DNA of 64,000 nt from Saccharomonospora piscinae (GTDB lineage: Bacteria; Actinomycetota; Actinomycetes; Mycobacteriales; Pseudonocardiaceae): positions 868,001 through 932,000 of the forward strand of contig NZ_VCEK01000001.1 in the NCBI RefSeq assembly GCF_005862235.1, read 5' to 3'. The translations under genes were made by a program, and so were the position numbers. Positions 1-64,000 of this stretch are shown piece by piece. Under the pieces are notes generated by a model. That model was not told the DNA's origin, did no database searches, and saw only the letters and a list, made by a program, of their open reading frames with translations. The stretch's first letter is position 1. Each line of letters opens with the position of its first letter.

Positions 1-2
1 GT

Positions 3-812
3 TCACGTGTGTGCCTCCTCCCCCAGGTAGGCCCGCACCACGGCGGGGTTCGCGGCGATCTCGTCGGGGCCGCCCGTGGCGATGACCCGGCCGAAGTCGA
101 GGACGGTGATGCGGTCGCACACCGACATCACGAGATCCATGTGGTGATCGACCAGGACCACGGCCATCCGGTCGGACAGGCCGCGCACCAGCTCGCCCAG
201 CTCACCCATGTCGTCGTGGCCGAGCCCGCTGGCCGGCTCGTCGAGCAGCAGCAGCTCGGGCTCCGAGACCAGGGCCCTGGCGAGCGCCACCCGCTTGCGA
301 ATCGGGTAGGGCAGGCTGTCCGGATAGGCCGCGGCGCAGCCGTCCACGTCGAGGTCCCGCAACGCCCGCTGTGCTCTGTTCCGCACCGCGCGCTCGTCGG
401 CGACCGACCGGGGCAGCCCAAACAGCGCGGAGGCGAACCCGCTGCGGCGGAACCGGTCCGCGCCCACCATCACGTTCTCCAGCACGGTCAGTCCGCGGAA
501 CAGTCCGAGTCCCTGCAGAGTGCGCGCGATACCCCTGGCGGCCAGCTCGTGCGGTCGCGGCGGCGGCACCGGGTCACCGCGCCACCGCACCGACGGCGAC
601 TCGGCGGCCGTGAACCCGCAGCACACGTTGAACAGGGTGGTCTTGCCCGCGCCGTTGGGGCCGATGACCCCGTGAACCTCGTGGGGCCACGCGGCCAGCG
701 ACACGTCCTCCAGCGCCGTGAGTCCACCGAACCGCACGGTCACGCCGTCGATCTGGAACAGGGGGTGTCGCTCCCGCGGGGTGTCGCCGGAGCCGCCGCT
801 ACGTTGCCGCAC
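3..812 (-). CDS. Branched-chain amino acid-type ABC transporter ATPase (LivG-like)
   Basis: Cytoplasmic ATPase that would power uptake of a branched-chain amino acid or similar small substrate (HAAT family). Seen: Walker A GPNGAGKTTL, Walker B LLLLDEP, a D-loop-like SGLGHDD and the switch histidine in VLVDHH. The ABC signature is atypical: where LivG proteins have LPYGQ this one reads LPYPIRKR. I chose GTG at 812 (269 residues) because GAAAGGG lies 7 bases upstream; the frame stays open further upstream but starts in an arginine-rich, non-conserved stretch. The partner permease, LivF and binding-protein genes must lie beyond the left edge. Family confident, substrate unknown. Confidence 0.85.
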   Translation of the reverse strand: MRQRSGGSGDTPRERHPLFQIDGVTVRFGGLTALEDVSLAAWPHEVHGVIGPNGAGKTTLFNVCCGFTAAESPSVRWRGDPVPPPRPHELAARGIARTLQGLGLFRGLTVLENVMVGADRFRRSGFASALFGLPRSVADERAVRNRAQRALRDLDVDGCAAAYPDSLPYPIRKRVALARALVSEPELLLLDEPASGLGHDDMGELGELVRGLSDRMAVVLVDHHMDLVMSVCDRITVLDFGRVIATGGPDEIAANPAVVRAYLGEEAHT

Positions 813-900
813 GCTCGTGCCCTTTCGCCGCTGGCGTCGTCGCCACTGCCGCCGACCTCGGCCGGGGTGGGACAAGCTTCGTGCCGGACGCCCAACGACG

Positions 901-1006
901 GCCATAGGCGCAGCGCCCAAGATTTCGGGGTGCCGATGGGCTCAGCGCCCGGTGCCGGTGGACGAAGCGCCCCACGACATGCCAGGGTTACTGCGACGAC
1001 GACGGC
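901..1006. repeat. Direct repeat copy A (pairs with 9435-9539)
   Basis: About 92 bases here match 9435-9526 in the same orientation with five substitutions and one single-base indel. The match fades just past the point where copy B enters the start of the PucR-type gene, whose ATG is ACG here. The core can fold: GGCGC/GCGCC and CCCA/TGGG arms are retained, as is a GTGG/CCAC hairpin. This copy lies upstream of the ABC ATPase and downstream of the pirin gene. No coding potential or terminal inverted repeats seen. Confidence 0.85.
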
Positions 1007-1078
1007 GGCAGCGACGGCGCTGTGGCGCGCTGCGAGCGTTCCGACCGGGCGCGGCGCGGCAACATCCGCGCGGTGACC

Positions 1079-2074
1079 CTACTCGCGCGGGAGCAGCCTG
1101 GATTTCGGCAGCGGCGGCGCGGGCAACGGCCTCGGGTGGCCGGGCGGGAACGTGCCGAACAGGGCGGGCTTGCCCGCGTCTCGCGGATCGGCGGTGTCGA
1201 AGCCGAGTTCGGCCTGGTACCGGCGCCGGTACTCGACGATCTCGTCGTGGTCACGCCCGACGAAGTTCCACCACATCACGATCTGCTCTCCCAGCGGAAC
1301 GCCACCCAGCAGGAGCACGCGGGTCGGCGCGTCGCCCGCGGTGATGACCACCGTCTCGGCTCCGGCGGGGACGTAGGCCAGTGAACGGTGGTCGACGGCG
1401 ACCGAGTTCACGGTGACCTCCCCGCTCTCGGCGAGCACGGCGTGCTCGAAGTCGGCTCGGACGGTGAGTCGTGCTGAGCAGCCGGGCTCGATGAGCAGTT
1501 CGGCACCGAGCAGGTCGGGAGTCAGGGTCTCGACCGGGGAGACCGAACCGAGCAGCTCGCCGATGAACACGCGAGCCGTGACCCCGGACAGCGTCACCGG
1601 CTCGGGAACGTAGTGCGCGAACGCGTTGCCGGCGAAGCGCGTCGCGTCCGGCAGCGCGTACCAGAGCTGCACCCCGTGCAGGGTGCTCGTCCCGCTGTGG
1701 CTGATCTCCTGGTGGGAGATGCCACGGCCCGCGATCATCAGGTTGAGCTCTCCCGGCACGACCGAGGCCGTGTTGCCGCCGGAGTCGAGATGCTCGACGC
1801 GCCCGGTGAACAGCCAGGAGACCGTGGCGAGTCCCGTATGCGGGTGTCGCGGCACCAGCATCCCGCCGCTTGCCGAGACGTCGTCGGGACCGTAGTGATC
1901 CAGAAAGCACCACGCTCCCACCAACGACCGCCGCCGCTGCGGGAGCGTGCGGTACACGGTCATCGTCCGCGGACCGCCGAGCGGAACGAGGCGCGGCTCA
2001 AGGCGCTGCACGGCCGTACACGGCTGCCCGGACTCCAGAACCTCCAGATCGGGGCGTGCCTCGGCGTTGCTCAT
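1079..2074 (-). CDS. Pirin family protein
   Basis: Bicupin of the pirin family, 331 residues, cytoplasmic; relatives act as metal-dependent quercetinase-like enzymes or redox-sensing cofactors. Seen: the cupin-1 metal-site segment (PRHPHTGLATVSW, with HPH and a later GRGISHQE) in the N-terminal half, then a second cupin with a pirin_C-like end (GEQIVMWWNFVGR). The ATG at 2074 overlaps the TGA of the upstream AhpD-like gene (ATGA), so the two should be co-translated. Both are probably controlled by the divergent TetR operator at 2598. A longer open frame extends upstream, but it runs out of frame through the neighbour and is rejected. Natural substrate unknown. Confidence 0.9.
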   Translation of the reverse strand: MSNAEARPDLEVLESGQPCTAVQRLEPRLVPLGGPRTMTVYRTLPQRRRSLVGAWCFLDHYGPDDVSASGGMLVPRHPHTGLATVSWLFTGRVEHLDSGGNTASVVPGELNLMIAGRGISHQEISHSGTSTLHGVQLWYALPDATRFAGNAFAHYVPEPVTLSGVTARVFIGELLGSVSPVETLTPDLLGAELLIEPGCSARLTVRADFEHAVLAESGEVTVNSVAVDHRSLAYVPAGAETVVITAGDAPTRVLLLGGVPLGEQIVMWWNFVGRDHDEIVEYRRRYQAELGFDTADPRDAGKPALFGTFPPGHPRPLPAPPLPKSRLLPRE

Positions 2075-2544
2075 CGAACGAGTTTCCCTTCGGAATCGCG
2101 GGGACGCACCGGGTGCCCGCTGAGGATGGAGATCCGGTTGAAGGCATTGATCGTGACCGCCACCCATTCGGCCGCCACGAACGTCTCGTCGCCGAGCACG
2201 GATCGCGCGCCCGACAGATCGGCGGCGGACTCCTCGGTGAGGGGCAGGACCGTGGACGCTTCGGTCACCGCCAGTACCGCTCTTTCGCGCTCGTCGAACA
2301 CCCCGGTCTCCCGCCAGCCCGGCAGCAGGTCCAGTTTCTGTTGCCGGATCCCGGCCTGTCTCGCCTCGCGCGAATGCAGGTCCAGGCAGAACGCGCACCC
2401 GTTGAGCTGCGAGGCACGGACCTTGATGAGCTCGGACTCCTGCGCCGACAGCCCCCGCCGCGACGTGGCCTCCCGGATCGCCGCCGAGAACGCACTCGCG
2501 GCTCGCCATGCCTCGGGCATGACCTTGTCCAAGAACGGACTCAT
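2071..2544 (-). CDS. Carboxymuconolactone decarboxylase / AhpD-like protein
   Basis: 157-residue all-helical AhpD-fold protein. Seen: the redox-active motif NGCAFCLDLHSREAR (CxxC followed by His), typical of alkylhydroperoxidase-type members of this family, preceded by ELIKVRASQ. It probably reduces peroxides or serves as a thiol-dependent antioxidant. It is first in a two-gene unit with pirin and is transcribed away from the TetR gene at 2621. A plausible -10 (TATAGT, 2584-2589 on this strand) lies next to the TetR-type palindrome 2598-2612, so repression followed by release by an electrophile or oxidant is a reasonable inference. Confidence 0.88.
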   Translation of the reverse strand: MSPFLDKVMPEAWRAASAFSAAIREATSRRGLSAQESELIKVRASQLNGCAFCLDLHSREARQAGIRQQKLDLLPGWRETGVFDERERAVLAVTEASTVLPLTEESAADLSGARSVLGDETFVAAEWVAVTINAFNRISILSGHPVRPRDSEGKLVR

Positions 2545-2597
2545 GGGTCTCCTCTTCCGCCTCGACGGCGCTTGTTCCTACCAACTATAGGCACTTA

Positions 2598-2612
2598 CCT
2601 ACATGCTGTAGG
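2598..2612. promoter_or_regulatory. Perfect palindrome, probable TetR operator
   Basis: CCTACA-TGC-TGTAGG is a perfect 6-base inverted repeat midway between the divergent AhpD-like (start 2544) and TetR (start 2621) genes. It sits where the -35 of the leftward promoter would be and just ahead of the TetR start, so a bound dimer could repress both directions. Confidence 0.65.
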
Positions 2613-2620
2613 CTTGGCGC

Positions 2621-3226
2621 GTGCCCCGATCACACCTCTCCGCCGCGGACGTCGTCGATGCGGCTGCCGCGCTCGCCGACGACGTCGGGTTCGACGCCGT
2701 GTCGTTCTCGGCCGTGGCTCGATCGCTGGGAGTGCGAGCACCGAGCCTGTACTCGCACGTGCGCGATCTCGCGGCGCTTCGGGACGCGCTCGCCGAGTCG
2801 GCCCTGCGCGATCTCAGCGAACGGATCTCCCACGCGATCGCGGGACGATCCGGCGCGTCCGCACTGCGCGGCCTCGCGAACGCGCATCGAGCCCTGGCCA
2901 CCGAGTCCCCGGGCCGATGGCAGGCGCTCCAGCGGCGAGTCGGCGCGTCCGTGGTCGGCTCGGGCGCGGCCCGCGCCGTCGTCGAGCTGACGAGCGCGGT
3001 GCTGCGCGGCTACGCCCTTCCCGAGCGCGAGCACGTTCACGCCATCCGGCTGATCGGCAGTGCGATCAACGGCTTCATCACTCTCGAGTCCTCGGGAGGC
3101 TTCGACCACAGCGATCCAGCACCGGACGCCTCCTGGGAGCGGGCACTCGACGCCCTCGACTCGCTGCTGTGCGCGTGGCCGGCCGGGGCGGACGACAACA
3201 CCGGAACCAAGGGGGAGCACCAATGA
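2621..3226 (+). CDS. TetR family transcriptional regulator
   Basis: 201-residue dimeric repressor. Seen: an N-terminal TetR helix-turn-helix (VSFSAVARSLGVRAPSLYSHV, about residues 28-48) and a C-terminal ligand domain of the WHG type (ALRGYALPE... region with a conserved SAINGF). The start is GTG with no clear Shine-Dalgarno sequence, only 8 bases after the palindrome at 2598-2612, so the transcript may be short or leaderless. Its stop overlaps the ATG of the SGNH hydrolase (ATGA), giving a regulator-enzyme operon divergent from AhpD-like/pirin. Effector unknown. Confidence 0.9.
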   Translation: MPRSHLSAADVVDAAAALADDVGFDAVSFSAVARSLGVRAPSLYSHVRDLAALRDALAESALRDLSERISHAIAGRSGASALRGLANAHRALATESPGRWQALQRRVGASVVGSGAARAVVELTSAVLRGYALPEREHVHAIRLIGSAINGFITLESSGGFDHSDPAPDASWERALDALDSLLCAWPAGADDNTGTKGEHQ

Positions 3227-4374
3227 CGATCCGCACACCTCTCACGCCCGCACTGCTGCGTGGATTCGAGCACCTCGAAACAACGTCCCGCGGGCTGCGG
3301 CCCCATCGGCTTCCCGACTGGGTCACCGCTCGGTTCCCCGACCCGCAGCTGCTGTCCAGGGAGGTGCAGCCCTCCGGTGTGCGGGTGGCGATGCGCACCG
3401 AGGCGCGGCACATCGAACTCGTCACCCATCCCACTCACCTCGCCTACCGGGGGCTCGACCGTCCCCGAGGCAGCATCGACCTGATCGTGGACCACCAGCT
3501 CGTCGCGAGCGATCCGCTCACCGGAGGTGATGTGCTCGAGACGGATCTTGCCACCGGTGAGACCGCACTCGCCGGTGGCCCGCTCCACATCGCGCGCTTC
3601 GAGGGACTCGTGGCAGGCGAGAAGCTCGTGGAGCTGTGGCTGCCGCACAACGAGTCGATCGAGCTCGTCGAGCTCCGCACCGACGCGGCCGTGTCTCCCG
3701 CACCACTCGGCGCACGGCGCTGGCTGCACCACGGAAGCTCGATCAGTCAGGGCTCCAACGCCACCACACCGGCCCGGACCTGGCCGGCTCTCGCGGCCCG
3801 GATCGGACGGGTCGAACTGCGTAACCTCGGTTTCGGCGGCAGCGCGCTCGTCGACCCGTTCATGGCGCGGATCATCCGCGACACCCCGGCCGAGTTCATC
3901 AGCGTCAAGCTCGGCATCAACGTCGTCAACGCGGACAGCATGCGCCGTCGGGCGTTCGACCCCGCGGTACACGGTTTCCTCGACACCATCCGCGACGGCC
4001 ACCCCACGACACCGCTGCTGGTCGTCTCGCCCATTCACTGCGGCATCCACGAGCACACCCCGGGGCCCGGCATGTTCGACCCCGACAGCTTCGGCAACGG
4101 ACAGGTGCGGTTCGCGGCCTCCGGACGAGCGGGCGACACGGAGCAGGGGCGTCTCACCCTCACGGTCGTCCGCGACGCGCTCGCCGCCATCGTCGAGCAA
4201 CGGCAGGACCGAAACCTGCACTACCTCGACGGCACCACGCTCTACGGACGGGCCGACGCCGGCGATCACCCCCTTCCCGATGCGCTGCACCCCGATACCA
4301 CCACTCACGAGTTGATCGCCACGCGCTTCGCCGACCACGCATTCCGCGTCGGCGGTCCGTTCGCGACGGTGTGA
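3223..4374 (+). CDS. SGNH/GDSL-type hydrolase with SsfX3-like N-terminal domain
   Basis: 383-residue esterase or acyltransferase-like protein. Residues about 1-160 form a beta-rich N-terminal domain like the one preceding the catalytic domain in SsfX3-type proteins. The SGNH core follows: block I GSSISQG supplies Ser, then GFGGSALVD (Gly), LGINVVN (Asn) and DALHPD (Asp/His). The classical GDSL is replaced by GSSI, as in that subgroup. No signal peptide, so it acts in the cytoplasm. It is translationally coupled to the TetR regulator by ATGA. SsfX3 itself is an acyltransferase in tetracycline-type biosynthesis, but no such cluster is present, so the substrate remains unknown. Confidence 0.8.
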   Translation: MTIRTPLTPALLRGFEHLETTSRGLRPHRLPDWVTARFPDPQLLSREVQPSGVRVAMRTEARHIELVTHPTHLAYRGLDRPRGSIDLIVDHQLVASDPLTGGDVLETDLATGETALAGGPLHIARFEGLVAGEKLVELWLPHNESIELVELRTDAAVSPAPLGARRWLHHGSSISQGSNATTPARTWPALAARIGRVELRNLGFGGSALVDPFMARIIRDTPAEFISVKLGINVVNADSMRRRAFDPAVHGFLDTIRDGHPTTPLLVVSPIHCGIHEHTPGPGMFDPDSFGNGQVRFAASGRAGDTEQGRLTLTVVRDALAAIVEQRQDRNLHYLDGTTLYGRADAGDHPLPDALHPDTTTHELIATRFADHAFRVGGPFATV

Positions 4375-4409
4375 GAAGCCCGGGCGGGCCTCCCATGCCG
4401 TCCGGCAGC

Positions 4410-5702
<1,293 letters not shown>

Positions 5703-5718
<16 letters not shown>

Positions 5719-6416
5719 CCGACTGTCCTTTCACTGGGCTTCCGGTTCATGGTCGCTCCGGAAAGTGCCGCCGGAGCGGCGACGTTGGTGAGCGCGCGAA
5801 GCCGCGTGACGTCGACATCGGCTCCGAACGCGGGGGTGCCGGGCTCGAGCCGAGCGCCCGCCGCGAGGTCGCCGACGGTGAGCGGATCGAATCCGAGCGC
5901 ATCGGTCAGCTTCGCGACCACGGCGACGTCATCGGGCGAGTCGCCGGCGATCGCGATCGCCTTACGCTCGCCGGCGCCTGAGGGACGAGCCTCCTCTTCG
6001 AGGTCGTGATAGCCCATGTGGTTGAAGGCCTTCACGATCCGCGCGCCCGCCAGGAAACGCTGCACGATTTCGCTCGACGACGTACCGGGCGGCACGATCG
6101 TGTCGCGGGGACCGTCGATCTCCCACCAATGGTTCATCGCATCGACGACCAGCTTGTCTCGCAGCTCAGGAACCGGGAGAGCGCGATGCTTGCTGAGCGG
6201 GAGAGCGAGGATCACCACGTCCGCGGCGCCCGCGGCCTCGGCCGGCCACACGGCGGTCGCACCGGGGGTGAGCACCTCGGTCGTCAGCGCGATCTTGGCG
6301 GGGTCGCCGGACCCGGAGACGAAGACCCGATACCCCGCGGCGACCGCCAGGCGCGCCAGGACGGTACCGACTTTCCCCGCACCCAGGATTCCGATCGTGG
6401 TGATCGGCGCGTTCAT
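5703..6416 (-). CDS. F420/NADP(H) oxidoreductase-like Rossmann protein
   Basis: 237-residue Rossmann-fold protein. Seen: N-terminal dinucleotide motif [16 protein letters not shown], then VVILALPL and [11 protein letters not shown], the pattern of the NADP_oxred_F420 family that includes F420-dependent NADP reductases. The cofactor cannot be settled from sequence alone. It overlaps the upstream LLM oxidoreductase by ATGA (6413-6416) and the downstream GNAT by 16 bases. Pairing with an LLM enzyme suggests it supplies a reduced deazaflavin or nicotinamide cofactor to that enzyme; this is inferred from position. Confidence 0.82.
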
Positions 6417-7483
6417 CGGGTCGCTCCCGCGGTACCGGCGGGCTGTTCGGCCAGAAGCTCACGGACCCGGGGAATGACCTGAGTGCCGTACAGTTCGACC
6501 GAACGCAGCCGGGCCGAGGCGGCGACGGTGCCCGCAGCGGAGTAGATCATGTCGAACCGGCCCGCGTTCAGCACCCGGATGGCGTGGGCGATCTTGTTCG
6601 CGACCGTCTCAACAGAACCGACATAGAGCGATCCGTGCTCCACCTCGGCGTCGAACTCGTCCCGGCGAATCGGTGGCCAGCCGCGCAGCGCCCCGATCCG
6701 GTCGCGAATCTCTGAGTATCCCGGGTAGAACAGCGTCCTGGCTTCGTCATCGGTGGTGGCGACGAAGCCGGGCGAGTGCATCCCGACCGGCCGTGCGGTG
6801 GTACCGAATTTCTGGCTCGCCCGCCGGTACAAGTCCACGTAGGGGGCGAAGCGGTCAGGGGCTCCGCCGATGATGGCGAGCATGAGCCGGAACCCGTAGC
6901 GGGCGGTGCGGACCACCGACTGCGGCGACCCGCCGACTCCCACCCAGGTACTGAGGCGCCCCGAATCGGTCTTCGGGTACACGTCCGCCTCGTGCAGAGC
7001 GGCACGGGTGGTGCCCTCCCACGTGACCGGCGTTTCGTCCAGGAGCCGGTGGAACAGATCGATCTTTTCGTCGAACAGCACCTCGTAGTCTTTCAGGTCG
7101 TGCCCGAACAGCGGGAACGACTCCGTGAATGAACCCCGCCCGAGAATCACCTCGGCGCGGCCGTGGGAGAGTGCGTCGACAGTCGCGAACCGTTGGAAAA
7201 CCCGCACCGGATCGTCCGAGGACAGCACCGTCACCCCCGAGGCGAGCCGAATACGCTTCGTGGCGGTCGCGATTCCTGCCAGCACCGTTTCCGGACTGGA
7301 GATCGCGTACTCCGGCCGGTGGTGTTCGCCCAGCGCGACCACGTCGATGCCGACCTGATCCGCCAGGGTCGCCTCGGTGACCGCGGCGCGGATCGCCTGC
7401 GCGTGCGAGACGATCTCGCCCCTGTCGTCGCGGGGCCGGTCTCCGAAGCTGTCGACACCGAACTCGATCCGCGAGACATCCAT
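6413..7483 (-). CDS. LLM-class flavin-dependent oxidoreductase
   Basis: 356-residue bacterial-luciferase-like TIM barrel. Seen: an N-terminal strand [20 protein letters not shown], then [21 protein letters not shown] and [11 protein letters not shown], which are conserved in FMN- or F420-dependent monooxygenases. It is first in a three-gene overlapping operon with the reductase and GNAT genes. The long symmetrical operator 7567-7614 lies 84 bases upstream and is the likely control site. Substrate unknown; the neighbours (isochorismatase-like, haloperoxidase-like) suggest catabolism or detoxification of a small organic compound. Confidence 0.88.
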
Positions 7484-7566
7484 CGTGTGCTACTCCTTCA
7501 AGGCCAGGTCGTGCCACGGAGCGCCGGGGCGGTCGTCGGCGGAGGGCGATCGCGACTCTCCATCGT

Positions 7567-7614
7567 TTTGTTGACGTGTCAATCATGCCCGCTCGTGGTT
7601 GACACGTCAACAAA
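7567..7614. promoter_or_regulatory. Perfect 16-bp inverted repeat containing two TTGACNNGTCAA sites
   Basis: The arm at 7567-7582 ends in TTGACGTGTCAA and the arm at 7599-7614 begins with TTGACACGTCAA. The arms are exact reverse complements across a 16-base spacer, and each 12-base site is itself a 5+2+5 palindrome. This looks like a double operator for a dimeric TetR- or MarR-type regulator, placed upstream of the LLM operon. No TetR/MarR gene is adjacent. Confidence 0.7.
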
Positions 7615-7667
7615 TGCGGGTGGCGGAGCCGCGACGGCCCCGCCCCTCCCGCCGCGCGGATCCAGTG

Positions 7668-8330
7668 CTACACACCAGCACCATCAGCCGTAGGCGTGGC
7701 CAGAAGTTGCAGCTCCCAGGCGAGCGCGATGCCACTACCGCCCGCGTGCTCCTGGAGAACCGGCCCGAGCGCGGCAGCCGTCGACTCGCGGGCCCAGTCG
7801 CGTTGCCAATCACCGGAAACGGCCATCCAGGTGATGGGGACCACGCCTGCCTGCTCCATGCGACGCACCGCCATGTCGTGCGCCTCGGCACTGACTCCGC
7901 CGCTGGCGTCGGTGACGGCGAAGACGTCGTACCCCTCCCCCGCCGCCTGAATGGCGGGCATGGCGACGCAAATCTCGGTCCAGAGCCCGGCAAGGATCAG
8001 CTTCGTGCGCCCCGTCCGCTCCACGGCGTCGACGACCCGGCGGTCCTCCCAGGTGTTGATCAACGTGCGGTTGATCGGCTTCTGGTCCGGGAACACGTCT
8101 TGGAGGCCCTTGATGAGGTGGCCGCCCCGATCTTCGATCACCGTGGTCAGCACCGTGGGAACGTCGAAGACCTTCGCCAGCTTGGCCAGGCCGACGACGT
8201 TGTTGACAATCATGGTCGGTTCGTGGCTGTGCACGTTGGCGAACTGGAATGGCTGGTGGTCGATGAGCACCAGAACGCTCTGTTCGGGGGTGAGCAGCGC
8301 GTCGAGTCCGGCCTTCGCGGTGCGCGTCAC
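7668..8330 (-). CDS. Isochorismatase-like cysteine hydrolase (YcaC type)
   Basis: 220-residue cysteine hydrolase. Seen: LVLIDHQPFQ with the first catalytic Asp, TGRTKLILAGLWTEICVAM with the family Lys segment and the nucleophilic Cys, and a YcaC-like C-terminus. YcaC-type proteins are octameric hydrolases of unknown physiological substrate. GTG start at 8330, with AGGAGG 7 bases upstream. It is divergent from the LysR gene and so is the likely target of that regulator. It precedes the LLM operon, separated by 184 bases containing the double operator. Confidence 0.85.
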   Translation of the reverse strand: MTRTAKAGLDALLTPEQSVLVLIDHQPFQFANVHSHEPTMIVNNVVGLAKLAKVFDVPTVLTTVIEDRGGHLIKGLQDVFPDQKPINRTLINTWEDRRVVDAVERTGRTKLILAGLWTEICVAMPAIQAAGEGYDVFAVTDASGGVSAEAHDMAVRRMEQAGVVPITWMAVSGDWQRDWARESTAAALGPVLQEHAGGSGIALAWELQLLATPTADGAGV

Positions 8331-8430
8331 GATATTGCCTCCTGCGTGGTGGATTGGACCGTGGATGGCGGGAGTCGGATCGGAAAACGTCTCCCGTGGC
8401 CTGACCTGACGCTACGGCGGCCGTCTTCTG

Positions 8431-8445
8431 GAAGTCCAAGACTTC
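8431..8445. promoter_or_regulatory. Palindrome GAAGTC-CAA-GACTTC in the divergent region
   Basis: Perfect 6+3+6 inverted repeat between the isochorismatase-like and LysR genes, 15 bases before the second palindrome at 8460. Two such sites, in a recognition/activation arrangement, fit LysR regulation. Confidence 0.5.
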
Positions 8446-8459
8446 TCCGGGCGAGAGAC

Positions 8460-8476
8460 GATAGGATCCGCCTATC
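8460..8476. promoter_or_regulatory. LysR-type palindrome overlapping the LysR start
   Basis: GATAGG-ATCCG-CCTATC is a perfect 6-base inverted repeat and contains a T-N11-A motif (T8462 to A8474). Its right end coincides with the apparent ATC start of the LysR gene, suggesting autoregulation by steric block. Confidence 0.5.
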
Positions 8477-9403
8477 GATATCAGCCCCCGTGTACTGCGC
8501 TATTTCCTGGCCGTAGCCGAGGAGCTTCATTTCGGCAGGGCGGCCATGCGTCTCTATATCTCCCAGCCGTCGCTGAGTCATCAGATCCGCAAACTCGAGC
8601 AGACCCTCGAAACCCCGCTGTTCGTACGGTCGAGCCGTCGGGTACAGCTCACCGCCGCGGGCCGGACGCTCGCCCACGAGGCGCCGCGAGCACTGGCCGC
8701 GCTGGAGCGAGCCACGCGGCTGACCCGCTTGGCCGGATCGGGCATCGCGACGACGATCCGGCTGGGCTACACCCCGGTCGCGAACTTCGGCACGCTCACG
8801 GCCCTACTGAATGCTCTCCAGGAGGACCACCCCGGTGTCACGGTCGACGCTCGAGAGGTTTTCAGCGCCGAGATCCCCGAACGGCTCCGTGCGGGGGAAC
8901 TGGACATCGGTCTCGCCCTCTCACCGCGGCCCCTGGACGGCATCGGTGGCGAGATTCTGCGCCAGGAGCCCGTTTCCGCGCTACTGAGCACCCGGCATCG
9001 CCTCGCCACCGGACCGGCCATCCCGGTGAGAGCACTGCGCGACGCGACGCTGCTGCTGTTTCCCCGCAAGCTCGCCCCGGCGTACTACGACGGCATCGTC
9101 GCCGCGTGCCACGAAGCGGGCTTCTCACCCGAGATCCGCGCGTTCGAGGACCCTCCGGTGAACGCCATGCTCGCCCGGCTCTCCGGAGGACGTGAGATCG
9201 GCCTGGCCCCGACCGCGTTCGCCGAGCACGCCGCGAAGGCCAGTACCAGCGTCGTCCGCCGCGCTGTCGTCGAGCCGCCGATCATGGCGGAACTCTCCGT
9301 TCTGTGGCCCGCGGACGATCCGTCACCAGCAGTCGCGGGCGTCCTCGCCACCGCCCGACGATGCGCGCAGCGCAACGGATGGCTGTCCGGGCCCTCACCG
9401 TGA
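8474..9403 (+). CDS. LysR family regulator with apparent ATC start codon
   Basis: 309 residues from 8474. Seen: a full LysR winged helix (LRYFLAVAEELHFGRAAM then YISQPSLSHQIRKLE, about residues 8-40) and a C-terminal substrate-binding domain. An in-frame TAG at 8462 leaves only GAT CCG CCT ATC GAT ATC before the conserved domain. There is no in-frame ATG, GTG or TTG until 8546, which would delete half of the helix-turn-helix. ATC at 8474 with AGGA 7 bases upstream restores the usual Met-Asp-N-term spacing. Either ATC initiates, a sequencing error hides an ATG, or the start has decayed. Divergent from the isochorismatase-like gene. Confidence 0.75.
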   Translation: MDISPRVLRYFLAVAEELHFGRAAMRLYISQPSLSHQIRKLEQTLETPLFVRSSRRVQLTAAGRTLAHEAPRALAALERATRLTRLAGSGIATTIRLGYTPVANFGTLTALLNALQEDHPGVTVDAREVFSAEIPERLRAGELDIGLALSPRPLDGIGGEILRQEPVSALLSTRHRLATGPAIPVRALRDATLLLFPRKLAPAYYDGIVAACHEAGFSPEIRAFEDPPVNAMLARLSGGREIGLAPTAFAEHAAKASTSVVRRAVVEPPIMAELSVLWPADDPSPAVAGVLATARRCAQRNGWLSGPSP

Positions 9404-9434
9404 TCTCTTCGGGCGCCGACATCCGTCGCGGGGA

Positions 9435-9539
9435 GCCATGGGCGCAGCGCCCAGGATTTCGGGGTGCCGATGGGCTCTGCGCCCGGTGACGGTGGACGAA
9501 GCGCCCACGACATGCCAGGGTCACTGAGATGACGACGGC
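9435..9539. repeat. Direct repeat copy B (pairs with 901-1006)
   Basis: Second copy of the about 92-base repeat, 8534 bases from copy A and in the same orientation. Here the fold is better: GGGCGCAG (9440-9447) pairs with CTGCGCCC (9476-9483), enclosing CCCA/TGGG. The repeat ends in the first codons of the PucR-type gene at 9529, so in this copy it forms the gene's promoter/leader. Confidence 0.85.
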
Positions 9540-10779
9540 ACCGGGCGATCCGGCCGGCGGGGAGGTGTCCTCGCCGGCGAGGGCAGCGCTGCGGCTGCTC
9601 AGCCTGGCCCTCATGGAGGAACTGGACACCCTCGCCGATCGCCTGACGCTGCTGGTGCTGCGCGCCGAACCATCGTACGCGGAGCTCGGGGTGTCGGCGC
9701 CCGACGCGCTGCGCGAGAACCTCAGGGCGAATCTGCAGCGGGGCATCCAGTCGCTCGGCGGGCTGGTCCCGGCCGGCGTGGACCCGCAGGACACCTCCCG
9801 CGAGACGGGCCGCCTGCGGGCTCGCGAAGGGGTTCCGCTGGAGGCGGTGCTGCGGGCCTACCGGCTCGGCGGCCAGGTGATCTGGGAGGCGCTGCTGTCG
9901 GCGTCGCGGGAGCGGTTCCGGGGCCGCTACGACCGCGAGCTGCTCGCCACCGCGGGCCACGTGTGGCGCGCCATCGACGCCAGTTCCGCGGCGCTCGTGG
10001 ACGACTACCGGCTGGAGGAGTCGCGGCTGCGCAGCCAGGAACTGAGCAAGCGTCACGCGTTCCTCAACGCGCTGCTCGACGGGCAGGGCGCGGACGCGGC
10101 GCTCGCCCAGGAGGCCGCGACCGTGCTGGGGCTTCCCACGTGCGGGCCGATGCTGTGCGTCGTGGCACCCGTCGACACCGCCACCGACGAGCCGCTGCGT
10201 TCCCCGCGAGACGCGCTCGCCACACACGGGATCGTGTCCTCGTGGCACGTGCGGCCCTCCGACATCGTGGGTCTCGTCGCGCTGGGCGACCGGTCCCCCG
10301 CCGACGCGCTCGCCGCGCTGCGCCCCTCGGTCACGGGCCGGGCGGGAGCCTCGCCGGTGATCACTTCACTGGCGCAGGTGGCGGACGCCTACACGCTGGC
10401 GCGGACGGCGGCGAGGACGCTGTGCGGCGCTGGAGTGGCGTTCCTCGACGATCACCTGCCCGAGGCACTGCTCGTCGGCAGCCCCGAACTGACGGGCAGG
10501 CTCGTGCGGGTGGCGTTCGGCGGACTGCTCGACCTCCCGGCGCACGAGCGCGAGACGCTGTTCTCGACGCTGGAGGCGGTGATCGACAGCGGCGGCTCGC
10601 CGACGCGGGCCGCGCAGCGGCTCTACTGCCATCGCAACACCGTGATCTACCGCCTTCAGCGGGTCGAGGCGGTCACCGGCCGCTCGCCGTCGAAGGCGCG
10701 CGACCGCCTGCTGCTCAACCTCGGCCTGCTCGCACTGCGGCGCTCCGGCGACGGCACGGGCACGGCGCTCAGTCGCTAA
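9529..10779 (+). CDS. PucR/CdaR-type helix-turn-helix regulator
   Basis: 416-residue regulator. Residues about 1-190 form a helical sensor-like region (RsbT co-antagonist/RsbRD-like, with LEAVLRAYRLGGQVIWEAL). The centre resembles a degenerate GGDEF-like domain. The C-terminus carries the PucR helix-turn-helix (SPTRAAQRLYCHRNTVIYRL, then GRSPSKARDRLLL). It lies immediately downstream of repeat B and may originally have been divergent from the ABC ATPase at the left edge. Its 3' end overlaps the manganese catalase stop by 11 bases in convergent orientation. Target genes unknown. Confidence 0.85.
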   Translation: MTTAPGDPAGGEVSSPARAALRLLSLALMEELDTLADRLTLLVLRAEPSYAELGVSAPDALRENLRANLQRGIQSLGGLVPAGVDPQDTSRETGRLRAREGVPLEAVLRAYRLGGQVIWEALLSASRERFRGRYDRELLATAGHVWRAIDASSAALVDDYRLEESRLRSQELSKRHAFLNALLDGQGADAALAQEAATVLGLPTCGPMLCVVAPVDTATDEPLRSPRDALATHGIVSSWHVRPSDIVGLVALGDRSPADALAALRPSVTGRAGASPVITSLAQVADAYTLARTAARTLCGAGVAFLDDHLPEALLVGSPELTGRLVRVAFGGLLDLPAHERETLFSTLEAVIDSGGSPTRAAQRLYCHRNTVIYRLQRVEAVTGRSPSKARDRLLLNLGLLALRRSGDGTGTALSR

Positions 10780-11668
10780 ACTCCTCCTTCAACCGGCCCA
10801 CCATGCCCTTGCCACCGGTCAGCTTCGGATCGGCGGGCGCGCCCTTGGAGCCGTCGTAGCTGGCGAACAGCTTCGGGTCCGGCGCCGGAGCCTCGCCCGG
10901 GCCACCCAGCGGCCTGGGTTCGGTGACGATGCCCATCGAGTGGGAACCGTCCGGTGCGGTGCCGTTGGCCCACCGGCCGCGCGCCGACTCGTCGCCCTCG
11001 GACAGGTTCCACAGGCTCGTGGCGTGGTCGGTGTGTTCCTCGTCCAGCAGCGCGTTCGGTGCGATGGTGCCCTCGATGCCGTCGGCCTTGAGTTCCTCGA
11101 TCGCCGCGAGCCACAGGTTCTGGTGGTAGGTGTCGCGCGCGAGGTTGAACTTCAACATGTCCTTCACGCCGGGGTCGTCGGTCATGTTGTAGAGGCGCGC
11201 GGTCTGCAGGCGTCCCTGCGCCTCCGCGGCCACGTTGGCACGGAAGTCGGCGAGCAGGTTGCCGCTGGCGATGATGTAGCGGCCGTTCCAGGGCACGCCC
11301 TGGCTGTCGTTCGGCATCGCCCCGCCGCCGCCCACGATCGCCTGCTGCGGGTCCATCCCACCCAGCACCGCCGCCATCACCGGGTCCTGCACGGCCCGCG
11401 TGGTCTCCGTGGCCGGGGCGCCCTCCAGCAGCCGCGCCACCATGGTCGCGAGCATCTCGACGTGCCCGATCTCCTCGGTGGCGATGTCCATGATGAGGTC
11501 CTTGTACTTGCCCTCCATGCGGCAGTTCCAGCCCTGGAACAGGTACTGCATGGTGACCGTCATCTCGCCCCACGCACCGCCGATCAGTTCCTGGAGCTTG
11601 CGCGCGTAGACCGGGTCGGGCTGCTCGGGCTTCGCTTCGAACTGGAGGTGCTTGGTGTGAGTGAACAT
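10769..11668 (-). CDS. Manganese catalase
   Basis: 299-residue di-manganese catalase that disproportionates hydrogen peroxide in the cytoplasm. Seen: the four-helix ferritin-like core with Glu/His ligand segments (GEMTVTMQYLFQGW, ATEEIGHVEMLATM, EAQGRLQTARLYNMTDDPG, then ARDTYHQNLW) and the Gly/Pro-rich extended tail of this family. ATG at 11668 is supported by GGGAG 4 bases upstream and by the conserved N-terminus; the open frame extends further upstream but is arginine-rich noise. Monocistronic by context: 156 bases to the divergent acyltransferase gene and a convergent neighbour at its 3' end. Confidence 0.93.
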   Translation of the reverse strand: MFTHTKHLQFEAKPEQPDPVYARKLQELIGGAWGEMTVTMQYLFQGWNCRMEGKYKDLIMDIATEEIGHVEMLATMVARLLEGAPATETTRAVQDPVMAAVLGGMDPQQAIVGGGGAMPNDSQGVPWNGRYIIASGNLLADFRANVAAEAQGRLQTARLYNMTDDPGVKDMLKFNLARDTYHQNLWLAAIEELKADGIEGTIAPNALLDEEHTDHATSLWNLSEGDESARGRWANGTAPDGSHSMGIVTEPRPLGGPGEAPAPDPKLFASYDGSKGAPADPKLTGGKGMVGRLKEEFSD

Positions 11669-11824
11669 GGTGCTCCCGCGTCGACGTCTCGGTTGGCCCT
11701 GTGCGTGGGAATTGCCGGGGCAACGCCCGGCAAACGGGCGCGGCCTCGTCCCGGAGGGTGAGGTTCTGCGCGTGTCCCGCCCGCCTCGCCGTGCGCGACG
11801 CCGCGCACCTGCCACGCTGAACGG

Positions 11825-13465
11825 ATGCGGACTCCGACGGCACCGCGGTTACTCGTCGTCTCCTGCCCGGACGCACCGGCGTCGCCGGTGCGGGTGCGGC
11901 AGGCGGCCGAGCACGTCTGGCCGACGGTCGACGTGGTCGGCGAGCGGGTCGACGTCCCGGCGACGTGGCTGCCGACGGGTGCCGCGGCAACCAGAACGGC
12001 CAGGACGGCCAGAACGCTGGGCCGCCTGCTCGACCGGGTGCGGCCCGACCTCGTGCTCGTCACCGGGCCGGTGCTGGCGGACGCGCTCGGCCTGTTGCAC
12101 CGGCACCGGGGGCTGGCGCTGCCGTTCGCCCTGTGGGACCCCGACGAACCCACTGACCCCACCTCCACGTCCGGCGATCTCGACACGGTGCTGCGCCGCC
12201 TCGCGCACACCCCGCCCCGCCCCGGCCCACGGCGGCTGCCGGCCTCCGACGCGCTGTTCGCGCACGTCGACACCCCCGCCGCGCCGCAGCATGTGGGCAC
12301 GGTGCTGTTGTTCGACGCGGGACCCGACCTGACCGCCGAGCACGCTGCCGGGATGCTCGCCGGGATTCCGGGTGCCCTGGGCCGGATCACCGCCGCCACC
12401 GCCACCCGCGCTGCCAGGTGGGTCCCGGTCCCCGGCCGAGGCGCGGCCTCCGGCGTTGAGGTCGTCTCGTCGCCCGAACTCGGCCCCCAGGTCGACGCGT
12501 TCTTCTCCGAACCCCTGCGCGCCGGGTGCGCGGCAGGGGCGATGCGGCTGGTCACCGGACTCCCCGACGGTCGCAGGGCGCTGCTGGTGAAGCTGCACCA
12601 CGCGCTCGGCGACGGCATGACCGTGCTCCAGGCCCTGCTGTCGGACACCGACGACGCGGGACGCCTGTCGTGGTCGTCGAGACCGGCCCCGGCCGTGGGC
12701 GGCACCGGAGTGCCCGGCCTGCGGGCCGGTGCGGGAACGGCACTCGCCGGGCTCCGGCGCCTGGCGGCGGGGGGCCGGGCGCCGGCCGCGCCGACCGACG
12801 GACCCGTCACCACCGCACGACGGCACCACGCGCTCGCGCTGCTGCCCGGGCGCGCGGTGCGCACCCGCGCGAACGCGCTCGGGGCGAGCGCGGCGGAGTT
12901 CCTCCTCGGCGTGTTCGCCCAGGCATGGCACGAGACCGGGCTCGCCGGGCGCGCGGAGCGGTTCCGGCTGATGGTCCCGTGGTCGGTGCGCGGGACCGGC
13001 GACCTGCGAACGGCGGGCAACCAGACCGGAGCCGTGCCCGTGGACCTTCCCGTGGGGCCGATGCCGTTACCCGGCCGGGTGGAGCGCGTCGCGGCGGAGC
13101 TGCGCTCGCGCACCGGCGGCGGCGTTCCCGAGGCCGCCAGTCTCGTCGTCCAGGCTCTCGGCGCGCTGCCGCCCCCGGCGCATCGTGCGGCGGCACGGCT
13201 GATGTACCGCGGCGGGTGGTTCAACGCCGTCGGCACGGTCATGCCGGGTCCACGGCGGGAGGTGCGCTGGCACGGCGCGGTGATGTCGGTGGCCTACCCC
13301 GTGCTGTCGCTCGCGCCCGGCACCGGACTGGCGTGGGGCGCGCTCACCTGGGGTCCGTGGATCACGCTGGGCCTCACGGCCACTCCGGAATGGGGCGGGG
13401 TCGCCGACGCCGTCACCGACCGGATGTCCGCCCTGGTGGCGGAGCACGCCGGACAACGGTCATGA
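11825..13465 (+). CDS. Wax-ester synthase/DGAT-like acyltransferase with extra N-terminal domain
   Basis: 546 residues. From about residue 140 it is a WS/DGAT-family O-acyltransferase: PASDALFAHVDTPAAPQHVGT matches the usual N-terminus of the family, and LLVKLHHALGDGMTVL carries the catalytic HHxxxDG. Residues 1-130 are not part of that family and look like the first half of a Rossmann-type glycosyltransferase domain (LLVVSCPDAP at the start, RPDLVLVTGPVLADALG later), without the nucleotide-sugar half. It is coupled by ATGA to an SDR gene. The pair might acylate and reduce a lipid or polyketide alcohol; the product is unknown. Confidence 0.75.
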   Translation: MRTPTAPRLLVVSCPDAPASPVRVRQAAEHVWPTVDVVGERVDVPATWLPTGAAATRTARTARTLGRLLDRVRPDLVLVTGPVLADALGLLHRHRGLALPFALWDPDEPTDPTSTSGDLDTVLRRLAHTPPRPGPRRLPASDALFAHVDTPAAPQHVGTVLLFDAGPDLTAEHAAGMLAGIPGALGRITAATATRAARWVPVPGRGAASGVEVVSSPELGPQVDAFFSEPLRAGCAAGAMRLVTGLPDGRRALLVKLHHALGDGMTVLQALLSDTDDAGRLSWSSRPAPAVGGTGVPGLRAGAGTALAGLRRLAAGGRAPAAPTDGPVTTARRHHALALLPGRAVRTRANALGASAAEFLLGVFAQAWHETGLAGRAERFRLMVPWSVRGTGDLRTAGNQTGAVPVDLPVGPMPLPGRVERVAAELRSRTGGGVPEAASLVVQALGALPPPAHRAAARLMYRGGWFNAVGTVMPGPRREVRWHGAVMSVAYPVLSLAPGTGLAWGALTWGPWITLGLTATPEWGGVADAVTDRMSALVAEHAGQRS

Positions 13466-14202
13466 TCGCCCCCGGCACGCGCGTGCTCGTCACCGGTGGA
13501 TCGTCGGGCATCGGCGCGGCCACGGCGGCGACGTTCGCCTCCCGGGGCTGCGCCGTCGTGGTGGTAGGACGCGACTCCGGCGCCCTCGCCGAGGTGGCCC
13601 GGCGCACCGGCGCGAGACCGTGCCGTGCCGATCTCACCGAGCCGGACGCCGTCGACGCGGTGCTGGCCGAGGCGGGCGAGGTGGACGTCGTGGTGGCGGC
13701 GGCCGGGGTGGGCTGGGCCGGGAGACTCGCCGACATGCCCGACCGGGACATCGAGACGCTGCTCCGGACCAACGTGCTCGCCCCGGCGCGACTGGCCCGC
13801 GCGGTGTTGCCGGACATGGCCCGGCGCGGGCGGGGCCACCTCGTGTTCGTCTCGTCCATCGCGGGTCATCTGGCCGTGGCCGACGAGGCCGTGTACTCCG
13901 CGACGAAGGCCGCGGTGAACACGCTCGCGGGCAGTCTCCGCCACGAGGCCCGCCGGCACGGTGTGGGCGTCTCGATCGTCGTGCCCGGCGTGGTCGACAC
14001 CGCGTTCTTCACGCGGCGTGGCACGCCGTACCACCGACGCACCCCGCGTCCCGTCGCGGCGGAGGTCGTGGCGGCGGCCGTCGTCCGCGCGGTGGAACAC
14101 CGCCGCGCGGAGGTGTTCGTGCCGCGCTGGCTGCGCCTGCCCGCGCGGTTACGCGGTCTCGCGCCGGGCCTCACGGACGCGGCGCAGCGCCGCTTCGGGT
14201 GA
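13462..14202 (+). CDS. Short-chain dehydrogenase/reductase
   Basis: 246-residue classical SDR. Seen: TGGSSGIG cofactor motif near the N-terminus, DVVVAAAGVG (NNAG equivalent), the active-site Ser in VFVSSIAG, and YSATK with the catalytic Tyr and Lys. An Arg after the second strand (VVVGRDSG) favours NADP(H). The ATG overlaps the acyltransferase stop (ATGA), so the two form a unit. It converges on the hopanoid operon with a 42-base gap. Substrate not predictable; a lipid-related carbonyl is suggested by the partner. Confidence 0.88.
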   Translation: MIAPGTRVLVTGGSSGIGAATAATFASRGCAVVVVGRDSGALAEVARRTGARPCRADLTEPDAVDAVLAEAGEVDVVVAAAGVGWAGRLADMPDRDIETLLRTNVLAPARLARAVLPDMARRGRGHLVFVSSIAGHLAVADEAVYSATKAAVNTLAGSLRHEARRHGVGVSIVVPGVVDTAFFTRRGTPYHRRTPRPVAAEVVAAAVVRAVEHRRAEVFVPRWLRLPARLRGLAPGLTDAAQRRFG

Positions 14203-14244
14203 CGTCCCGGTGAGCCATGAGCCAGGCCAGGGTGCCGGGATCGG

Positions 14245-15255
14245 TCACAGGCCCTTGGCCGCCCGCAGCGACTCCTTGAGCGAACCCAGCGTGGCCAGCA
14301 CAGCCGTCGGCTCGTAGCCACAGTGCGCCATGCAGTTCGCGCAGCGCGGGTCACGGCCCCGACCGTAGGACTCCCAGTCGGTCGTCTCGACGAGTTCGGC
14401 GTAGGTGCTCGCGTAGCCGTCGCTCATCAGGTAGCACGGCTTCTGCCAGCCGAACAGCGAGTACGACGGCACGCCCCACGCGGTGCAGCCGAAGTCGACC
14501 TTGCCTTCCAGGAAGTCGAGGAACAGCGGCGAATGGTTGAGCCGCCACCGTTTGCGGTTGCCGCCCGCGAACGCCTTGCGGAACAACTCCCGCGTCTCCT
14601 GCACGCCCAGGAAGTGTTCCTGGTCCGGCGCCTTCTCGTAGGCGTAGGCCGGGGAGACCATCATCTCGTCCACCCCGACGTCGTCGTTGAGGAAGTCGAG
14701 CACGTCGATCAGGGTCTGCGGGGTGTCAGTGTTGAACACGGTCGTGTTCGTGGTGACGCGGAAGCCCCGCCGCTGGAGTTCGGCGATCGCCTCCATCACC
14801 TCGTCGAACACACCCTCCTTGGCGACAGCGGTGTCGTGCCGCTCCCGCAGGCCGTCCACGTGTACGGCGAACGCGAAGTAACGCGACGGCCGCAGGTCCA
14901 GCTTGTCGATCTTGCGGCGGAGCAGGGCGGCGTTCGTGCAGAGGAAAACGTACTTCTTCCGCCGCACCAGCTCATTGACCATCGTGTCGATCTCGGGGTG
15001 CATCAGCGGCTCTCCCCCGGCGATCGACACCATCGGCGCCCCGCACTCCTCGATGGCGTTGATCGCCTGCTCCACCGGCATGCGCTGTTTCAGCACACTC
15101 GCCGGGTGCTGGATCTTGCCGCATCCCGGACAGCCCAGATTGCAGGCGAACAGCGGCTCCAACTCCACGATGAGCGGGAACTTGGAGCGCCGTCGCAGCT
15201 TCTGGGCCAGCAGGTAGCGCGCGATGCGCAGACTCTGATGCCACGGCATGCTCAT
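14245..15255 (-). CDS. hpnH: Adenosyl-hopene transferase, radical SAM (HpnH)
   Basis: 336-residue radical SAM enzyme that adds the 5'-deoxyadenosyl group to diploptene, giving an adenosylhopane-type intermediate. Seen: the CNLGCPGC cluster motif (CxxxCxxC) near residue 40, the SAM-binding segment SIAGGEPLMHPEID, and HpnH-typical QHPASVLKQRM plus a Cys-containing C-terminal segment (CANCMAHCGYEP). Length matches the family. The ATG at 15255 overlaps the hpnG stop (ATGA); AAGGAGG lies upstream. Last gene of the hopanoid operon. Confidence 0.95.
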   Translation of the reverse strand: MSMPWHQSLRIARYLLAQKLRRRSKFPLIVELEPLFACNLGCPGCGKIQHPASVLKQRMPVEQAINAIEECGAPMVSIAGGEPLMHPEIDTMVNELVRRKKYVFLCTNAALLRRKIDKLDLRPSRYFAFAVHVDGLRERHDTAVAKEGVFDEVMEAIAELQRRGFRVTTNTTVFNTDTPQTLIDVLDFLNDDVGVDEMMVSPAYAYEKAPDQEHFLGVQETRELFRKAFAGGNRKRWRLNHSPLFLDFLEGKVDFGCTAWGVPSYSLFGWQKPCYLMSDGYASTYAELVETTDWESYGRGRDPRCANCMAHCGYEPTAVLATLGSLKESLRAAKGL

Positions 15256-15929
15256 CGGTGCCGCACCTCCTTCGCAACCTTCACAACGCTGTAGTCCACA
15301 ACGCTGTCGTCTCCGGCCCGCCCCGGCGCGACGGCGCGCGCCCACGCGCGCAGGGCGGGCCCGGCAGCCGCCAGCGCGGTCAGCGCCGCGACCCCGCCCG
15401 GCACCGTCGCCGGGCTCACCAGCGGACGGCTCGGGGTGTCCACCACCGCGCGCAGCACGACGGCGGGCCGCCCCTCACCCACCAGCTCCAGCAGCGAACC
15501 CGATTCCATGTCCAGTGCCACGGCGTTCCCCGCCGGGACGGACCCAACCCGGGCAACCACCCGGTCGGACTGCGATACCACGCCACGGTGAACCCGCCGG
15601 GTGAACCCGCGGTGCCGGCGCAGCGCGGCGGCGAGCAACGGCGCCGCGGGGCATCGCCACGTCGCGTGCGGCGCGTCGACGACCTCGCCGACGACGACGT
15701 CCCCTGGTCGCGCGTCGCGGGTGAGCGCACCGGCGACGCCGACCACCGCCACGGCGGCGGCCGGGTTGCGGCGCAACGCCGCGAGGACGGCCGCCTCCCG
15801 GCGCGCGCGCATCCCCGCCCACACGACGGCCACGACGTCGCGGCCCCGCGACCCCGCCCGCACGCTGACCGCCTCCACGGCCAGCGGGCAGATCACCAGC
15901 AGGTCGTCAACCCGGCCCGGCACGGTCAC
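15252..15929 (-). CDS. hpnG: Hopanoid-associated nucleosidase/phosphorylase (HpnG)
   Basis: 225-residue PNP/MTAN-like protein. In hopanoid pathways HpnG removes adenine from adenosylhopane to give a (phospho)ribosylhopane. Seen: VVGVAGALTRDARPGDVVVGEV as in nucleoside phosphorylases (this segment is split by the usual GA-rich loop) and ALDMESGSLL with the ribose-binding Met-Glu pair. It overlaps the upstream squalene-hopene cyclase by 23 bases and hpnH by 4. The family's sequence is loosely conserved, so assignment rests partly on position between shc and hpnH. Confidence 0.88.
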   Translation of the reverse strand: MTVPGRVDDLLVICPLAVEAVSVRAGSRGRDVVAVVWAGMRARREAAVLAALRRNPAAAVAVVGVAGALTRDARPGDVVVGEVVDAPHATWRCPAAPLLAAALRRHRGFTRRVHRGVVSQSDRVVARVGSVPAGNAVALDMESGSLLELVGEGRPAVVLRAVVDTPSRPLVSPATVPGGVAALTALAAAGPALRAWARAVAPGRAGDDSVVDYSVVKVAKEVRHR

Positions 15930-17832
15930 CGCTCCCGGCGGTGTCGAGGTACCGGCCGAGTGCGGACAGCGGAAACACGACGCGGTACAGGTGGTAGTTG
16001 ATGTAGAAGTCGCCGGGGAATCCGGTTCCGGTGAACTGCGGTTCGTCCCAGCCGCCGTCGGCGCGCTGGGTGGCCACCAGCCACTCCACCCCCCGGCGCA
16101 CGAGATCGCCCCGTTCTCCCGCGGCCAGCAACGCCAGCAGCGCCCACGCGGTCTGCGACGGCGTGGAGGCGCCCCGGCCCGCCCACGCCCGGTCGGTGTA
16201 GGAACGCAGATCCTCGCCCCAGCCGCCGTCGGCGTTCTGGTGCGCCGCGAGCCAGTTCACGGCGGCGCGCACGGCCTGGTGCGAGCGCTCGATCCCGCAG
16301 GCGACCAGCGCGGGCACGACGGCACCCGTGCCGTAGACGTAGTTGGCGCCCCACCGCCCGAACCACGAGCCGTCCGCCTCCTGCCGTTCCAGCAACCAGC
16401 GCACGCCGCGCCGCGCCGCGGCCTGTCCGGCCAGGCCGCGCGCCGCCAGCAGCTCGACGATGTGGGCGGTGACGTCGGCCGACGGCGGGTCGATCACCGC
16501 ACCGAAGTCGCAGAACGGCAGCTTCTCGCACAACGTCCGGGTGTTGTCGGCGTCGAACGCGCCCCAGCCGCCGTCGGCCGACTGCATGGCCACCAGCCAG
16601 TCGGTGGCGCGGTCCACGGTCGCGGCCAGGCGCGCGGGCTCGGGGTGCCGTACCCGGCGCAGCGCCAGCAGCACCTCGGCGGTGTCGTCGGTGTCCGGGT
16701 AGTGGTCGTTGGCGAACTCGAAGGCCCAGCCCGACGGCGGCACTCCCGGCCTGCGCACCTGCCAGTCGCCTTCCGAGCGGATCTCCTCGCGCAGCAGCCA
16801 GTCCGTCGCCCGGACGAGCGCCGGATCGTCCGGTGGGGTACCCGAGTCCAGCAGGGCCGTCATCGCCAGGCCGGTGTCCCACACCGGCGACTGGCACGCC
16901 TCCAGTCTGCGGACCCAGCCGTCCGGGGTGCGCTCGCGCACCGTGAAGCCCTCGAGGCCGTCCAGCGCCTTGCGGATCACCGGGTGGTCCACCGGATACC
17001 CGCGCAGGTGCAGCGCGAGGATCGAGTAGACCCACGGCGGCTGGATGCCGCCCCACCCGCCGTCCGCCTCCTGGCGGTCGAGGATCCAGCGCTCCGCCTT
17101 CTCCAGCGCGCGCCTGCGCAGCGGCCGCACGGGAAGCCGTTCCACCCGGTGCAACACGGCGTCGAGGCCGTGAAACACACCCGACCACGACAGCAGCGAC
17201 TCGGACTCGCGGCGCCGCACGCCGGTGCGCAGCTCCCGCACGCCGAACCCGAGCGGCCTGCTCGGTCGCGCGGACCCGACGATGGTCAGCGGAACGACGG
17301 TCTGCCTCGCCCAGCACGCCCAGTCGTAGACGTTGAGCGGGAACCAGCCGGGAAGCAGCACCATCTCCGGTGGCAGCACCGGCAGCTCACGCCACGACCA
17401 CTGCCCGAACAGGGCCAGCCAGATGCGGGTGAACACCCTGGTGGCCTCAAGCCCACCACTGTCGAGAATGTACTCGCGGGCGCGCCGCAGGTGTGCCGCG
17501 TCCAGCGGATCACCGGCCAGCCGCAGCGCGGTGTAGGCCTCGACGGTCGTCGACAGGTCGGCGGGACCGCCCCGGAAGTTCGACCACGTGCCGTCCTCGC
17601 GCTGCCGCGACCGGATCCAGCGGGCCGTCTCGTCGACGACGTTCTCGTCGTCGATGCCGAGGAACCGCCGCAGCAGCAGGTCCTCGGCCTCCATCGTCAC
17701 GTTCGTCTCCAGCTCGCCCTTCCACCAGCCCTCGCCGTGCTGGCGCGACAGCAGGTGGGCTCGGGCGGCGTCGGCGCACGCCCGCGCCGCCTCGCGGGTC
17801 GGGGCGGCCTCTCGCGGCAACAGCTCGGTCAT
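15907..17832 (-). CDS. shc: Squalene-hopene cyclase
   Basis: 641-residue class II triterpene cyclase, normally a monotopic membrane protein; it protonates squalene and cyclises it to hopene/hopanol. Seen: the catalytic DTDD acid motif (HYPDTDDTAEVL, about residue 380) and repeated QW motifs, such as QREDGTWSNF, QEADGGWGGIQ, QSADGGWGAF, QEADGSWFGRWG, QNADGGWGED and QRADGGWDEPQ. Length is typical. ATG at 17832 overlaps the polyprenyl synthase TGA (ATGA). Complete and apparently functional. Confidence 0.96.
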   Translation of the reverse strand: MTELLPREAAPTREAARACADAARAHLLSRQHGEGWWKGELETNVTMEAEDLLLRRFLGIDDENVVDETARWIRSRQREDGTWSNFRGGPADLSTTVEAYTALRLAGDPLDAAHLRRAREYILDSGGLEATRVFTRIWLALFGQWSWRELPVLPPEMVLLPGWFPLNVYDWACWARQTVVPLTIVGSARPSRPLGFGVRELRTGVRRRESESLLSWSGVFHGLDAVLHRVERLPVRPLRRRALEKAERWILDRQEADGGWGGIQPPWVYSILALHLRGYPVDHPVIRKALDGLEGFTVRERTPDGWVRRLEACQSPVWDTGLAMTALLDSGTPPDDPALVRATDWLLREEIRSEGDWQVRRPGVPPSGWAFEFANDHYPDTDDTAEVLLALRRVRHPEPARLAATVDRATDWLVAMQSADGGWGAFDADNTRTLCEKLPFCDFGAVIDPPSADVTAHIVELLAARGLAGQAAARRGVRWLLERQEADGSWFGRWGANYVYGTGAVVPALVACGIERSHQAVRAAVNWLAAHQNADGGWGEDLRSYTDRAWAGRGASTPSQTAWALLALLAAGERGDLVRRGVEWLVATQRADGGWDEPQFTGTGFPGDFYINYHLYRVVFPLSALGRYLDTAGSGDRAGPG

Positions 17833-18836
17833 CGGTCACGCTCCACGACGAACCTGGTCAACTCGGCCAGCGCGGCACGGATGCCGGCAGGTGGGTCCAC
17901 CGCGGCCAGCGCGGCCTCCGCGTCGGCGACATAGCGCCGGGCTCGCCGCCGCGTCCAGGTCAGCGCACCGGTCTGTTCGACCAGCGCCGCCATCCTCCGC
18001 ACGTCGGTCTCGCTGGGCACCTGCTCACGCCGGTAGAACTCGCGCAACTCCGCCGCGCTGCCGGTGTCCGAGCTCAGCGCGGCGACCACCGGCACCGACT
18101 TCTTGCGCACACGAAGGTCCGCGAGCACCGGTTTGCCCGTGACCTCGGGGGCTCCCAGGATGCCGAGCAAGTCGTCCACGAGCTGGAAGCCCATACCGAG
18201 GTTGCGGCCGAAGTCCCCGAGCGCCGACACGGCCGGGCCGCCCGCCCCACCCAGCAACGCGCCCAGCTCCGCCGCGCACGCCATGAGCGAGGCGGTCTTG
18301 CCGTCCTCCATGCGCAGGCACTCCTCGACCCCCACCGTCGCCCGGTGCTCGAAGTCCAGGTCGGCGCTCTGCCCCTCGATGAGCCTGCGCACCGCCGTGG
18401 TGAGGCACCGGCTCGCGGTGCGGTCGCCCGCCGCGTCCAGCACCTCCACGGCCAGGGTCAGCAGCGCGTCACCCGCCAGGATGGCGGCGGGCGTGCCGAA
18501 CAGCCGCCACACGGTGGGCCGGTGCCTGCGCTCGGTGTCGCCGTCCATGACGTCGTCGTGCAGCAACGAGAAGTTGTGCACCAGTTCCACCGCCACGGCT
18601 CCCGGCAGCGCGGGCTCCGGCCGCGCCCCGACGGCCTGGGCGGCGAGCAGCGCGAGCGCGGGACGCAGCGCCTTGCCCCCGCCTCCCTCCACGGCCTCGC
18701 CGCGCTCGTCGGTCCAGCCGAGGTGGTAGCCGACGATGCGCCGCATCGCTGGCTCCAGGGTGGCCACCGCGTCCCTCAGGGCCGGTCGCACCAGTGCCTG
18801 GGTGGCGCTCACCTCGGTGGGCATGGTCGCAGTCAT
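17829..18836 (-). CDS. Polyprenyl (FPP/GGPP-type) diphosphate synthase
   Basis: 335-residue trans-isoprenyl diphosphate synthase. Seen: GGKALRPAL, first aspartate-rich motif LLHDDVMD, and second motif GFQLVDDLLGI, whose final Asp is Gly as in many actinobacterial members. Embedded between hpnE and shc with 4-base overlaps on both sides, it most likely supplies farnesyl diphosphate to HpnC/HpnD. Chain length cannot be read securely: the residues before the first motif (VHNFSLLHDD) would suit C15 or C20. Confidence 0.9.
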   Translation of the reverse strand: MTATMPTEVSATQALVRPALRDAVATLEPAMRRIVGYHLGWTDERGEAVEGGGGKALRPALALLAAQAVGARPEPALPGAVAVELVHNFSLLHDDVMDGDTERRHRPTVWRLFGTPAAILAGDALLTLAVEVLDAAGDRTASRCLTTAVRRLIEGQSADLDFEHRATVGVEECLRMEDGKTASLMACAAELGALLGGAGGPAVSALGDFGRNLGMGFQLVDDLLGILGAPEVTGKPVLADLRVRKKSVPVVAALSSDTGSAAELREFYRREQVPSETDVRRMAALVEQTGALTWTRRRARRYVADAEAALAAVDPPAGIRAALAELTRFVVERDR

Positions 18837-20218
18837 CGCCTCACACCTCCCGCAAGGTGGGCGGCCACGAGGTCCGCGGCTCGGTGTCCACTTCGCACGG
18901 CTCCCTCCATCGTGTCGGGCCAACCGGTCGCGGTCCAGGACCCGGCGAGAACCAGCCCGGGCATCGCGGTTCGCTGGGCCGCGCGCAACCTGTTCGAGCC
19001 CGGCGCCTGACGGAACGTGGCCCGCCGCTGCCGGGTGACGAAGAACCTCGGGTGGCGCGCCGCCGGGGCCGCTGCCGGAGGGAAGAGCCTGCCGAGCTCG
19101 GCCAGGAAGACGTCCCGCAGCACCGACGCCGGGGCGGTAAGCCACGTGTCGGCCGCCGACAGCGAGACCGTCAGATACTGGCCCTCGTCCAGCCCGGCCG
19201 CCGCCGTGCGGTCGAACACCCACTGCACGGGCGAGCCGACCGCGGCGGCGAACGGCAGGTCGGTCACCGGCCGGTCGTACACGACGTGCACGTTGACGAT
19301 CGGCACCGAGCCCAGCTGCGCCAGCCGCCGCCGGTGCAGCCCGGCGCGCTCGGGGCAGATCCGGCTCGCCGCCTCCGGTGGCACGGCCAGCACCACCGCG
19401 TCCGCGTCGATCACCTCGTCGTCCAGCCGCACCAGGAACCGATCCCGCGTCGGGGTGACCCCGCGCACCGCGCTGCGGGTGCGGACCACCCCACCGCGTT
19501 CGAGCAGGTACTTCTCGGCGGGCCGGACGTGCAGGTCCTCCAGCGGCCACCGGGGCACGCCGATGTCGGCCGCGTCGGGTGCGTCGAGCAGCGCCGTACG
19601 GAACACCATGACCGCCGAGGCCAGCGAGACCTGCGAGACGTCGCCGTTGAGCGCGGCGACCGACACCAGATCCCACAGGCGCTCCCGGGTCGCGGCGTTC
19701 TGCCCGTGCCGGGCGAGCCAGTCGCCGAAACTGTGGTCGTCGAGCGCGGGATCATCCGGATCGAGCGACCGCAGCGCCAGGGCGGCGCGCAGGACCCGCG
19801 CCCGGTCCAGCGGGCTCAGCGCCGAGTACCGGGCGATCGCGGGAGCCAGGTGCAGCGGCGCGGGCGCGTCGGTGCGGCGCAGTTCGGCGAACCGCCCGCC
19901 CGGCGCGAGCACCGGAACGCGGAAGCGCTCCTGCACCGCCATGCCCTCGCCACTGCCGAGGCGTTCGAGCAGCGCCCGGTAGCCGGTGCAGCACCGCAAC
20001 ACCACGTGCTGGCCGTTGTCGACCGTCAGGCCGTCCCGCTCGAAGGAGAAGGTCGCACCACCCAGCCGGGACCGTGCCTCCAGCACCGTCACGGCGAAAC
20101 CGGCATCGGCGAGGTCACAGGCGGTCGTGAGCCCGGCCAGTCCCGACCCGACCACCACCACGTCGGCGTCGGCCGGGCCTGCACGCTGCGCCCTCGGCTG
20201 CGCGCACGGGGCGCTCAC
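18833..20218 (-). CDS. hpnE: Squalene-associated FAD-dependent desaturase (HpnE)
   Basis: 461-residue FAD amine-oxidase-fold enzyme that, with HpnC and HpnD, makes squalene from farnesyl diphosphate by reducing hydroxysqualene. Seen: N-terminal FAD motif VVVVGSGLAGLTTACDL, EARSRLGG, and the C-terminal AGSWTATGWPDTMEGAVRSG typical of HpnE. The GTG at 20218 overlaps the hpnD stop (GTGA). A much longer open frame runs on upstream through hpnD in another frame and is not coding. 4-base overlap with the polyprenyl synthase downstream. Confidence 0.93.
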   Translation of the reverse strand: MSAPCAQPRAQRAGPADADVVVVGSGLAGLTTACDLADAGFAVTVLEARSRLGGATFSFERDGLTVDNGQHVVLRCCTGYRALLERLGSGEGMAVQERFRVPVLAPGGRFAELRRTDAPAPLHLAPAIARYSALSPLDRARVLRAALALRSLDPDDPALDDHSFGDWLARHGQNAATRERLWDLVSVAALNGDVSQVSLASAVMVFRTALLDAPDAADIGVPRWPLEDLHVRPAEKYLLERGGVVRTRSAVRGVTPTRDRFLVRLDDEVIDADAVVLAVPPEAASRICPERAGLHRRRLAQLGSVPIVNVHVVYDRPVTDLPFAAAVGSPVQWVFDRTAAAGLDEGQYLTVSLSAADTWLTAPASVLRDVFLAELGRLFPPAAAPAARHPRFFVTRQRRATFRQAPGSNRLRAAQRTAMPGLVLAGSWTATGWPDTMEGAVRSGHRAADLVAAHLAGGVRR

Positions 20219-21084
20219 GGCGCGCCTCCCGCGAGCGCCACACCCGCGACCAGCGCCTTCTCCCAGTCCGGCAGGCTGGTCCGCCCCCGCAGCACCTCCG
20301 AGGGACGCAAGGCCATCCGAGTCAGCAGGCGCCGGTAGATGCCCGCCATCGCCGCGCAGCACGCGCGGCTGCGGCAGTCGAGGACGTCGAGCAGCCGCAG
20401 GCCGCGCTCGTACCATTCGAGGGCCCGTGCGGCCTGGAACTCCAGCAGCGCCACCAGGTCGGCGGGATCGTCCGCCGCTGTGCCGTCGTCGCGACGGTCC
20501 AGCGTGCAACCGAAGTGCGCCAGCTCGTCGGCGGGCAGGTACACCCGGCCGCGCGCCCGGTCCTCCACGACGTCGCGCAGGATGTTGGTCAGTTGCAGCG
20601 CGACCCCGAGGTCGTCGGCGACGGGTTCGTCGCGAGCCCGGTCGGGCGTGCCGAACACGGCCAGCGACAACCTGCCGACCGAACCCGCGACGCACCGGCA
20701 GTACTGGCGCAGCGCGTCGAACGTCGCGTACTCCACTCCCAGCACGTCGGCGCGGCACCCGTCGATCAGTTCGTCGAACGCCCCCAGGGGAAGATCGAAG
20801 CGGTGGGCGGCGTCGGACAGCGCCACGAGCACGGCGTCGTCCGCACCGGGACCGAGCCCCGACTCCACCGCACGCAAATCCGTGCGGGCGTCTTCGAGGC
20901 CCTTCAGCCGCACCTCCCGGCTCAGGTCGCCGTCTCCGATGTCGTCGATCCGGCGCGCGAAGGCGTACACCGCGCTGAGCGCGTGCCGCTTCGGGGCGGG
21001 CAGGAGTCTGATGCCGTAGGAGAAGTTGCGGGCCTGGCGGCGGGTGATGCGCTCGCAGTCGAGGTACGCGTGCTCCGTTCTCAC
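20215..21084 (-). CDS. hpnD: Presqualene diphosphate synthase (HpnD)
   Basis: 289-residue squalene/phytoene synthase-fold enzyme that joins two farnesyl diphosphates into presqualene diphosphate. Seen: NFSYGIRLLP, first Asp motif AFARRIDDIGD, and second motif LTNILRDVVEDRARGRVYLP, both intact. Start ATG at 21084 overlaps the hpnC stop. Typical length. Part of the seven-gene overlapping hopanoid operon. Confidence 0.94.
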   Translation of the reverse strand: MRTEHAYLDCERITRRQARNFSYGIRLLPAPKRHALSAVYAFARRIDDIGDGDLSREVRLKGLEDARTDLRAVESGLGPGADDAVLVALSDAAHRFDLPLGAFDELIDGCRADVLGVEYATFDALRQYCRCVAGSVGRLSLAVFGTPDRARDEPVADDLGVALQLTNILRDVVEDRARGRVYLPADELAHFGCTLDRRDDGTAADDPADLVALLEFQAARALEWYERGLRLLDVLDCRSRACCAAMAGIYRRLLTRMALRPSEVLRGRTSLPDWEKALVAGVALAGGAP

Positions 21085-21995
21085 CGCGCATCACCGGCCC
21101 CGGGGCCGCGCCGGAGCGAGTCCAGCGCGGCGAGCGCGACGTGCGAACGGCGGGGCCTTGGCCTGCGGGCGAGCACGTCGAAACCGTCGTCCGCCAGTGC
21201 GCGCGCGGTGGCGCGACCACCGGCGAGGTAGCCCGCGACGGCCACCCTGGCCGCGCCACGCAGCTCGCGCACGAGCGGTGCGCCCTCGTCCAGCAGCGTC
21301 ACCGCACGCTGCACCTGAAGTGCCACAGCCGCCCGCAGTCCCGTCCCCGCGGACGCGGCCACCAGGTCGTCCTCGGCGACTCCGTACCGTTCGAGGTCGC
21401 TCGTGGGCAGGTAGACGCGGCCCGCGTAGGCGTCCTCGGTGACGTCCTGGCAGTGCTCCAGCACCTGCAACGCGGCGCAGATCCGGTCGGACAACTCGCA
21501 CCGCCGTGGGGTGTCGGCGTCGAAAACACGCAGCACCAACCTGCCGACGGGCTCGGCCGACAGGGAGCAGTAGCCGAGCAGGTCGTCGAACGTCCGGTAG
21601 CGGTCGACCTTCTGGTCGCGGCGGTTGGCCTCGACCAGTCGCTCCAGTTCGGAGTGCGGAAGCCCGCAGTCGGCCACGGTCACGGCGAGCCGCTGGAACA
21701 GCGGACCGGACCCGGTACCGCCCGCGTACACGGCGTCCAGTTCGGCCGAGACCCGATCGAGCAGGGCCAGCCGGTCGCCCTGGGCGGCGTCCCCGATGTC
21801 GTCGACGGTGCGCGCGAACGCGTACAGCGTGCCGAGGTGACGACGGTACCGGCGGGGAAGCACCCGCAGGGCCACCGGGAAGTTCTCGTGCCGGGCCCGC
21901 GCGCGCCACCGCCTCACCGTGGGTGACACCCGCGCCGCTTCGGCGTGCATGGCTCTCGCCTCGTCCCGCTCAGCCGTGGGGCCGACAGTCGGCAT
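21081..21995 (-). CDS. hpnC: Hydroxysqualene synthase (HpnC)
   Basis: Squalene/phytoene synthase-fold enzyme converting presqualene diphosphate to hydroxysqualene. Seen: ENFPVALRVLPRRYR, AFARTVDDIGD, and the altered second motif EHCQDVTEDAYAGRVYLP that distinguishes HpnC from HpnD. First gene of the operon. Start uncertain: ATG at 21995 gives 304 residues, ATG at 21950 gives 289; the second has a GAGG about 10 bases upstream, the first sits just behind a small palindrome (GAATG-GAA-CATTC on this strand). The 294 bases upstream hold the operon promoter, which I could not place. Confidence 0.92.
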   Translation of the reverse strand: MPTVGPTAERDEARAMHAEAARVSPTVRRWRARARHENFPVALRVLPRRYRRHLGTLYAFARTVDDIGDAAQGDRLALLDRVSAELDAVYAGGTGSGPLFQRLAVTVADCGLPHSELERLVEANRRDQKVDRYRTFDDLLGYCSLSAEPVGRLVLRVFDADTPRRCELSDRICAALQVLEHCQDVTEDAYAGRVYLPTSDLERYGVAEDDLVAASAGTGLRAAVALQVQRAVTLLDEGAPLVRELRGAARVAVAGYLAGGRATARALADDGFDVLARRPRPRRSHVALAALDSLRRGPGAGDAR

Positions 21996-22289
21996 CTGGA
22001 ATGTTCCATTCTCGGCCCGGCGCGCGTCCTCGGGCAACTTCGTACACGAGCACGTCGTCCGGGCTGGGTCGCGACGGTCCTGCGCGAGACTCGGCCGCCT
22101 GACCGTCCAGGCTTTCCGCATCCACCGCAGACGATGCTATGGCCTTCCCCGGCTGCCGCAACCGAAGCGGTGGCCCCCCGATCAGGTGAGTAACACCGGA
22201 AACCGGTTCTGGAAAGATCCACAATGGCCTCCAGTCACGACCGGGCTCCGCGGCGTCACACGACCTGCCGTTCCACATCGGACCACCAG

Positions 22290-23336
22290 CTACGGTGTCA
22301 CGACGGCACGTCCGGTAAGGGTTCCCTCCTCCAGCCTGCGATACGCCTCGGCGACGTCGGCCAGATCGAATCGGGTCACCTCGGTGTGCAGCCGTCCCCG
22401 TGCGGCCAGGTCCAGCACCTCCACCAGTTCGGGCCGGCTCCCCCAATAGGTGGTCTGCACGGACATCTCGAACGGCAGTCCGAAGAACGAGACCGGCAGC
22501 GTCCCGCCCCCGAGCCCCACGATCGTGAGATCGCCCAGCACGCGGCTCGTCGCGGCGGCGAAGGCCAGCGTGGCGTCGGTGCCCACACAGTCGATCACGA
22601 CGTCCGCGCCCCTCCCCCGCGTGGCGTCCCGCACCAGCTCGGCCGCGTTGTCCCCTGGCGTGACCACCGTGTCGGCGCCCAGCGTCCGGGCCAACTCCAG
22701 TGCCTCGTGCCTGGTGTCCACGGCGATCACCCTGGCCGCCGTCGTGGCCTTCACGATCTGCACGGCCAGGTGACCGAGCCCGCCGATACCGATCACCACG
22801 GCGGTCGCCGACGGCGTGAGCTTCGGCCACGAACGCCGTACCGCGTGGTACGGGGTGAGCCCGGCGTCGGTCAGCGGCGCCGCCGTCACCGGATCGAGAC
22901 CGTCGGGCAGCGGCACCACCTGCCGCGCATGGGGCACGAGCAGGAAGTCGGCCATCCCCCCGTCGAGTCCCAGGCCCCCGCCGCCGCGGGGCACCGGCGC
23001 GCGGTCCGGCCGCTCGCAGTAGGTCTCGACCCCGCGCAGGCAGTAGTCGCACTCACCGCAGCCCCACGGCCCGTACACCGCGACCGGCTGCCCCGGCTCC
23101 AGCCCCCGCACCCCGCTGCCCAGCGCCTCGACCCACCCCGCGTTCTCGTGTCCGAGGGTGAAGGGCACCGACCACGGCATCTGACCCGGCGGGAACTCGC
23201 GGATGACGTGCAGATCCGAGTGGCACACCCCCGCGCCACCGATCCGCACGAGCACCTGCCCCGGCCCCGGTTCGGGAGTGTCCAGCTCGGTCAGCACCGG
23301 ATCGGTGAGCCAGTCGAGCAGTCGGTAAGCCCGCAT
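22290..23336 (-). CDS. Zinc-dependent alcohol dehydrogenase
   Basis: 348-residue medium-chain zinc alcohol dehydrogenase. Seen: catalytic zinc Cys/His in GVCHSDLHV and GHENAGWVE, structural zinc site CGECDYCLRGVETYC, and Rossmann motif GIGGLGHLA followed by VIAVDTR, favouring NAD+. ATG at 23336 is 12 bases from the stop of the upstream universal stress gene, so they are probably one unit; an ADH and Usp pair is common in dormancy-type regulons. Substrate not predictable. Confidence 0.92.
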   Translation of the reverse strand: MRAYRLLDWLTDPVLTELDTPEPGPGQVLVRIGGAGVCHSDLHVIREFPPGQMPWSVPFTLGHENAGWVEALGSGVRGLEPGQPVAVYGPWGCGECDYCLRGVETYCERPDRAPVPRGGGGLGLDGGMADFLLVPHARQVVPLPDGLDPVTAAPLTDAGLTPYHAVRRSWPKLTPSATAVVIGIGGLGHLAVQIVKATTAARVIAVDTRHEALELARTLGADTVVTPGDNAAELVRDATRGRGADVVIDCVGTDATLAFAAATSRVLGDLTIVGLGGGTLPVSFFGLPFEMSVQTTYWGSRPELVEVLDLAARGRLHTEVTRFDLADVAEAYRRLEEGTLTGRAVVTP

Positions 23337-23347
23337 GGGTCGCTCCC

Positions 23348-24310
23348 TCAGGTCTCGTCGCCTCTCGGCCGTACCACCATCACAGGGCACGAAGCGTGGT
23401 GGATCAACGCCTGACTGGTGGAACCCAGCAGCAACCCGGTGAACCCACCCCTGCCACGGCTGCCCACCACCACGAGCTGCGCGGTGGTGGACCGGTCCAG
23501 CAACTGCCTGCGCGGGCGATCGCGCACCGCGACACTCTCCACCGCGACGTCGGGATACCGCTCGCACCACCCGGCCACCTGCTCGTCCAGCAGGGTCCGG
23601 ACCTGTCCCTCCTCTGGGGTGCCCGAGAAATACAGCTTGGCGCGGCGCAGCAGGTTCTCGTCCTCGACGTCGGCCCACGCGTGCACGGCGACCAGCGGTG
23701 CCCCACGCAGGGCGGCCTCGTCGAACGCGCAGGCCAGAGCCCGTTCGGACAGCGGGCTGCCGTCCACGCCGACCACCACGGGGCCCCGCGCGGGTGGCGC
23801 CTGGCGGTCGGGCGCGCACCGCACCACCACGACGGGCGCGTCGGCGTGCGCCGCCACGGCCACTGCGGTGGACCCCGCCAGCATGCCGGTGAAACCCCCC
23901 TGCCCCGCGGCACCGAGCACGACCTGCGCCGCGTGCCGCGACCGACGGGTCAGCGCGGGGACCGGCGCCTCGTCCACGACGTGCGTCCGCACCGTCACCC
24001 CCGGCGCCACCGCACGCGCCTCGTTCGCGGCGGTCTCGGCGATCGCGTGCGCTTCCTCCAGCAGTGAGTTGATCACACTTGGGGGCATGGGCGCCTCCGC
24101 CGCGAAGAACCGCGCCACCAGCCCGTACGCGTACACCACGTGCAGTGGCACATCGCGGCCCGCCGCCCGCTCCGCCGCCCAGCGCACGGCTCGCTTCGAC
24201 GTCTCGGACCCGTCCGCGCCGACCACGATCGCTCCGGCAGTGGACGACGGGCCGTCGTGTGCCGCCGCCCCCGCGGGCTCCCCCGTGGTGTCCCGGCGCT
24301 GCGACGCCAT
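23348..24310 (-). CDS. Tandem universal stress protein
   Basis: 320 residues with two UspA domains. Both N-terminal halves show VVGxDGS (VVGADGSETSKRAV, VVGVDGSPLSERAL), and both carry the ATP-binding loop GxGGFTGxxxGS (AAGQGGFTGMLAGS, SRGRGGFTGLLLGS), so each should bind ATP. I chose ATG at 24310, with GAAGGGAG 5 bases upstream, over the GTG at 24331. A DosR-like box lies about 85 bases upstream. Upstream of and probably co-transcribed with the alcohol dehydrogenase. Confidence 0.92.
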   Translation of the reverse strand: MASQRRDTTGEPAGAAAHDGPSSTAGAIVVGADGSETSKRAVRWAAERAAGRDVPLHVVYAYGLVARFFAAEAPMPPSVINSLLEEAHAIAETAANEARAVAPGVTVRTHVVDEAPVPALTRRSRHAAQVVLGAAGQGGFTGMLAGSTAVAVAAHADAPVVVVRCAPDRQAPPARGPVVVGVDGSPLSERALACAFDEAALRGAPLVAVHAWADVEDENLLRRAKLYFSGTPEEGQVRTLLDEQVAGWCERYPDVAVESVAVRDRPRRQLLDRSTTAQLVVVGSRGRGGFTGLLLGSTSQALIHHASCPVMVVRPRGDET

Positions 24311-24393
24311 GTCCGCTCCCTTCGCCGACACGCAACGCTGACGATAGGGACTCGCGCGACGGCTGCACCGCCGCCGTTGGTCCCGTCCACGCC

Positions 24394-24407
24394 GGGACTT
24401 CGGGCCC
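24394..24407. promoter_or_regulatory. DosR/DevR-like box (weak match)
   Basis: GGGACTTCGGGCCC fits the palindromic GGGAC-N4-GTCCC form with one mismatch. It lies upstream of the universal stress gene (start 24310), next to the stop of the DinB-like gene. Confidence 0.35.
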
Positions 24408-24415
24408 GGGCCGGG

Positions 24416-24949
24416 TCAGCCCATGGTCTTCTGGCCGTCGATGGTCTCGCGCAGGATGTCGGCGTGACCGGCGTGCTGGGACGTCTCCGCGATCACGTGC
24501 AGCAGCACCCGCCGCACCGACCACCGCGCGCCGGGCGCGAACCACGGCGCCTCCGGCAGCGGATACGTGGTGTCGAGGCTGGGCACGTCGGTCACGATCC
24601 GCGCGGTCTCGGCCGCGACGTCGTCGTAGGACGCGAGCACCCCGGTCACGGTCTCACCCGGCAGCATGGTGAACTCCCGCGCCCGCTCACGGTGGGCGGC
24701 CTCCGCTTTCTCCTCGGTGTCCGGCAGCGCCACCGCCGCCGTATCACCCCGCGCGAACCGCAGCCACTGCCGCTCGGTGGCGGCCACGTGCTTGATGAGC
24801 CCACCGAGACAGAGCTCGCTCGCGGTGGGCCGCAGGGCGGCCTGCTCGTCGCTGAGCCCGTTCAGGGTGTGCCGGAGGAAGCCGCGGTGCAGCGCGAGCG
24901 TCTCCAGCAGCTCGGCGCGTTCCCCCGTCACCAGTGGTTGACTCGTCAT
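24416..24949 (-). CDS. DinB-like protein (DUF664)
   Basis: 177-residue four-helix DinB/YfiT-like protein. Seen: three spaced metal-site histidines in the family pattern (GLIKHVAATERQW, LLHVIAETSQHAGHADILRE), as in mycothiol- or bacillithiol-dependent transferases. Probably a thiol-dependent detoxification enzyme, but members are mostly uncharacterised. ATG at 24949 with AGGAGG-like GGAAACCACC spacing upstream. Same strand as the stress gene downstream, 105 bases apart. Confidence 0.85.
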   Translation of the reverse strand: MTSQPLVTGERAELLETLALHRGFLRHTLNGLSDEQAALRPTASELCLGGLIKHVAATERQWLRFARGDTAAVALPDTEEKAEAAHRERAREFTMLPGETVTGVLASYDDVAAETARIVTDVPSLDTTYPLPEAPWFAPGARWSVRRVLLHVIAETSQHAGHADILRETIDGQKTMG

Positions 24950-25049
24950 GGTGGTTTCCTCCCTCTCGTGTGGACGGAGACCACGCTAGCCACCACCACC
25001 GACAGTTTCCGGGCTGCGCGGTCTCCGCAGATCACTGTGTCGGGGTCGC

Positions 25050-25709
25050 TCAGCCCCGTCGGCGGCGCGCGCGCTCCAGCGCGGGGCCGACCCGGTCCCG
25101 CACGGCCTGCCAGGCCCCGGCCAGCTCGGCCCGCTCGGGCTCGACGGGCTCGGGGTCGGCGCGGTCACCCTGGAACGACAGCAGCAGCTGGACCACTCGC
25201 GCCACCACGTCGGGATGTCCGAGCGGCACCGGCGGCTCCACGCGGACGGCGAGATCGGTCTCCCTGCTCACGAACGCGGCCACCCGCACGCCCTCCGCGA
25301 GCAGACGCTGCCGCCGTGGCCCCGTGGCGGCGTCCCACCAGTCCGAGGGCGGGCTTTCGCCGCCGGACGCGGGGGCGGGATCCACGGCCACCACGCTGCG
25401 CACCCGGTCCGCGTACTCGTCGGCCAGCCGCAACGCCGGTTCGGCCGCCGTCGCGGCCGCCACCAGATGCACCCGTTGCCGGATCGAGCCGAGCAGGTCC
25501 TCCACCGACGGCGCCTCACCACTCTCGGCGGGCAGTCGGCACCAGCCGATCCGCAGGTGTTCGGCCAGCGGACGCCAAGTCGCGGGAAGTTCGTCGTGCT
25601 TCGCCTCGCCCGCCGGATCGAGCACCAGCACCACCGGGGCCCGTTCGGGGCCATGCCAGACCACGGCCGGTCCCGCACTCCGCACGGCGTCGTCGCCGAA
25701 GTCCCTCAT
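25050..25709 (-). CDS. Degenerate alpha/beta-hydrolase-like protein
   Basis: 219 residues from the ATG at 25709; GTG codons further upstream (such as 25739) are alternatives, and no site has a strong Shine-Dalgarno sequence. The order of segments resembles an alpha/beta hydrolase: APVVLVLDPAGEAKHDE, GWCRLPAES, VHLVAAATAAEPALRLADEY, VVAVDPAP. The nucleophile elbow GxSxG is replaced by AAATAA, so ordinary serine hydrolase chemistry is unlikely. It diverges from the TetR gene at 25826. Function unknown. Confidence 0.65.
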   Translation of the reverse strand: MRDFGDDAVRSAGPAVVWHGPERAPVVLVLDPAGEAKHDELPATWRPLAEHLRIGWCRLPAESGEAPSVEDLLGSIRQRVHLVAAATAAEPALRLADEYADRVRSVVAVDPAPASGGESPPSDWWDAATGPRRQRLLAEGVRVAAFVSRETDLAVRVEPPVPLGHPDVVARVVQLLLSFQGDRADPEPVEPERAELAGAWQAVRDRVGPALERARRRRG

Positions 25710-25791
25710 GGCCGAAGGCGTACCCACTCGTACGATCACTACGCCCGCCGCCAGCACCACCCGACCGGGTCATCGCCGCGCCGCCGAACTG

Positions 25792-25812
25792 TACGGCGAC
25801 AAGATGAGCCGT
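25792..25812. promoter_or_regulatory. Inverted repeat upstream of TetR gene
   Basis: TACGGC (25792-25797) and GCCGTA (25807-25812) flank a 10-base spacer, ending 13 bases before the TetR start at 25826. Candidate operator for that regulator and the divergent gene. Confidence 0.35.
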
Positions 25813-25825
25813 AGACTGAGACGTT

Positions 25826-26443
25826 ATGCCCGGTCGGGACACCTACCACCACGGGGACCTCAGGCGCGCGATCATCACCGTCGCCATCGACGTGATCAGT
25901 ACCGACGGCACGGCGGCCATCAGCCTCCGCGATCTGGCGCGCCGCGCGGGCGTCTCCCACGCCGCGCCCGCGCACCACTTCGGGGACAAGGCCGGGCTGC
26001 TCACCGCGATCGCCGTCGAGGGTTACGAGTTCCTGGCCGACTCACTGCAGGACGCGCTCAACAGCACACCGCTGCCGGTGGTGGAGCTGGGCGTGCGCTA
26101 CGTCAGCTTCGCGGCCGAGCATCCCGCGCACTTCGAGGTGATGTACCGGCCGGATCTCTACCACCGCGACGATCCCGAACTGCTCGCCGCCAAGAACTGG
26201 ACCCGGCGCGTGCTGCGCGCCGGTGTCGCCGGTGCGCCGAGCGACGCCCACGACACCGGCGACACCATCGTCGAGGCCGACGCGCTGGCGGCGTGGTCGA
26301 TGGCGCACGGTTTCGCCACCCTCCTGCGCACCGGGAACTTCGAGGAGTTCCTCGACGACACCACGCCCATCGAACTGTTCCGGCGGCTCGCGCGGCGCGC
26401 CGCGCCGTTTCGCGACCTGGCCGACGACCGGCCCACGACGTGA
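25826..26443 (+). CDS. TetR family transcriptional regulator
   Basis: 205-residue regulator. Seen: YHHGDLRRAII at the N-terminus, helix-turn-helix ISLRDLARRAGVSHAAPAHH, and a WHG-type C-terminal domain (EHPAHFEVMYRPDLYH, then AAWSMAHGFATLL). Divergent from the degenerate hydrolase and convergent with the large carboxylase (24-base gap between stops). The likely operator is the inverted repeat at 25792-25812. Ligand unknown; relatives of this layout often sit beside fatty-acid or detoxification genes. Confidence 0.9.
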   Translation: MPGRDTYHHGDLRRAIITVAIDVISTDGTAAISLRDLARRAGVSHAAPAHHFGDKAGLLTAIAVEGYEFLADSLQDALNSTPLPVVELGVRYVSFAAEHPAHFEVMYRPDLYHRDDPELLAAKNWTRRVLRAGVAGAPSDAHDTGDTIVEADALAAWSMAHGFATLLRTGNFEEFLDDTTPIELFRRLARRAAPFRDLADDRPTT

Positions 26444-26467
26444 ACGCGCCGGACCGTCCATCGCGGC

Positions 26468-29400
26468 TCAGGCGCCGGTCAGACCGCGTTCGACCGCGCT
26501 GATCAGTTCCGGTCGCAACGCCTCGGGCGCGATCACCGCGTCGACCGAGCCCACTTCGACCGCGCGGCGGATGGAGTGGATGCCGTCGAACTCCGCCGCG
26601 ACCTCACCGAGTTTCTCCGCCCGCACCGACGAGGTCACCTCCGCCAGTTGTTCCGCCAGCTCCGCACGCTCGTCGTCACCCGCGGTCGCGAGGCGCGCCT
26701 CCAGATCCCGCACCCGCTCGTCGGACGCGGTACGCGCGGCGACCTCACCGGAGAACACCACCGCCGCCGCGGGCGCGCCGCCGAGCACCGAGGCGTACGA
26801 GCCGTCCACGGCCAGCACGGTCATGTTGGGGTTGAGCGCCTTGGAGAACACCACGAACGCTCCGCCGTGGTAGCGCGAGATCACGCAGAACACGATCGGG
26901 CCCTCGAAGTTGACGATGGCACGACCGATCTCGGCGCCGTACTCCAGCTGGAGCTCGCGCATCGACTCCGGCGAGCCGTCGAACCCGGAGAGGTTGGCCA
27001 GCACCACCAGCGGCCGGTTGCCGCTGGCGGTGTTGATCGCACGCGCGACCTTCTTCGACGACCGGGGGAACAGCGTGCCCGCGGTGTAGGTGTCGGGGCC
27101 GTCCGTGGGGGGAAAGCCCCGGCGCGGCACCGACCGGGACTCGATTCCCACCAGGCACACCGGCCACCCGCCCAGGTGAGCGTCTTGCACCACGGCGGTC
27201 TCGGCGTCGGCCATGCCCGCCCACCGCTCCAGCACCGGGTGGTCGGCGTCGGCGACGGCGCGCAGCACGGTGCGGATGTCGAACGCCTTCTTGCGGTCCG
27301 GGTTCTTCTCGCTGGAGAAGATCTCCCCGACGGTTGTGAAGTCGCTGTCCACCACGTTGTGCGGGTGGTCGCGGACATCGCGGTCACGCGGGTCGGTGGT
27401 CCCGGCGCGACGCGGCCCGGTCTCGCCCGGCGCGACGTAGGTGTGGTCGTAGTGGGACATGAGCACGTCCCGCGCACCGGCCAGGTGCGGCGCCCAGTAC
27501 TGCGCCTGGCCGTTGGGCCCCATCACGCGGTCATAGCCGCCGATCCCGAAGTTGTCCTCGGCCGACACTCCGCCGGAGAAGTCGAGCGACTGCTTGCCGG
27601 TGAGCACCATCGCCGAGTCCGGGGTCATCACGAGGATGCCCTTGGTGTGCATGAGCATCGTGGCCTCGGCGTTCCAGTACGGCTGCGCGCCGACGTTGAT
27701 GCCGGCCACCACGACGTTGATCTCGCCGCCGTCCTGGGTGAACTCGACGATGCGCTTGAGCGCGGCGGCCACCCAGTCCATGTTCTCGGTGCCGGAGTCC
27801 ATCGCGATGCGGGCCCCCGCCGACAGCGCGAACCACTCCACCGGCACGTTCAGGCGTTCGGCGAGGTCGAGTGCGGCGATCACCCGGGCGCACTCGGGCT
27901 CGGCCAGCGCACCCAGCGCCTTCGTCGGATCGCCCAGCAGCACCACGCGGGTGACGCCGTCCGGATGCCGCTCGGTGGGTGTGGTCACCACGCCCGCGAC
28001 GAGGCCCGCGGTGTTGCCGCCTCTCGGCCGGTCCACCGGGACGAGCGTGCGATCGGCACTCAGGTCGTGCTCGACGAACGTGCCCTCGGCACCCGTGAGC
28101 AGGTCCAGCAGCTCGTAGGGGTAGACCGTGCGGCGGCGCCGGGCACGCAGGACCTTCTGTCCGTAGGCGTCGAGGGGCCGGATCACCTCGGTGGAGGGCT
28201 TGGTCATCCGCACTCCGACACCCGATCCGGGCGAGTGGGTGATCGTCACGGCCGTCTCCCGCGCCTCGCCGGTGGCCGGGTCGCGGCGCCTGCCGAGGAA
28301 CTCGACCTCCTCGACGCCCGCTCCCGCCGTGGTGGGCACCACGCGCCGCGCGACGGCGCGTAGCTCGTCGGTGGTCAGCTCGCTGGTCGGCCAGACATAG
28401 ATCACGACCCGGTTGGTGTCGAGCCGTTTCGTCGCGGGCCGCCGCCCCTGCTGTTCCCGGATCGCGTCGAGGCACGCGGCCAGGGTTCCCTCCAGGGAGG
28501 GCAGCGCCAGCAGGCGGCCCTCCGAGTCGCGCAGCGGCGTGAGGTCACGAACCTGCGCCATGGCCACGAACCGCTCGTCGGCGGGGTTGCCCGGGGCCAC
28601 GCACCGCACGAGGTGGACCTCCTCGTCGGCCGACGGCAACCGGGTGAGGTCGAACTCGCGCAGCCGGCGCAGGCGCAGGCGCTGCGCGATGAGCGGGTGC
28701 AGACCCCGGATCAGCCGGTCCTCGGCGAGGCCCGCGCCCGAAGGACGGAACGTGAAGTGGTGGTGCATGACCGCTCCGCCCCGGCCCGCGACGGTCGTGG
28801 TGACCCGGCGTACCGGCCCCGGCAGCGGCACCTCGGTGAGCGCGGCGAGCAGCTTCGCGGCGGCGTTGTCGTCGTCGGCCAGCTCGTCCGAGGACGACAG
28901 GTACAGATCCACCACCAGGCCCGTTGCCGCGGGTGTTCCGTCGGTGGCCTCGGCGACCGCGCGCAGCGCCTCGGTCAGCCGTGCCGGGTCCGCGGCGGTG
29001 GACACGAGCCGCACCGACTCGCTGTCGGAGTCGTAGTCCGCCGTGACGCACGAGAACTCGCCGACGCGGTGCACGCGCACGTTGGCCAGCGACCGGTCGC
29101 GGTAGTACCGACGGGCCATGACCTCCAGCAGCGGGCCCAGGTCGGCATCCCGGCGATGGATGCGCTGGCCGAGCACCCGCACCAGCGGTTCGGCACACGC
29201 CACCATCTCGGCGATCCGTTCGGTGCGGTCGGCCGAATCGGGGTGGGCGTCGAGGTGGCGCAGGTGCGAGCGCACCCCGGCATAGATCTCGGCCCGCCTG
29301 CGGCGCAGCATCGGCTGTGCGAACCACCGGAACACCACGCTGCGCGCCAGGTCGGCGACCCACGGGAACCGCACCTGGGTGGCGACGATCAGGTGTTCCA

Positions 29401-31972
29401 GTACGTGCCCCACGGGTTCGCTCAGGGCCTGCTCGGGCGCGGGCTCGCTGAGCCACTGCCGCAGCAACGCGGTCACCACGCCGACGTCGGTGGCGGCCCG
29501 CTGCTGCGCGCAGAACAACCGGAAGACCGCCTCCGTCAGCTCGGGGCCCGGTTCCAGATCCGTGACGCCGTAGTGGCCGAGCGCCCGCGAGAGCCTGGTC
29601 TGGAAGACCTCCGACAGGCCGGCCCGGTCGACGTCGAGGCTCTGCAGGTAGGTGTGGAAGTACTCCCGCGGGCTGTGGACCCGGATGTCGGCCGCGCGCT
29701 CGCCGTCCACGAGCCGGTTACGGCTCAGCTCCGAGAGATCGGCGAACATCCCGAGCAGCGTGGACTCGGCCTCCACCGGGCGGTCGCCGAGTGCGACGAG
29801 ATCCGCCCGCGCGGCGAGGTAGCCGTCCAGCGCGCGGCTCTCGTCGTGGGGGTCGAGGTCGTAGCCCAGCAGTCGGCTGCGCAACTCGGCGCGGGCCCGC
29901 GCGGCCCGCTCGCGTGCGCCGGTCTCCGGCGTCCGGGCGGGCAGTTCGAGGTCCTCGCCGCACTGCACCGCCGCCGCGCCCGCGTCGGCCTCGCCGTCGT
30001 CGAGCGGCTCCAGTCGCAGCAGCGGCGCGCCCGCCTCGACCTGACTGCCGATCGACACCGGGCGTTCCCGCAGCACCGCGCGAAACGGCGCGCGCAACAC
30101 CGTTTCCATCTTCATGCTCTCCAGCACGAGCACGGGGGCGCCCTCGTCCACCTCGGCGCCGACCTCGACCGGGGCCGCCACGACCAGCGCGGGCGCGGGT
30201 GAGCGGACCACGCCGCCCTCGTCGCGGCTGATGCGGTGGACGGTGCCGTCGACATCGACGACGTGGACGGGACCGTGGGTGCCCGTGACGAACCGGTACC
30301 GGTGCCCGTTGACGACCAGCTGCCCGGTGGCGGCGTCGTACCGGTCGATCTCGACGTCGACGCCGTGTGTCGTGGCGCCGTCCTCGATCGCCACACCGAA
30401 GTGGCGCGGTCCCGTCCGCGCCACGGTCACCCGGTAGCCGTTCCCCCGCAGCTTCAGCTCCACGGTGTGGCTTCCCGCGTGCCGCACCTGAGGGCGCCCG
30501 CCGTAGGCGGTGGCGAGCAGATGCTGCTGTTCGGCACGCTCGGCCTCGGTGTAGGCGTCGAGGGCCGCCACGGCCAGCGCCACCCCCGAGTGCCGGGTGG
30601 CCCGCAGCCGTCCCTCGCCGCGAACCCGGTCGATCCAGCCGGTGTCCGCGCTGGCATCGATCACCTCGGGCGCGTCGAGCAGGTCCAGCAGGAAGCTCTT
30701 GTTGGTGGTCCCGCCGTCGATGAGCACGCGCGTTCCCGCGACCGCCCGCCGCAGCCTCGCCAGTGCCTCGTCGCGGTCCCGCCCGTACGCGATGATCTTG
30801 GCGATCATGGAGTCGAAGTCGGCCGGGATCGTGTCGCCCTCGCTCACACCCGTATCCACGCGGACACCCGGCCCCGCCGGAAACGCCAGCAGGCTGATCC
30901 GGCCCGGAGCGGGCGCGAAGTCCCGGTCGGGGTCCTCGGCGTTGAGCCGTGCCTCCACCGCGTGCCCCCGCTCGGGCGGTTTCTCGCCCTCCAGCGTGCC
31001 GCCCGCGGCCACGTGCAGCTGCGCCTTCACGAGATCCATGCCCGTGGTGGCCTCGGTGATCGGGTGCTCCACCTGAAGGCGGGTGTTGACCTCGAGGAAC
31101 GCGAACAGGCGCTCACCGGGGTGGTAGAGGAACTCGACGGTGGCGGCGCCCCGGTAGCCCACCGCGAGCGCGAGCCGCTCGGCCGACGCCTTCAGTTCGG
31201 CGGTCTGCTCGGCGGACAGCAGCGGTGACGCCGACTCCTCGATGACCTTCTGGTTGCGCCGCTGCACCGAGCAGTCGCGCACGCCCAGCGCCCAGGCCGA
31301 GCCCTGCCCGTCGGCGATGACCTGGACCTCGACGTGCCGCGCGCCGGTGACCAGCCGTTCCAGGAACACCACGCCGCTGCCGAACGCCCGCTCGGCCTCG
31401 CTGCGGGTGCGTTCGTAGGCGTCGGTGAGCTCGGCCTCGGACGACACCACGCGGATACCGCGCCCGCCACCCCCGGCGGTCGCCTTGAGCATCAGGGGAT
31501 AGCCGATGCGCCTGGCCTGCGCGTGTGCGGCGTCGAGGTCGTCGACCGGGCCCCGGCTCCACGGGGCCACGGGGACGCCAACCTCCTCGGCCAGCAGTTT
31601 CGCGCCGATCTTGTCACCCAGCCTGCGCATCGCGTCGGCACTCGGGCCGACGAAGGTGATGCCCAGCCGGTCGCACAGCTCCGCGAAGGCCGGGTCCTCG
31701 GCGACGAACCCCCAGCCGACCCACGCGGCGTCGGCGGCCGTGTCCCGCAGCGCGCGTTCCAGCGCCGCCATGTCCAGGTACGGCCGCGCGGAGGCGGGAC
31801 CGAGGCAGTACGCGTGGTCGGCCTCCCTGACGAACGTGGCGTCCCCGTCGGCGTCGGTGTAGAACGCCACGGTCTCCAGTCGCGGCCCGCCCTCGGCGTT
31901 GCGCTCCCTGACGGCGTGGATCAGCCGCATGGCGGCCTCTCCGCGGTTGACGATGGCGACCCGACGGAACAC
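26468..31972 (-). CDS. Single-chain multidomain acyl-CoA (acetyl/propionyl-CoA) carboxylase
   Basis: 1834 residues. Order: biotin carboxylase (about 1-450; NRGEAA, ATP-grasp GGGGRGI at 167-173, EVNTRLQVEH at 294-303); BCCP domain with biotinyl Lys about 621 in ESMKMET; a long central region (about 640-1280) resembling the non-catalytic ACC-central domain of eukaryotic acetyl-CoA carboxylase; and a carboxyltransferase (about 1290-1834; YPYELLDLL, SAGARIAMDSG, GINVGAQPYWNAEATML, SGFDGSPESMRE). It carboxylates an acyl-CoA to the (methyl)malonyl-CoA form. GTG at 31972 has GAGGG 7 bases upstream. Actinobacteria normally split these functions over separate subunits. Confidence 0.92.
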   Translation of the reverse strand: MFRRVAIVNRGEAAMRLIHAVRERNAEGGPRLETVAFYTDADGDATFVREADHAYCLGPASARPYLDMAALERALRDTAADAAWVGWGFVAEDPAFAELCDRLGITFVGPSADAMRRLGDKIGAKLLAEEVGVPVAPWSRGPVDDLDAAHAQARRIGYPLMLKATAGGGGRGIRVVSSEAELTDAYERTRSEAERAFGSGVVFLERLVTGARHVEVQVIADGQGSAWALGVRDCSVQRRNQKVIEESASPLLSAEQTAELKASAERLALAVGYRGAATVEFLYHPGERLFAFLEVNTRLQVEHPITEATTGMDLVKAQLHVAAGGTLEGEKPPERGHAVEARLNAEDPDRDFAPAPGRISLLAFPAGPGVRVDTGVSEGDTIPADFDSMIAKIIAYGRDRDEALARLRRAVAGTRVLIDGGTTNKSFLLDLLDAPEVIDASADTGWIDRVRGEGRLRATRHSGVALAVAALDAYTEAERAEQQHLLATAYGGRPQVRHAGSHTVELKLRGNGYRVTVARTGPRHFGVAIEDGATTHGVDVEIDRYDAATGQLVVNGHRYRFVTGTHGPVHVVDVDGTVHRISRDEGGVVRSPAPALVVAAPVEVGAEVDEGAPVLVLESMKMETVLRAPFRAVLRERPVSIGSQVEAGAPLLRLEPLDDGEADAGAAAVQCGEDLELPARTPETGARERAARARAELRSRLLGYDLDPHDESRALDGYLAARADLVALGDRPVEAESTLLGMFADLSELSRNRLVDGERAADIRVHSPREYFHTYLQSLDVDRAGLSEVFQTRLSRALGHYGVTDLEPGPELTEAVFRLFCAQQRAATDVGVVTALLRQWLSEPAPEQALSEPVGHVLEHLIVATQVRFPWVADLARSVVFRWFAQPMLRRRRAEIYAGVRSHLRHLDAHPDSADRTERIAEMVACAEPLVRVLGQRIHRRDADLGPLLEVMARRYYRDRSLANVRVHRVGEFSCVTADYDSDSESVRLVSTAADPARLTEALRAVAEATDGTPAATGLVVDLYLSSSDELADDDNAAAKLLAALTEVPLPGPVRRVTTTVAGRGGAVMHHHFTFRPSGAGLAEDRLIRGLHPLIAQRLRLRRLREFDLTRLPSADEEVHLVRCVAPGNPADERFVAMAQVRDLTPLRDSEGRLLALPSLEGTLAACLDAIREQQGRRPATKRLDTNRVVIYVWPTSELTTDELRAVARRVVPTTAGAGVEEVEFLGRRRDPATGEARETAVTITHSPGSGVGVRMTKPSTEVIRPLDAYGQKVLRARRRRTVYPYELLDLLTGAEGTFVEHDLSADRTLVPVDRPRGGNTAGLVAGVVTTPTERHPDGVTRVVLLGDPTKALGALAEPECARVIAALDLAERLNVPVEWFALSAGARIAMDSGTENMDWVAAALKRIVEFTQDGGEINVVVAGINVGAQPYWNAEATMLMHTKGILVMTPDSAMVLTGKQSLDFSGGVSAEDNFGIGGYDRVMGPNGQAQYWAPHLAGARDVLMSHYDHTYVAPGETGPRRAGTTDPRDRDVRDHPHNVVDSDFTTVGEIFSSEKNPDRKKAFDIRTVLRAVADADHPVLERWAGMADAETAVVQDAHLGGWPVCLVGIESRSVPRRGFPPTDGPDTYTAGTLFPRSSKKVARAINTASGNRPLVVLANLSGFDGSPESMRELQLEYGAEIGRAIVNFEGPIVFCVISRYHGGAFVVFSKALNPNMTVLAVDGSYASVLGGAPAAAVVFSGEVAARTASDERVRDLEARLATAGDDERAELAEQLAEVTSSVRAEKLGEVAAEFDGIHSIRRAVEVGSVDAVIAPEALRPELISAVERGLTGA

Positions 31973-32192
31973 CAGAGATCCCTCACCCTCCAGGCGGCGA
32001 CATGAAACGGCGCGACCACCAGCGGTGGCCACCCTGCCACTCTCGCCGTTGCGGCGACTGCGGGGAATGATCGGACTCACCACGTCCCGTCACGGGAGTT
32101 TGTAGGGTTCCACCAAAACCGGCGCGACCGGAGGTGAGCGTACGGCCGTCAGGACCCGGCGTCCGCGATCGCGGTGACGGGGGCCGGGGGGC

Positions 32193-33452
32193 TCACGCGG
32201 GGGTGAGCGCGGGCTCGGCGGCCGGGGCCTGCGGCGCCGTCGCGCTCCTCCGGGCGAGTTCCCGCAGCACGAGCGCCGCCACACCGGTGACCAGCAGCGT
32301 GACCGCACCGGCGAGCAGCAGCGCCTCCTGCGGCCCCAGGTGTTCGGACAGCCAGCCGAGGGCGGGCGCCCCGAGCGCACCCGCACCCCCGGCCACCGTC
32401 CCCTGCACCGCCAGCACGCGGCCCCGCATGCTCTCGGCGGCGTCCAGTTGCAGGCGGGTGCTCTTGACGGTGTCGATCACCACGGCACCCGCCGCGATGG
32501 GCAGGAGCATCAGCGCGAACCCGACCATGCCGGGCACAAGGCCGCTGACGGCCTGCAGGACGCTCGTCGCCGCCGCCGTGGCCAGCAACACGGGCATCGT
32601 GTACGCCGAGATCCGCGCCGCGGCCAGTCCGCCGAGTACCGTGCCCACGGCGAACACGGCGGACAACGTGCCGTAGCCCGCCGGTCCCGCGCCCAGCGGT
32701 CCCTCGGCCATCGCGGCCATCGTGACCTGGTAGTTGCGGCCGAGCGAGGACAGCACGAACCCGAGCGCGAACAGCACCAGCAGCACGTGCTGGGTGCGCA
32801 GGTAGCGCAGTCCGGCCCGCACACCGGCGAACTCGGGCGTGCTCACGGCCAGCGGGTGGAACTGGGCGGGCCGCATCACCAGGACCGTGACGATCACGGC
32901 CGTGAAGCTCACCGCGTTGAGGCAGAACAGCAGCGCCTCGCCCAGCAGCGCCGCGAGCACACCGGCGAGGCTCATGCCGAGCACCCTGCCCACGGAGTTC
33001 ACCACCGAGTTCCACGCCAACGCGTTGCCCAGATCGGAGCGCGGCACCACCTGGCTCGCGAACCGGCCCAGCGCGGGCCCCTCGACCGTGCCGACCAGCC
33101 CCGCCGAGGCCGTGAGTCCGAACAGGACGGGTAGCGGCAGCCCGGCCCACACGGTGAGGGCCAGCAGTAACGCGATGAGCACGTGCAGTGACTCCGCGAC
33201 GACGATGATCCGGCGCGGGGACATCCGGTCGGCCAGCGCACCGGCCCAGGGCCCGCACACCATGGCCGGCAGCGTGGACAACGCCACGGAGAGTCCCACC
33301 GAGGTGGCCGAACCGGTGCGTTCCATGACGACCCAGTTCAGCCCGAGCACCTGCATCCACGTACCGGTGACCGACACCAGATCCGCGGCGGCCCACAGCC
33401 GGTAGTTCCGGTTGGAGAACGCGCGCAGCATCGGCGGCAGAGTTCGCCGCAA
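32193..33452 (-). CDS. MFS transporter, EntS-like (MFS_3)
   Basis: 419-residue inner-membrane exporter with about 12 hydrophobic segments. Seen: FSNRNYRLWAAADLVSVTGTW at the N-terminus, motif A-like GALADRMSPRRI between helices 2 and 3, and FVLSSLGRNYQVT mid-protein, typical of the MFS_3 group that includes the enterobactin exporter. Start is either TTG at 33452 (GGAAGGA upstream) or ATG at 33431. It lies 220 bases downstream of the carboxylase start on the same strand; no obvious operon partner. Substrate unknown. Confidence 0.88.
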   Translation of the reverse strand: MRRTLPPMLRAFSNRNYRLWAAADLVSVTGTWMQVLGLNWVVMERTGSATSVGLSVALSTLPAMVCGPWAGALADRMSPRRIIVVAESLHVLIALLLALTVWAGLPLPVLFGLTASAGLVGTVEGPALGRFASQVVPRSDLGNALAWNSVVNSVGRVLGMSLAGVLAALLGEALLFCLNAVSFTAVIVTVLVMRPAQFHPLAVSTPEFAGVRAGLRYLRTQHVLLVLFALGFVLSSLGRNYQVTMAAMAEGPLGAGPAGYGTLSAVFAVGTVLGGLAAARISAYTMPVLLATAAATSVLQAVSGLVPGMVGFALMLLPIAAGAVVIDTVKSTRLQLDAAESMRGRVLAVQGTVAGGAGALGAPALGWLSEHLGPQEALLLAGAVTLLVTGVAALVLRELARRSATAPQAPAAEPALTPA

Positions 33453-33802
33453 GATCGTTCAGTCCTTCCGCGAGACGGAGCACGGCCCGTACCCGCGTCG
33501 GGGCGGCGGGGAACACGACGTCGCCGGTGTCGTGGAAGAGCCACCGAGCGTCGCCACGCGACACCCGGCGGCCCCGGGCGCTCTCACGCTACCCACCGGC
33601 TCTCGGCCCCGTCCTCGCCGCGACGGTGTGGCGGTGACAACAATCAGGTTTGAACCGGTGCTCTCCGGATCTTTCAGAACGATCTACTACGGACAGTCGC
33701 GTTAGTACTTTCCGTGGGCAGTCGCGCACGGAAGGCCGCCGACAGCGAAAAGGGCACGGCCGCGAATCGCGACCGTGCCCTGCTCGTCCGGTGCCGGCGC
33801 TC
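33453..33802. other. 350-base intergenic region
   Basis: The gap between the MFS start and the DUF2382 stop. Besides the terminator at 33751-33781 it contains TTCCGTG/CACGGAA arms (33710-33716 and 33727-33733) and two copies of CAGTCGCG about 25 bases apart. The short open frames here lack recognisable content. The sequence is noticeably less GC-rich than its neighbours and probably holds the MFS promoter. Confidence 0.6.
33751..33781 (-). terminator. Rho-independent terminator of the DUF2382 gene
   Basis: AGGGCACGG (33751-33759) pairs with CCGTGCCCT (33773-33781), with an inner GCG/CGC pair. On the minus strand the hairpin is followed by TTTTCG. It lies 22 bases past the stop of the stress-protein gene. 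Confidence 0.75.
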
Positions 33803-34705
33803 TCAGGTCTCCCGTCGGCGCCCCTCGCCTGTCTCCGTCGTGTCCTGCTCCACGTCGAAGCGCTCCTTGCGAACCTCGCCCGACACGGTCTCCTGCTCGG
33901 TGACCCGCTCCTTACCGAGCCGGACCTTCTCCACGGGTTCGGTCTCCTTGGTGACCTTCGCCCGCTCGCGGTGCAGGGTCACCTCCTGCTCCTCTTCGCC
34001 GATCCGGCCGCCTTCGCCCCGCTCGGCCTCGCCCACCGGCTCCCGTTCGAGGCGGACCTCCTCGTGGGAGACGGGCACCGTGACCTGCTCCTCCTCGGTG
34101 ACCACGTACTTGCGTAGCCGCACCCGGCCGGTCTCCACATCCTCGGTGCGCGCGTGCAGGTGTTCCTCAGAGCGCACCATCGGTTCGCCTTCGGCCGGTC
34201 CGGTGGTCCCGGGGGTCCCCGCTGTCCCGGTCGCACCGGCGGTGCCCGCTGTCCCTGCCGCGCCGGCGGTGCCCGCTCCTGCCGCGCCGGCCATCCCCGG
34301 CCTGGGCTCGGGCTCGCCACGCGGCTCGACGCCCTCGCGCATGCCGGTGTCGCGTGCCGTGCCGCCGTGCTCCTCCGGCATCGCCGCGCGAGGGGCCGGC
34401 AGGTCGTAGTGCCGGTACAACTCGGCACTCTCGGTCCCGGTGAGGTCGGTGTCGGTGTCGGTGCGCGGCGCGTCCGAGACCTGGTCCTTGGACACCGAGA
34501 CGTGGACGCCGTCGGCCTCCATGTGCGCACCCTGCAACGGCACGAAGCTCTCCTTCATGCCGAAGAGGCCGGTGCGTACGGTGACCCATTCGGGCTGCCT
34601 CGACTCGTCGGACAGGTACACGGTGCCGACCTTGCCGATCTTGCGGCCGTTGGCGTCGACCACCGCGTTGTCGACCAGCTCCTCGGGGCGCAGTGGGGTG
34701 GCCAT
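33803..34705 (-). CDS. PRC-barrel and DUF2382 domain general stress protein
   Basis: 300 residues. An N-terminal PRC barrel (about 8-75: VVDANGRKIGKVGTVYLSD, then VPLQGAHMEADGVHV) is followed by an acidic/Pro region, a low-complexity Gly-Ala-Thr linker made of GTAG/GTAGAAG-like repeats (about 140-175), and a C-terminal DUF2382 domain rich in Glu, Arg and Val (EDVETGRVRLRKYVV, then EEVRLEREPV). Relatives are stress-induced, possibly envelope-associated proteins of unknown mechanism. ATG at 34705 follows AGGAGG by 5 bases; an in-frame ATG 18 bases upstream merely spans that site. Confidence 0.88.
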   Translation of the reverse strand: MATPLRPEELVDNAVVDANGRKIGKVGTVYLSDESRQPEWVTVRTGLFGMKESFVPLQGAHMEADGVHVSVSKDQVSDAPRTDTDTDLTGTESAELYRHYDLPAPRAAMPEEHGGTARDTGMREGVEPRGEPEPRPGMAGAAGAGTAGAAGTAGTAGATGTAGTPGTTGPAEGEPMVRSEEHLHARTEDVETGRVRLRKYVVTEEEQVTVPVSHEEVRLEREPVGEAERGEGGRIGEEEQEVTLHRERAKVTKETEPVEKVRLGKERVTEQETVSGEVRKERFDVEQDTTETGEGRRRET

Positions 34706-34734
34706 CGCCGCCTCCTCTCGCATTGGTGACCTGT

Positions 34735-34773
34735 GTCCCGTGACCCCCTGACCCTCCAGGCTTCACGGGACAC
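34735..34773. promoter_or_regulatory. 10-bp inverted repeat upstream of the DUF2382 gene
   Basis: TGTCCCGTGA (34735-34744) and TCACGGGACA (34764-34773) are exact reverse complements separated by 19 bases, starting 29 bases ahead of the gene start. Could be an operator or a leader hairpin. Confidence 0.5.
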
Positions 34774-34847
34774 CGAGGGCGAAACTCGCGCACCGGGCCA
34801 ATCACCCACAAGGGTGGGCGACACCCGAGCGTGGTCACCTCATGCGA

Positions 34848-34935
34848 GTGCGGCGAAGGCCACCTTCGCTGCGTCTGACGCAGTCAAGGTGGCCTTCGCC
34901 GCACCTAACGCAGTAAGGGTGGCCTTCGCGGCACC
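34848..34935. repeat. Long palindrome plus tandem 30-bp repeat (GCGGCGAAGGCCACCTT family)
   Basis: 34848-34904 is a nearly perfect 57-base palindrome: a 19-base arm (34848-34866) complements 34886-34904, two unpaired-type positions follow, then CTGCGTC/GACGCAG about a single central T. 34875-34904 is then repeated directly at 34905-34934 with a few changes (AAGGGTGGCCTTCGCGGCAC in the second copy). The same unit occurs at 61384-61418. It lies just past the laccase stop (34952, minus strand) and may terminate that transcript. Confidence 0.8.
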
Positions 34936-34951
34936 AGCACGCGGCGGCGCG

Positions 34952-35986
34952 TCAGCCGCCGGTGGCGGCGTGCCCACCGCCGCCGTGACCGTGATAGCGG
35001 TCGATCGCCTCCTGCGCGCCCTCGGGCATGCTGCCGTCCTCGTTGCGGACCAGGAAGACGCCCGCCATGCCGTCGTCGGAGTGGAACTGCACGTGGCAGT
35101 GGTACATCCAGGCCCCGGGGCCGACGCCCTGACCCGCGAGGACCTGGAAGCCGAAGGCGTCACCCGGGTTGAGGTCCCTGGTGTCGATGACCCGGCTCGG
35201 GTCGTCCGGGCCGTGCAGGTAACCGGTCCGGTTCTCCGCCCAGCGGTGGGCGTGCAGGTGGAAGGTGTGGAAGTTGTTCCCGTGCCCGATGGCGATCCAC
35301 TCCACGCGCTCGCCGTGGTTGGCCTCCAGGATGGGCACGTCGGGGGCCATCTTGTTGTTGATGGTCATGTCGTTGAACACGACCGTGAACTGGCGGTCGG
35401 GCACGATGTCGCCCTGGCGGCGCACGACCAGCGCGCCGTAGAGCCCCTTCGCGATGCCCTCGGTGCCGTGCTCACCGCCGAGAGCGTGGTCGTGGTAGTG
35501 CCAGTACCCGGCGCTGCCGGGAATCCAGAACCCGTCGGGCCCCTCCGAGGGCTTCTTCGTGCGCCACTCGTAGAAGCGGGTCTCGCCGGGCTCGTTGAAC
35601 GAGTCGTTGAAGGGACTGCCGTCGGAGTCGGTGCTGTAGTCGACACCGTGCGGGTGGATCGACAGCCGCCGGTCGGTGTTGTTGACCAGTTCGATCTCGA
35701 GGGTGTCGCCCTCCCACATCTCCAGCACCGGACCCGGGACGGTGGCCTTGCCCGGTTCCAGCCCGTAACCGAAGAGCCCGCTGGGCAGTTCCTCGGCGTA
35801 GATCTTGATGCGCCGGTACTCCCCGCCGTCCGTCTTGCCCTTGCCGGGCTTGGCCGCCGCGGCAGCGGGGGCACTGCCCAGTGCCGAGGCCGCGACGGGA
35901 GCGACCACGCCGGCGGCGGCGCCGGCGAGCATCGAGCGCCGGGAGAGTTGCCCGGGCGAGGTGGACCGAGTATGCCTGCCAGTCAT
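34952..35986 (-). CDS. Two-domain (small) laccase, Tat-exported multicopper oxidase
   Basis: 344 residues. A Tat signal ([12 protein letters not shown], cleaved near [13 protein letters not shown]) sends a folded, copper-loaded enzyme out of the cell. Copper motifs: [23 protein letters not shown] and [18 protein letters not shown], i.e. the complete T1/T2/T3 set. Two cupredoxin domains and this length match the small laccases (SLAC) of Streptomyces, which trimerise. Oxidises phenolics or cuprous ions with reduction of oxygen to water. ATG at 35986. Small palindromes lie upstream (TTAAGCACTTAA, 36025-36036). Confidence 0.95.
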
Positions 35987-36024
35987 GGTCTACGCCTCCA
36001 GCGAGAACGGTTGCTGCGGAGACG

Positions 36025-36097
36025 TTAAGCACTTAAGACTCGCGCGTAAATATCTAAGGTCAGGAAAGTCCAACTTCTGATGCTGCAAAGCAGAAGT
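36025..36097. promoter_or_regulatory. Laccase promoter region with two palindromes
   Basis: An AT-richer stretch upstream of the laccase. TTAAG-CA-CTTAA (36025-36036) is a perfect palindrome; ACTTCTG (36073-36079) and CAGAAGT (36091-36097) form a second. TTGGAC and TATTTA on the minus strand are spaced about 15 bases, a possible but sub-optimal promoter between the two palindromes. Candidate operators. Confidence 0.4.
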
Positions 36098-36147
36098 GTT
36101 AGACCGTTCGGCGGAGGGCGCACCCGCGTCCGGGTCAACGACGCGAC

Positions 36148-36178
36148 GGGGCCGCGAGTCTGCCCGACCCGCGGCCCC
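36148..36178 (-). terminator. Hairpin downstream of the GH95 gene
   Basis: GGGGCCGCG (36148-36156) pairs perfectly with CGCGGCCCC (36170-36178) across a 13-base loop, 16 bases past the stop of the minus-strand fucosidase gene. No U-run; typical of high-GC actinobacterial terminators. Confidence 0.6.
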
Positions 36179-36194
36179 CCGCCTCACCACCGTT

Positions 36195-39100
36195 TCACAC
36201 CCGGCCGAAAGCGCGCTCCTGCCAGTCCCCGACCGCCGACGCGGGCAGCGCCTCGGCGAGCACGGCCATCCGATCGACCGCACCCGTCAGCCGCTGCCCG
36301 CCGCCCTGGTCGGCCGCGAAACGCAACTCGCGCGTGGCGCAACCGTCGATGCCCCCGTCCGGCACTCGTGCCGAACCCGCGCGTTCCCCGTCGACGTACA
36401 CGGTCACCTGACCGTTGTCACTCATCGTGACCACCAGGTCGACGAAGCGGGCCTCGGGCACCACCGCATCGGTGGTGACGTTGCGCCCGGCCCCGATGAA
36501 CCGGACCTGGTTCGACGGCGTGAGATCGATGAGGACGCCGTCCGTGCCCGGATCGCCGCTGGGCTGCGAGTCGAACAGGCGGCGGTAGGTCCCCGAGGAG
36601 CTCACCTCGACCTCCGCCGCGAACGTCGCCTCCTCCAGGAAGCCGAGGGTCGTCGGCTCGGAGGCCAGGTACGTCCCGCCGTCCAGCGCCAGCGCGCTGC
36701 CCGTGGGGCCGTCCCCGGTGTAGCCGCCCGCGCCGGCGACCCGAGCGTCCCGTCCCCGGCCCGAGGCGTCGGCCACGGTCTCGCCCTCCTCGGGGTCCCA
36801 GGCGACGAGCGTGTCGCCGTGCTCCGGTGGCGTACATGGCGGCAACGGGTCGATGTGGACGGTCGTGCTGCCCACGGCCTGCCATCCGTCCCCGCGCAGC
36901 ACCGCGCGCAGGCGATGCCGGTCCTGTTCCGCACCGGCCGAGGGCACGACCTCGAACGTGACGGCCCGGCTCTGCTCCCGGTGCACCGGCCGCAGCCGGT
37001 GCCGCTCGGGTGTCACCGACCAGCCCTCGGGCACGTCGAGCCCCAGGGTGGCCGCGGGCACGGTGCGCTCACCGGCCGACACCACGGCCTCGACCTCGAA
37101 CGGCGTCCCGTCGTCCACCCGGTCCGGCGCGGCGACGGCCACCTCGGCGAGAGTGGTGACGACGTAGGTGTGCCCCTCCCGCGCGTCGAGAGTGAGCTCG
37201 CCGCCCTCCGAACGGACCTCGACGGGACGTCCCGTGGCCTCGTCCACCACCCGGAAACGCCCCTCGGCCAGGGTGCTGCGCACCGTCAGCGGTCCCGAGC
37301 GACCCGCCTGGAGCGCGATCCGGGTCGGCGTCCCGTCGGCCCAGTCGACGTCCACGGTGACGTCACCCCGGGCGCGCAGGCCGGTCACCGACCCGGTGCC
37401 CCAGTCGCCAGGCAGCGCGGGCAGGACGTCCACGACCCCGCGATGGCTCTGCACCAGCATCTCCGCCATCCCGGCGGTGGCACCGAAGTTGCCGTCGATC
37501 TGGAACGGCGGGTGGGTGTCCCAGAGATTGGGCAGCGTGCTCTGCTTCAGCAGTTCGGACAGCATCCGATGCGCGTGGTCACCGTCGAGCAGCCGGGCCC
37601 AGAAATTGATCTTCCACGCCTTGCTCCAGCCCGTGCCCCCGTCACCCCGCGCCCGCAGCGACGTCTCGGCCGCCGCCACGTACTCCGGGTTCGCGTACGG
37701 GTCGATCTGGTCGCCCGGGTGCAGCGAGAACAGGTGCGAGACGTGCCGGTGCTCGTTGGCCGGGTCGTCCCAGTCCTCCTTCCACTCCTGCAACTGGCCC
37801 CACGAGCCGATCCGCAGGCCCGGGTCGAGCCGGTCGAGCGTGTCCGCCAGCTCCGCCCGGAAGCCGCCGTCGTCGTCGCCCACCCGCTCGGCGGCCTCGG
37901 CGGTGTTGGACAGCAGGTCCTGCACGATCTGCTGCGACATCGACGCCCCGGCCGAGAAGTCGCCCTGCTCCGGCGAGTAACTCGGATTCACCACCAGTGC
38001 ACCGTCCCGGGGGTCGGTCACCAGCTCGTCGATCCAGAACCGCGACAGCGACTTGAGCATCGGGTAGGCACGCTCGCGCAGGAACTGCTCGTCGCGGGTG
38101 AACCGGTAGTGCTCGTAGTAGCTCTGGGCGAGCCACGCGCCCGCCTCGGGGAACCAGAACGCCGTGGCCCAGTCGTGGACTCCGGTGTAGCCGTACGGGG
38201 TGGTCTCGTTGTGGACCACCCAGCCCCGGTTGCCGAACATCTCCCGCGCCGTCACCTCGCCGGGCGGCACGAGCGAGTCCACGTAGTCGAACAGCGGCTC
38301 CGTCGTCTCCGACAGGTTCGTGACCTCGGCGGGCCAGTAGTTCATCTGGAGGTTGATGTTCACGTGGTAGTCCGCGCTCCACGGCGGTGAGGTCGAGTCG
38401 TTCCACACACCCTGCAGGTTCGCCGGCAGCGAGCCGGGCCGCGACGACGCGATGAGCAGGTACCGGCCGTACTGGAAGTACAGCACCTCCAGGGCCCGGC
38501 GATGGTCGGCGGGCAGGTCCCCGTCGCGGTAGCCCGCGAGCAACTCGTCGGTCGGCTGTCCCGGCATCCGCTGGCCGAGATCGAGCCCCACGCGGTCGAA
38601 CAGCTCCCGGTGGTCGGCCACGTGTGCCGAGCGCAGCGCGCCGTAGCCCGCGGCCACGGCCGCGTCCACCCGCTCGGTCACGGCCGCGTGCGGGTCCTCG
38701 CCCCGGTAATCCGGGTAGGTGTCGGCGTAGTCGGTACCCGCGGCCAGGACGAGGGTCAGCGCGTCGGCGCCGGTGACGGTGACCGACCCGTCGGCGTTGT
38801 CGGTCACCGCACCGCCGTCGGCCAGCACCTGGATCTGGGCCTCGTAGCGCAGCCCGTTGTCGTCCAGCGCCCCGGCGAAGGTGATGCGCCCGTCCTCGGC
38901 GGTCGCGGACTTCGAGCGGTTGTCCGGCGCGGTGACACCCACGGTGAGGTCGACGGCACCGGGTTCGTCGGCGGTCAGCCGTCCGGCGATCACCTCACCG
39001 GGCGCGGAGGCGAAGTACTCGCGCGTGTGCCGCACCCCGTCGGCCACGTACGTCACCCCGGCGGTCGCGTCGGCGATGTCGAGATGCCGCCGGTAGCCGG

Positions 39101-39638
39101 ACACGTCGCCGGGCGGTTCGGCCGCGCTCAGCGCCACCTCGCCGAAGGTCTGGTAGGCGCCGTAGCCCTGCTTCGGTTCCCCGAGCTTGTCCGCCACCCA
39201 CTCGGGGTCAGCGCGCCGCTGCTCGTCGATGCGCTGCTGGACCTCCTCCAGCGCACCCGGCCGGGGGGCATCCCAGTTGCCGAAGTCGTAGCCGTCGGCC
39301 GAGCCGGGACCACCCGTCCACAGCGTCTTCTCGTTGAACTGGAGCCGTTCGGTCTCCACGCCGCCGAACACACCGGCACCCAGCGCGCCGTTGCCGACCG
39401 GCAGGATCTCCGACTCCCAGTCGGAGGCCGGTTCGTCGTACCACAGGGTCAGGCCGTCCCTGCCGTCCCCGCCGTCCGGCGACGTCGCCGTGCCGGTCTC
39501 GTCGGCGGGCTGGGCCGTGCCCACGGCGGGCATCGCCGCGACGACACCGGCGACGACGGCCAGTGCCGCCGTGGCCGCGGTGGTTCTGCGAAGAGGTGGT
39601 CTGGCACGCCGTACCCGTCCTGATCGTCCGATCATCAC
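36195..39638 (-). CDS. Secreted GH95 alpha-L-fucosidase-like glycoside hydrolase with C-terminal LamG-like domain
   Basis: 1147 residues. Arg-rich start and hydrophobic stretch (TAALAVVAGVVAAMPAVGTAQ) form a Sec signal. The GH95 region (about 60-790) shows LWYDEPASDWESEILPVGNG, NINLQMNYWPAEVTNLSE (catalytic Asn pair in known GH95), NPSYSPEQG (acid Glu) and FQIDGNFGATAG (conserved Asp). A NEW3/beta-sandwich segment follows, then a concanavalin/LamG-like carbohydrate-binding domain (about 960-1147). It likely removes fucose or galactose from plant or glycoprotein glycans outside the cell. GAGGG precedes ATG 39638. No sugar transporter or other glycosidase adjoins. Confidence 0.92.
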   Translation of the reverse strand: MMIGRSGRVRRARPPLRRTTAATAALAVVAGVVAAMPAVGTAQPADETGTATSPDGGDGRDGLTLWYDEPASDWESEILPVGNGALGAGVFGGVETERLQFNEKTLWTGGPGSADGYDFGNWDAPRPGALEEVQQRIDEQRRADPEWVADKLGEPKQGYGAYQTFGEVALSAAEPPGDVSGYRRHLDIADATAGVTYVADGVRHTREYFASAPGEVIAGRLTADEPGAVDLTVGVTAPDNRSKSATAEDGRITFAGALDDNGLRYEAQIQVLADGGAVTDNADGSVTVTGADALTLVLAAGTDYADTYPDYRGEDPHAAVTERVDAAVAAGYGALRSAHVADHRELFDRVGLDLGQRMPGQPTDELLAGYRDGDLPADHRRALEVLYFQYGRYLLIASSRPGSLPANLQGVWNDSTSPPWSADYHVNINLQMNYWPAEVTNLSETTEPLFDYVDSLVPPGEVTAREMFGNRGWVVHNETTPYGYTGVHDWATAFWFPEAGAWLAQSYYEHYRFTRDEQFLRERAYPMLKSLSRFWIDELVTDPRDGALVVNPSYSPEQGDFSAGASMSQQIVQDLLSNTAEAAERVGDDDGGFRAELADTLDRLDPGLRIGSWGQLQEWKEDWDDPANEHRHVSHLFSLHPGDQIDPYANPEYVAAAETSLRARGDGGTGWSKAWKINFWARLLDGDHAHRMLSELLKQSTLPNLWDTHPPFQIDGNFGATAGMAEMLVQSHRGVVDVLPALPGDWGTGSVTGLRARGDVTVDVDWADGTPTRIALQAGRSGPLTVRSTLAEGRFRVVDEATGRPVEVRSEGGELTLDAREGHTYVVTTLAEVAVAAPDRVDDGTPFEVEAVVSAGERTVPAATLGLDVPEGWSVTPERHRLRPVHREQSRAVTFEVVPSAGAEQDRHRLRAVLRGDGWQAVGSTTVHIDPLPPCTPPEHGDTLVAWDPEEGETVADASGRGRDARVAGAGGYTGDGPTGSALALDGGTYLASEPTTLGFLEEATFAAEVEVSSSGTYRRLFDSQPSGDPGTDGVLIDLTPSNQVRFIGAGRNVTTDAVVPEARFVDLVVTMSDNGQVTVYVDGERAGSARVPDGGIDGCATRELRFAADQGGGQRLTGAVDRMAVLAEALPASAVGDWQERAFGRV

Positions 39639-39715
39639 GTCCCTCGCGTTCGGGTCACCCCGCGCCGCGACGAACGCGATGCGGGGTTGCTCGTATGGTG
39701 CGGGTCACAGCGGAG

Positions 39716-39743
39716 GCTATAGATCGGATGTCTCAACCGTCAA
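39716..39743 (-). promoter_or_regulatory. Sigma-70-type promoter of the GH95 gene
   Basis: Read leftwards: TTGACG (39743-39738), a 16-base spacer, TATAGC (39721-39716). Transcription would begin near 39709, about 70 bases before the start codon. The spacer contains GATGTCTCAACCGTCAAGATC-like symmetry that could bind a regulator. Confidence 0.6.
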
Positions 39744-39816
39744 GATCGCATCCGCCTCGACTGTTCCTCCCGTCATCCGAGCAAAGACCCGATGACCACC
39801 CTCGCGGGAACGCGGT

Positions 39817-40314
39817 TCAGCTGAAGTCGGTCGTGTGGCGCACCTCCAGATTCACGAAGCGCGGCTCCTCGGTGCTCAGCTTGCCCACGTTCTCCGCGAA
39901 CCGCGCCGTGACCGGGTGAGCGGAGTTGGCCATCGCCGCCTCGCGGCTCGGGAACTCCACGATCTCGACGTAGGTGCCCGGCCGGTCGCGATCGGCCCCG
40001 ACCACGGCCCAGCGAGCGGTCCGCTCGGCCCCGATGGCCTCCGCCCACTCCTGCGCGAGCCGCTCGATCTCCTCGATGCGGTCGGTGTGGAACTCGATCA
40101 GTTGCACGAACGCGCCCCGCTTCGTGTCGGCCACGGGCTCGTCGTGCAGGTCCCGCCGCACGGCCTCACGCAACTCGTCGCTCTCCGGGTGCCCGTGCAC
40201 GTCCGACATGTGCCGCACGGCCGCCCGCACCAGCTCGTCCTCCTCACCACTCATGGTGAGCGTGCAGCCGGAGACGCTGGGTGTCTCCCGGCAGTCCACG
40301 TACTTCCTCGTCAT
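39817..40314 (-). CDS. DUF1059 domain protein with C-terminal ABM-like barrel
   Basis: 165 residues. The N-terminal 60 match the DUF1059 small metal-binding-like domain (TRKYVDCRETPSVSGCTLTM with its Cys pair and HMSDVHGHPES with spaced His). The C-terminal 100 (KRGAFVQLIEFHTDRIEEIE, then TYVEIVEFPSREAAMANS) look like a dimeric alpha-beta barrel. ATG at 40314, with GGAGG 7 bases upstream; the frame upstream is Arg-rich noise. Divergent from the LuxR gene. Function unknown; DUF1059 genes are frequent in stress or hypoxia regulons. Confidence 0.82.
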   Translation of the reverse strand: MTRKYVDCRETPSVSGCTLTMSGEEDELVRAAVRHMSDVHGHPESDELREAVRRDLHDEPVADTKRGAFVQLIEFHTDRIEEIERLAQEWAEAIGAERTARWAVVGADRDRPGTYVEIVEFPSREAAMANSAHPVTARFAENVGKLSTEEPRFVNLEVRHTTDFS

Positions 40315-40412
40315 CGTCAGCCTCCGTTTCCGCCTGTGTCGGCGCTTCTTGACTTTCCGCACCCTCGGGCGCACGGTCGAGACACACGCGCCCACCACGA
40401 GATGAACCACCC

Positions 40413-40985
40413 ATGTACCTCCCGTTGGAGACGGTGCGACAGGTCGTGTCCGCTGTGGACGCCGTCGCCGAGATCGCGGACCCGGAATCCTTCCCCGGTG
40501 CCTGCCTGCCCTCCCTGTGCGCGCTGGTGGCGGGCGATGCGGTGGTCTACCACGACGTCGATCTGCACACGGGGAAGAACCACCACGTCGAGTTCCGGAC
40601 GGTCCGGCCACCACCGGTGAACGGGTTCGCGCACCACGTCACGGTCACGGTGCTCCCGTTCGCCGGATTCCGCGCCACGATCGAGTTCCTCCGGCAGCAG
40701 CGCCCGTTCACCGACGTGGAACGCGGGCTGTGCGAGCTGCTGGGCGAACCGATCGCCACCACCCTGCGGAGGCTCCACGACGGCCACCCGCCCGTCCCGG
40801 GTGACACCGGGCTGACCCTGCGCGAACGCGAGATCGTCCGGCTCGTCGCGCTCGGCAGGACCAACGCCGCCATCGCCCACGAACTCGCTCTGAGCCCCCG
40901 CACCGTCGCCAAACATCTCGAACACGTCTATCGCAAGCTGCGTGTCGACGGCAGAGCCGCGGCGGTCGCGCGGGTCCTGGGCTGA
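40413..40985 (+). CDS. LuxR-type helix-turn-helix regulator
   Basis: 190 residues. The N-terminal about 125 residues form an unrecognised sensor-like region (PLETVRQVVSAVDAVAEIAD, and FTDVERGLCELLGEPIATTLRR). The C-terminus is a GerE/LuxR helix-turn-helix (TLREREIVRLVALGRTNAAIAHELALSPRTVAKHLEHVYRKL region, about residues 132-170). No receiver domain or phosphorylatable Asp, so not a standard response regulator. Divergent from the DUF1059 gene, its probable target, and convergent with the methyltransferase (17-base gap). Confidence 0.88.
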   Translation: MYLPLETVRQVVSAVDAVAEIADPESFPGACLPSLCALVAGDAVVYHDVDLHTGKNHHVEFRTVRPPPVNGFAHHVTVTVLPFAGFRATIEFLRQQRPFTDVERGLCELLGEPIATTLRRLHDGHPPVPGDTGLTLREREIVRLVALGRTNAAIAHELALSPRTVAKHLEHVYRKLRVDGRAAAVARVLG

Positions 40986-41002
40986 CCGCCGCGCCCGCAC
41001 CG

Positions 41003-42142
41003 TCAGCCCTTGAGTTCGTACACGCGGTTGAAGTCGGTGGCGACCGCCTCCCGCGCCACGGTGAACCCGGCCTCCCGCCCCAGCTCACAGGTGCGGCTCG
41101 GCCCGGCCTGGTTGCCCAGCCCGTAGGCGGGTTCGGCGGACAGCCCGCTCGGCAGGCACACGAACATCGACGCTCCGGCCAGCAACCGGCCGAGCGGGTT
41201 CAGCGCCTCCTCCACGCTGTCCCAGCTCATCGGCTCCACGAGCATCACCGAACCGCCCTCGGCCAGAGCCGAACGCGCCGCGCGCAGGGCCCCCACGGGA
41301 TCGGGCATGTCGTGCAGGCAGTCGAAGAACGTGATGAGGTCGTAGTCACCGTCGAGGTCGGCCGCCCCCGCGGTACGGAACGTGATCCGGTCCGCCACGC
41401 CCGCCTCCGCCGCGCGATGCTGCGCGAGCACGATCGAGGGGGCGTGGTAGTCGATGCCGACGAACGTGCTGTTCGGGTACGCGTCCGCCATGATGATCGT
41501 GGACGCGCCGAGCCCGCAGCCCACGTCGGCCACCCTGGCGCCCGCCGTCAACCGGTCCACCATCCCGGGCAGCGCCGGCAGCCACGTGCTCGTGATGTTG
41601 GCGAGGTAGCTGGGCCGGAAGAACCTTTCGGTGCCGAGGAACAGGTCGTCGTGATGCTCGTGCCAGCCCACGCCCTCGCCGGTGCGGAACGCCTCGGTGA
41701 GCCGGTCGAGGATGCGGGTCGCCGCCGTGAGGTTCTGGAACGCGCCAGCCAGATAGGCGGGGCTGTCCGGGTTCGTGAACGCCTCGGCCTGCTCCGGCGT
41801 CATGCGGTAGCGGGCGTGGGCATTGTCGGTCGTGCCGCCGGTCCCGCCGTCCGCGCTGCCGTCGTAGGTCACGTAGTCCGTGGTCGCCATGGCGAGCAGC
41901 CACTCGCGCACGTAACGCTCGACGAGCCCGGTGTCCTCGGCCAGCTGCCGTGCGGTCATGGGCCCGCCACGGGCGAGCGCCTCGAACAGCCCGAGCCGGT
42001 CGCCGAGCAGCGCCAGGGGAACGGTCATCGCGGCGCCGACGTCGGCCACCACGTGGTGTAACAGTTGCTCCAGGCGTTCCGGGTCGACGGCGGGGGCCTG
42101 CGCGGTCCCAGCAGTGCCGGACGCCGGATTGGTGGTGGTCAT
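41003..42142 (-). CDS. SAM-dependent methyltransferase with winged-helix N-terminus
   Basis: 379 residues. A helical/winged-helix dimerisation segment (about 20-130, LLGDRLGLFEALARGGPMTARQLAE) precedes a class I methyltransferase domain: motif I VADVGCGLGAST, acidic GIDY, then TFFDCLHDMPDPVGALRAAR and LVEPMSWDS. The layout resembles actinobacterial O-methyltransferase-like proteins; substrate unknown. ATG at 42142 with GGAGACC upstream. It diverges from the VOC gene at 42322 with 179 bases between. Confidence 0.87.
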   Translation of the reverse strand: MTTTNPASGTAGTAQAPAVDPERLEQLLHHVVADVGAAMTVPLALLGDRLGLFEALARGGPMTARQLAEDTGLVERYVREWLLAMATTDYVTYDGSADGGTGGTTDNAHARYRMTPEQAEAFTNPDSPAYLAGAFQNLTAATRILDRLTEAFRTGEGVGWHEHHDDLFLGTERFFRPSYLANITSTWLPALPGMVDRLTAGARVADVGCGLGASTIIMADAYPNSTFVGIDYHAPSIVLAQHRAAEAGVADRITFRTAGAADLDGDYDLITFFDCLHDMPDPVGALRAARSALAEGGSVMLVEPMSWDSVEEALNPLGRLLAGASMFVCLPSGLSAEPAYGLGNQAGPSRTCELGREAGFTVAREAVATDFNRVYELKG

Positions 42143-42321
42143 GGTGGGTCTCCTTCCGTCCTGCCTCCAGCGCACGCCTCGCGCCGGGCGGCGTCCATAC
42201 GCACAAGCACGCACGGCGGACTCGCGATTGACCGGAGCCGTCGCGGGTAGGCCGTGTCCGGACGACAACCGGGCGCGCGGCGGCCGTGAGCCCCCGTCGC
42301 CCCGGACACCGAGGAGCTGCG

Positions 42322-42777
42322 ATGGACCGTCTCGCCACCTGTCTCTGGTTCGCCGACGACGCCGAGACGGCGGTCCGGTACTACGCCACGGTGTTCTCCG
42401 GACTCCGGGTGCTGGAGACCTCGCGCAGACCCGACGGTGTCGCCCTCGTCGTCCTGTTCGAGCTGGACGGCCAGCGGTACATGGCGCTCAACGGCGGACC
42501 CTCGTACCACCTGACCCCGGCGGCGTCGATCTACGTACCGTGCGCCGACCAGGCGGAGGTGGATCGCTTGTGGGCTGCCCTGAGTGACGGCGGCACCGAG
42601 TTGCAGTGTGGTTGGCTCACCGACGCCTACGGGTTGACCTGGCAGATCGTGCCCGCCGAACTTCCCGCCCTGCTGACCGATTCCGACCCGGAACGAGCCG
42701 AACGAGCCCAGCGGGCCCTGCTGCCCATGCGCCGGATCGACATCCAGGTCATCCGGGACGCGGTGGCGCGAGAGTGA
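42322..42777 (+). CDS. VOC family protein (PhnB/3-demethylubiquinone methyltransferase-like)
   Basis: 151-residue vicinal-oxygen-chelate fold protein. Seen: TCLWFADDAETAVRYYATVF, FELDGQRYMALNGGP, and DAYGLTWQIVPAELP, all typical of the PhnB/glyoxalase-superfamily 3-dmu-9_3-mt group. Named after a ubiquinone methyltransferase but members lack a SAM motif; function unclear. GAGGAG lies 8 bases before ATG 42322. Convergent with the MEDS-STAS gene. Confidence 0.87.
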   Translation: MDRLATCLWFADDAETAVRYYATVFSGLRVLETSRRPDGVALVVLFELDGQRYMALNGGPSYHLTPAASIYVPCADQAEVDRLWAALSDGGTELQCGWLTDAYGLTWQIVPAELPALLTDSDPERAERAQRALLPMRRIDIQVIRDAVARE

Positions 42778-42812
42778 GGGACAGTGCTCGACAACGGATC
42801 GGCAACGCGAGT

Positions 42813-43679
42813 TCAGCAGACGGCGGGAACGCGGCGCATGGCGGGAAAGTCGGCCCGCGAGAGCTCCACGATCCGCGACAGCGTCGTGGGCGGATCGTCC
42901 AGGATCAGCCTGCGGGGCGCGATCCGCTCGGCGAGCGAGGCCAGCGCGTGTACTCCACCGACGTCGATGAACGTCAGATCGCCCAGCTTGAGGTGGAGAT
43001 CCCCGTGGATCGGGACCGCGTCGAGCGCGATCTCGAACACCTCGCGGGAGGCGAGGTCCAGCTCGCCCTGGAGGCGCCAGCAGTGGGGATCTTCCATGTC
43101 GGCGTAGAGGCCCGACTCGATCCCGAACGCGGCCCGTTGCCGGATCGGGTGAACGAAAGCCAGCGCGGCGGCCGCCCTGCGGTCCACGAACCGCCCGTCG
43201 TAGCCGCACAGCAGCAACACCGGTGCGCGGGACACGAGTTCGTCGATCAACAGCTCCGAATGCACGAACCGGATCGCGTCATCCCGTCCCTGGACGGGGT
43301 GTGCCGAGTCGGCCGCCAGCCGCAGGCACCGGTATCCGGCCGACACCGCGTCCTCGGCGGCCTGGCGGACCCTGGCGAGCTGGGTGGCGACGGCGGAACC
43401 ACCGACGACACCGCGGACCGGCGCCATCGGCAGCAGCGTCAGCCGCCCCGACCGCACCAGCTCGTCGCGTCCGGGCAGCAGGGCGAGATCCTCGGCGAGT
43501 TCGTCCTCGCTCTTGTCCGAGAGGTAGAGCAGCCGCTCGTCGCGGGCGACACCCTCACCGAGGTACGGGACCAGCACCTCCCGCCAGTGCTGGTTTCCGC
43601 TGTGGAACCAGCATGCGTGGTCGTGCCAGCCGTGCCCCACCGGCACGGTGAGCGTGCTTGTCCTGCGCATGGGACTCAC
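42813..43679 (-). CDS. MEDS (DcmR-like sensor) and STAS fusion protein
   Basis: 288 residues. The N-terminal about 190 residues match the MEDS sensor domain (HDHACWFHSGNQHWREVLVPYLGEGV, seen as GHGWHDHACWFH and FLVPYLGEG-type blocks, and VLLLCGYDGRFV). The C-terminal about 90 residues form an STAS anti-sigma-antagonist-like domain (LQGELDLASREVF, DLTFIDVGGVHAL), in which the usual phosphorylated Ser (xDSSG) is replaced: FIDVGG. GTG 43679 (GGGAG upstream) or ATG 43667 may start it. A DosR-like box lies just upstream. Probably a partner-switch stress sensor. Confidence 0.82.
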   Translation of the reverse strand: MSPMRRTSTLTVPVGHGWHDHACWFHSGNQHWREVLVPYLGEGVARDERLLYLSDKSEDELAEDLALLPGRDELVRSGRLTLLPMAPVRGVVGGSAVATQLARVRQAAEDAVSAGYRCLRLAADSAHPVQGRDDAIRFVHSELLIDELVSRAPVLLLCGYDGRFVDRRAAAALAFVHPIRQRAAFGIESGLYADMEDPHCWRLQGELDLASREVFEIALDAVPIHGDLHLKLGDLTFIDVGGVHALASLAERIAPRRLILDDPPTTLSRIVELSRADFPAMRRVPAVC

Positions 43680-43705
43680 CCTAGGCAGCTCCCGGGCAGG
43701 GAAAC

Positions 43706-43723
43706 TGGGTCCTAAAGTCCCTC
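43706..43723. promoter_or_regulatory. DosR/DevR-like box upstream of MEDS-STAS gene
   Basis: On the minus strand GAGGGACTTTAGGACCCA closely matches the mycobacterial DosR consensus core GGGACTWWAGTCCC, with two mismatches in the right half-site. It is 27 bases ahead of the MEDS-STAS start and 3 bases before the LapA-like stop. Confidence 0.55.
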
Positions 43724-43725
43724 AT

Positions 43726-44052
43726 TCACCGAGTATCTCGACGGCCGCCGGTTCTGCGGACCGTCCGCCGGAGCTGGACGATGCGGGCCGCCCCGAGCGC
43801 GGCGACGACGAGAGCGCCGGCTACGGCGGACAGCAGCATCGAGACCCCCAGCGGCAGCGACGCCCTGGTCCCGAGAAAGTGGACAGTGACAGGATCGGTG
43901 TTCTGCAGGATGAAGACGAGCAGCAGCGCCAGCAGGACGGCGGCCACGGACACGCCCACCCACAGGCCGCTGATCCGGGTGCGGTTCACCTTCGGAGAGC
44001 GGGTCGGCCCGCCGTTCGCGCCGGGCGCTGCGCCCTCGGCCGGAGTGCTCAT
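43726..44052 (-). CDS. LapA/DUF1049-like membrane protein
   Basis: 108 residues with two hydrophobic helices (LWVGVSVAAVLLALLLVFIL, and LPLGVSMLLSAVAGALVVAAL) separated by QNTDPVTVHFLGTRAS, the hallmark of LapA-domain (DUF1049) proteins, and a basic C-terminal tail. Inner-membrane; exact role unknown, related to envelope assembly. ATG at 44052 has GGAGG only one base away, so initiation may be weak or at another codon. Same strand as the MEDS-STAS gene. Confidence 0.8.
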   Translation of the reverse strand: MSTPAEGAAPGANGGPTRSPKVNRTRISGLWVGVSVAAVLLALLLVFILQNTDPVTVHFLGTRASLPLGVSMLLSAVAGALVVAALGAARIVQLRRTVRRTGGRRDTR

Positions 44053-44163
44053 GCCTCCATCGTCGCCGCCCCGCGCCCGTGCCGCCAGACGATCAACCTC
44101 ACCGACCCGGCCGGCGTCCTGTCCGTCCACACGCGACGGGCCATCGCACGGCCCCGGAGACAC

Positions 44164-44475
44164 TCAGGCGGGATCGTCGCTGCCGTCCGGGTTGCCCGAC
44201 AGCATGATGTGCGCGGCCAGGTTCGCCGCCCTGGCCACCGCACTGTCCGTGCGCCGGACTCCCGGCATGGTGTCATCGGGTCGGGCGGGGCGGGGTTCGA
44301 GATCGCGCAGCAACATCACGAGTTCCCCACCGAGGCGGTCCACCGCGGCCCCGACCACCGTGGGCGTGGGCGCGACACCCGTGGGCGGCGTGTCCGGGCG
44401 CAACGCGGCGATCACCACCGCCGCGAGCTGCTGTGCCACACGCTGTGCGAGATCCTCGGCATCCGTTGTCGCCAT
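44164..44475 (-). CDS. Small hypothetical protein
   Basis: 103 residues starting at ATG 44475, with GGGGGAGG 5 bases upstream. No recognisable domain. The N-terminal half is an amphipathic helix (DAEDLAQRVAQQLAAVVIAAL), followed by a Pro/Thr stretch, another helix (VVGAAVDRLGGELVMLLRDL) and an acidic tail. No signal or membrane span. It lies between the LapA-like and GAF-kinase genes on the same strand, consistent with the stress cluster. Confidence 0.65.
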   Translation of the reverse strand: MATTDAEDLAQRVAQQLAAVVIAALRPDTPPTGVAPTPTVVGAAVDRLGGELVMLLRDLEPRPARPDDTMPGVRRTDSAVARAANLAAHIMLSGNPDGSDDPA

Positions 44476-44564
44476 GACATCCTCCCCCGACGGTTGTACG
44501 ACAGGATCCTCCCCACGGGGCACAGCGGTGCAGAGTCGAAGGTCCTGGCGCCCGTGCCGCGAAC

Positions 44565-46301
44565 TCAGGACGCGGAGCCCTCCGGGTCGGGCAGCGGCAC
44601 CGTCCAGACGGCACGCACGAGGTCGTCGCGCTTGTCCACGGCGACCTCGCCGAGGGCGGCGGTGGCGAGGTCGCTCAGCTCGTCGGCCCAGGCGCTCGGG
44701 AGAGCGGCCGTGGCCTTCGAGCCCTCCGTTCGCTCCACCGTGAGATCCACGGCGAGCACGGTCCCGACATCCACGTCGAGCACGATGTCCGGCGCCGAGC
44801 CGAACTCGCGCGCCTCCCGCGCCAGCCTGCCGACCGCCTCCCGCACCACCCTCTCCACGTCGTGCCCCACCTGTTCCGGGACGAGCGTGTCGACCGCGCC
44901 GCCGATCCGCACGGACGGCACCGGTGCTCCCTCGGGCAGCGTGGACACGATGTCGAGCAGCCTGCGCCGCAGTCCGGTGCCCGCGCCACCAGTCGAGTGC
45001 AGATTGAAGATCGAGGTGCGGATCTCGCGCACGGTCTGGTCGAGCCGCCTCACCGCGTCCCCGATGCGCTCGGCGGCGTAGGGGTCATGCACCTGCCGCA
45101 GCACGCCGTGCAGGCCCATACCGGTGGCGAACAACCGCTGGATGACGCGGTCGTGCAGGTCCTGGGCGATGCGGTCGCGGTCGGCGAGCAACGTGATCGT
45201 GCGATCGCTGTCCTGCTTGTCGGCGAACTGGAGCGCGAGCGTGGCCTGGGCGGCGAACGAGGACGCCAGCGAAAGGTCGTGCCGCGTGAACGGCGCGGCG
45301 TCCTTGCCCCGCACGGCCACCAGCAGTCCCTGCACACCCTCGGCGCTGCGCAGCGGGCTCACGACGGTGGGACCGAACCGGCGGGTCAGCGAGGCCGGCA
45401 GCGCGGTCGCCGCGTCGCCGAGGTCGTCCAGCAGGGTCGGTTCGACCGTACGCAGCACGTCGGTGAGGACCGGTCCCGCGGCGAGCATCGCTCCCGCCTC
45501 CAGGTCCCGGACGGGACCGGACACCGCCCCCACGCCCAGCACGCCGTCGCCCTCGTCGAGCAGGACCACCGCGGCGTCGGCTCCGGACAGTTCCCGCGCG
45601 ACCTCGGCGATGCGGCGCAGCGACTGACCCGGTGAGGCACCGGTCAGCAGCTCCGAGTTCACGGTGGCGACGGCCCCCAGCCAGCGCTCCCGCACCCGGG
45701 ACTGCTCGAACAGCCGCGCGTTGTCGATCGCCACCCCGGCTGCGGCGGCCAGCGACCGCAACACGATCTCGTCGTCGGCGCGGAACTCCCCGCCCGTGCG
45801 CCTGCTGTGGACGTAGAGCGTGCCGAACACCTCGTCCCTGACCCGGACGGGCACCGCCAGCGCCGTACGCGACTCGGGGTCGCGCGCGGCGGGCACGGTC
45901 ACCTCGCCGGGCTCCCGGGCCTGGCCGGGGACGTGGCCAGGGGCGCCGAGCTGGCCGAGTTCGCCGAGTTCATTGCCGTCGGCGTCGACGACCTCCGTGA
46001 CGGTGTCCGGGCGGCCACCGTCGGGGTCGAACACGGTGAGCGTGCAGGCGCGTGCGTGCACCAGATCCAGTGCGGCGCGCACGATCCGGCGCAGCGCGAC
46101 GTCCAGTTCCAGCTCGCCGCTCACCGCGAGCACCGCACCGAGCAGCGACTGCAACCGGTCGCCGGTCCGGGAGATCTCGGCGAGCCGGGTCTGCACACCG
46201 GACAGTAACTCGTCCAGTTTCAGCCCCGCGAGCTCCCGGATGAGCGGCCGGGACTCGTTCGCGTCGCGCTGCTTGCCTCCCGCGTCCGCACTGCTGGACA
46301 T
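44565..46301 (-). CDS. GAF-domain sensor kinase (DevS/DosS-like) with degenerate ATPase domain
   Basis: 578 residues. Two GAF domains (about 60-195 and 215-350) precede a HisKA_3 dimerisation box with the phospho-accepting His (DRIAQDLHDRVIQRLFATG), as in DosS/DevS/NarL-type kinases; FNLHS is also typical. The C-terminal region should hold an HATPase, but the N-box Asn is missing (VVREAVGRLAREARE where relatives have E-x-x-x-N) and I find no glycine-rich G boxes. It may bind a partner rather than autophosphorylate. No response regulator adjoins. A strong palindrome abuts the start codon. Confidence 0.85.
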   Translation of the reverse strand: MSSSADAGGKQRDANESRPLIRELAGLKLDELLSGVQTRLAEISRTGDRLQSLLGAVLAVSGELELDVALRRIVRAALDLVHARACTLTVFDPDGGRPDTVTEVVDADGNELGELGQLGAPGHVPGQAREPGEVTVPAARDPESRTALAVPVRVRDEVFGTLYVHSRRTGGEFRADDEIVLRSLAAAAGVAIDNARLFEQSRVRERWLGAVATVNSELLTGASPGQSLRRIAEVARELSGADAAVVLLDEGDGVLGVGAVSGPVRDLEAGAMLAAGPVLTDVLRTVEPTLLDDLGDAATALPASLTRRFGPTVVSPLRSAEGVQGLLVAVRGKDAAPFTRHDLSLASSFAAQATLALQFADKQDSDRTITLLADRDRIAQDLHDRVIQRLFATGMGLHGVLRQVHDPYAAERIGDAVRRLDQTVREIRTSIFNLHSTGGAGTGLRRRLLDIVSTLPEGAPVPSVRIGGAVDTLVPEQVGHDVERVVREAVGRLAREAREFGSAPDIVLDVDVGTVLAVDLTVERTEGSKATAALPSAWADELSDLATAALGEVAVDKRDDLVRAVWTVPLPDPEGSAS

Positions 46302-46302
46302 A

Positions 46303-46331
46303 GGCGGCGTGTACCCGGGTACGACGCCGCC
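46303..46331. promoter_or_regulatory. Palindrome abutting the GAF-kinase start
   Basis: GGCGGCGT-GTACCC (46303-46316) and GGGTAC-GACGCCGCC (46317-46331) form a 14-base-pair inverted repeat with one bulged base. It begins one base before the ATG (46301) and leaves no room for an exposed Shine-Dalgarno site. Either an operator or a leader hairpin. Confidence 0.55.
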
Positions 46332-46355
46332 AACCGGGCGTGCGGGCCCGGACCG

Positions 46356-46625
46356 TCACCGCGCCAGGTGGGCGGGCCGGTGCGTCACGGCCTCGATGTC
46401 GGTGGCCGTCGACTCCAGCAGCTGGTGTGACAGGTCGGCCAGCGCCCTCGCGACCGCGAGTTCGTCGCCGATCTCCGGCACGTCCGTGTCCCGGGGGTTG
46501 CGCCGCGCCAGCCCGGTACCGGTGCGGGTGGTGCCGTCGCCGTGACGGAGCAGGGCCTCCGCCCGGGTCTGCCCGTCGTGCTCGTCGATGACGATGTTCA
46601 TCGTCCACGTCGTCGTGTGTTCCAT
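46356..46625 (-). CDS. DUF1876 domain protein
   Basis: 89 residues matching the DUF1876 (dsRBD-like fold) family: [21 protein letters not shown], with R[28 protein letters not shown], and [15 protein letters not shown]. Such proteins occur in DosR-type regulons of mycobacteria and relatives; molecular role unknown. ATG at 46625. A DosR-like box sits 49-65 bases upstream, shared with the divergent cupin gene. Confidence 0.85.
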
Positions 46626-46673
46626 GTCCTCCGCCTCCGCCCCGATCGTGTGCCGGGCAGGCGCCGTCGTGGA

Positions 46674-46690
46674 GGGGCTTTCGTCCCGAA
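46674..46690. promoter_or_regulatory. DosR/DevR-like box between DUF1876 and cupin genes
   Basis: GGGGCTTTCGTCCCGAA matches GGGACTWWAGTCCCSAA at all but two positions, including the right flank. It lies in the 150-base divergent region. Confidence 0.55.
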
Positions 46691-46703
46691 CCACCGCATC
46701 CGG

Positions 46704-46730
46704 CCGGTGGCGCGAGTGGCGCGCCACCGG
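46704..46730. promoter_or_regulatory. 11-bp palindrome in the divergent DUF1876/cupin region
   Basis: CCGGTGGCGCG (46704-46714) is exactly complementary to 46720-46730 across a 5-base loop, ending 45 bases before the cupin start. Operator or leader hairpin. Confidence 0.45.
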
Positions 46731-46775
46731 CGAGGGCAGCACGATGGCAGCACGAACCGGCCGCGAGGAGGACAC

Positions 46776-47111
46776 GTGAGCGAGCACCCCACCGTGACAG
46801 CCGTCGACGCCCTCGCCGCCGAGCTGCTGGACGAGGCCGCCGCCCACCGCGCCCGCCGCACCGCCCGCACCCTCGTGTCGGGCAACTCGCTGCGGGCCAC
46901 GCTCATCGCGATGCTGGCCGAGGCCGAGCTGGCCGAACACGACTCACCGGCCGCGGGCACCGTCCACGTGCTCGGTGGTGAGGTGCTGCTGCGCACGCCG
47001 AGCCGCCAGTGGGAGCTGACGGAGGGCGACATCGTGGCGCTGCCGCCGGAACGGCACTCGGTCCACGCGCTCACGGACGCGACCATGCTGCTGACCGTGG
47101 CACTGCACTGA
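46776..47111 (+). CDS. Small cupin-domain protein
   Basis: 111 residues. An N-terminal helix ([22 protein letters not shown]) precedes a short cupin barrel ([14 protein letters not shown], then [27 protein letters not shown]). One metal-ligand-like His is retained in the second motif ([10 protein letters not shown]); the first motif lacks the usual HxH. GTG at 46776 has GAGGAG 7 bases upstream. Likely a stress-linked binding or isomerase-type protein, function unknown. Divergent from DUF1876 and probably co-controlled. Confidence 0.82.
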
Positions 47112-47124
47112 GACACCCCGGGCG

Positions 47125-47505
47125 TCAGCAGTCGCCGTCGAAGCAGAACCGGGCCTCGGCTTCGGCCGTCTTGCGCACGTACAGCGTCACCTCCCGGTCG
47201 GCCGCCACCGCCTCGCCCGGGCGCGGTGCCTGCCGCACCACCACCCAGTTGCGGCGGTTGAGCACGAAAAGATGACCGTCGACCGGCACGGTGGTGATCT
47301 CGTCGATGTCCAGTTCCCGCAGGACGGTGCGTGCGGGATCGAGGCCGACATCGCGCAGCGGGGGCATCGGTACGGGCCCGCGCGACTCGGTCGAGCCGGC
47401 CCGGTCCGTTCCCGCGGCCAGGTGCGCGGGCAGGCACGCCGTCACGGCGGTGGCGAGGGTGACGCCGGTGATCAGGCAGGACAGGGTGCGGTGGGTTGCG
47501 CGCAT
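47125..47505 (-). CDS. Putative lipoprotein with a single PASTA-like domain
   Basis: 126 residues. The N-terminus is a short basic segment and hydrophobic stretch ending in a lipobox-like VTAC (cysteine 24), suggesting a lipid-anchored extracytoplasmic protein. The mature part ends in VVRQAPRPGEAVAADREVTLYV, the pattern of a PASTA repeat (VxxQxPxxG then VxLxV), preceded by LDIDEITTVPVDGH. A Cys pair at the C-terminus (FCFDGDC) could form a disulfide. Role unknown. Convergent with the cupin gene. Confidence 0.75.
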   Translation of the reverse strand: MRATHRTLSCLITGVTLATAVTACLPAHLAAGTDRAGSTESRGPVPMPPLRDVGLDPARTVLRELDIDEITTVPVDGHLFVLNRRNWVVVRQAPRPGEAVAADREVTLYVRKTAEAEARFCFDGDC

Positions 47506-47588
47506 GACATGACCTCCGGGAAGGAGGGGATGAGAACTCCCACCGGTCGAGAACAGGGTGGGTAGCTCGGGGGCACGTCCACCAGGGC

Positions 47589-47641
47589 GGCCCCGTGACC
47601 GGGGCCTGCCGGAAGCGTCGTCGGGCCGGACGCCTCCGGCC
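47589..47641 (-). terminator. Two GC hairpins downstream of betaine-aldehyde dehydrogenase
   Basis: GGCCCCG-TGAC-CGGGGCC (47589-47606) and GGCCGG-N6-CCGGCC (47624-47641) lie in the gap after the minus-strand dehydrogenase stop (47700). They may terminate it; no U-run. The rest of 47506-47699 shows nothing coding. Confidence 0.4.
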
Positions 47642-47699
47642 GTTCCACTTCCCTATCGTGGCACACCTTTCGCCCGGATTCCCACCCCGGAGAACTCGG

Positions 47700-49169
47700 T
47701 CAGCGCGCGAACCACCGCTGCGGCTCGACGGCGGTGTTTTCGTAGATGTGTTTGGCCTCCTGGTACTCGGCCAGACCGGCCCGCCCCAGCTCGCGGCCCA
47801 CACCGGAGCGTTTGAAACCACCCCACTCCGCCTGCGGAAGATACGGGCCGAAGTCGTTGATCCACACGGTGCCGTGCCGCAACCCCCTGGCCACGTACTC
47901 GGCCTTGCGGGCGTCCCCGGTCCAGACCCCGGCCGCGAGCCCGTAGGTGGTGTCGTTGCCGATCCGCACGGCCGACTCGGCGTCCGGGAACCGCTCCACC
48001 GACAGGATCGGCCCGAACGTCTCCTCCTGGACCACCCGCATGTCGCTGCGGCAGCCGTCGAACACCGTGGGCAGGTAGAAGAATCCCTGCGCCAGCGCGG
48101 GGTCGTCGGGACGGCGCCCGCCCGTCAGCAGCCGCGCGCCCTCGGCCACCCCGATGTCGACGTAGGACTCCACCTTCTCGCGGTGCTCCGCCGACACCAG
48201 CGGTCCGCTCTCGGTGTCGGGATCGAGCCCGTTACCGAGCCGGATGCGCTCCGCGCGGGCCACCAGCTCGGCCACGAACCGTTCGTGTACCGACTCCTCG
48301 ACCACCAGCCGGGTCCCCGCCGAGCACACCTGGCCCGCGTGGAAGAACACCGCGAGCAGCGCGTAGTCGACGGCGGCCTCGAAGTCGGCGTCCGCGAACA
48401 CGATGTTGGGGTTCTTGCCGCCGAGTTCCAGCGCCACCTTCTTGACCGTCCGCGCCGCGGCACTCATGATCGCGCGGCCGGTGTCGAGACCGCCCGTGAA
48501 CGACACGAGATCGACCTCCGGACTGTCGACGAGGGCCGCCCCCACCGTCGTGCCAGAGCCGAGCACCAGGTTCACCACCCCGGGTGGCGCCCCCGCCTCC
48601 GCCACCAGTTCGACCAGCTTCACGGTCGTCAGCGGAGTCAGCTCACTGGGCTTGAGCACCATCGTGTTGCCCGCCGCCAGAGCGGGTGCCACCTTCCACG
48701 ACATCTGCAACAGCGGGTAGTTCCACGGCGCGATCAGCGCGCACACTCCCACCGGCTCGTACAGGACCCGGCTGCGCACGGCCGGGTTTCCCGCGTCCAC
48801 CAGCCGGCCGGGGTCCGACTCCGCCTGCGCGGCGTAGTACTCGAACACGCCCGTCACGTCGTCGACGTCGATGCCGCCCTCCACGAGGGTCTTGCCGGTG
48901 TCCAGCGTCTCCAGCCGTGCGATCTCCGCGCGGTCGCGCTGCAGCAACTCAGCCACTCTGCGCAGCAACCGCGCGCGGCGGCGAGCGGTCCAGCCGCGCC
49001 ACTGCCCGTGGTCGAACGCCCTGCGCGCGGCCCGCACCGCCGAATGCGCGTCGGTCTCCTCCCCCTCGTCGACCGTGCGGACCAGCGACCGGTCGTAGGG
49101 ATTCACGACCTCCCTGGTGCCGCCCGCCGACGCGGACGTCCAGCGGCCGTCGAGGAACAGTGTCGGCAT
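47700..49169 (-). CDS. betB: Betaine-aldehyde dehydrogenase
   Basis: 489-residue NAD(P)-dependent aldehyde dehydrogenase. Seen: VCALIAPWNYPLLQMSWKVAPAL, cofactor loop SFTGGLDTGR, catalytic Glu in ELGGKNP, catalytic Cys in FFHAGQVCSAGTRL, and QEETFGPILSV. The WKVAPAL and GQVCSAG contexts match betaine-aldehyde dehydrogenases; oxidation of betaine aldehyde to glycine betaine is the likely reaction. It diverges from a BCCT transporter gene 167 bases away, supporting the osmoprotectant role. No choline dehydrogenase gene is in the window. Confidence 0.9.
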   Translation of the reverse strand: MPTLFLDGRWTSASAGGTREVVNPYDRSLVRTVDEGEETDAHSAVRAARRAFDHGQWRGWTARRRARLLRRVAELLQRDRAEIARLETLDTGKTLVEGGIDVDDVTGVFEYYAAQAESDPGRLVDAGNPAVRSRVLYEPVGVCALIAPWNYPLLQMSWKVAPALAAGNTMVLKPSELTPLTTVKLVELVAEAGAPPGVVNLVLGSGTTVGAALVDSPEVDLVSFTGGLDTGRAIMSAAARTVKKVALELGGKNPNIVFADADFEAAVDYALLAVFFHAGQVCSAGTRLVVEESVHERFVAELVARAERIRLGNGLDPDTESGPLVSAEHREKVESYVDIGVAEGARLLTGGRRPDDPALAQGFFYLPTVFDGCRSDMRVVQEETFGPILSVERFPDAESAVRIGNDTTYGLAAGVWTGDARKAEYVARGLRHGTVWINDFGPYLPQAEWGGFKRSGVGRELGRAGLAEYQEAKHIYENTAVEPQRWFAR

Positions 49170-49336
49170 GGCGGTTCACCTTCCGGGGTGCGCAGACCGT
49201 GTCGGGCGCGGCCAGCACGACGGCACTGGTCTCGCTACCGTGGAGGGCGTGTGCTGCAACCCCTCCTGGCACACCATAAGGGCCCTTCGGCGCACCCACA
49301 GTGCGAGCGAGGCGCGGGAGTGATCGGAGGAGCGGC

Positions 49337-51466
49337 GTGGCGCGCACGAACCACGGCACGGACGGTTCTCGGGTACCGGACACATCGGACGGTGATCGGC
49401 AGGGCCGGCGCGAGCTGAAGCGGCTGGTGTTCGTCGGCTCGGCCACGCTGATCGTCGCGCTGTCGGTCTGGGCCATCGTCACGCCGACCGGCGCGGCGGA
49501 CGCCATCGGCACCGCGGTCGCGTGGATCTCGTCGAGCTTCGGCTGGTACTACTTCCTGGCGGCCACCCTGTACCTCGTCTTCGTGGTCTTCGTGGCACTG
49601 TCGCGCTACGGCAGGGTGAAGCTCGGGCCGCAACACTCCACACCCGACTACGGCGTGTTCTCCTGGGCGGCGATGCTGTTCGCCGCCGGCATCGGCATCG
49701 ATCTCATGTTCTTCTCCGTGGCGGGCCCGGTGAGCCACTACCTCGCCCCACCGGAGGGGCCGGGACAGACCGTGGAGGCCGCGCGCCAGGCGGTCGTATG
49801 GACCCTCTTCCACTACGGCATCACCGGATGGGCGATGTACGCGCTCATGGGCATGGTGCTCGGCTACTTCGCGTTCCGCTACCGGCTGCCGCTGGCGATC
49901 CGCTCCGCGCTGTACCCGATCATCGGCAGGCGCATCCACGGCCGCGTCGGCGACACCGTGGACCTCGCGGCGATCATCGGCACCATCTTCGGCATCTCGG
50001 TGTCGCTGGGCATCGGGGTCGTCCAGCTCAACTACGGCCTGCGCTTCCTGTTCGGTGTCCCGGAGAACGTGGGCGCCCAGCTCGCCCTGGTCGCCCTCGC
50101 CGTCGTCATGGCCACGGTGTCGGCGGTGTCGGGTGTGGACAAGGGAATCCGCAGGCTGTCCCAGCTCAACGTCATCCTCGCCGCGGCGCTGATGCTCTAC
50201 GTCCTGGTGCTGGGAAGCCCCGCGCGACTGTTCAACGCGCTCATCCTCAACATCGGCGACTACGTCAGCCGGTTCCCGTCGATGACGCTGAACACCTTCG
50301 CCTACGAACAACCGGTCGAGTGGCTCAACGACTGGACGCTGTTCTTCTGGGCGTGGTGGATCGCGTGGGCGCCGTTCGTGGGCCTGTTCCTGGCACGCAT
50401 CTCCCGTGGGCGCACCATTCGCCAGTTCGTGGCGGCCACGCTGATCGTGCCGTTCCTGTTCACCCTCACGTTCCTGTCAGTACTGGGCAACAGCGCGATC
50501 AGCGTGGTCCGGCAGGGCAACACGGCGTTCGGCGAGACCGCCATGAACGCCCCCGAGCAGGGCTTCTACGGCCTGCTCGCCCAGTACCCCGGGGTCACGT
50601 TCAGCGCGGGGCTCGCCACGTTCGTCGGGTTGTTGCTCTACGTGACCTCGGCGGACTCGGGCGCCCTGGTCATGGCCAACCTCAGCTCCCGGCTGCCGAC
50701 ACCCATCACCGACGCCAAGCCGTGGGTCCGCGTGTTCTGGGCCCTGGCCACGGGCCTGCTGACGATGGCGATGCTCATCGTCGGCGGAGTGGACGCCCTC
50801 ACCAGCGCGACGATCATCATGGGCCTGCCGTTCTCGTTCGTGATGTTTCTGATCATCTGGGGCCTGCACAAGGCGCTTCGGGTGGAACGGTTCCGGGAGG
50901 AGGCGCTGCGGACCACCCTGCCGTCGTCGCTGTCGGTCCGTACCACCACCTCACCGGGGCAGGCGCCGGGAACCTGGCGCCACCGGCTCGGGCGCGCGCT
51001 CAGCTACCCCGGCACCCGCGCCGCGACCCGGTTCACCGACGAGGTCTGCCGTCCGGCGCTGCACGAGGTGGCCGAGGAGCTGCGCGCTCGCGGTGTCCCC
51101 GCGACGGTCTCCGAGGAGCCCGACCCGGACACCGGGCTGCCGCACCTCGCCCTGCGTGTGCCGATGGGCGCCGAGCAGCACTTCGGCTACCGGTTGCGGC
51201 CGGTGCGGCGGCGGACCCCTGCCTTCGCGATGCGCTCGGTGGCCGAGCACGACACCTACTACCGCATGGAGGTCCACCTTCCCGAGGGCGGCCAGGGCTA
51301 CGACGTCATGGGCTACACGCGCGACCAGCTGATCGGCGACGTCCTCGACCAGTACGAACGGCACCTCGAATTCCTGCGCCTGCACCGCGAGACCGAGGCG
51401 GGCGAGGTGCTGCCCGACCACGCTGCCCACCCACCGGAGGAACCCACCCCGCGCCAGGAGCGGTGA
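49337..51466 (+). CDS. BCCT-family betaine/choline/carnitine transporter
   Basis: 709 residues with about 12 membrane helices followed by a roughly 160-residue cytoplasmic C-terminal domain. Seen: GIDLMFFSVAGPVSHYLAPP, the substrate-box tryptophans in WTLFFWAWWIAWAPF, and GRTIRQFVAATLIVPF. GID rather than GIG at the first motif resembles H+-coupled BetT-type choline carriers; Na+ coupling is less likely. The long tail matches osmosensing BetT proteins. GTG at 49337 follows GGAGGAG. Divergent from betB: import of choline or betaine for osmoprotection is inferred. Confidence 0.92.
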   Translation: MARTNHGTDGSRVPDTSDGDRQGRRELKRLVFVGSATLIVALSVWAIVTPTGAADAIGTAVAWISSSFGWYYFLAATLYLVFVVFVALSRYGRVKLGPQHSTPDYGVFSWAAMLFAAGIGIDLMFFSVAGPVSHYLAPPEGPGQTVEAARQAVVWTLFHYGITGWAMYALMGMVLGYFAFRYRLPLAIRSALYPIIGRRIHGRVGDTVDLAAIIGTIFGISVSLGIGVVQLNYGLRFLFGVPENVGAQLALVALAVVMATVSAVSGVDKGIRRLSQLNVILAAALMLYVLVLGSPARLFNALILNIGDYVSRFPSMTLNTFAYEQPVEWLNDWTLFFWAWWIAWAPFVGLFLARISRGRTIRQFVAATLIVPFLFTLTFLSVLGNSAISVVRQGNTAFGETAMNAPEQGFYGLLAQYPGVTFSAGLATFVGLLLYVTSADSGALVMANLSSRLPTPITDAKPWVRVFWALATGLLTMAMLIVGGVDALTSATIIMGLPFSFVMFLIIWGLHKALRVERFREEALRTTLPSSLSVRTTTSPGQAPGTWRHRLGRALSYPGTRAATRFTDEVCRPALHEVAEELRARGVPATVSEEPDPDTGLPHLALRVPMGAEQHFGYRLRPVRRRTPAFAMRSVAEHDTYYRMEVHLPEGGQGYDVMGYTRDQLIGDVLDQYERHLEFLRLHRETEAGEVLPDHAAHPPEEPTPRQER

Positions 51467-51475
51467 CCGAGCGGT

Positions 51476-53023
51476 TCAGGCACTCACCGCCAACGCGATC
51501 ACGAGCGCCAGCCGGGTGGCCGGATCACCCAGGTTCAGCCGGACCACGTCGCCCATCTTGCGCAGGCGGTACCGCACGGTGTTGGGATGGACGTCGAGGG
51601 CCGCCGCCGCCGCGCCGAGATCGCCCTGCGCCTCCAGCCACGCCCGCAACGTCGGCACGTAGCGGGTGTGGCGGGCGGCGTCGTGCCGGGCCAGCTCTAC
51701 GACCGGCCCGCGCGTCGGGTACCGGCCGGCCTCGGCGGCCGTGCGCAGTCGTTGCAGCAGGATCTCGTGCCAGGACTCGTCGTGGTCCACGGGCTCGCCG
51801 CCGGGGCGGGTGACGTGCAACGCGAGACACTCGTCGGCCTCGTGGCGGCCCGCCGGGATCTCGCTCAGCTCGCACAGCCCGCCGATCCCGGCCGCCACCG
51901 TGACCTGGTCGGGCAGGTCACGGACGAGTTCGGCCACCCACGCGCGAGCCGCCTCCGGGTCGTCGCCACCCGGCAGCAGCGTGTAGACGGTGTTGCCGAA
52001 CAGCGTGCTGCGCCCCGGCCGCGACCACCCGAAACCCGTCGTGGCCCTGTCGTAGGCCAGCAACACGGCGGCGTGCCGCTCGTCGTCGGCGTGGGCCTGC
52101 ACCGCCACGACGCGACACGGTCCGGGCGGCAGTCCGAGCTTGCCGCACACCGACGCCGCGTCGGGCGTGCCCTCCAGCAGTTGCAGGACGAGTTCCGACT
52201 CGACCTGGCGTTCCAGATCGGCGCTGACCCGGGACCGCAGCAGGTGCAGGGCGACCGCCTCGGCCCCGTCCCTGAGCTGGCGCAGGGCCCGGCCCGTCAG
52301 CGGCTCGTCGCAGGTCACCCAGACGGAGCCGAGCAGTTCCCTGCCCGCGCGCACACCCGCCACCATGCGCCCCCGCAGCCCGTGCTCCGGCGACGGAGCC
52401 ACGAACAGCGGCTCGGCGCTGACGGCGAGATGGCGGAACACCCCGCGCCGCTCGAACAACTCCCGCACCGCCGCCGACACCCGCCGTCCGAGAATGGTGT
52501 CGAGGCGCGCCGGGTCGGCGTCCTGCTGCCACGACGAATAGGCGACGACCCGCGACAACCGATCCTCCACGGTGACCTGCCCGCCCACGGTGGCGGCGAT
52601 CGCGTCGGCCAGCGCGAAAAGGTCGCTCGGCCCGCGCCCCGACTCGGTCTCGCCGCCTTCCAGCACCAGGCCATAGACCACACCGCAGACCTGGCTCCAC
52701 GACACGGCGGCCTCCACCACGAGCACGGCCACGCGGTGCCGGGCCGCCAGCTCGGCGGCGCGGCCGGGCTCGCCCTCCGCGGTGGAGCGCCCGTCGGGCT
52801 CATGCACCAGGACCGCGACCGCCTGGGCCGCGACGGCCAGCTCCACCGCCCGCACCAGGTCACGCTCACCCACCGCCAGCACGGCGTCACCCGTGGCCGA
52901 CTCCGGTGCCGCCGGGTCGTGTACGACGACGCTGTGCAGGGCAGCCTCCCTCGACGGCACCGAGGCCAGCGGGCGCACACCGTACCCGCTCAGGACGTTG
53001 ATGAGCCGATCGAGTGTCACCAT
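51476..53023 (-). CDS. PucR family transcriptional regulator
   Basis: 515 residues. N-terminal PucR purine-catabolism-like domain (about 1-125), a GGDEF-related central region (SELVLQLLEGTPDAASVCGK on), and the C-terminal helix-turn-helix_30 (GDLGAAAAALDVHPNTVRYRL, then LGDPATRLALVIALAV). It faces the FAD oxidoreductase gene across 137 bases holding the symmetric TTGTC-N7-GACAA site, its likely operator. It converges with the BCCT gene (9 bases apart). Regulation of amino-acid or betaine use is inferred from neighbours; this family controls purine, GABA, proline and similar catabolism. Confidence 0.9.
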   Translation of the reverse strand: MVTLDRLINVLSGYGVRPLASVPSREAALHSVVVHDPAAPESATGDAVLAVGERDLVRAVELAVAAQAVAVLVHEPDGRSTAEGEPGRAAELAARHRVAVLVVEAAVSWSQVCGVVYGLVLEGGETESGRGPSDLFALADAIAATVGGQVTVEDRLSRVVAYSSWQQDADPARLDTILGRRVSAAVRELFERRGVFRHLAVSAEPLFVAPSPEHGLRGRMVAGVRAGRELLGSVWVTCDEPLTGRALRQLRDGAEAVALHLLRSRVSADLERQVESELVLQLLEGTPDAASVCGKLGLPPGPCRVVAVQAHADDERHAAVLLAYDRATTGFGWSRPGRSTLFGNTVYTLLPGGDDPEAARAWVAELVRDLPDQVTVAAGIGGLCELSEIPAGRHEADECLALHVTRPGGEPVDHDESWHEILLQRLRTAAEAGRYPTRGPVVELARHDAARHTRYVPTLRAWLEAQGDLGAAAAALDVHPNTVRYRLRKMGDVVRLNLGDPATRLALVIALAVSA

Positions 53024-53073
53024 GCCCGCGAGTCTCCCTCGCTGGCCGCCACACACAAAGTGCGGCGGCGAGA

Positions 53074-53090
53074 TTGTCCGCTTCCGACAA
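53074..53090. promoter_or_regulatory. Inverted repeat TTGTC-N7-GACAA, probable PucR operator
   Basis: TTGTC (53074-53078) and GACAA (53086-53090) are exact complements, with a further G/C pair inside. It lies between the divergent PucR and FAD-oxidoreductase genes. Confidence 0.5.
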
Positions 53091-53160
53091 CCTGGCCCCG
53101 GCGCCGGTCGGTCACGCTGGGAGCGCAACGGCGCACGAGCCCACGAGGAGGCAGGCGGTC

Positions 53161-54423
53161 ATGGACGAACACACGCGGATCGACGGTGGTCCCCGCACGG
53201 CGGTGGTGGTCGGGGCCGGCATCGTGGGCCTGTCGACGGCCTGGTTCCTCCAGGACCACGGGGTGGAGGTCACCGTCGTCGACCGGGACGACGTCGCGGC
53301 CGGTGCCTCGTGGGGCAACGCGGGCTGGCTCTCTCCCGGGCTGGCCATCCCGCTCAACGAGCCGAGCGTGCTGCGCTACGGGCTGCGCACGCTGCTCGAC
53401 CGGGACGCGCCCCTGCACGTGCCCGCCACCCTGGACGTCGGCCTGTGGCGGTTTCTCACCCGGTTCGCGGCCCACTGCACATGGGGCGCGTGGCAGCGGG
53501 CCGCCAGGGCGAACCTGCCGCTCAACGCCGAGTGCCTCGCCGCGTTCGACGTGCTCGCCGCGGGCGGGGTGAGCGCGCCGACGGTCAGCGCCCCGATCAC
53601 GGCCCTGTTCACGTCGCGGAGACAGGCCACCGGGCTGCTGCGGGAACTGCGGCGCATCACCGCCGAGGGCGGCGAGATCACCTACCGTGGCCTCTCCGGA
53701 GACGAGGTGCGGGACCTGGCGCCACAGGCGTCGCCGCGCATCGGCGCGGGGGTGCGGCTGGAAGGCCAGCGCTTCGTCGACCCCGGCGCGTTCACCAGGG
53801 CGCTCGCCGACTCCGTACGCGAGCGCGGCGGCACGATCCGCACGGGCTTCGACGTCCGCGACGTCCGCCCGCACGACCACGCGGTCACACTGGAGGCCCG
53901 TTCGGGCGAGCTGGTCTCGGCGAGCGCCGCCGTGCTGGCGAACGGATCGTGGCTGAGCAGGTTGTCCCGGCGGGCCGGGGTCCGGGTTCCGGTCCGCGCG
54001 GGTCGCGGCTACTCGTTCACGGTGCCCACCGATCGTCCCGTGCCCGGCCCCGTCTACCTGCCGGACGTGCGGGTCGCGTGTACGCCGTACCGGGACGCGC
54101 TGCGGGTGGCAGGCACCATGGAGTTCCAGGGGCCCGACGCCGCACTCGACCACCGGCGGATCGAGGCCATCGTCGCCTCGGCCCGCGGCCTGCTCGACGG
54201 CGTACGTTGGGACGAGCGCCGGGACGAGTGGGTCGGCCCGAGGCCGGTCACTCCGGACGGCAAGCCGCTGATCGGCGCCACCGCCGCACCCGGCGTGTAC
54301 GTCGCGGGAGGACACGGCATGTGGGGCCTGACCCAGGGCCCGATCACGGGACAGCTGCTCGCGGAGCAGATCGTCACGGGCAAGCGTCCCGAGGCGCTGC
54401 GCCCGCTCGACCCGTTGCGCTGA
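53161..54423 (+). CDS. DadA-like FAD-dependent amino-acid oxidoreductase
   Basis: 420-residue DAO-fold flavoprotein. Seen: FAD-binding VVVGAGIVGLSTAWFL, the DadA-type ASWGNAGWLSPGLAIPL, and a C-terminal FAD segment PLIGATAAPGVYVAGGHGMWGLTQGP. Similar proteins are D-amino-acid dehydrogenases or oxidise glycine/sarcosine-type amines. Beside a PucR regulator and betaine genes, degradation of an amino acid or N-methylated derivative is plausible but unproven. GAGGAGG lies 9 bases before ATG 53161. Confidence 0.88.
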   Translation: MDEHTRIDGGPRTAVVVGAGIVGLSTAWFLQDHGVEVTVVDRDDVAAGASWGNAGWLSPGLAIPLNEPSVLRYGLRTLLDRDAPLHVPATLDVGLWRFLTRFAAHCTWGAWQRAARANLPLNAECLAAFDVLAAGGVSAPTVSAPITALFTSRRQATGLLRELRRITAEGGEITYRGLSGDEVRDLAPQASPRIGAGVRLEGQRFVDPGAFTRALADSVRERGGTIRTGFDVRDVRPHDHAVTLEARSGELVSASAAVLANGSWLSRLSRRAGVRVPVRAGRGYSFTVPTDRPVPGPVYLPDVRVACTPYRDALRVAGTMEFQGPDAALDHRRIEAIVASARGLLDGVRWDERRDEWVGPRPVTPDGKPLIGATAAPGVYVAGGHGMWGLTQGPITGQLLAEQIVTGKRPEALRPLDPLR

Positions 54424-54608
54424 CCGTCCGGTGTGGCCGGTATCGTGCCCGTGTTACAGCGTTGGCAACGATTCCGCCCGACCGGTTGTCACTCTTCCTT
54501 GTGATGCGACTTTCACCATGCTGTTTGCACCCCTAGTGTTCATGCCGTCAAGGATGATGCTTCGTCAGCACAGCCTGGGGTCCGGATGCGTGTCCGGAGG
54601 GGACAGCC

Positions 54609-54845
54609 ATGAACAAGAGTGCCGAGCAGATCGTCGTCGGTGACCGGATCACCTACCTCGCGGGAACACCGGTCGGGATGGAGAAGTTGTTCAGCAACGG
54701 GGAGGTCGTCGCCTACCCCATCTCCGATCCCTACACCTCCGTCCTGTGGTACCCGACCCGGCCCGACGACGCGGGCCACGACACCGAACCCGTGTGGGTG
54801 CGTCACGACAAGGTCGTCGACGTGGCCTCCGTGGACTGCGACTGA
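54609..54845 (+). CDS. Small hypothetical protein
   Basis: 78 residues, ATG at 54609 with GGAGGGG 6 bases upstream and a strong terminator 6 bases past its stop: a well-formed single gene. Sequence begins IVVGDRITYLAG, has a central PISDPYTSVLWYP and ends in an acidic VASVDCD. No signal, membrane span or known domain. The 185 bases upstream contain no other gene. Probably a small beta-rich cytoplasmic protein. Confidence 0.75.
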   Translation: MNKSAEQIVVGDRITYLAGTPVGMEKLFSNGEVVAYPISDPYTSVLWYPTRPDDAGHDTEPVWVRHDKVVDVASVDCD

Positions 54846-54851
54846 GTGAGG

Positions 54852-54891
54852 CGAAGGCGCAGGCGGCCCGAGCGCGCCGCCTGCGCCTTCG
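54852..54891 (+). terminator. Strong intrinsic hairpin terminator
   Basis: CGAAGGCGCAGGCGGC (54852-54867) pairs perfectly with 54876-54891 across an 8-base loop (16 base pairs), 6 bases after the stop of the small protein gene and followed by GTGTGTC. Confidence 0.8.
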
Positions 54892-55056
54892 TGTGTCTCC
54901 GGCCCCGACGTGACGGCACGCGGGAGCGGCGCGGCAACCTGTGACGCAGCTGTGAATTCCGGCAGTGAATCCTCATACCACTTGCGCGGTTCCGGTGGGA
55001 CGATGTGAGACTCAACCCCACCCGAACGAGGGACATCCTGTCGAGGAAGGACTGCT

Positions 55057-56586
55057 GTGGCTGACGGTGATCTCACCCGCAGGCGGTTTCTGCGCCGCAC
55101 CGCCCTGGTCGGCGCGGGAATCGCGGTACCGCTGACCTCCGGGTACGTGGGCTACCGCCTCCCGCGAGGCGACGACGCGAGCGCCGCGGAGCCCCAGCCG
55201 CCCGCCCAACCCGACGGCGTCCACCACTTCCGGTCCCGCCCCGACCTCCGGCCACCGAAACTGACGATCACCGAGGCGGGCACCCCGCCCGCGGAGCCGG
55301 AGTACCTGTTCCTGTCCCCCAAGGCGTACCAGGCCAGCAGCCCCAGCCAGCCGGGCTGCGCCGTCATCGACCGGCGCGGCAGGCCGATCTGGTTCCTGCC
55401 CCGGGAGGGCCCCGACCTGGTCCCGATGGATTTCACCGTGCAGACCTATCGGGGCGAGCCCGTGCTCACCTGGTGGCAGGGCAAGGTGCTCAGCGGCTAC
55501 GGCCACGGAGCCGGGATCGTCTACGACCGCTCCTACCAGCAGATCGCCGAGGTCAGGATGGGTGGCGGCAAGCAGGCCGACCTCCACGAGTTCCTGATCA
55601 CCGAGGACGACACCGCCCTGCTGATGGCCTACCACCCGGTGCGGACCGACCTCACCTCGATCGGCGGCGCCGCCGACGGCTGGGTCCACGCCGGGATCGT
55701 GCAGGAGGTCGATATCGCCAGTGGCGACGTGCTGTTCGAGTGGAACAGCCTTGACCACATCGCCGTGGACGAGACCTACCAGGACCTCGGCGACTCCGGT
55801 ACCGAGGAGAAGCCCTTCGACTACATCCACCTCAACTCCATCGAACCGACCGGCGACGGCGGGCTCGTCCTCTCCGCGCGCAACACGTGGGCGCTCTACC
55901 GGATCTCGCGATCCACCGGCGAGGTGGACTGGCGCATGCACGGCCGCAAGTCCGACTTCGAGCTGGAGGATCTGGCCCGGTTCTCCTGGCAGCACGACGC
56001 GCGCCTGCACTCGAATGACCGGCTGGCACTGTTCGACAACTCGTCGTCGCCACCGCAGGGGCCGCACTCCCGCGGGCTCGTGCTGCGCGTGGACTACGAG
56101 CGCCGCACGGTGGCCGTGGAGAACGAGTTCGTCCACCCCGCCCGGCTGCGTGCCGACAACCAGGGCAGCATGCAGCTGCGCGAGGACGGTGGCGCCCTCG
56201 TGGGCTGGGGTTCGCAGCCCTACACCTCCGAGTTCGACTCCGACGCCGAGCTGGTGTTCGACAGCCGGTTCCCGGAACCCGACCAGTCCTACCGCGCCCG
56301 CACGCTCGACTGGGTCGGCACCCCGGCCGAGAAGCCCGCGATCGCCGTGGGCTCCAACACGGCGGGTGGCCGCACCGTCTACGTCAGCTGGAACGGCTCC
56401 ACCGAGGTCGCGCAGTGGCGCGTGCTCGCGGGCGAATCGCGCTCGTCGCTGGAAACCGTGGCGACCGCGCCCCGCAGCGGTTTCGAGACGGCCGTGGTGG
56501 CGGGTAGCGAGGGGCCGTACTTCGCCGCGATCGCGCTGGACGAGCAGGGCGAGGAACTGGCCCAGTCCGACCCCGTGCGGGAGTAG
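55057..56586 (+). CDS. Tat-exported arylsulfotransferase-family protein
   Basis: 509 residues. The N-terminus has a twin-arginine signal (TRRRFLRRTALVGAGIAVPL), so the folded protein is exported. The body is a beta-propeller of the Arylsulfotran_2 type: LFLSPKAYQ, DRRGRPIWFLP, HEFLITEDDTALLMAY, WNSLDHIAVDETY, DYIHLNSIEPTGDGGLVLSARN and MHGRKSDFEL. The His in HEF, DH and DYIH positions match those expected for PAPS-independent aryl sulfate transfer, but actinobacterial members are untested. GTG at 55057 follows AGGAAGG. No operon partner. Confidence 0.88.
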   Translation: MADGDLTRRRFLRRTALVGAGIAVPLTSGYVGYRLPRGDDASAAEPQPPAQPDGVHHFRSRPDLRPPKLTITEAGTPPAEPEYLFLSPKAYQASSPSQPGCAVIDRRGRPIWFLPREGPDLVPMDFTVQTYRGEPVLTWWQGKVLSGYGHGAGIVYDRSYQQIAEVRMGGGKQADLHEFLITEDDTALLMAYHPVRTDLTSIGGAADGWVHAGIVQEVDIASGDVLFEWNSLDHIAVDETYQDLGDSGTEEKPFDYIHLNSIEPTGDGGLVLSARNTWALYRISRSTGEVDWRMHGRKSDFELEDLARFSWQHDARLHSNDRLALFDNSSSPPQGPHSRGLVLRVDYERRTVAVENEFVHPARLRADNQGSMQLREDGGALVGWGSQPYTSEFDSDAELVFDSRFPEPDQSYRARTLDWVGTPAEKPAIAVGSNTAGGRTVYVSWNGSTEVAQWRVLAGESRSSLETVATAPRSGFETAVVAGSEGPYFAAIALDEQGEELAQSDPVRE

Positions 56587-56715
56587 CGAGCCCGGCGCCG
56601 GACGGCGGAGGGTAGGGCGTGCCTCGACCGGCGACCGGGCTCTGGCAAACTCAGCCACGCAAGCCCAGCCGGATCGTCTCCCAGTGGGAACCCGGTTGGG
56701 CCTTTCTTCGCTCGC

Positions 56716-56741
56716 GGGACCACCGCCTCGTGGCGGGTCCC
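56716..56741. terminator. Hairpin between arylsulfotransferase and quinone oxidoreductase genes
   Basis: GGGACC/GGTCCC with CGCC/GGCG inside and a 2-base bulge (56716-56727 with 56732-56741). Lies in the 201-base gap between two convergent genes; could serve either. Upstream, 56680-56700 also carries CCCA/TGGG followed by CCTTTCTT. Confidence 0.4.
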
Positions 56742-56787
56742 CAGGCGTAGCCACTCCCGCACGGCGGGGAGCAGCGCACGGCCCGGC

Positions 56788-57753
56788 TCAGCGAACAGTC
56801 AGGACGATCTTGCCTTTCGCCGACCGGGTGTCCAGTTCGGTCAGTGCCGTGGCGGTGTCCGCCAGCGGGTAGGTCGCGCCGACCGGCGGGTCGAGCACGC
56901 CGTCGGCGAGCAGCGGGTACAGCTCGTCCCACTGCTGCCGGAGGTACTCACGCCGCGTCGCCCAGAACGCTCCCCAGCCGACCCCCACGACGGCGATGTT
57001 GTTCAGCAGCAGCCGGTTCACCTTCACCGTGGGGATCTCCCCCGCCGTGAAGCCGATGACGAGCAACCGCCCCTCGGGAGCCAGGCTGCGCAGCGAGTCG
57101 GTGAACCGGTCCCCGCCGACCGGGTCGACGACCACGTCGACACCCCGGCCGCCGGTGAACTCCTTCGCCGCCGCGCGGAAGTCCCCTGGCGAGGCGGTGG
57201 CGTGCGCACCGGCACGCCGCGCGAGTTCGGCCTTCTCCGCCGAGGACGTCACCGCGATGACCCGCGCGCCCAGCGCGGCGGCGAGCTGCACCGCCGCGGT
57301 ACCCACCCCGCCGCCCGCGCCCTGCACCAGCACCGTCTCCCCCGCCCGCAGCGCGGCACGGCGGGTTAGGGCGAAGTGCACGGTGAGGTAGTTCATCGGC
57401 ACGGCCGCGGCCGAGGTGAAGGACATCCTGCCGGGAAGCGGGAAGACGGCGTCGGAGGGCACGGCCACCGTCTCGGCGAACCCGCCGAGCCCGGGAAACG
57501 CCGCCACGCGGTCGCCCGCGCGCACCGGCGCGTCCGAGGGAGCCGCCCGCACCACCCCCGCGACCTCCGTGCCCGGGACGAACGGCGGATCGGGTTTGTA
57601 CTGGTAGAGACCCCGGGTCTGGAGCAGGTCGGGAAACGTCACCCCGGCCGCATGGACGTCGATCACCACGGCGTCGCCGGCGTCCGGCTCCGGAATGTCG
57701 GCGACCCGCACCGAGGCCGGTCCGTCGAGTGTGGTGATCTGCGCAGCTCGCAT
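56788..57753 (-). CDS. Quinone oxidoreductase-like zinc-free MDR protein
   Basis: 321 residues, NADPH:quinone reductase (QOR) family. Seen: VTFPDLLQTRGLYQYKPDPPFVPGTEVAGVV, split here as FPDLLQTRGLYQ and PFVPGTEVAGVV, and the NADPH motif GAGGGVGTAAVQLA. The zinc-ligand Cys of alcohol dehydrogenases are absent. It reduces quinones or enones in the cytoplasm. ATG at 57753 with AAGGAG 6 bases upstream. Convergent with the arylsulfotransferase gene and 88 bases from the sigma-factor stop, all on the minus strand. Confidence 0.9.
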   Translation of the reverse strand: MRAAQITTLDGPASVRVADIPEPDAGDAVVIDVHAAGVTFPDLLQTRGLYQYKPDPPFVPGTEVAGVVRAAPSDAPVRAGDRVAAFPGLGGFAETVAVPSDAVFPLPGRMSFTSAAAVPMNYLTVHFALTRRAALRAGETVLVQGAGGGVGTAAVQLAAALGARVIAVTSSAEKAELARRAGAHATASPGDFRAAAKEFTGGRGVDVVVDPVGGDRFTDSLRSLAPEGRLLVIGFTAGEIPTVKVNRLLLNNIAVVGVGWGAFWATRREYLRQQWDELYPLLADGVLDPPVGATYPLADTATALTELDTRSAKGKIVLTVR

Positions 57754-57841
57754 GCGTGACTCCTTCGTCGGGGCGCGACAGAGCCACACCATACTGAGCA
57801 AGCGCTCACTACAGCGAGGCCGGTGTGACGGGCACCACGCC

Positions 57842-58411
57842 TCAGCTCGCATACCCCTGACGCTCCAGGCTCACGAGCAGTTCCTCCCGAGCCCGAGCCA
57901 CCCGCGACCGGATGGTGCCCACCGGACAGGAACAGATCTCGGCGGCTTCGGCGTAGCTGAAGCCGAGGAGCTGGGTAAGCACGAGCGCCTCCCTGCGCTC
58001 CGGTTCGAGCTGGTCGAGCAGCATCCGGGTGTCCACGGCGGCCTCGAATCCGGGGGACGGCGCCTGCCCGCGGCGGTCCTGTTCCGCCACAGCGTCCCAG
58101 CCCCGGTCCGAGAGCCTGGGCCGCGCCGACTCGCGGCGGATGGCGTCGGCAGCGACACGGCGTGCGATGGCGAGCAGCCACGTGCGGGACGACGAACGAC
58201 CGGCGAAACGGGGCAGTGCGGTGACCGCACGGAGGTAGGTCTCCTGCGTCAGGTCGTCCGCGGCCTCGTGGCCGTTGAGATGCACGAGAAATCGCCACAC
58301 ATCGGCCTGCGTGCGCCTGACCCAGGCCGCGAACGCGGCGTCGTCACCATGAGCGGCCGCCAGCGCCAGCTCGGTGATCGCGGCGTCGTCGCGGCACCCA
58401 CGTGAACTCAC
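57842..58411 (-). CDS. ECF-type RNA polymerase sigma factor (SigC-like)
   Basis: 189 residues with both ECF regions: sigma-2 (about 20-90; ADVWRFLVHLNGHEAADDLTQETYLRAV with DDLTQETY as the core-binding element) and sigma-4 (about 125-180; LTQLLGFSYAEAAEICSCPVGTIRSRVAR, with the helix-turn-helix). GTG at 58411, weak ribosome site. It diverges from a zinc-finger membrane protein with 61 bases between, an arrangement like a sigma/anti-sigma pair. A SigC-like assignment rests on overall resemblance; mycobacterial SigC relates to copper acquisition. Confidence 0.88.
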   Translation of the reverse strand: MSSRGCRDDAAITELALAAAHGDDAAFAAWVRRTQADVWRFLVHLNGHEAADDLTQETYLRAVTALPRFAGRSSSRTWLLAIARRVAADAIRRESARPRLSDRGWDAVAEQDRRGQAPSPGFEAAVDTRMLLDQLEPERREALVLTQLLGFSYAEAAEICSCPVGTIRSRVARAREELLVSLERQGYAS

Positions 58412-58436
58412 AATCTCGCACAGTAGCCGAGGGTGC

Positions 58437-58465
58437 GGGAACTCGACAGCACCTTTGGGCGACCA
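58437..58465 (+). promoter_or_regulatory. Candidate ECF-type promoter of the zinc-finger gene
   Basis: GGGAAC (58437-58442) as -35 and CGACCA (58460-58465) as -10 with a 17-base spacer. The predicted transcript start (about 58471) nearly coincides with GTG 58473, explaining the missing Shine-Dalgarno site: a leaderless mRNA. Could be autoregulated by the divergent sigma factor. Confidence 0.35.
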
Positions 58466-58472
58466 TTACGGG

Positions 58473-59204
58473 GTGGACTGTTCGAGTTTCCGGGAGGCCC
58501 TCTCGGCACGACTGGACGGCGAGGACGAGGGACTGGCCCCCGAGCGGGTGGACCGGCATCTCGACGGCTGCGCGTCCTGTCGCCTCTGGTGGGAACGAAG
58601 CACACGACTGCATCGGACGATGCGGCTGACGGAGGCACCCCCGGTTCCCGACCTCAGCGAGCGGATCGTCACCGCCGCCGCACCGCCACGACGGGAGAGG
58701 TGGGCAGCCCGGGTCGCCCTGGCGGTGGTCGCACTCGCCCAGTCCGGACTCGGTGTGGCGCAGTTGCTCGGCGTGGGAGCGGGGCACCTCGCACATTCCG
58801 GCCAGGGCGCGGCCCACCTCGGCAACGAGAGCGCGGCGTGGAACCTGGCGGTGGGAATCGGGCTGTTGTGGGCGTCCCTGCGTCCGGCGTCGGCGGGAGG
58901 ACAACTCCCCGCGCTGACCGGATTCGCTCTCGTACTCGCAGGCGTGTCGGCCGCCGATCTCGCGAGTGGCAGCGTCACCACGGAGCGGGTGCTGACCCAC
59001 GGCATCATGCTCGCCGGGCTGTGCCTGCTCTTCGTCGTGCATCGGCAGAGCCGGACGAGCGACCCCGCGCCCACCAGCGCGAGCGCGCTTCCCGAGCGCG
59101 TCGCCGACGACACTGCACGGCGGCTCACGCTCGCGCACGGGCGGACGGCCGCGCCTCGCGATCGCCTGCGCCGCCGCCCGTTCGCCCGGCGGCGCGCCGC
59201 GTGA
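58473..59204 (+). CDS. Zinc-finger (zf-HC2) membrane protein, probable anti-sigma factor
   Basis: 243 residues. An N-terminal zf-HC2 (HxxxCxxC in HLDGCASCRLW, about residues 25-40) is followed by four hydrophobic helices (ARVALAVVALAQ, WNLAVGIGLLW, LTGFALVLAGVS and LTHGIMLAGLCLLFVV) and a basic Arg-rich tail. This is the layout of anti-sigma factors that hold an ECF factor at the membrane, though tail and four helices are unusual. GTG at 58473 is probably leaderless. Divergent from the sigma gene and upstream of the PepSY gene. Confidence 0.8.
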   Translation: MDCSSFREALSARLDGEDEGLAPERVDRHLDGCASCRLWWERSTRLHRTMRLTEAPPVPDLSERIVTAAAPPRRERWAARVALAVVALAQSGLGVAQLLGVGAGHLAHSGQGAAHLGNESAAWNLAVGIGLLWASLRPASAGGQLPALTGFALVLAGVSAADLASGSVTTERVLTHGIMLAGLCLLFVVHRQSRTSDPAPTSASALPERVADDTARRLTLAHGRTAAPRDRLRRRPFARRRAA

Positions 59205-59231
59205 CCCGCACTCGACCCGGGCCACTCGCGA

Positions 59232-59247
59232 TGTGATCTAGCTCATA
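59232..59247. promoter_or_regulatory. CRP/FNR-family-like box
   Basis: TGTGATCTAGCTCATA matches TGTGA-N6-TCACA with one mismatch, including the conserved T at position 8. It lies 95 bases before the PepSY-protein start in an AT-richer patch, suggesting cAMP-receptor-type control. Confidence 0.45.
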
Positions 59248-59341
59248 AGTTTGCGGCGCGCCGAACTCGGCCGACTGAGAACGCGACCAGTGGTGTGGAC
59301 CATCGCGCTCTCGCGCCCGAGGCGACAGGAAAGTGGATGTC

Positions 59342-60736
59342 ATGAGCGTCGACGACACCTCCGACACGCGGCACGACGCCCGAACGGAACCGGACCCACC
59401 CACACGGTCCGGACCGCCGGGCACCTGGAGCGGGCTGCGACCGCTCCTGCTTCGACTGCACTTCTACGCCGGCGTTTTCGTCGCGCCGTTTCTCGTGGTC
59501 GCCGCGCTCAGCGGGCTGCTCTACGTCTTCACGCCGCAACTCGACGAAGCGGTGTACCACGACATCGTTCACGTCCCCGACCAGAGCACCTCGGTGCCCC
59601 TTGCCGAGCAGGTCGACGCGGGTATGGCCGCGCGGCCCGGCGACGACCTGCTGGCCGTGCGGCCCGCCCCGACCGGCACCGACGCGACGCAGGTCATCTT
59701 CGAGGCGCCCGACCTTCCCGCCAGCTACCGCCGTACCGCGTTCGTCGATCCGCACACGGCGGAGGTGACCGGGGTGCTGGAGACGTACGGCAGCGGGCAG
59801 GCGCTGCCGATCCGGGCGTGGGTGGACAACCTGCACCGCGGTCTTCACCTCGGCGATGCCGGGCGCCTCTACAGCGAGCTGGCCGCCAGCTGGCTCTGGG
59901 TCGTGGCTCTCGGCGGTGTGGTCCTGTGGCTGAGCAAACGCCGCAGGCGGACCCTGCTGCGACCGGAGCCGGGCGCCACGGGGCGGCGCCGGGTCCTGAC
60001 CTGGCACGGTGCGACGGGCCTGTGGGTCGCGGTCGGGCTGGTCTTCCTGTCGGCCACCGGACTGACCTGGTCGCAGCACGCCGGTGCGAACATCACCGAC
60101 GTCCGCTCGGCGTTGTCGTGGGAAACGCCCGCCGTGTCCACGGCACTGCCCGAGTCGGCCATGCCCGGACCCGACGTCGGACTGGATCGCGTCGTGGCCG
60201 TTGCGCGCGACCACGGCGTCGTCGGCGAGATCGAGGTGGTCGGCCCGGCGATGCCGGGCGAGGCCTACGTCGTGCAGCAGGTTGGCAGGCAGTGGCCCAG
60301 CCAACAGGATTCGGTGGCGATCGATCCCGCGACCGCCCAGGTGGTCGAGACACTGCGCTTCGAGGACTACCCGCTCATGGCGAAGCTCGCGCGGTGGGGC
60401 ATCGACGCCCACATGGGCCTGCTGTTTGGGTGGGTGAACCAGCTGGTGCTGGTCGCACTCGGCACGGGCCTGCTCTCGGTGATCTTCTGGGGCTACCGCA
60501 TGTGGTGGCTCCGCCGTCCCCGCCGCGACGGTGCCAGCGCGTTCGGCAGGCCACCCGAGCGCGGCGCGTGGCGGCGGGTTCCGGGCACGGTGCTCGCACC
60601 ACTGGTGGTGCTACTGGCGTTCGTCGCCTACTTCGTGCCGCTGCTCGGTGTGTCGCTGCTGGCGTTCTGGGCGTGGGACGCGCTTCTGGGGTGGCGGGCG
60701 CGAAGGTCGAAGGTCAGGCAGGAGGCGGGGTCGTGA
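59342..60736 (+). CDS. PepSY-associated transmembrane protein
   Basis: 464 residues with about five or six membrane helices. Histidines are placed in the pattern of the PepSY_TM family: LLRLHFYAGVFVAPFL, DNLHRGLHLGD, VLTWHGATGLWVAVGL and DAHMGLLFGWVNQLV; these may bind haem or metal. PepSY domains lie in the extracytoplasmic loops. Relatives take part in siderophore reduction or copper handling. ATG at 59342 with AGGAAAG 8 bases upstream is preferred over GTG 59333. Coupled to the DUF5134 gene by GTGA. Confidence 0.87.
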   Translation: MSVDDTSDTRHDARTEPDPPTRSGPPGTWSGLRPLLLRLHFYAGVFVAPFLVVAALSGLLYVFTPQLDEAVYHDIVHVPDQSTSVPLAEQVDAGMAARPGDDLLAVRPAPTGTDATQVIFEAPDLPASYRRTAFVDPHTAEVTGVLETYGSGQALPIRAWVDNLHRGLHLGDAGRLYSELAASWLWVVALGGVVLWLSKRRRRTLLRPEPGATGRRRVLTWHGATGLWVAVGLVFLSATGLTWSQHAGANITDVRSALSWETPAVSTALPESAMPGPDVGLDRVVAVARDHGVVGEIEVVGPAMPGEAYVVQQVGRQWPSQQDSVAIDPATAQVVETLRFEDYPLMAKLARWGIDAHMGLLFGWVNQLVLVALGTGLLSVIFWGYRMWWLRRPRRDGASAFGRPPERGAWRRVPGTVLAPLVVLLAFVAYFVPLLGVSLLAFWAWDALLGWRARRSKVRQEAGS

Positions 60737-61380
60737 TCGAGTCGCTGTTGCTGCGCTGGGTGCTGACCGGAGTGTTCGCCGCGATCACCGTGTGGTGCGC
60801 GCGGGTGCTTCTCGCCAGGCCGACCCGCCCGGCGGGCCGGATCGACGCCGCCTGCCACGTGCTGATGGGACTCGCCATGGTGGCCATGACCTGGCCGTGG
60901 GGCATGACCGTGCCCACCACACCGCAGGTCGTGATTTTCGGGACGGCCTGCCTGTGGTTCGCGAGCCGGGTGGCCTTCGGGGCCGAGCACGGCGGAGCAC
61001 ACGCGCCTCGGCCACGCCTGGCCGGAACACACCATGCCGTGCTGATGGCGGGCATGGCGTGGATGGCCGTCTCGATGCCGGGACCGCTCGGCGCGCCCGG
61101 GAGCGGCTCCGGTGGTCACCACCACGCCTCGGGCGGCGGTGCGGCGTCGATGTCCGCCGACACCGCCACCACGGCGTTGCTGGTGGGGCACATCGTGCTC
61201 GGCGTGGTCTTCGTCGCGCTGTGCCTGCCGTGGCTGGCGCGGGCGTTCGACCTGGGCCGCAGGCTGCCGGACCCGGGCGCGCCCCGGCTTGGCCACGTGG
61301 TCGCCGACAGCACGTGTCACGCCCTCATGAGCTTCGGGATGGGAGTCCTGTTCCTGGCGCTGGCCACGGCGACCGGCTGA
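60733..61380 (+). CDS. DUF5134 membrane protein
   Basis: 215 residues with five or six hydrophobic helices. Metal-friendly residues are abundant: CHVLMGLAMVAMTWPWGM, HHAVLMAGMAWMAVSM, a loop with HHH, and TCHALMSFGMGVLF. The DUF5134 family is uncharacterised but often accompanies PepSY or copper genes in Actinobacteria. Its GTG overlaps the PepSY-protein stop (GTGA), so they form an operon, possibly under the sigma factor at 57842. A perfect hairpin follows its stop. Confidence 0.82.
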   Translation: MIESLLLRWVLTGVFAAITVWCARVLLARPTRPAGRIDAACHVLMGLAMVAMTWPWGMTVPTTPQVVIFGTACLWFASRVAFGAEHGGAHAPRPRLAGTHHAVLMAGMAWMAVSMPGPLGAPGSGSGGHHHASGGGAASMSADTATTALLVGHIVLGVVFVALCLPWLARAFDLGRRLPDPGAPRLGHVVADSTCHALMSFGMGVLFLALATATG

Positions 61381-61383
61381 GTG

Positions 61384-61418
61384 CGTGGTGCGGCGAAGGC
61401 CACCTTCGCCGCACCACG
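61384..61418. terminator. Bidirectional hairpin terminator of the GCGGCGAAGG repeat family
   Basis: CGTGGTGCGGCGAAGG (61384-61399) pairs perfectly with 61403-61418 across a CCA loop: 16 base pairs between two convergent genes (stops 61380 and 61423). Same core as the repeat at 34848. Confidence 0.8.
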
Positions 61419-61422
61419 TCGC

Positions 61423-61689
61423 TCAACTTCGTCGGCGTGATCCGATGACCAGCCGATACAGCAGCAGGATCACCAGCGCGCCGAGGATCGCCAGGCCCCA
61501 GGTGCGCAGGTCGAAGAAGGTGCCGAGATCGACCTCGAACAGCGTCCGGCCGATCCATCCGCCGAGCAGCGCACCGCCGATACCGAGCAGCACCGTGATG
61601 AGGCAACCGCCGGGATCACGGCCCGGCATCAGCAGCTTGGCTATACCTCCGGCCAGCAGGCCGAGCACGATCCAACCGAGTACACCCAT
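61423..61689 (-). CDS. GlsB/YeaQ/YmgE family stress-response membrane protein
   Basis: 88 residues, three hydrophobic helices: MGVLGWIVLGLLAGGIAKLL, then PGRDPGGCLITVLLGIGGALLGG, and AILGALVILLLYRLV. The GxxxGGxAKxxxPGxDPGG pattern is diagnostic of transglycosylase-associated/GlsB proteins. Small inner-membrane protein induced by stress; mechanism unknown. ATG at 61689. Lies just downstream of the acyltransferase gene, separated by a hairpin. Confidence 0.92.
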   Translation of the reverse strand: MGVLGWIVLGLLAGGIAKLLMPGRDPGGCLITVLLGIGGALLGGWIGRTLFEVDLGTFFDLRTWGLAILGALVILLLYRLVIGSRRRS

Positions 61690-61703
61690 GCCGACACCCT
61701 ACG

Positions 61704-61732
61704 GACGGGCGGCTCGCACTCGAACGCCCGTC
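61704..61732 (-). terminator. Hairpin at the end of the acyltransferase gene
   Basis: GACGGGCG (61704-61711) pairs with CGCCCGTC (61725-61732), reaching into the acyltransferase stop codon (61731-61733). Probably terminates that minus-strand gene. Confidence 0.5.
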
Positions 61733-63806
61733 ACCTCGGCGCGGCGGAGGACCGGTCTTGCCAGCCCAGCGATTCGAGCAGCTTCTCCTCGAGAATCGGC
61801 GCAAGGGTGGCGCCGTAGGTGTCGCTGACGTGGTTGTCATCCATGTACACCAGCACATTCCCGATCACGGGCGGGCAGGTGATCGCCGTGCAATAGTAGT
61901 CACTGAGATCAATGAACATGGTGCCGGGCGGCACATTCTGCATGGTCTCGTAGGGGGGCCGTTGATGGTACATCTCGCCACGCGGGCGACCACACTGGTC
62001 CGCAGTCATCCCGTGGATTTGCACACACTCCGAGGGCTCGAAATCGAAGCGCGGGTTGTCGCGGATGGCGACGACCGGAATGCCCGCGTCGTCAAGCTTG
62101 CGCCACTGTGCCACGTAACCCTCAGGAGTCCACTCCTTCAGACCGGGGCGGACGTCCCGGGTCGCCATCGTGATCACCGCGTCCGGCGCCTGTTCGATGA
62201 TCATCGGCAGAATGCGGTCGTTCCAGTCGACACAGATCTGGTTGTTGGGCAGGTCCCGCGTCGCGGTCAGCGGGCAACCCGGCCTACCGAGCACCGTGAG
62301 CTGCCAGTCGAGCTGCTCCGCGATCGGGCGCAGTGATCCCATGAGCTGCATGGAATGCGAGTCACCCACCACGACGACGCGTCGCCTTGGCTCGGCACCG
62401 TCGAGCGGGTCGACCGTGCAGGTGCGCACCTCCACCCCACTCACGTCCTCCTCAACGCACTCGCCGGGCTTCCAGTCGATCCACTCGTTGGGGAGTGCGG
62501 CGAAAGGCGGCACGACAGTGCCGTCGGCGTCGTAGGCCTCCTCGCCCGCGGCCAGCGCCTGCGCTCCGGCGTGTGCGAGGTCGTCGGCGCGCAACTCGAA
62601 CTGCGACCGCTGATTCGCGATCACCTGCCACACCACGGCGGAGGCGAGAACCGGCACGAGCACCAGCACCGCGAAGCGGTACGCGCCCCAGCGCTTCTCG
62701 ACCCCGATCTTCGACTCGCGGACAGGCGTCTCGATCAGGTGGTAGGTGAGTACCGCCAGGATGATCGACAAGCCGATGATGCCCGCACCGCCGACGAGGC
62801 CGACCTCGGTCCGGCCCCGGATGACCAAGTAGAAAAGCAGCACCGGCCAGTGCCACAGGTACAGGGCGTAGCTGATGTTGCCCAGGTAGATCAACGGCCG
62901 CGACGACAGGAAACGGTCGGCGCCGATCTTGCTCTCGGTGACACCGGCCAGCAGGACCAGCGCGGCCGAGGTCATCGGCCACAGCGCCGCGTACCCGGGG
63001 AACATGGTCCCGACCTGGAGGACCAGACCGCAGGACACGAGGCCCGCCACACCGATCCAGCCCAGCAGCAGCGCCAGCCAGCGCGGGAGCGAGATGCGGT
63101 CGACGGTCAGCGCGAACAACCCGCCGAGCGCGAACTCCCAGACGCGGGTCAGCGAGCTGAAGTACGCCAGCGGCTGGTTCGTGATCGTGAGCCACACCGA
63201 GTAGGCCAGCGACGTGGCGAACAGCACCGCCAGCATCGTCAGCAGCGTGGGGCGCATGCTCCACCGGAACCGGCGCACCACCAGCAACAGCAGCCCGATG
63301 AGCAGCGGCCAGACCAGGTAGAACTGCCCCTGCACCGACAACGACCAGAAGTGCTGCGCCACGCTCGCACTGCTGTGCTGGGCGAAGTAGTCGGTGGAGT
63401 CGGCCGCGAGCTGCCAGTTCTCGAAGTACAGCGCGGAGGCGAGAATCTCCTTGGCGGTCTGGACCCACCGGTGCTCGGGAAGGAACAGCAACGCCGCGCC
63501 CATCGACGCCACGAGCACCGTCAGCGCGGCGGGGAACAGCCGCTTGAACATCCGGCCCCAGAACGGCTGGAACTCGATGCGTCCCCGCAGGCTCGCGCGG
63601 AAGAGCTGGCCGGTGATGAGAAACCCGGACACGAAGAAGAAGACGTCCACACCGCCGGAGATCCGGTCCAGCCACACGTGGTAGACGACCACCAGCAGAG
63701 CCGCCAGCGCACGCAGTCCCTGCAGCTCGGGGCGGAACTTGCGTTGCCGGGGTGCCGACGGCACAGTCTTGACCTCTTCGTGCAGAGGGTCCCGCAACGT
63801 CGTCAT
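61731..63806 (-). CDS. Acyltransferase-3 / SGNH fusion membrane O-acyltransferase (OafA-like)
   Basis: 691 residues. Residues about 20-370 form an acyltransferase-3 domain with about ten helices: RPELQGLRALAALLVVVYHV starts it (conserved RALA and His), then FFFVSGFLITGQL and YALYLWHWPVLLF. The C-terminal extracytoplasmic SGNH domain (about 450-690) has the Ser block VVVVGDSHSMQLMG and the DNHVSD Asp/His block. Such fusions O-acetylate cell-surface glycans or secreted glycolipids. ATG at 63806. Upstream (63807-64000) I see only non-coding sequence. Confidence 0.92.
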   Translation of the reverse strand: MTTLRDPLHEEVKTVPSAPRQRKFRPELQGLRALAALLVVVYHVWLDRISGGVDVFFFVSGFLITGQLFRASLRGRIEFQPFWGRMFKRLFPAALTVLVASMGAALLFLPEHRWVQTAKEILASALYFENWQLAADSTDYFAQHSSASVAQHFWSLSVQGQFYLVWPLLIGLLLLVVRRFRWSMRPTLLTMLAVLFATSLAYSVWLTITNQPLAYFSSLTRVWEFALGGLFALTVDRISLPRWLALLLGWIGVAGLVSCGLVLQVGTMFPGYAALWPMTSAALVLLAGVTESKIGADRFLSSRPLIYLGNISYALYLWHWPVLLFYLVIRGRTEVGLVGGAGIIGLSIILAVLTYHLIETPVRESKIGVEKRWGAYRFAVLVLVPVLASAVVWQVIANQRSQFELRADDLAHAGAQALAAGEEAYDADGTVVPPFAALPNEWIDWKPGECVEEDVSGVEVRTCTVDPLDGAEPRRRVVVVGDSHSMQLMGSLRPIAEQLDWQLTVLGRPGCPLTATRDLPNNQICVDWNDRILPMIIEQAPDAVITMATRDVRPGLKEWTPEGYVAQWRKLDDAGIPVVAIRDNPRFDFEPSECVQIHGMTADQCGRPRGEMYHQRPPYETMQNVPPGTMFIDLSDYYCTAITCPPVIGNVLVYMDDNHVSDTYGATLAPILEEKLLESLGWQDRSSAAPR

Positions 63807-64000
63807 CGCCGGAAGTTCCTCCCCATTTTCCTGGCTCGGGCCGCCGAGTGCGGCCGGAGCTGACGCAGGTCACGCAGCCCTGGCACGGTAGCGCCCCAAC
63901 CGGGTGAACCGACGCGCGGGTGGGCACTGTCAGCGGGCATCCGGTCACAAACCGGGCGGGCACCGGTCCTGTTCGCTGGCCCCTCAGCCCCTGCTAGCGT

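Follow-up and report, generated by a model that had tools for sequence, protein, structure and literature searches.

Comparative evidence for a derived 8.4-kb insertion with a long target duplication between livG and pucR of Saccharomonospora piscinae

Described insertions with long flanking repeats

Genomic islands at tRNA genes carry long direct repeats, and the duplication restores the gene that was interrupted. Unlike these islands, the locus described here has no tRNA in the window (the whole 64,000-nucleotide stretch of S. piscinae DNA that we analyzed), no integrase in the inserted module, and a repeat that consists of promoter sequence. The sole tRNA of the surrounding 144-kb block lies outside the window.

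According to excerpts of four later papers (PMC1643837, PMC2749054, PMC3154945 and PMC4978471), Nobusato et al. (2000) described insertion with long target duplication in Helicobacter pylori; excerpts of PMC3031569 and PMC2630997 hold just a reference to that work. These cases are often linked to restriction-modification genes, whose lower GC content goes with an inferred horizontal transfer (excerpt of PMC2749054), and the excerpt of PMC3046158 holds nothing on target duplication. As the excerpts portray the H. pylori cases, our locus resembles them in that a block that one genome has and another lacks is flanked by long direct repeats derived from the target. It differs from these restriction-modification-linked cases, seen between strains of one species, in its metabolic cargo, its actinobacterial host, the comparison between species, and the divergent promoter that is duplicated. 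No restriction-modification genes were found among the ten predicted module proteins, and the link to such genes is taken as not defining for this kind of insertion.

Transposed genes in Arabidopsis are likewise flanked by direct repeats of host sequence, which is often present at the orthologous target site. The excerpt of PMC2869330 gives target duplication as one explanation and calls recombination of an excised circle simpler. Our locus shares with these plant genes the moved DNA between direct repeats of host sequence, and differs in not being a plant locus. A literature search found no title or abstract opening that reports the locus, and nothing that names Saccharomonospora and PucR together.

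The module and its bracketing repeats

The features of the locus are as follows.

3..812, minus strand: livG-like branched-chain amino-acid ABC transporter ATPase (Pfam ABC_tran and BCA_ABC_TP_C), left-hand gene of the ancestral divergent pair, with a GTG start near 812 picked by eye
901..1006, no strand: direct repeat copy A; by alignment, the pucR-proximal ancestral intergenic part and first pucR codons, with ACG for ATG
1007..9434, no strand: inserted module, 8,428 bp; absent between livG and pucR in all 71 distinct loci having the pair
1079..2074, minus strand: pirin (Pfam PF02678 and PF05726), 79-80% identical in loci L169 and L174
2071..2544, minus strand: AhpD/CMD-family protein (Pfam PF02627, NCBIfam ahpD_dom)
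2621..3226, plus strand: TetR-family regulator (Pfam PF00440, PF13305), divergent from ahpD-pirin
3223..4374, plus strand: SGNH/GDSL hydrolase with SsfX3-like N-terminal domain (Pfam PF14606, PF13472, PF21181)
4410..5252, minus strand: alpha/beta hydrolase (Pfam PF00561), tentatively labelled haloperoxidase-like from the sequence alone
5329..5718, minus strand: GNAT-type acetyltransferase (Pfam PF14542)
5703..6416, minus strand: F420-dependent NADP oxidoreductase-like protein (Pfam PF03807; NCBIfam npdG under its cut-off)
6413..7483, minus strand: LLM-class monooxygenase, Atu2307/SP_0267 family (NCBIfam TIGR03858, 482.8 bits, cut-off 462.25)
7668..8330, minus strand: isochorismatase-fold hydrolase, YcaC-like (Pfam PF00857; NCBIfam YcaC under its cut-off)
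8477..9403, plus strand: LysR-family regulator (Pfam PF00126, PF03466), divergent from the isochorismatase gene; start approximate
9435..9539, no strand: direct repeat copy B; by alignment, the pucR side of the control region and first pucR codons, with ATG
9529..10779, plus strand: PucR-family regulator (Pfam HTH_30 and GGDEF_2), right partner of the ancestral pair

An earlier sequence-only reading had proposed that direct repeats of about 92 bp bracket the module. The repeat is real, in the same orientation and 93% identical as claimed, and its length is corrected to 105/106 bp. Copies A and B, which bracket 8.4 kb, align with eight differences (seven substitutions and one 1-base gap), giving 93.3% identity over 105 columns. 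The edges are sharp, with no similarity between the copies past either end, and the edge alignment gave no support for copy A running on into a decayed pucR or for copy B running on towards livG. The joints at 1006/1007 and 9434/9435 are those of a draft assembly of 11 contigs. As that reading had also recognized, copy B reaches into the first pucR codons: the pucR ATG at 9529 lies inside it, and the equivalent codon of copy A (996-998) is ACG. Alignment to relatives identifies the repeat as the pucR-proximal portion of the ancestral livG-pucR intergenic region together with the initial pucR codons, and copy A with the sequence on its left forms a complete intergenic region of ancestral type. 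What we say of promoters in the repeats is drawn from conservation, because a sigma-70-like promoter scan of 800-9600 gave a single site, at 7582-7610, and none at either repeat.

The possibility that the repeat is an element dispersed over unrelated loci was checked as well. Only two copies are present across all 4.9 Mb (11 contigs) of the genome, with full-length matches at E values of 8e-50 and 9e-38; the third-ranked match covers just 39 bases (E 0.005). Among the matches listed for 60 relatives, the top one spans 61 bases at 77% identity (E 3e-5) and lies at the pucR start of that genome (G004).

The module as a whole has a GC content of 68.5%, in agreement with the expectation that it would fall below the flanks. 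Overlapping 8,325-bp segments taken from 544 kb of the genome average 71.4%, and only 1 of 487 has a GC content equal to or below that of the module. Nine of the ten module genes have a GC3 of 0.79-0.88; the tenth, the alpha/beta hydrolase gene (0.915), is like livG (0.915) and pucR (0.918). Module genes also turn up as clusters elsewhere in the family, in other genera. Because of the low GC content and these cluster homologues, both of which mark it as such, we read the module as foreign DNA. The longest match to it outside its own genome is at most about 1.8 kb among the matches listed for 390 family genomes. When positions 1450-9403 (7,954 bp) were searched against a plasmid collection, 386 records matched in part and none covered 80% of the query, the best listed place reaching 21%. 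The donor and its edges were not found among the sources searched, so the joints are not readable for microhomology. Judging from protein families, the cargo probably contributes redox or electrophile chemistry controlled by the TetR and LysR regulators that it encodes.

As noted in the sequence-only reading, no integrase or transposase is visible: a profile scan of the ten predicted module proteins found neither these nor any other recombinase. Terminal inverted repeats at the module ends, plausible by eye, were rejected, since their score of 22 compares with a shuffle mean of 19.7 and 24% of 2,000 shuffles were as good. An inner direct repeat (1052-1076 versus 9410-9434) was not counted either. 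Its score of 30, one of several comparisons, was reached by 20 of 5,000 shuffles, and within the window itself by 27 of 1,739 real 31-mers and by 3 of 749 real 72-mers.

Comparison with relatives

We searched 11 other genomes of the genus. At the chosen cut-offs, three of them did not yield both genes: neither pucR nor livG was matched in G002 and G008, and G010 showed pucR but no livG. All eight that have both genes carry them as adjoining divergent neighbors without the module, as do 66 of 79 named loci, with gaps, extrapolated from protein matches, of 196-316 bp in the genus and 90-302 bp in the named loci (three of these loci come from the same genomes as the genus set). The claim that the module splits an ancestral divergent pair is therefore upheld, and relatives do not always have the module. 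The livG orthologues of the genus that adjoin pucR are 70-82% identical to livG; those of pucR are 76-81% identical in seven same-genus genomes and 72% in G010, with a partial one in G007 at 77%. The compact pair is present across many actinobacterial genera, and none of 71 distinct loci has a second insertion between the two genes. As a separate observation, G010 keeps pucR, but the 8 kb upstream of this gene contain no livG, a different rearrangement.

In 17 relatives, each with a single orthologous copy at this place, the corresponding intergenic stretch is 53.8-69.5% identical to A or B. Given that A and B are 93.3% alike and at most 69.5% identical to any of the 17, the copies split after separation from all of these relatives. 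All 17 relatives share the letter of A at position 906 and that of B at 989 and 997. With the majority letter read as ancestral, B departs also at 920, 944, 955 and 970; the departures at 955 and 970 fall in the pucR-proximal half, a misfit with decay of each copy's unused side, and a one-sided decay of A and B is drawn from three sites.

Sequence comparison, made here between species, shows livG, one shared intergenic region and pucR as the predicted ancestral state. Because relatives have the compact pair and A and B are closest to each other, the module is, on these alignments, a derived insertion that came with duplication of a long target stretch.

Routes of insertion and their significance

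We favor, as the somewhat probable account, insertion of foreign 8.4-kb DNA with target duplication by a non-homologous route. The comparison shows that, starting from livG, one shared intergenic region and pucR, DNA with two self-regulated gene groups entered in this genome's lineage, and that a stretch made up of the final ~95 bp of the intergenic region and ~10 bp of pucR was duplicated, one copy per side. A break whose nicks were staggered by about 105 bp could have been filled in and joined to the foreign DNA by Ku-type end joining. Alternatively, a stalled fork could have switched to the foreign DNA as template, copied it and restarted about 105 bp upstream. The duplicated stretch has operator-like inverted repeats and the pucR start, so that livG and pucR would each keep a control region; because both did, the insertion would have been tolerable. 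In a later step, copy A would have lost its redundant pucR start codon. The genome has two Ku genes; Ku is widespread in actinobacteria, hence this presence says little.

The structure observed is also exactly what a Campbell-type single crossover predicts, in which a circle that already bore both the livG/pucR promoter stretch and the module, such as one released from a different strain organized in this way, crossed over with the promoter stretch on the chromosome. The 6.7% divergence of A and B could then be allelic, and differences scattered over both repeat halves would fit. This route requires, however, that module and promoter had already come together in a different genome. The matches listed for the 390 family genomes include no such donor locus, and neither does the plasmid collection, in which every record covers less than 80% of the query; we regard this route as unlikely. 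The data do not discriminate between end joining, template switching and circle integration.

More doubtful still is replacement from a close relative, by which homologous recombination in the flanks imported a locus already holding the insertion. Such exchange is common in bacteria, but here it merely shifts the insertion event to another genome, and none of the genus genomes examined has an insertion at this place. Moreover, pucR is about equally distant from other Saccharomonospora, with nucleotide identities of 76.5-79.2% to five genomes and 68.6% to G007.

A site-specific integrative element, with the repeat as att core and the integrase lost or acting from elsewhere, would recall elements whose long direct repeats restore a tRNA end. 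We consider this very improbable: the ten predicted module proteins lack a recombinase, the repeat is a conserved promoter that each of 17 relatives has a single time at this place, the outermost module genes stop 72 and 31 bp short of the repeats, and the 71 distinct loci hold no other livG/pucR insertion. Finally, recombination between the repeats of an ancestral module would yield the relatives' arrangement, but the compact pair in so many genera would need very many parallel losses and A and B resemble each other more closely than they resemble any of 17 relatives, which leaves this history a negligible chance.

We saw no second such case in 544 kb (11% of the genome, five blocks). These blocks hold 12 further pairs of direct repeats that are 60 bp or longer, at least 85% identical and within 25 kb, and no tRNA accounts for them. 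The eight that were inspected all carry an unrelated dispersed tandem unit of ~21 bp, and the remaining four are register shifts at the same places.

The repeat of 105/106 bp is far longer than a transposon target duplication, and the site without the insert has just one copy. The locus is a clear new example of insertion with long target duplication, a known but rarely described kind of event. It is a clean case, polarized by comparison, in which foreign genes enter a deeply conserved divergent pair without a visible recombinase while both neighbors would keep a control region, and it extends a phenomenon tied, in the excerpts cited above, to H. pylori restriction-modification genes to metabolic cargo in an actinobacterium. 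As a speculation to which we give little weight, insertion between divergent genes may be favored where the duplicated target includes the operator-promoter region; if so, each gene would gain a private copy of the shared regulatory region, making room for cargo with neither gene broken. The locus shows a route for cargo into core neighborhoods without damage, and, should this hold more widely, duplication of the promoter would offer operons a recombinase-free means of entry into conserved divergent pairs of high-GC actinobacteria with Ku end joining.

The livG-pucR pair in relatives

The sequence-only reading proposed that a low-GC module of 8.5 kb splits an ancestral divergent livG/pucR pair and is bracketed by direct repeats of about 92 bp. 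The region is arranged as follows.

3-812, minus strand: livG-like ABC ATPase gene
901-1006: direct repeat, copy A
1007-9434: inserted module (8,428 bp, ten genes)
9435-9539: direct repeat, copy B
9529-10779, plus strand: pucR

The PucR and LivG proteins were each searched in 12 genus genomes, the window's own included. PucR matches at E <= 1e-50 were found in 10 of the 12 (none in genomes G002 and G008) and LivG matches at E <= 1e-60 in nine (none in G002, G008 and a third genome, G010). In all eight of the other genus genomes that have both, livG and pucR are divergent neighbours 196-316 bp apart, gaps extrapolated from the protein matches. Scanning contigs of named genomes yielded 79 loci. 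A divergent livG-like ATPase lies within 12 kb of pucR in 66 of these, with a gap of 90-302 bp in every case and an identity of at least 49% except at one locus (L158, 27%). Eleven others have pucR with no divergent livG detected, three of them with less than 500 bp of upstream sequence, and two lack a pucR match. Since three of the 79 belong to genomes already among the eight, the pair is present at 71 distinct loci, in genera including Saccharomonospora, Prauserella, Amycolatopsis, Actinophytocola, Rhodococcus and Nocardioides. As the sequence-only reading anticipated, relatives without the module thus have the two genes adjacent; with a spacing of 90-316 bp in relatives, against 8.7 kb in the window, the module is a derived insertion. 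The observation is confirmed, and its interpretation as an insertion into the pair is supported.

In G010 (L173:4673-7165), a same-strand gene at 6017-7165, which by eye resembles cysteine ligase/MshC, precedes pucR, and the 8 kb upstream of pucR yielded no livG. The G010 locus is a second, different rearrangement at the livG-pucR site. A manganese catalase gene (Pfam Mn_catalase; window 10769-11665) lies tail to tail with pucR and also neighbours pucR in G010, with 91% protein identity.

The direct repeat and what was duplicated

The bracketing repeats are genuine. Copies A and B share one orientation and align over 105/106 bp with seven substitutions and one 1-base gap, and they are the only full-length copies found by whole-genome search in the 4.9 Mb genome, so that the repeat is not a dispersed element. 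Among the matches listed for 60 relatives, the best covers 61 bases at 77%, at a pucR start. For control, 544 kb of this genome (24 stretches of 20 kb in addition to the 64-kb window) were scanned for direct pairs no more than 25 kb apart with a length of at least 60 bp and an identity of at least 85%. Twelve others turned up; the eight inspected carry a dispersed tandem unit unrelated to the A/B repeat, and the remaining four are the same pairs in a shifted register. Given these results, the A/B repeat is real and beyond chance.

The dispersed tandem repeat has a unit of about 21 bp (examples are L182:6899-6970, L183:11587-11658, L185:12188-12262, L193:11546-11616 and L196:8304-8382). We counted 192 occurrences of its 16-base core in the window's own genome, 32 in G002, 20 in G005, one in G010 and none in the eight other genus genomes searched; the core read backwards gave no match in any of the 12.

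We aligned the repeat region with 17 relatives, eight from the genus and nine from other genera. In this alignment, the window sequence from livG through copy A corresponds to an entire ancestral-type intergenic region, and copy B is a second copy of the pucR-proximal part of that region together with the pucR start. The conserved blocks lie about 100-130 bp further apart in five genus relatives, and the other 12 have the short form. A and B are 93.3% identical, compared with 53.8-69.5% between the relatives and either copy, so the two copies split after the lineage's separation from all aligned relatives. At fourfold sites, pucR differs from its counterparts in six same-genus genomes by 0.42-0.49 (uncorrected). 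This suggests that the duplication came long after those species had diverged, but constraint acts on the repeat and we offer no date.

A agrees with all 17 relatives at position 906, and B does so at 989 and 997; at the other five of the eight A/B differences the relatives are mixed. As first read, the pucR ATG is lost in A. By these three sites the livG side of A and the pucR side of B are ancestral-like, as would be expected if each copy drifts where no gene depends on that side. This is only suggestive, however, because at 920, 944, 955 and 970 the commoner letter among relatives is that of A, which counts against one-sided drift; two of these sites, 955 and 970, fall within the half nearer to pucR, and 994 has no clear polarity. 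Each copy carries two inverted-repeat elements, GGC...GCGCCC (905-920 and 937-952 in A; 9439-9454 and 9471-9486 in B), by eye largely conserved in relatives, which may be operators for the PucR-family regulator.

The inserted module

The ten predicted proteins are a pirin, an AhpD/CMD protein, a TetR regulator, an SGNH hydrolase, an alpha/beta hydrolase, a GNAT protein, an F420-oxidoreductase-like protein, an LLM monooxygenase (above the TIGR03858 cut-off), an isochorismatase-fold hydrolase and a LysR regulator. The low GC content first noticed holds: the module is at 68.5%, with only one of 487 overlapping windows as low or lower. GC3 is below that of livG and pucR in nine of the ten genes, the alpha/beta hydrolase gene having the GC3 of livG.

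Searched as DNA against 390 genomes of the family, among them the window's own, some part of the module matches 342 at E <= 1e-30, with no listed match outside its own genome longer than about 1.8 kb. A single match each occurs in five of the 11 other genus genomes; those listed for G003, G004 and G009 fall in the SGNH part. A gnat-ahpD-pirin-LLM-oxidoreductase cluster is found at loci L169 and L174; L170 has these genes plus isochorismatase, with pirin and LLM matching in pieces. L168 has a lysR-isochorismatase-LLM-oxidoreductase cluster with 78-89% protein identity. Because pieces of the module recur as clusters, at least two of these look like its sources or its relatives. DNA similarity to these clusters ends close to where pirin and lysR end.

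Between the LLM and isochorismatase genes (7568-7613), inspection by eye showed two TTGACGTGTCAA-like sites in inverted order. They overlap the region's only sigma-70-like site; in L168 the stretch concerned (7484-7686) is represented by just 24 bp between matching blocks. The pair may be a regulator site acquired as the clusters were joined.

Possible routes of insertion and known systems

In keeping with the absence of a visible integrase or transposase, scans of the ten predicted proteins revealed no recombinase; there is no significant terminal inverted repeat at the module ends, and no tRNA was found in the window. Two candidate routes could produce a long target duplication with no recombinase involved: a staggered break followed by fill-in and end joining, with capture of foreign DNA, or template switching during replication. 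The own genome has two Ku genes (C4:731717-732265 and C6:75054-75566; 183 and 111 bits, cut-off 25). We rate end joining and template switching, taken together, above single-crossover integration of a circle, which would need a donor already carrying the livG/pucR promoter.

The structure is the one called "insertion with long target duplication" in H. pylori, reportedly by Nobusato et al. (2000), who are cited for it in PMC1643837, PMC3154945, PMC4978471 and PMC2749054. The discussion in PMC11708052, which also cites Nobusato et al., relates a proposal by authors that restriction-modification enzymes attack the target, and gives existing breaks as an alternative; PMC2869330 describes the same pattern in Arabidopsis and calls circle recombination simpler. 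The S. piscinae locus shares the structural features of the H. pylori cases but lacks their restriction-modification link. None of the papers listed by our literature search reports the S. piscinae locus. The locus is a further case of a kind already known; what sets it apart is a duplicated target consisting of a promoter shared by two divergent genes, such that livG and pucR each keep their own control region.
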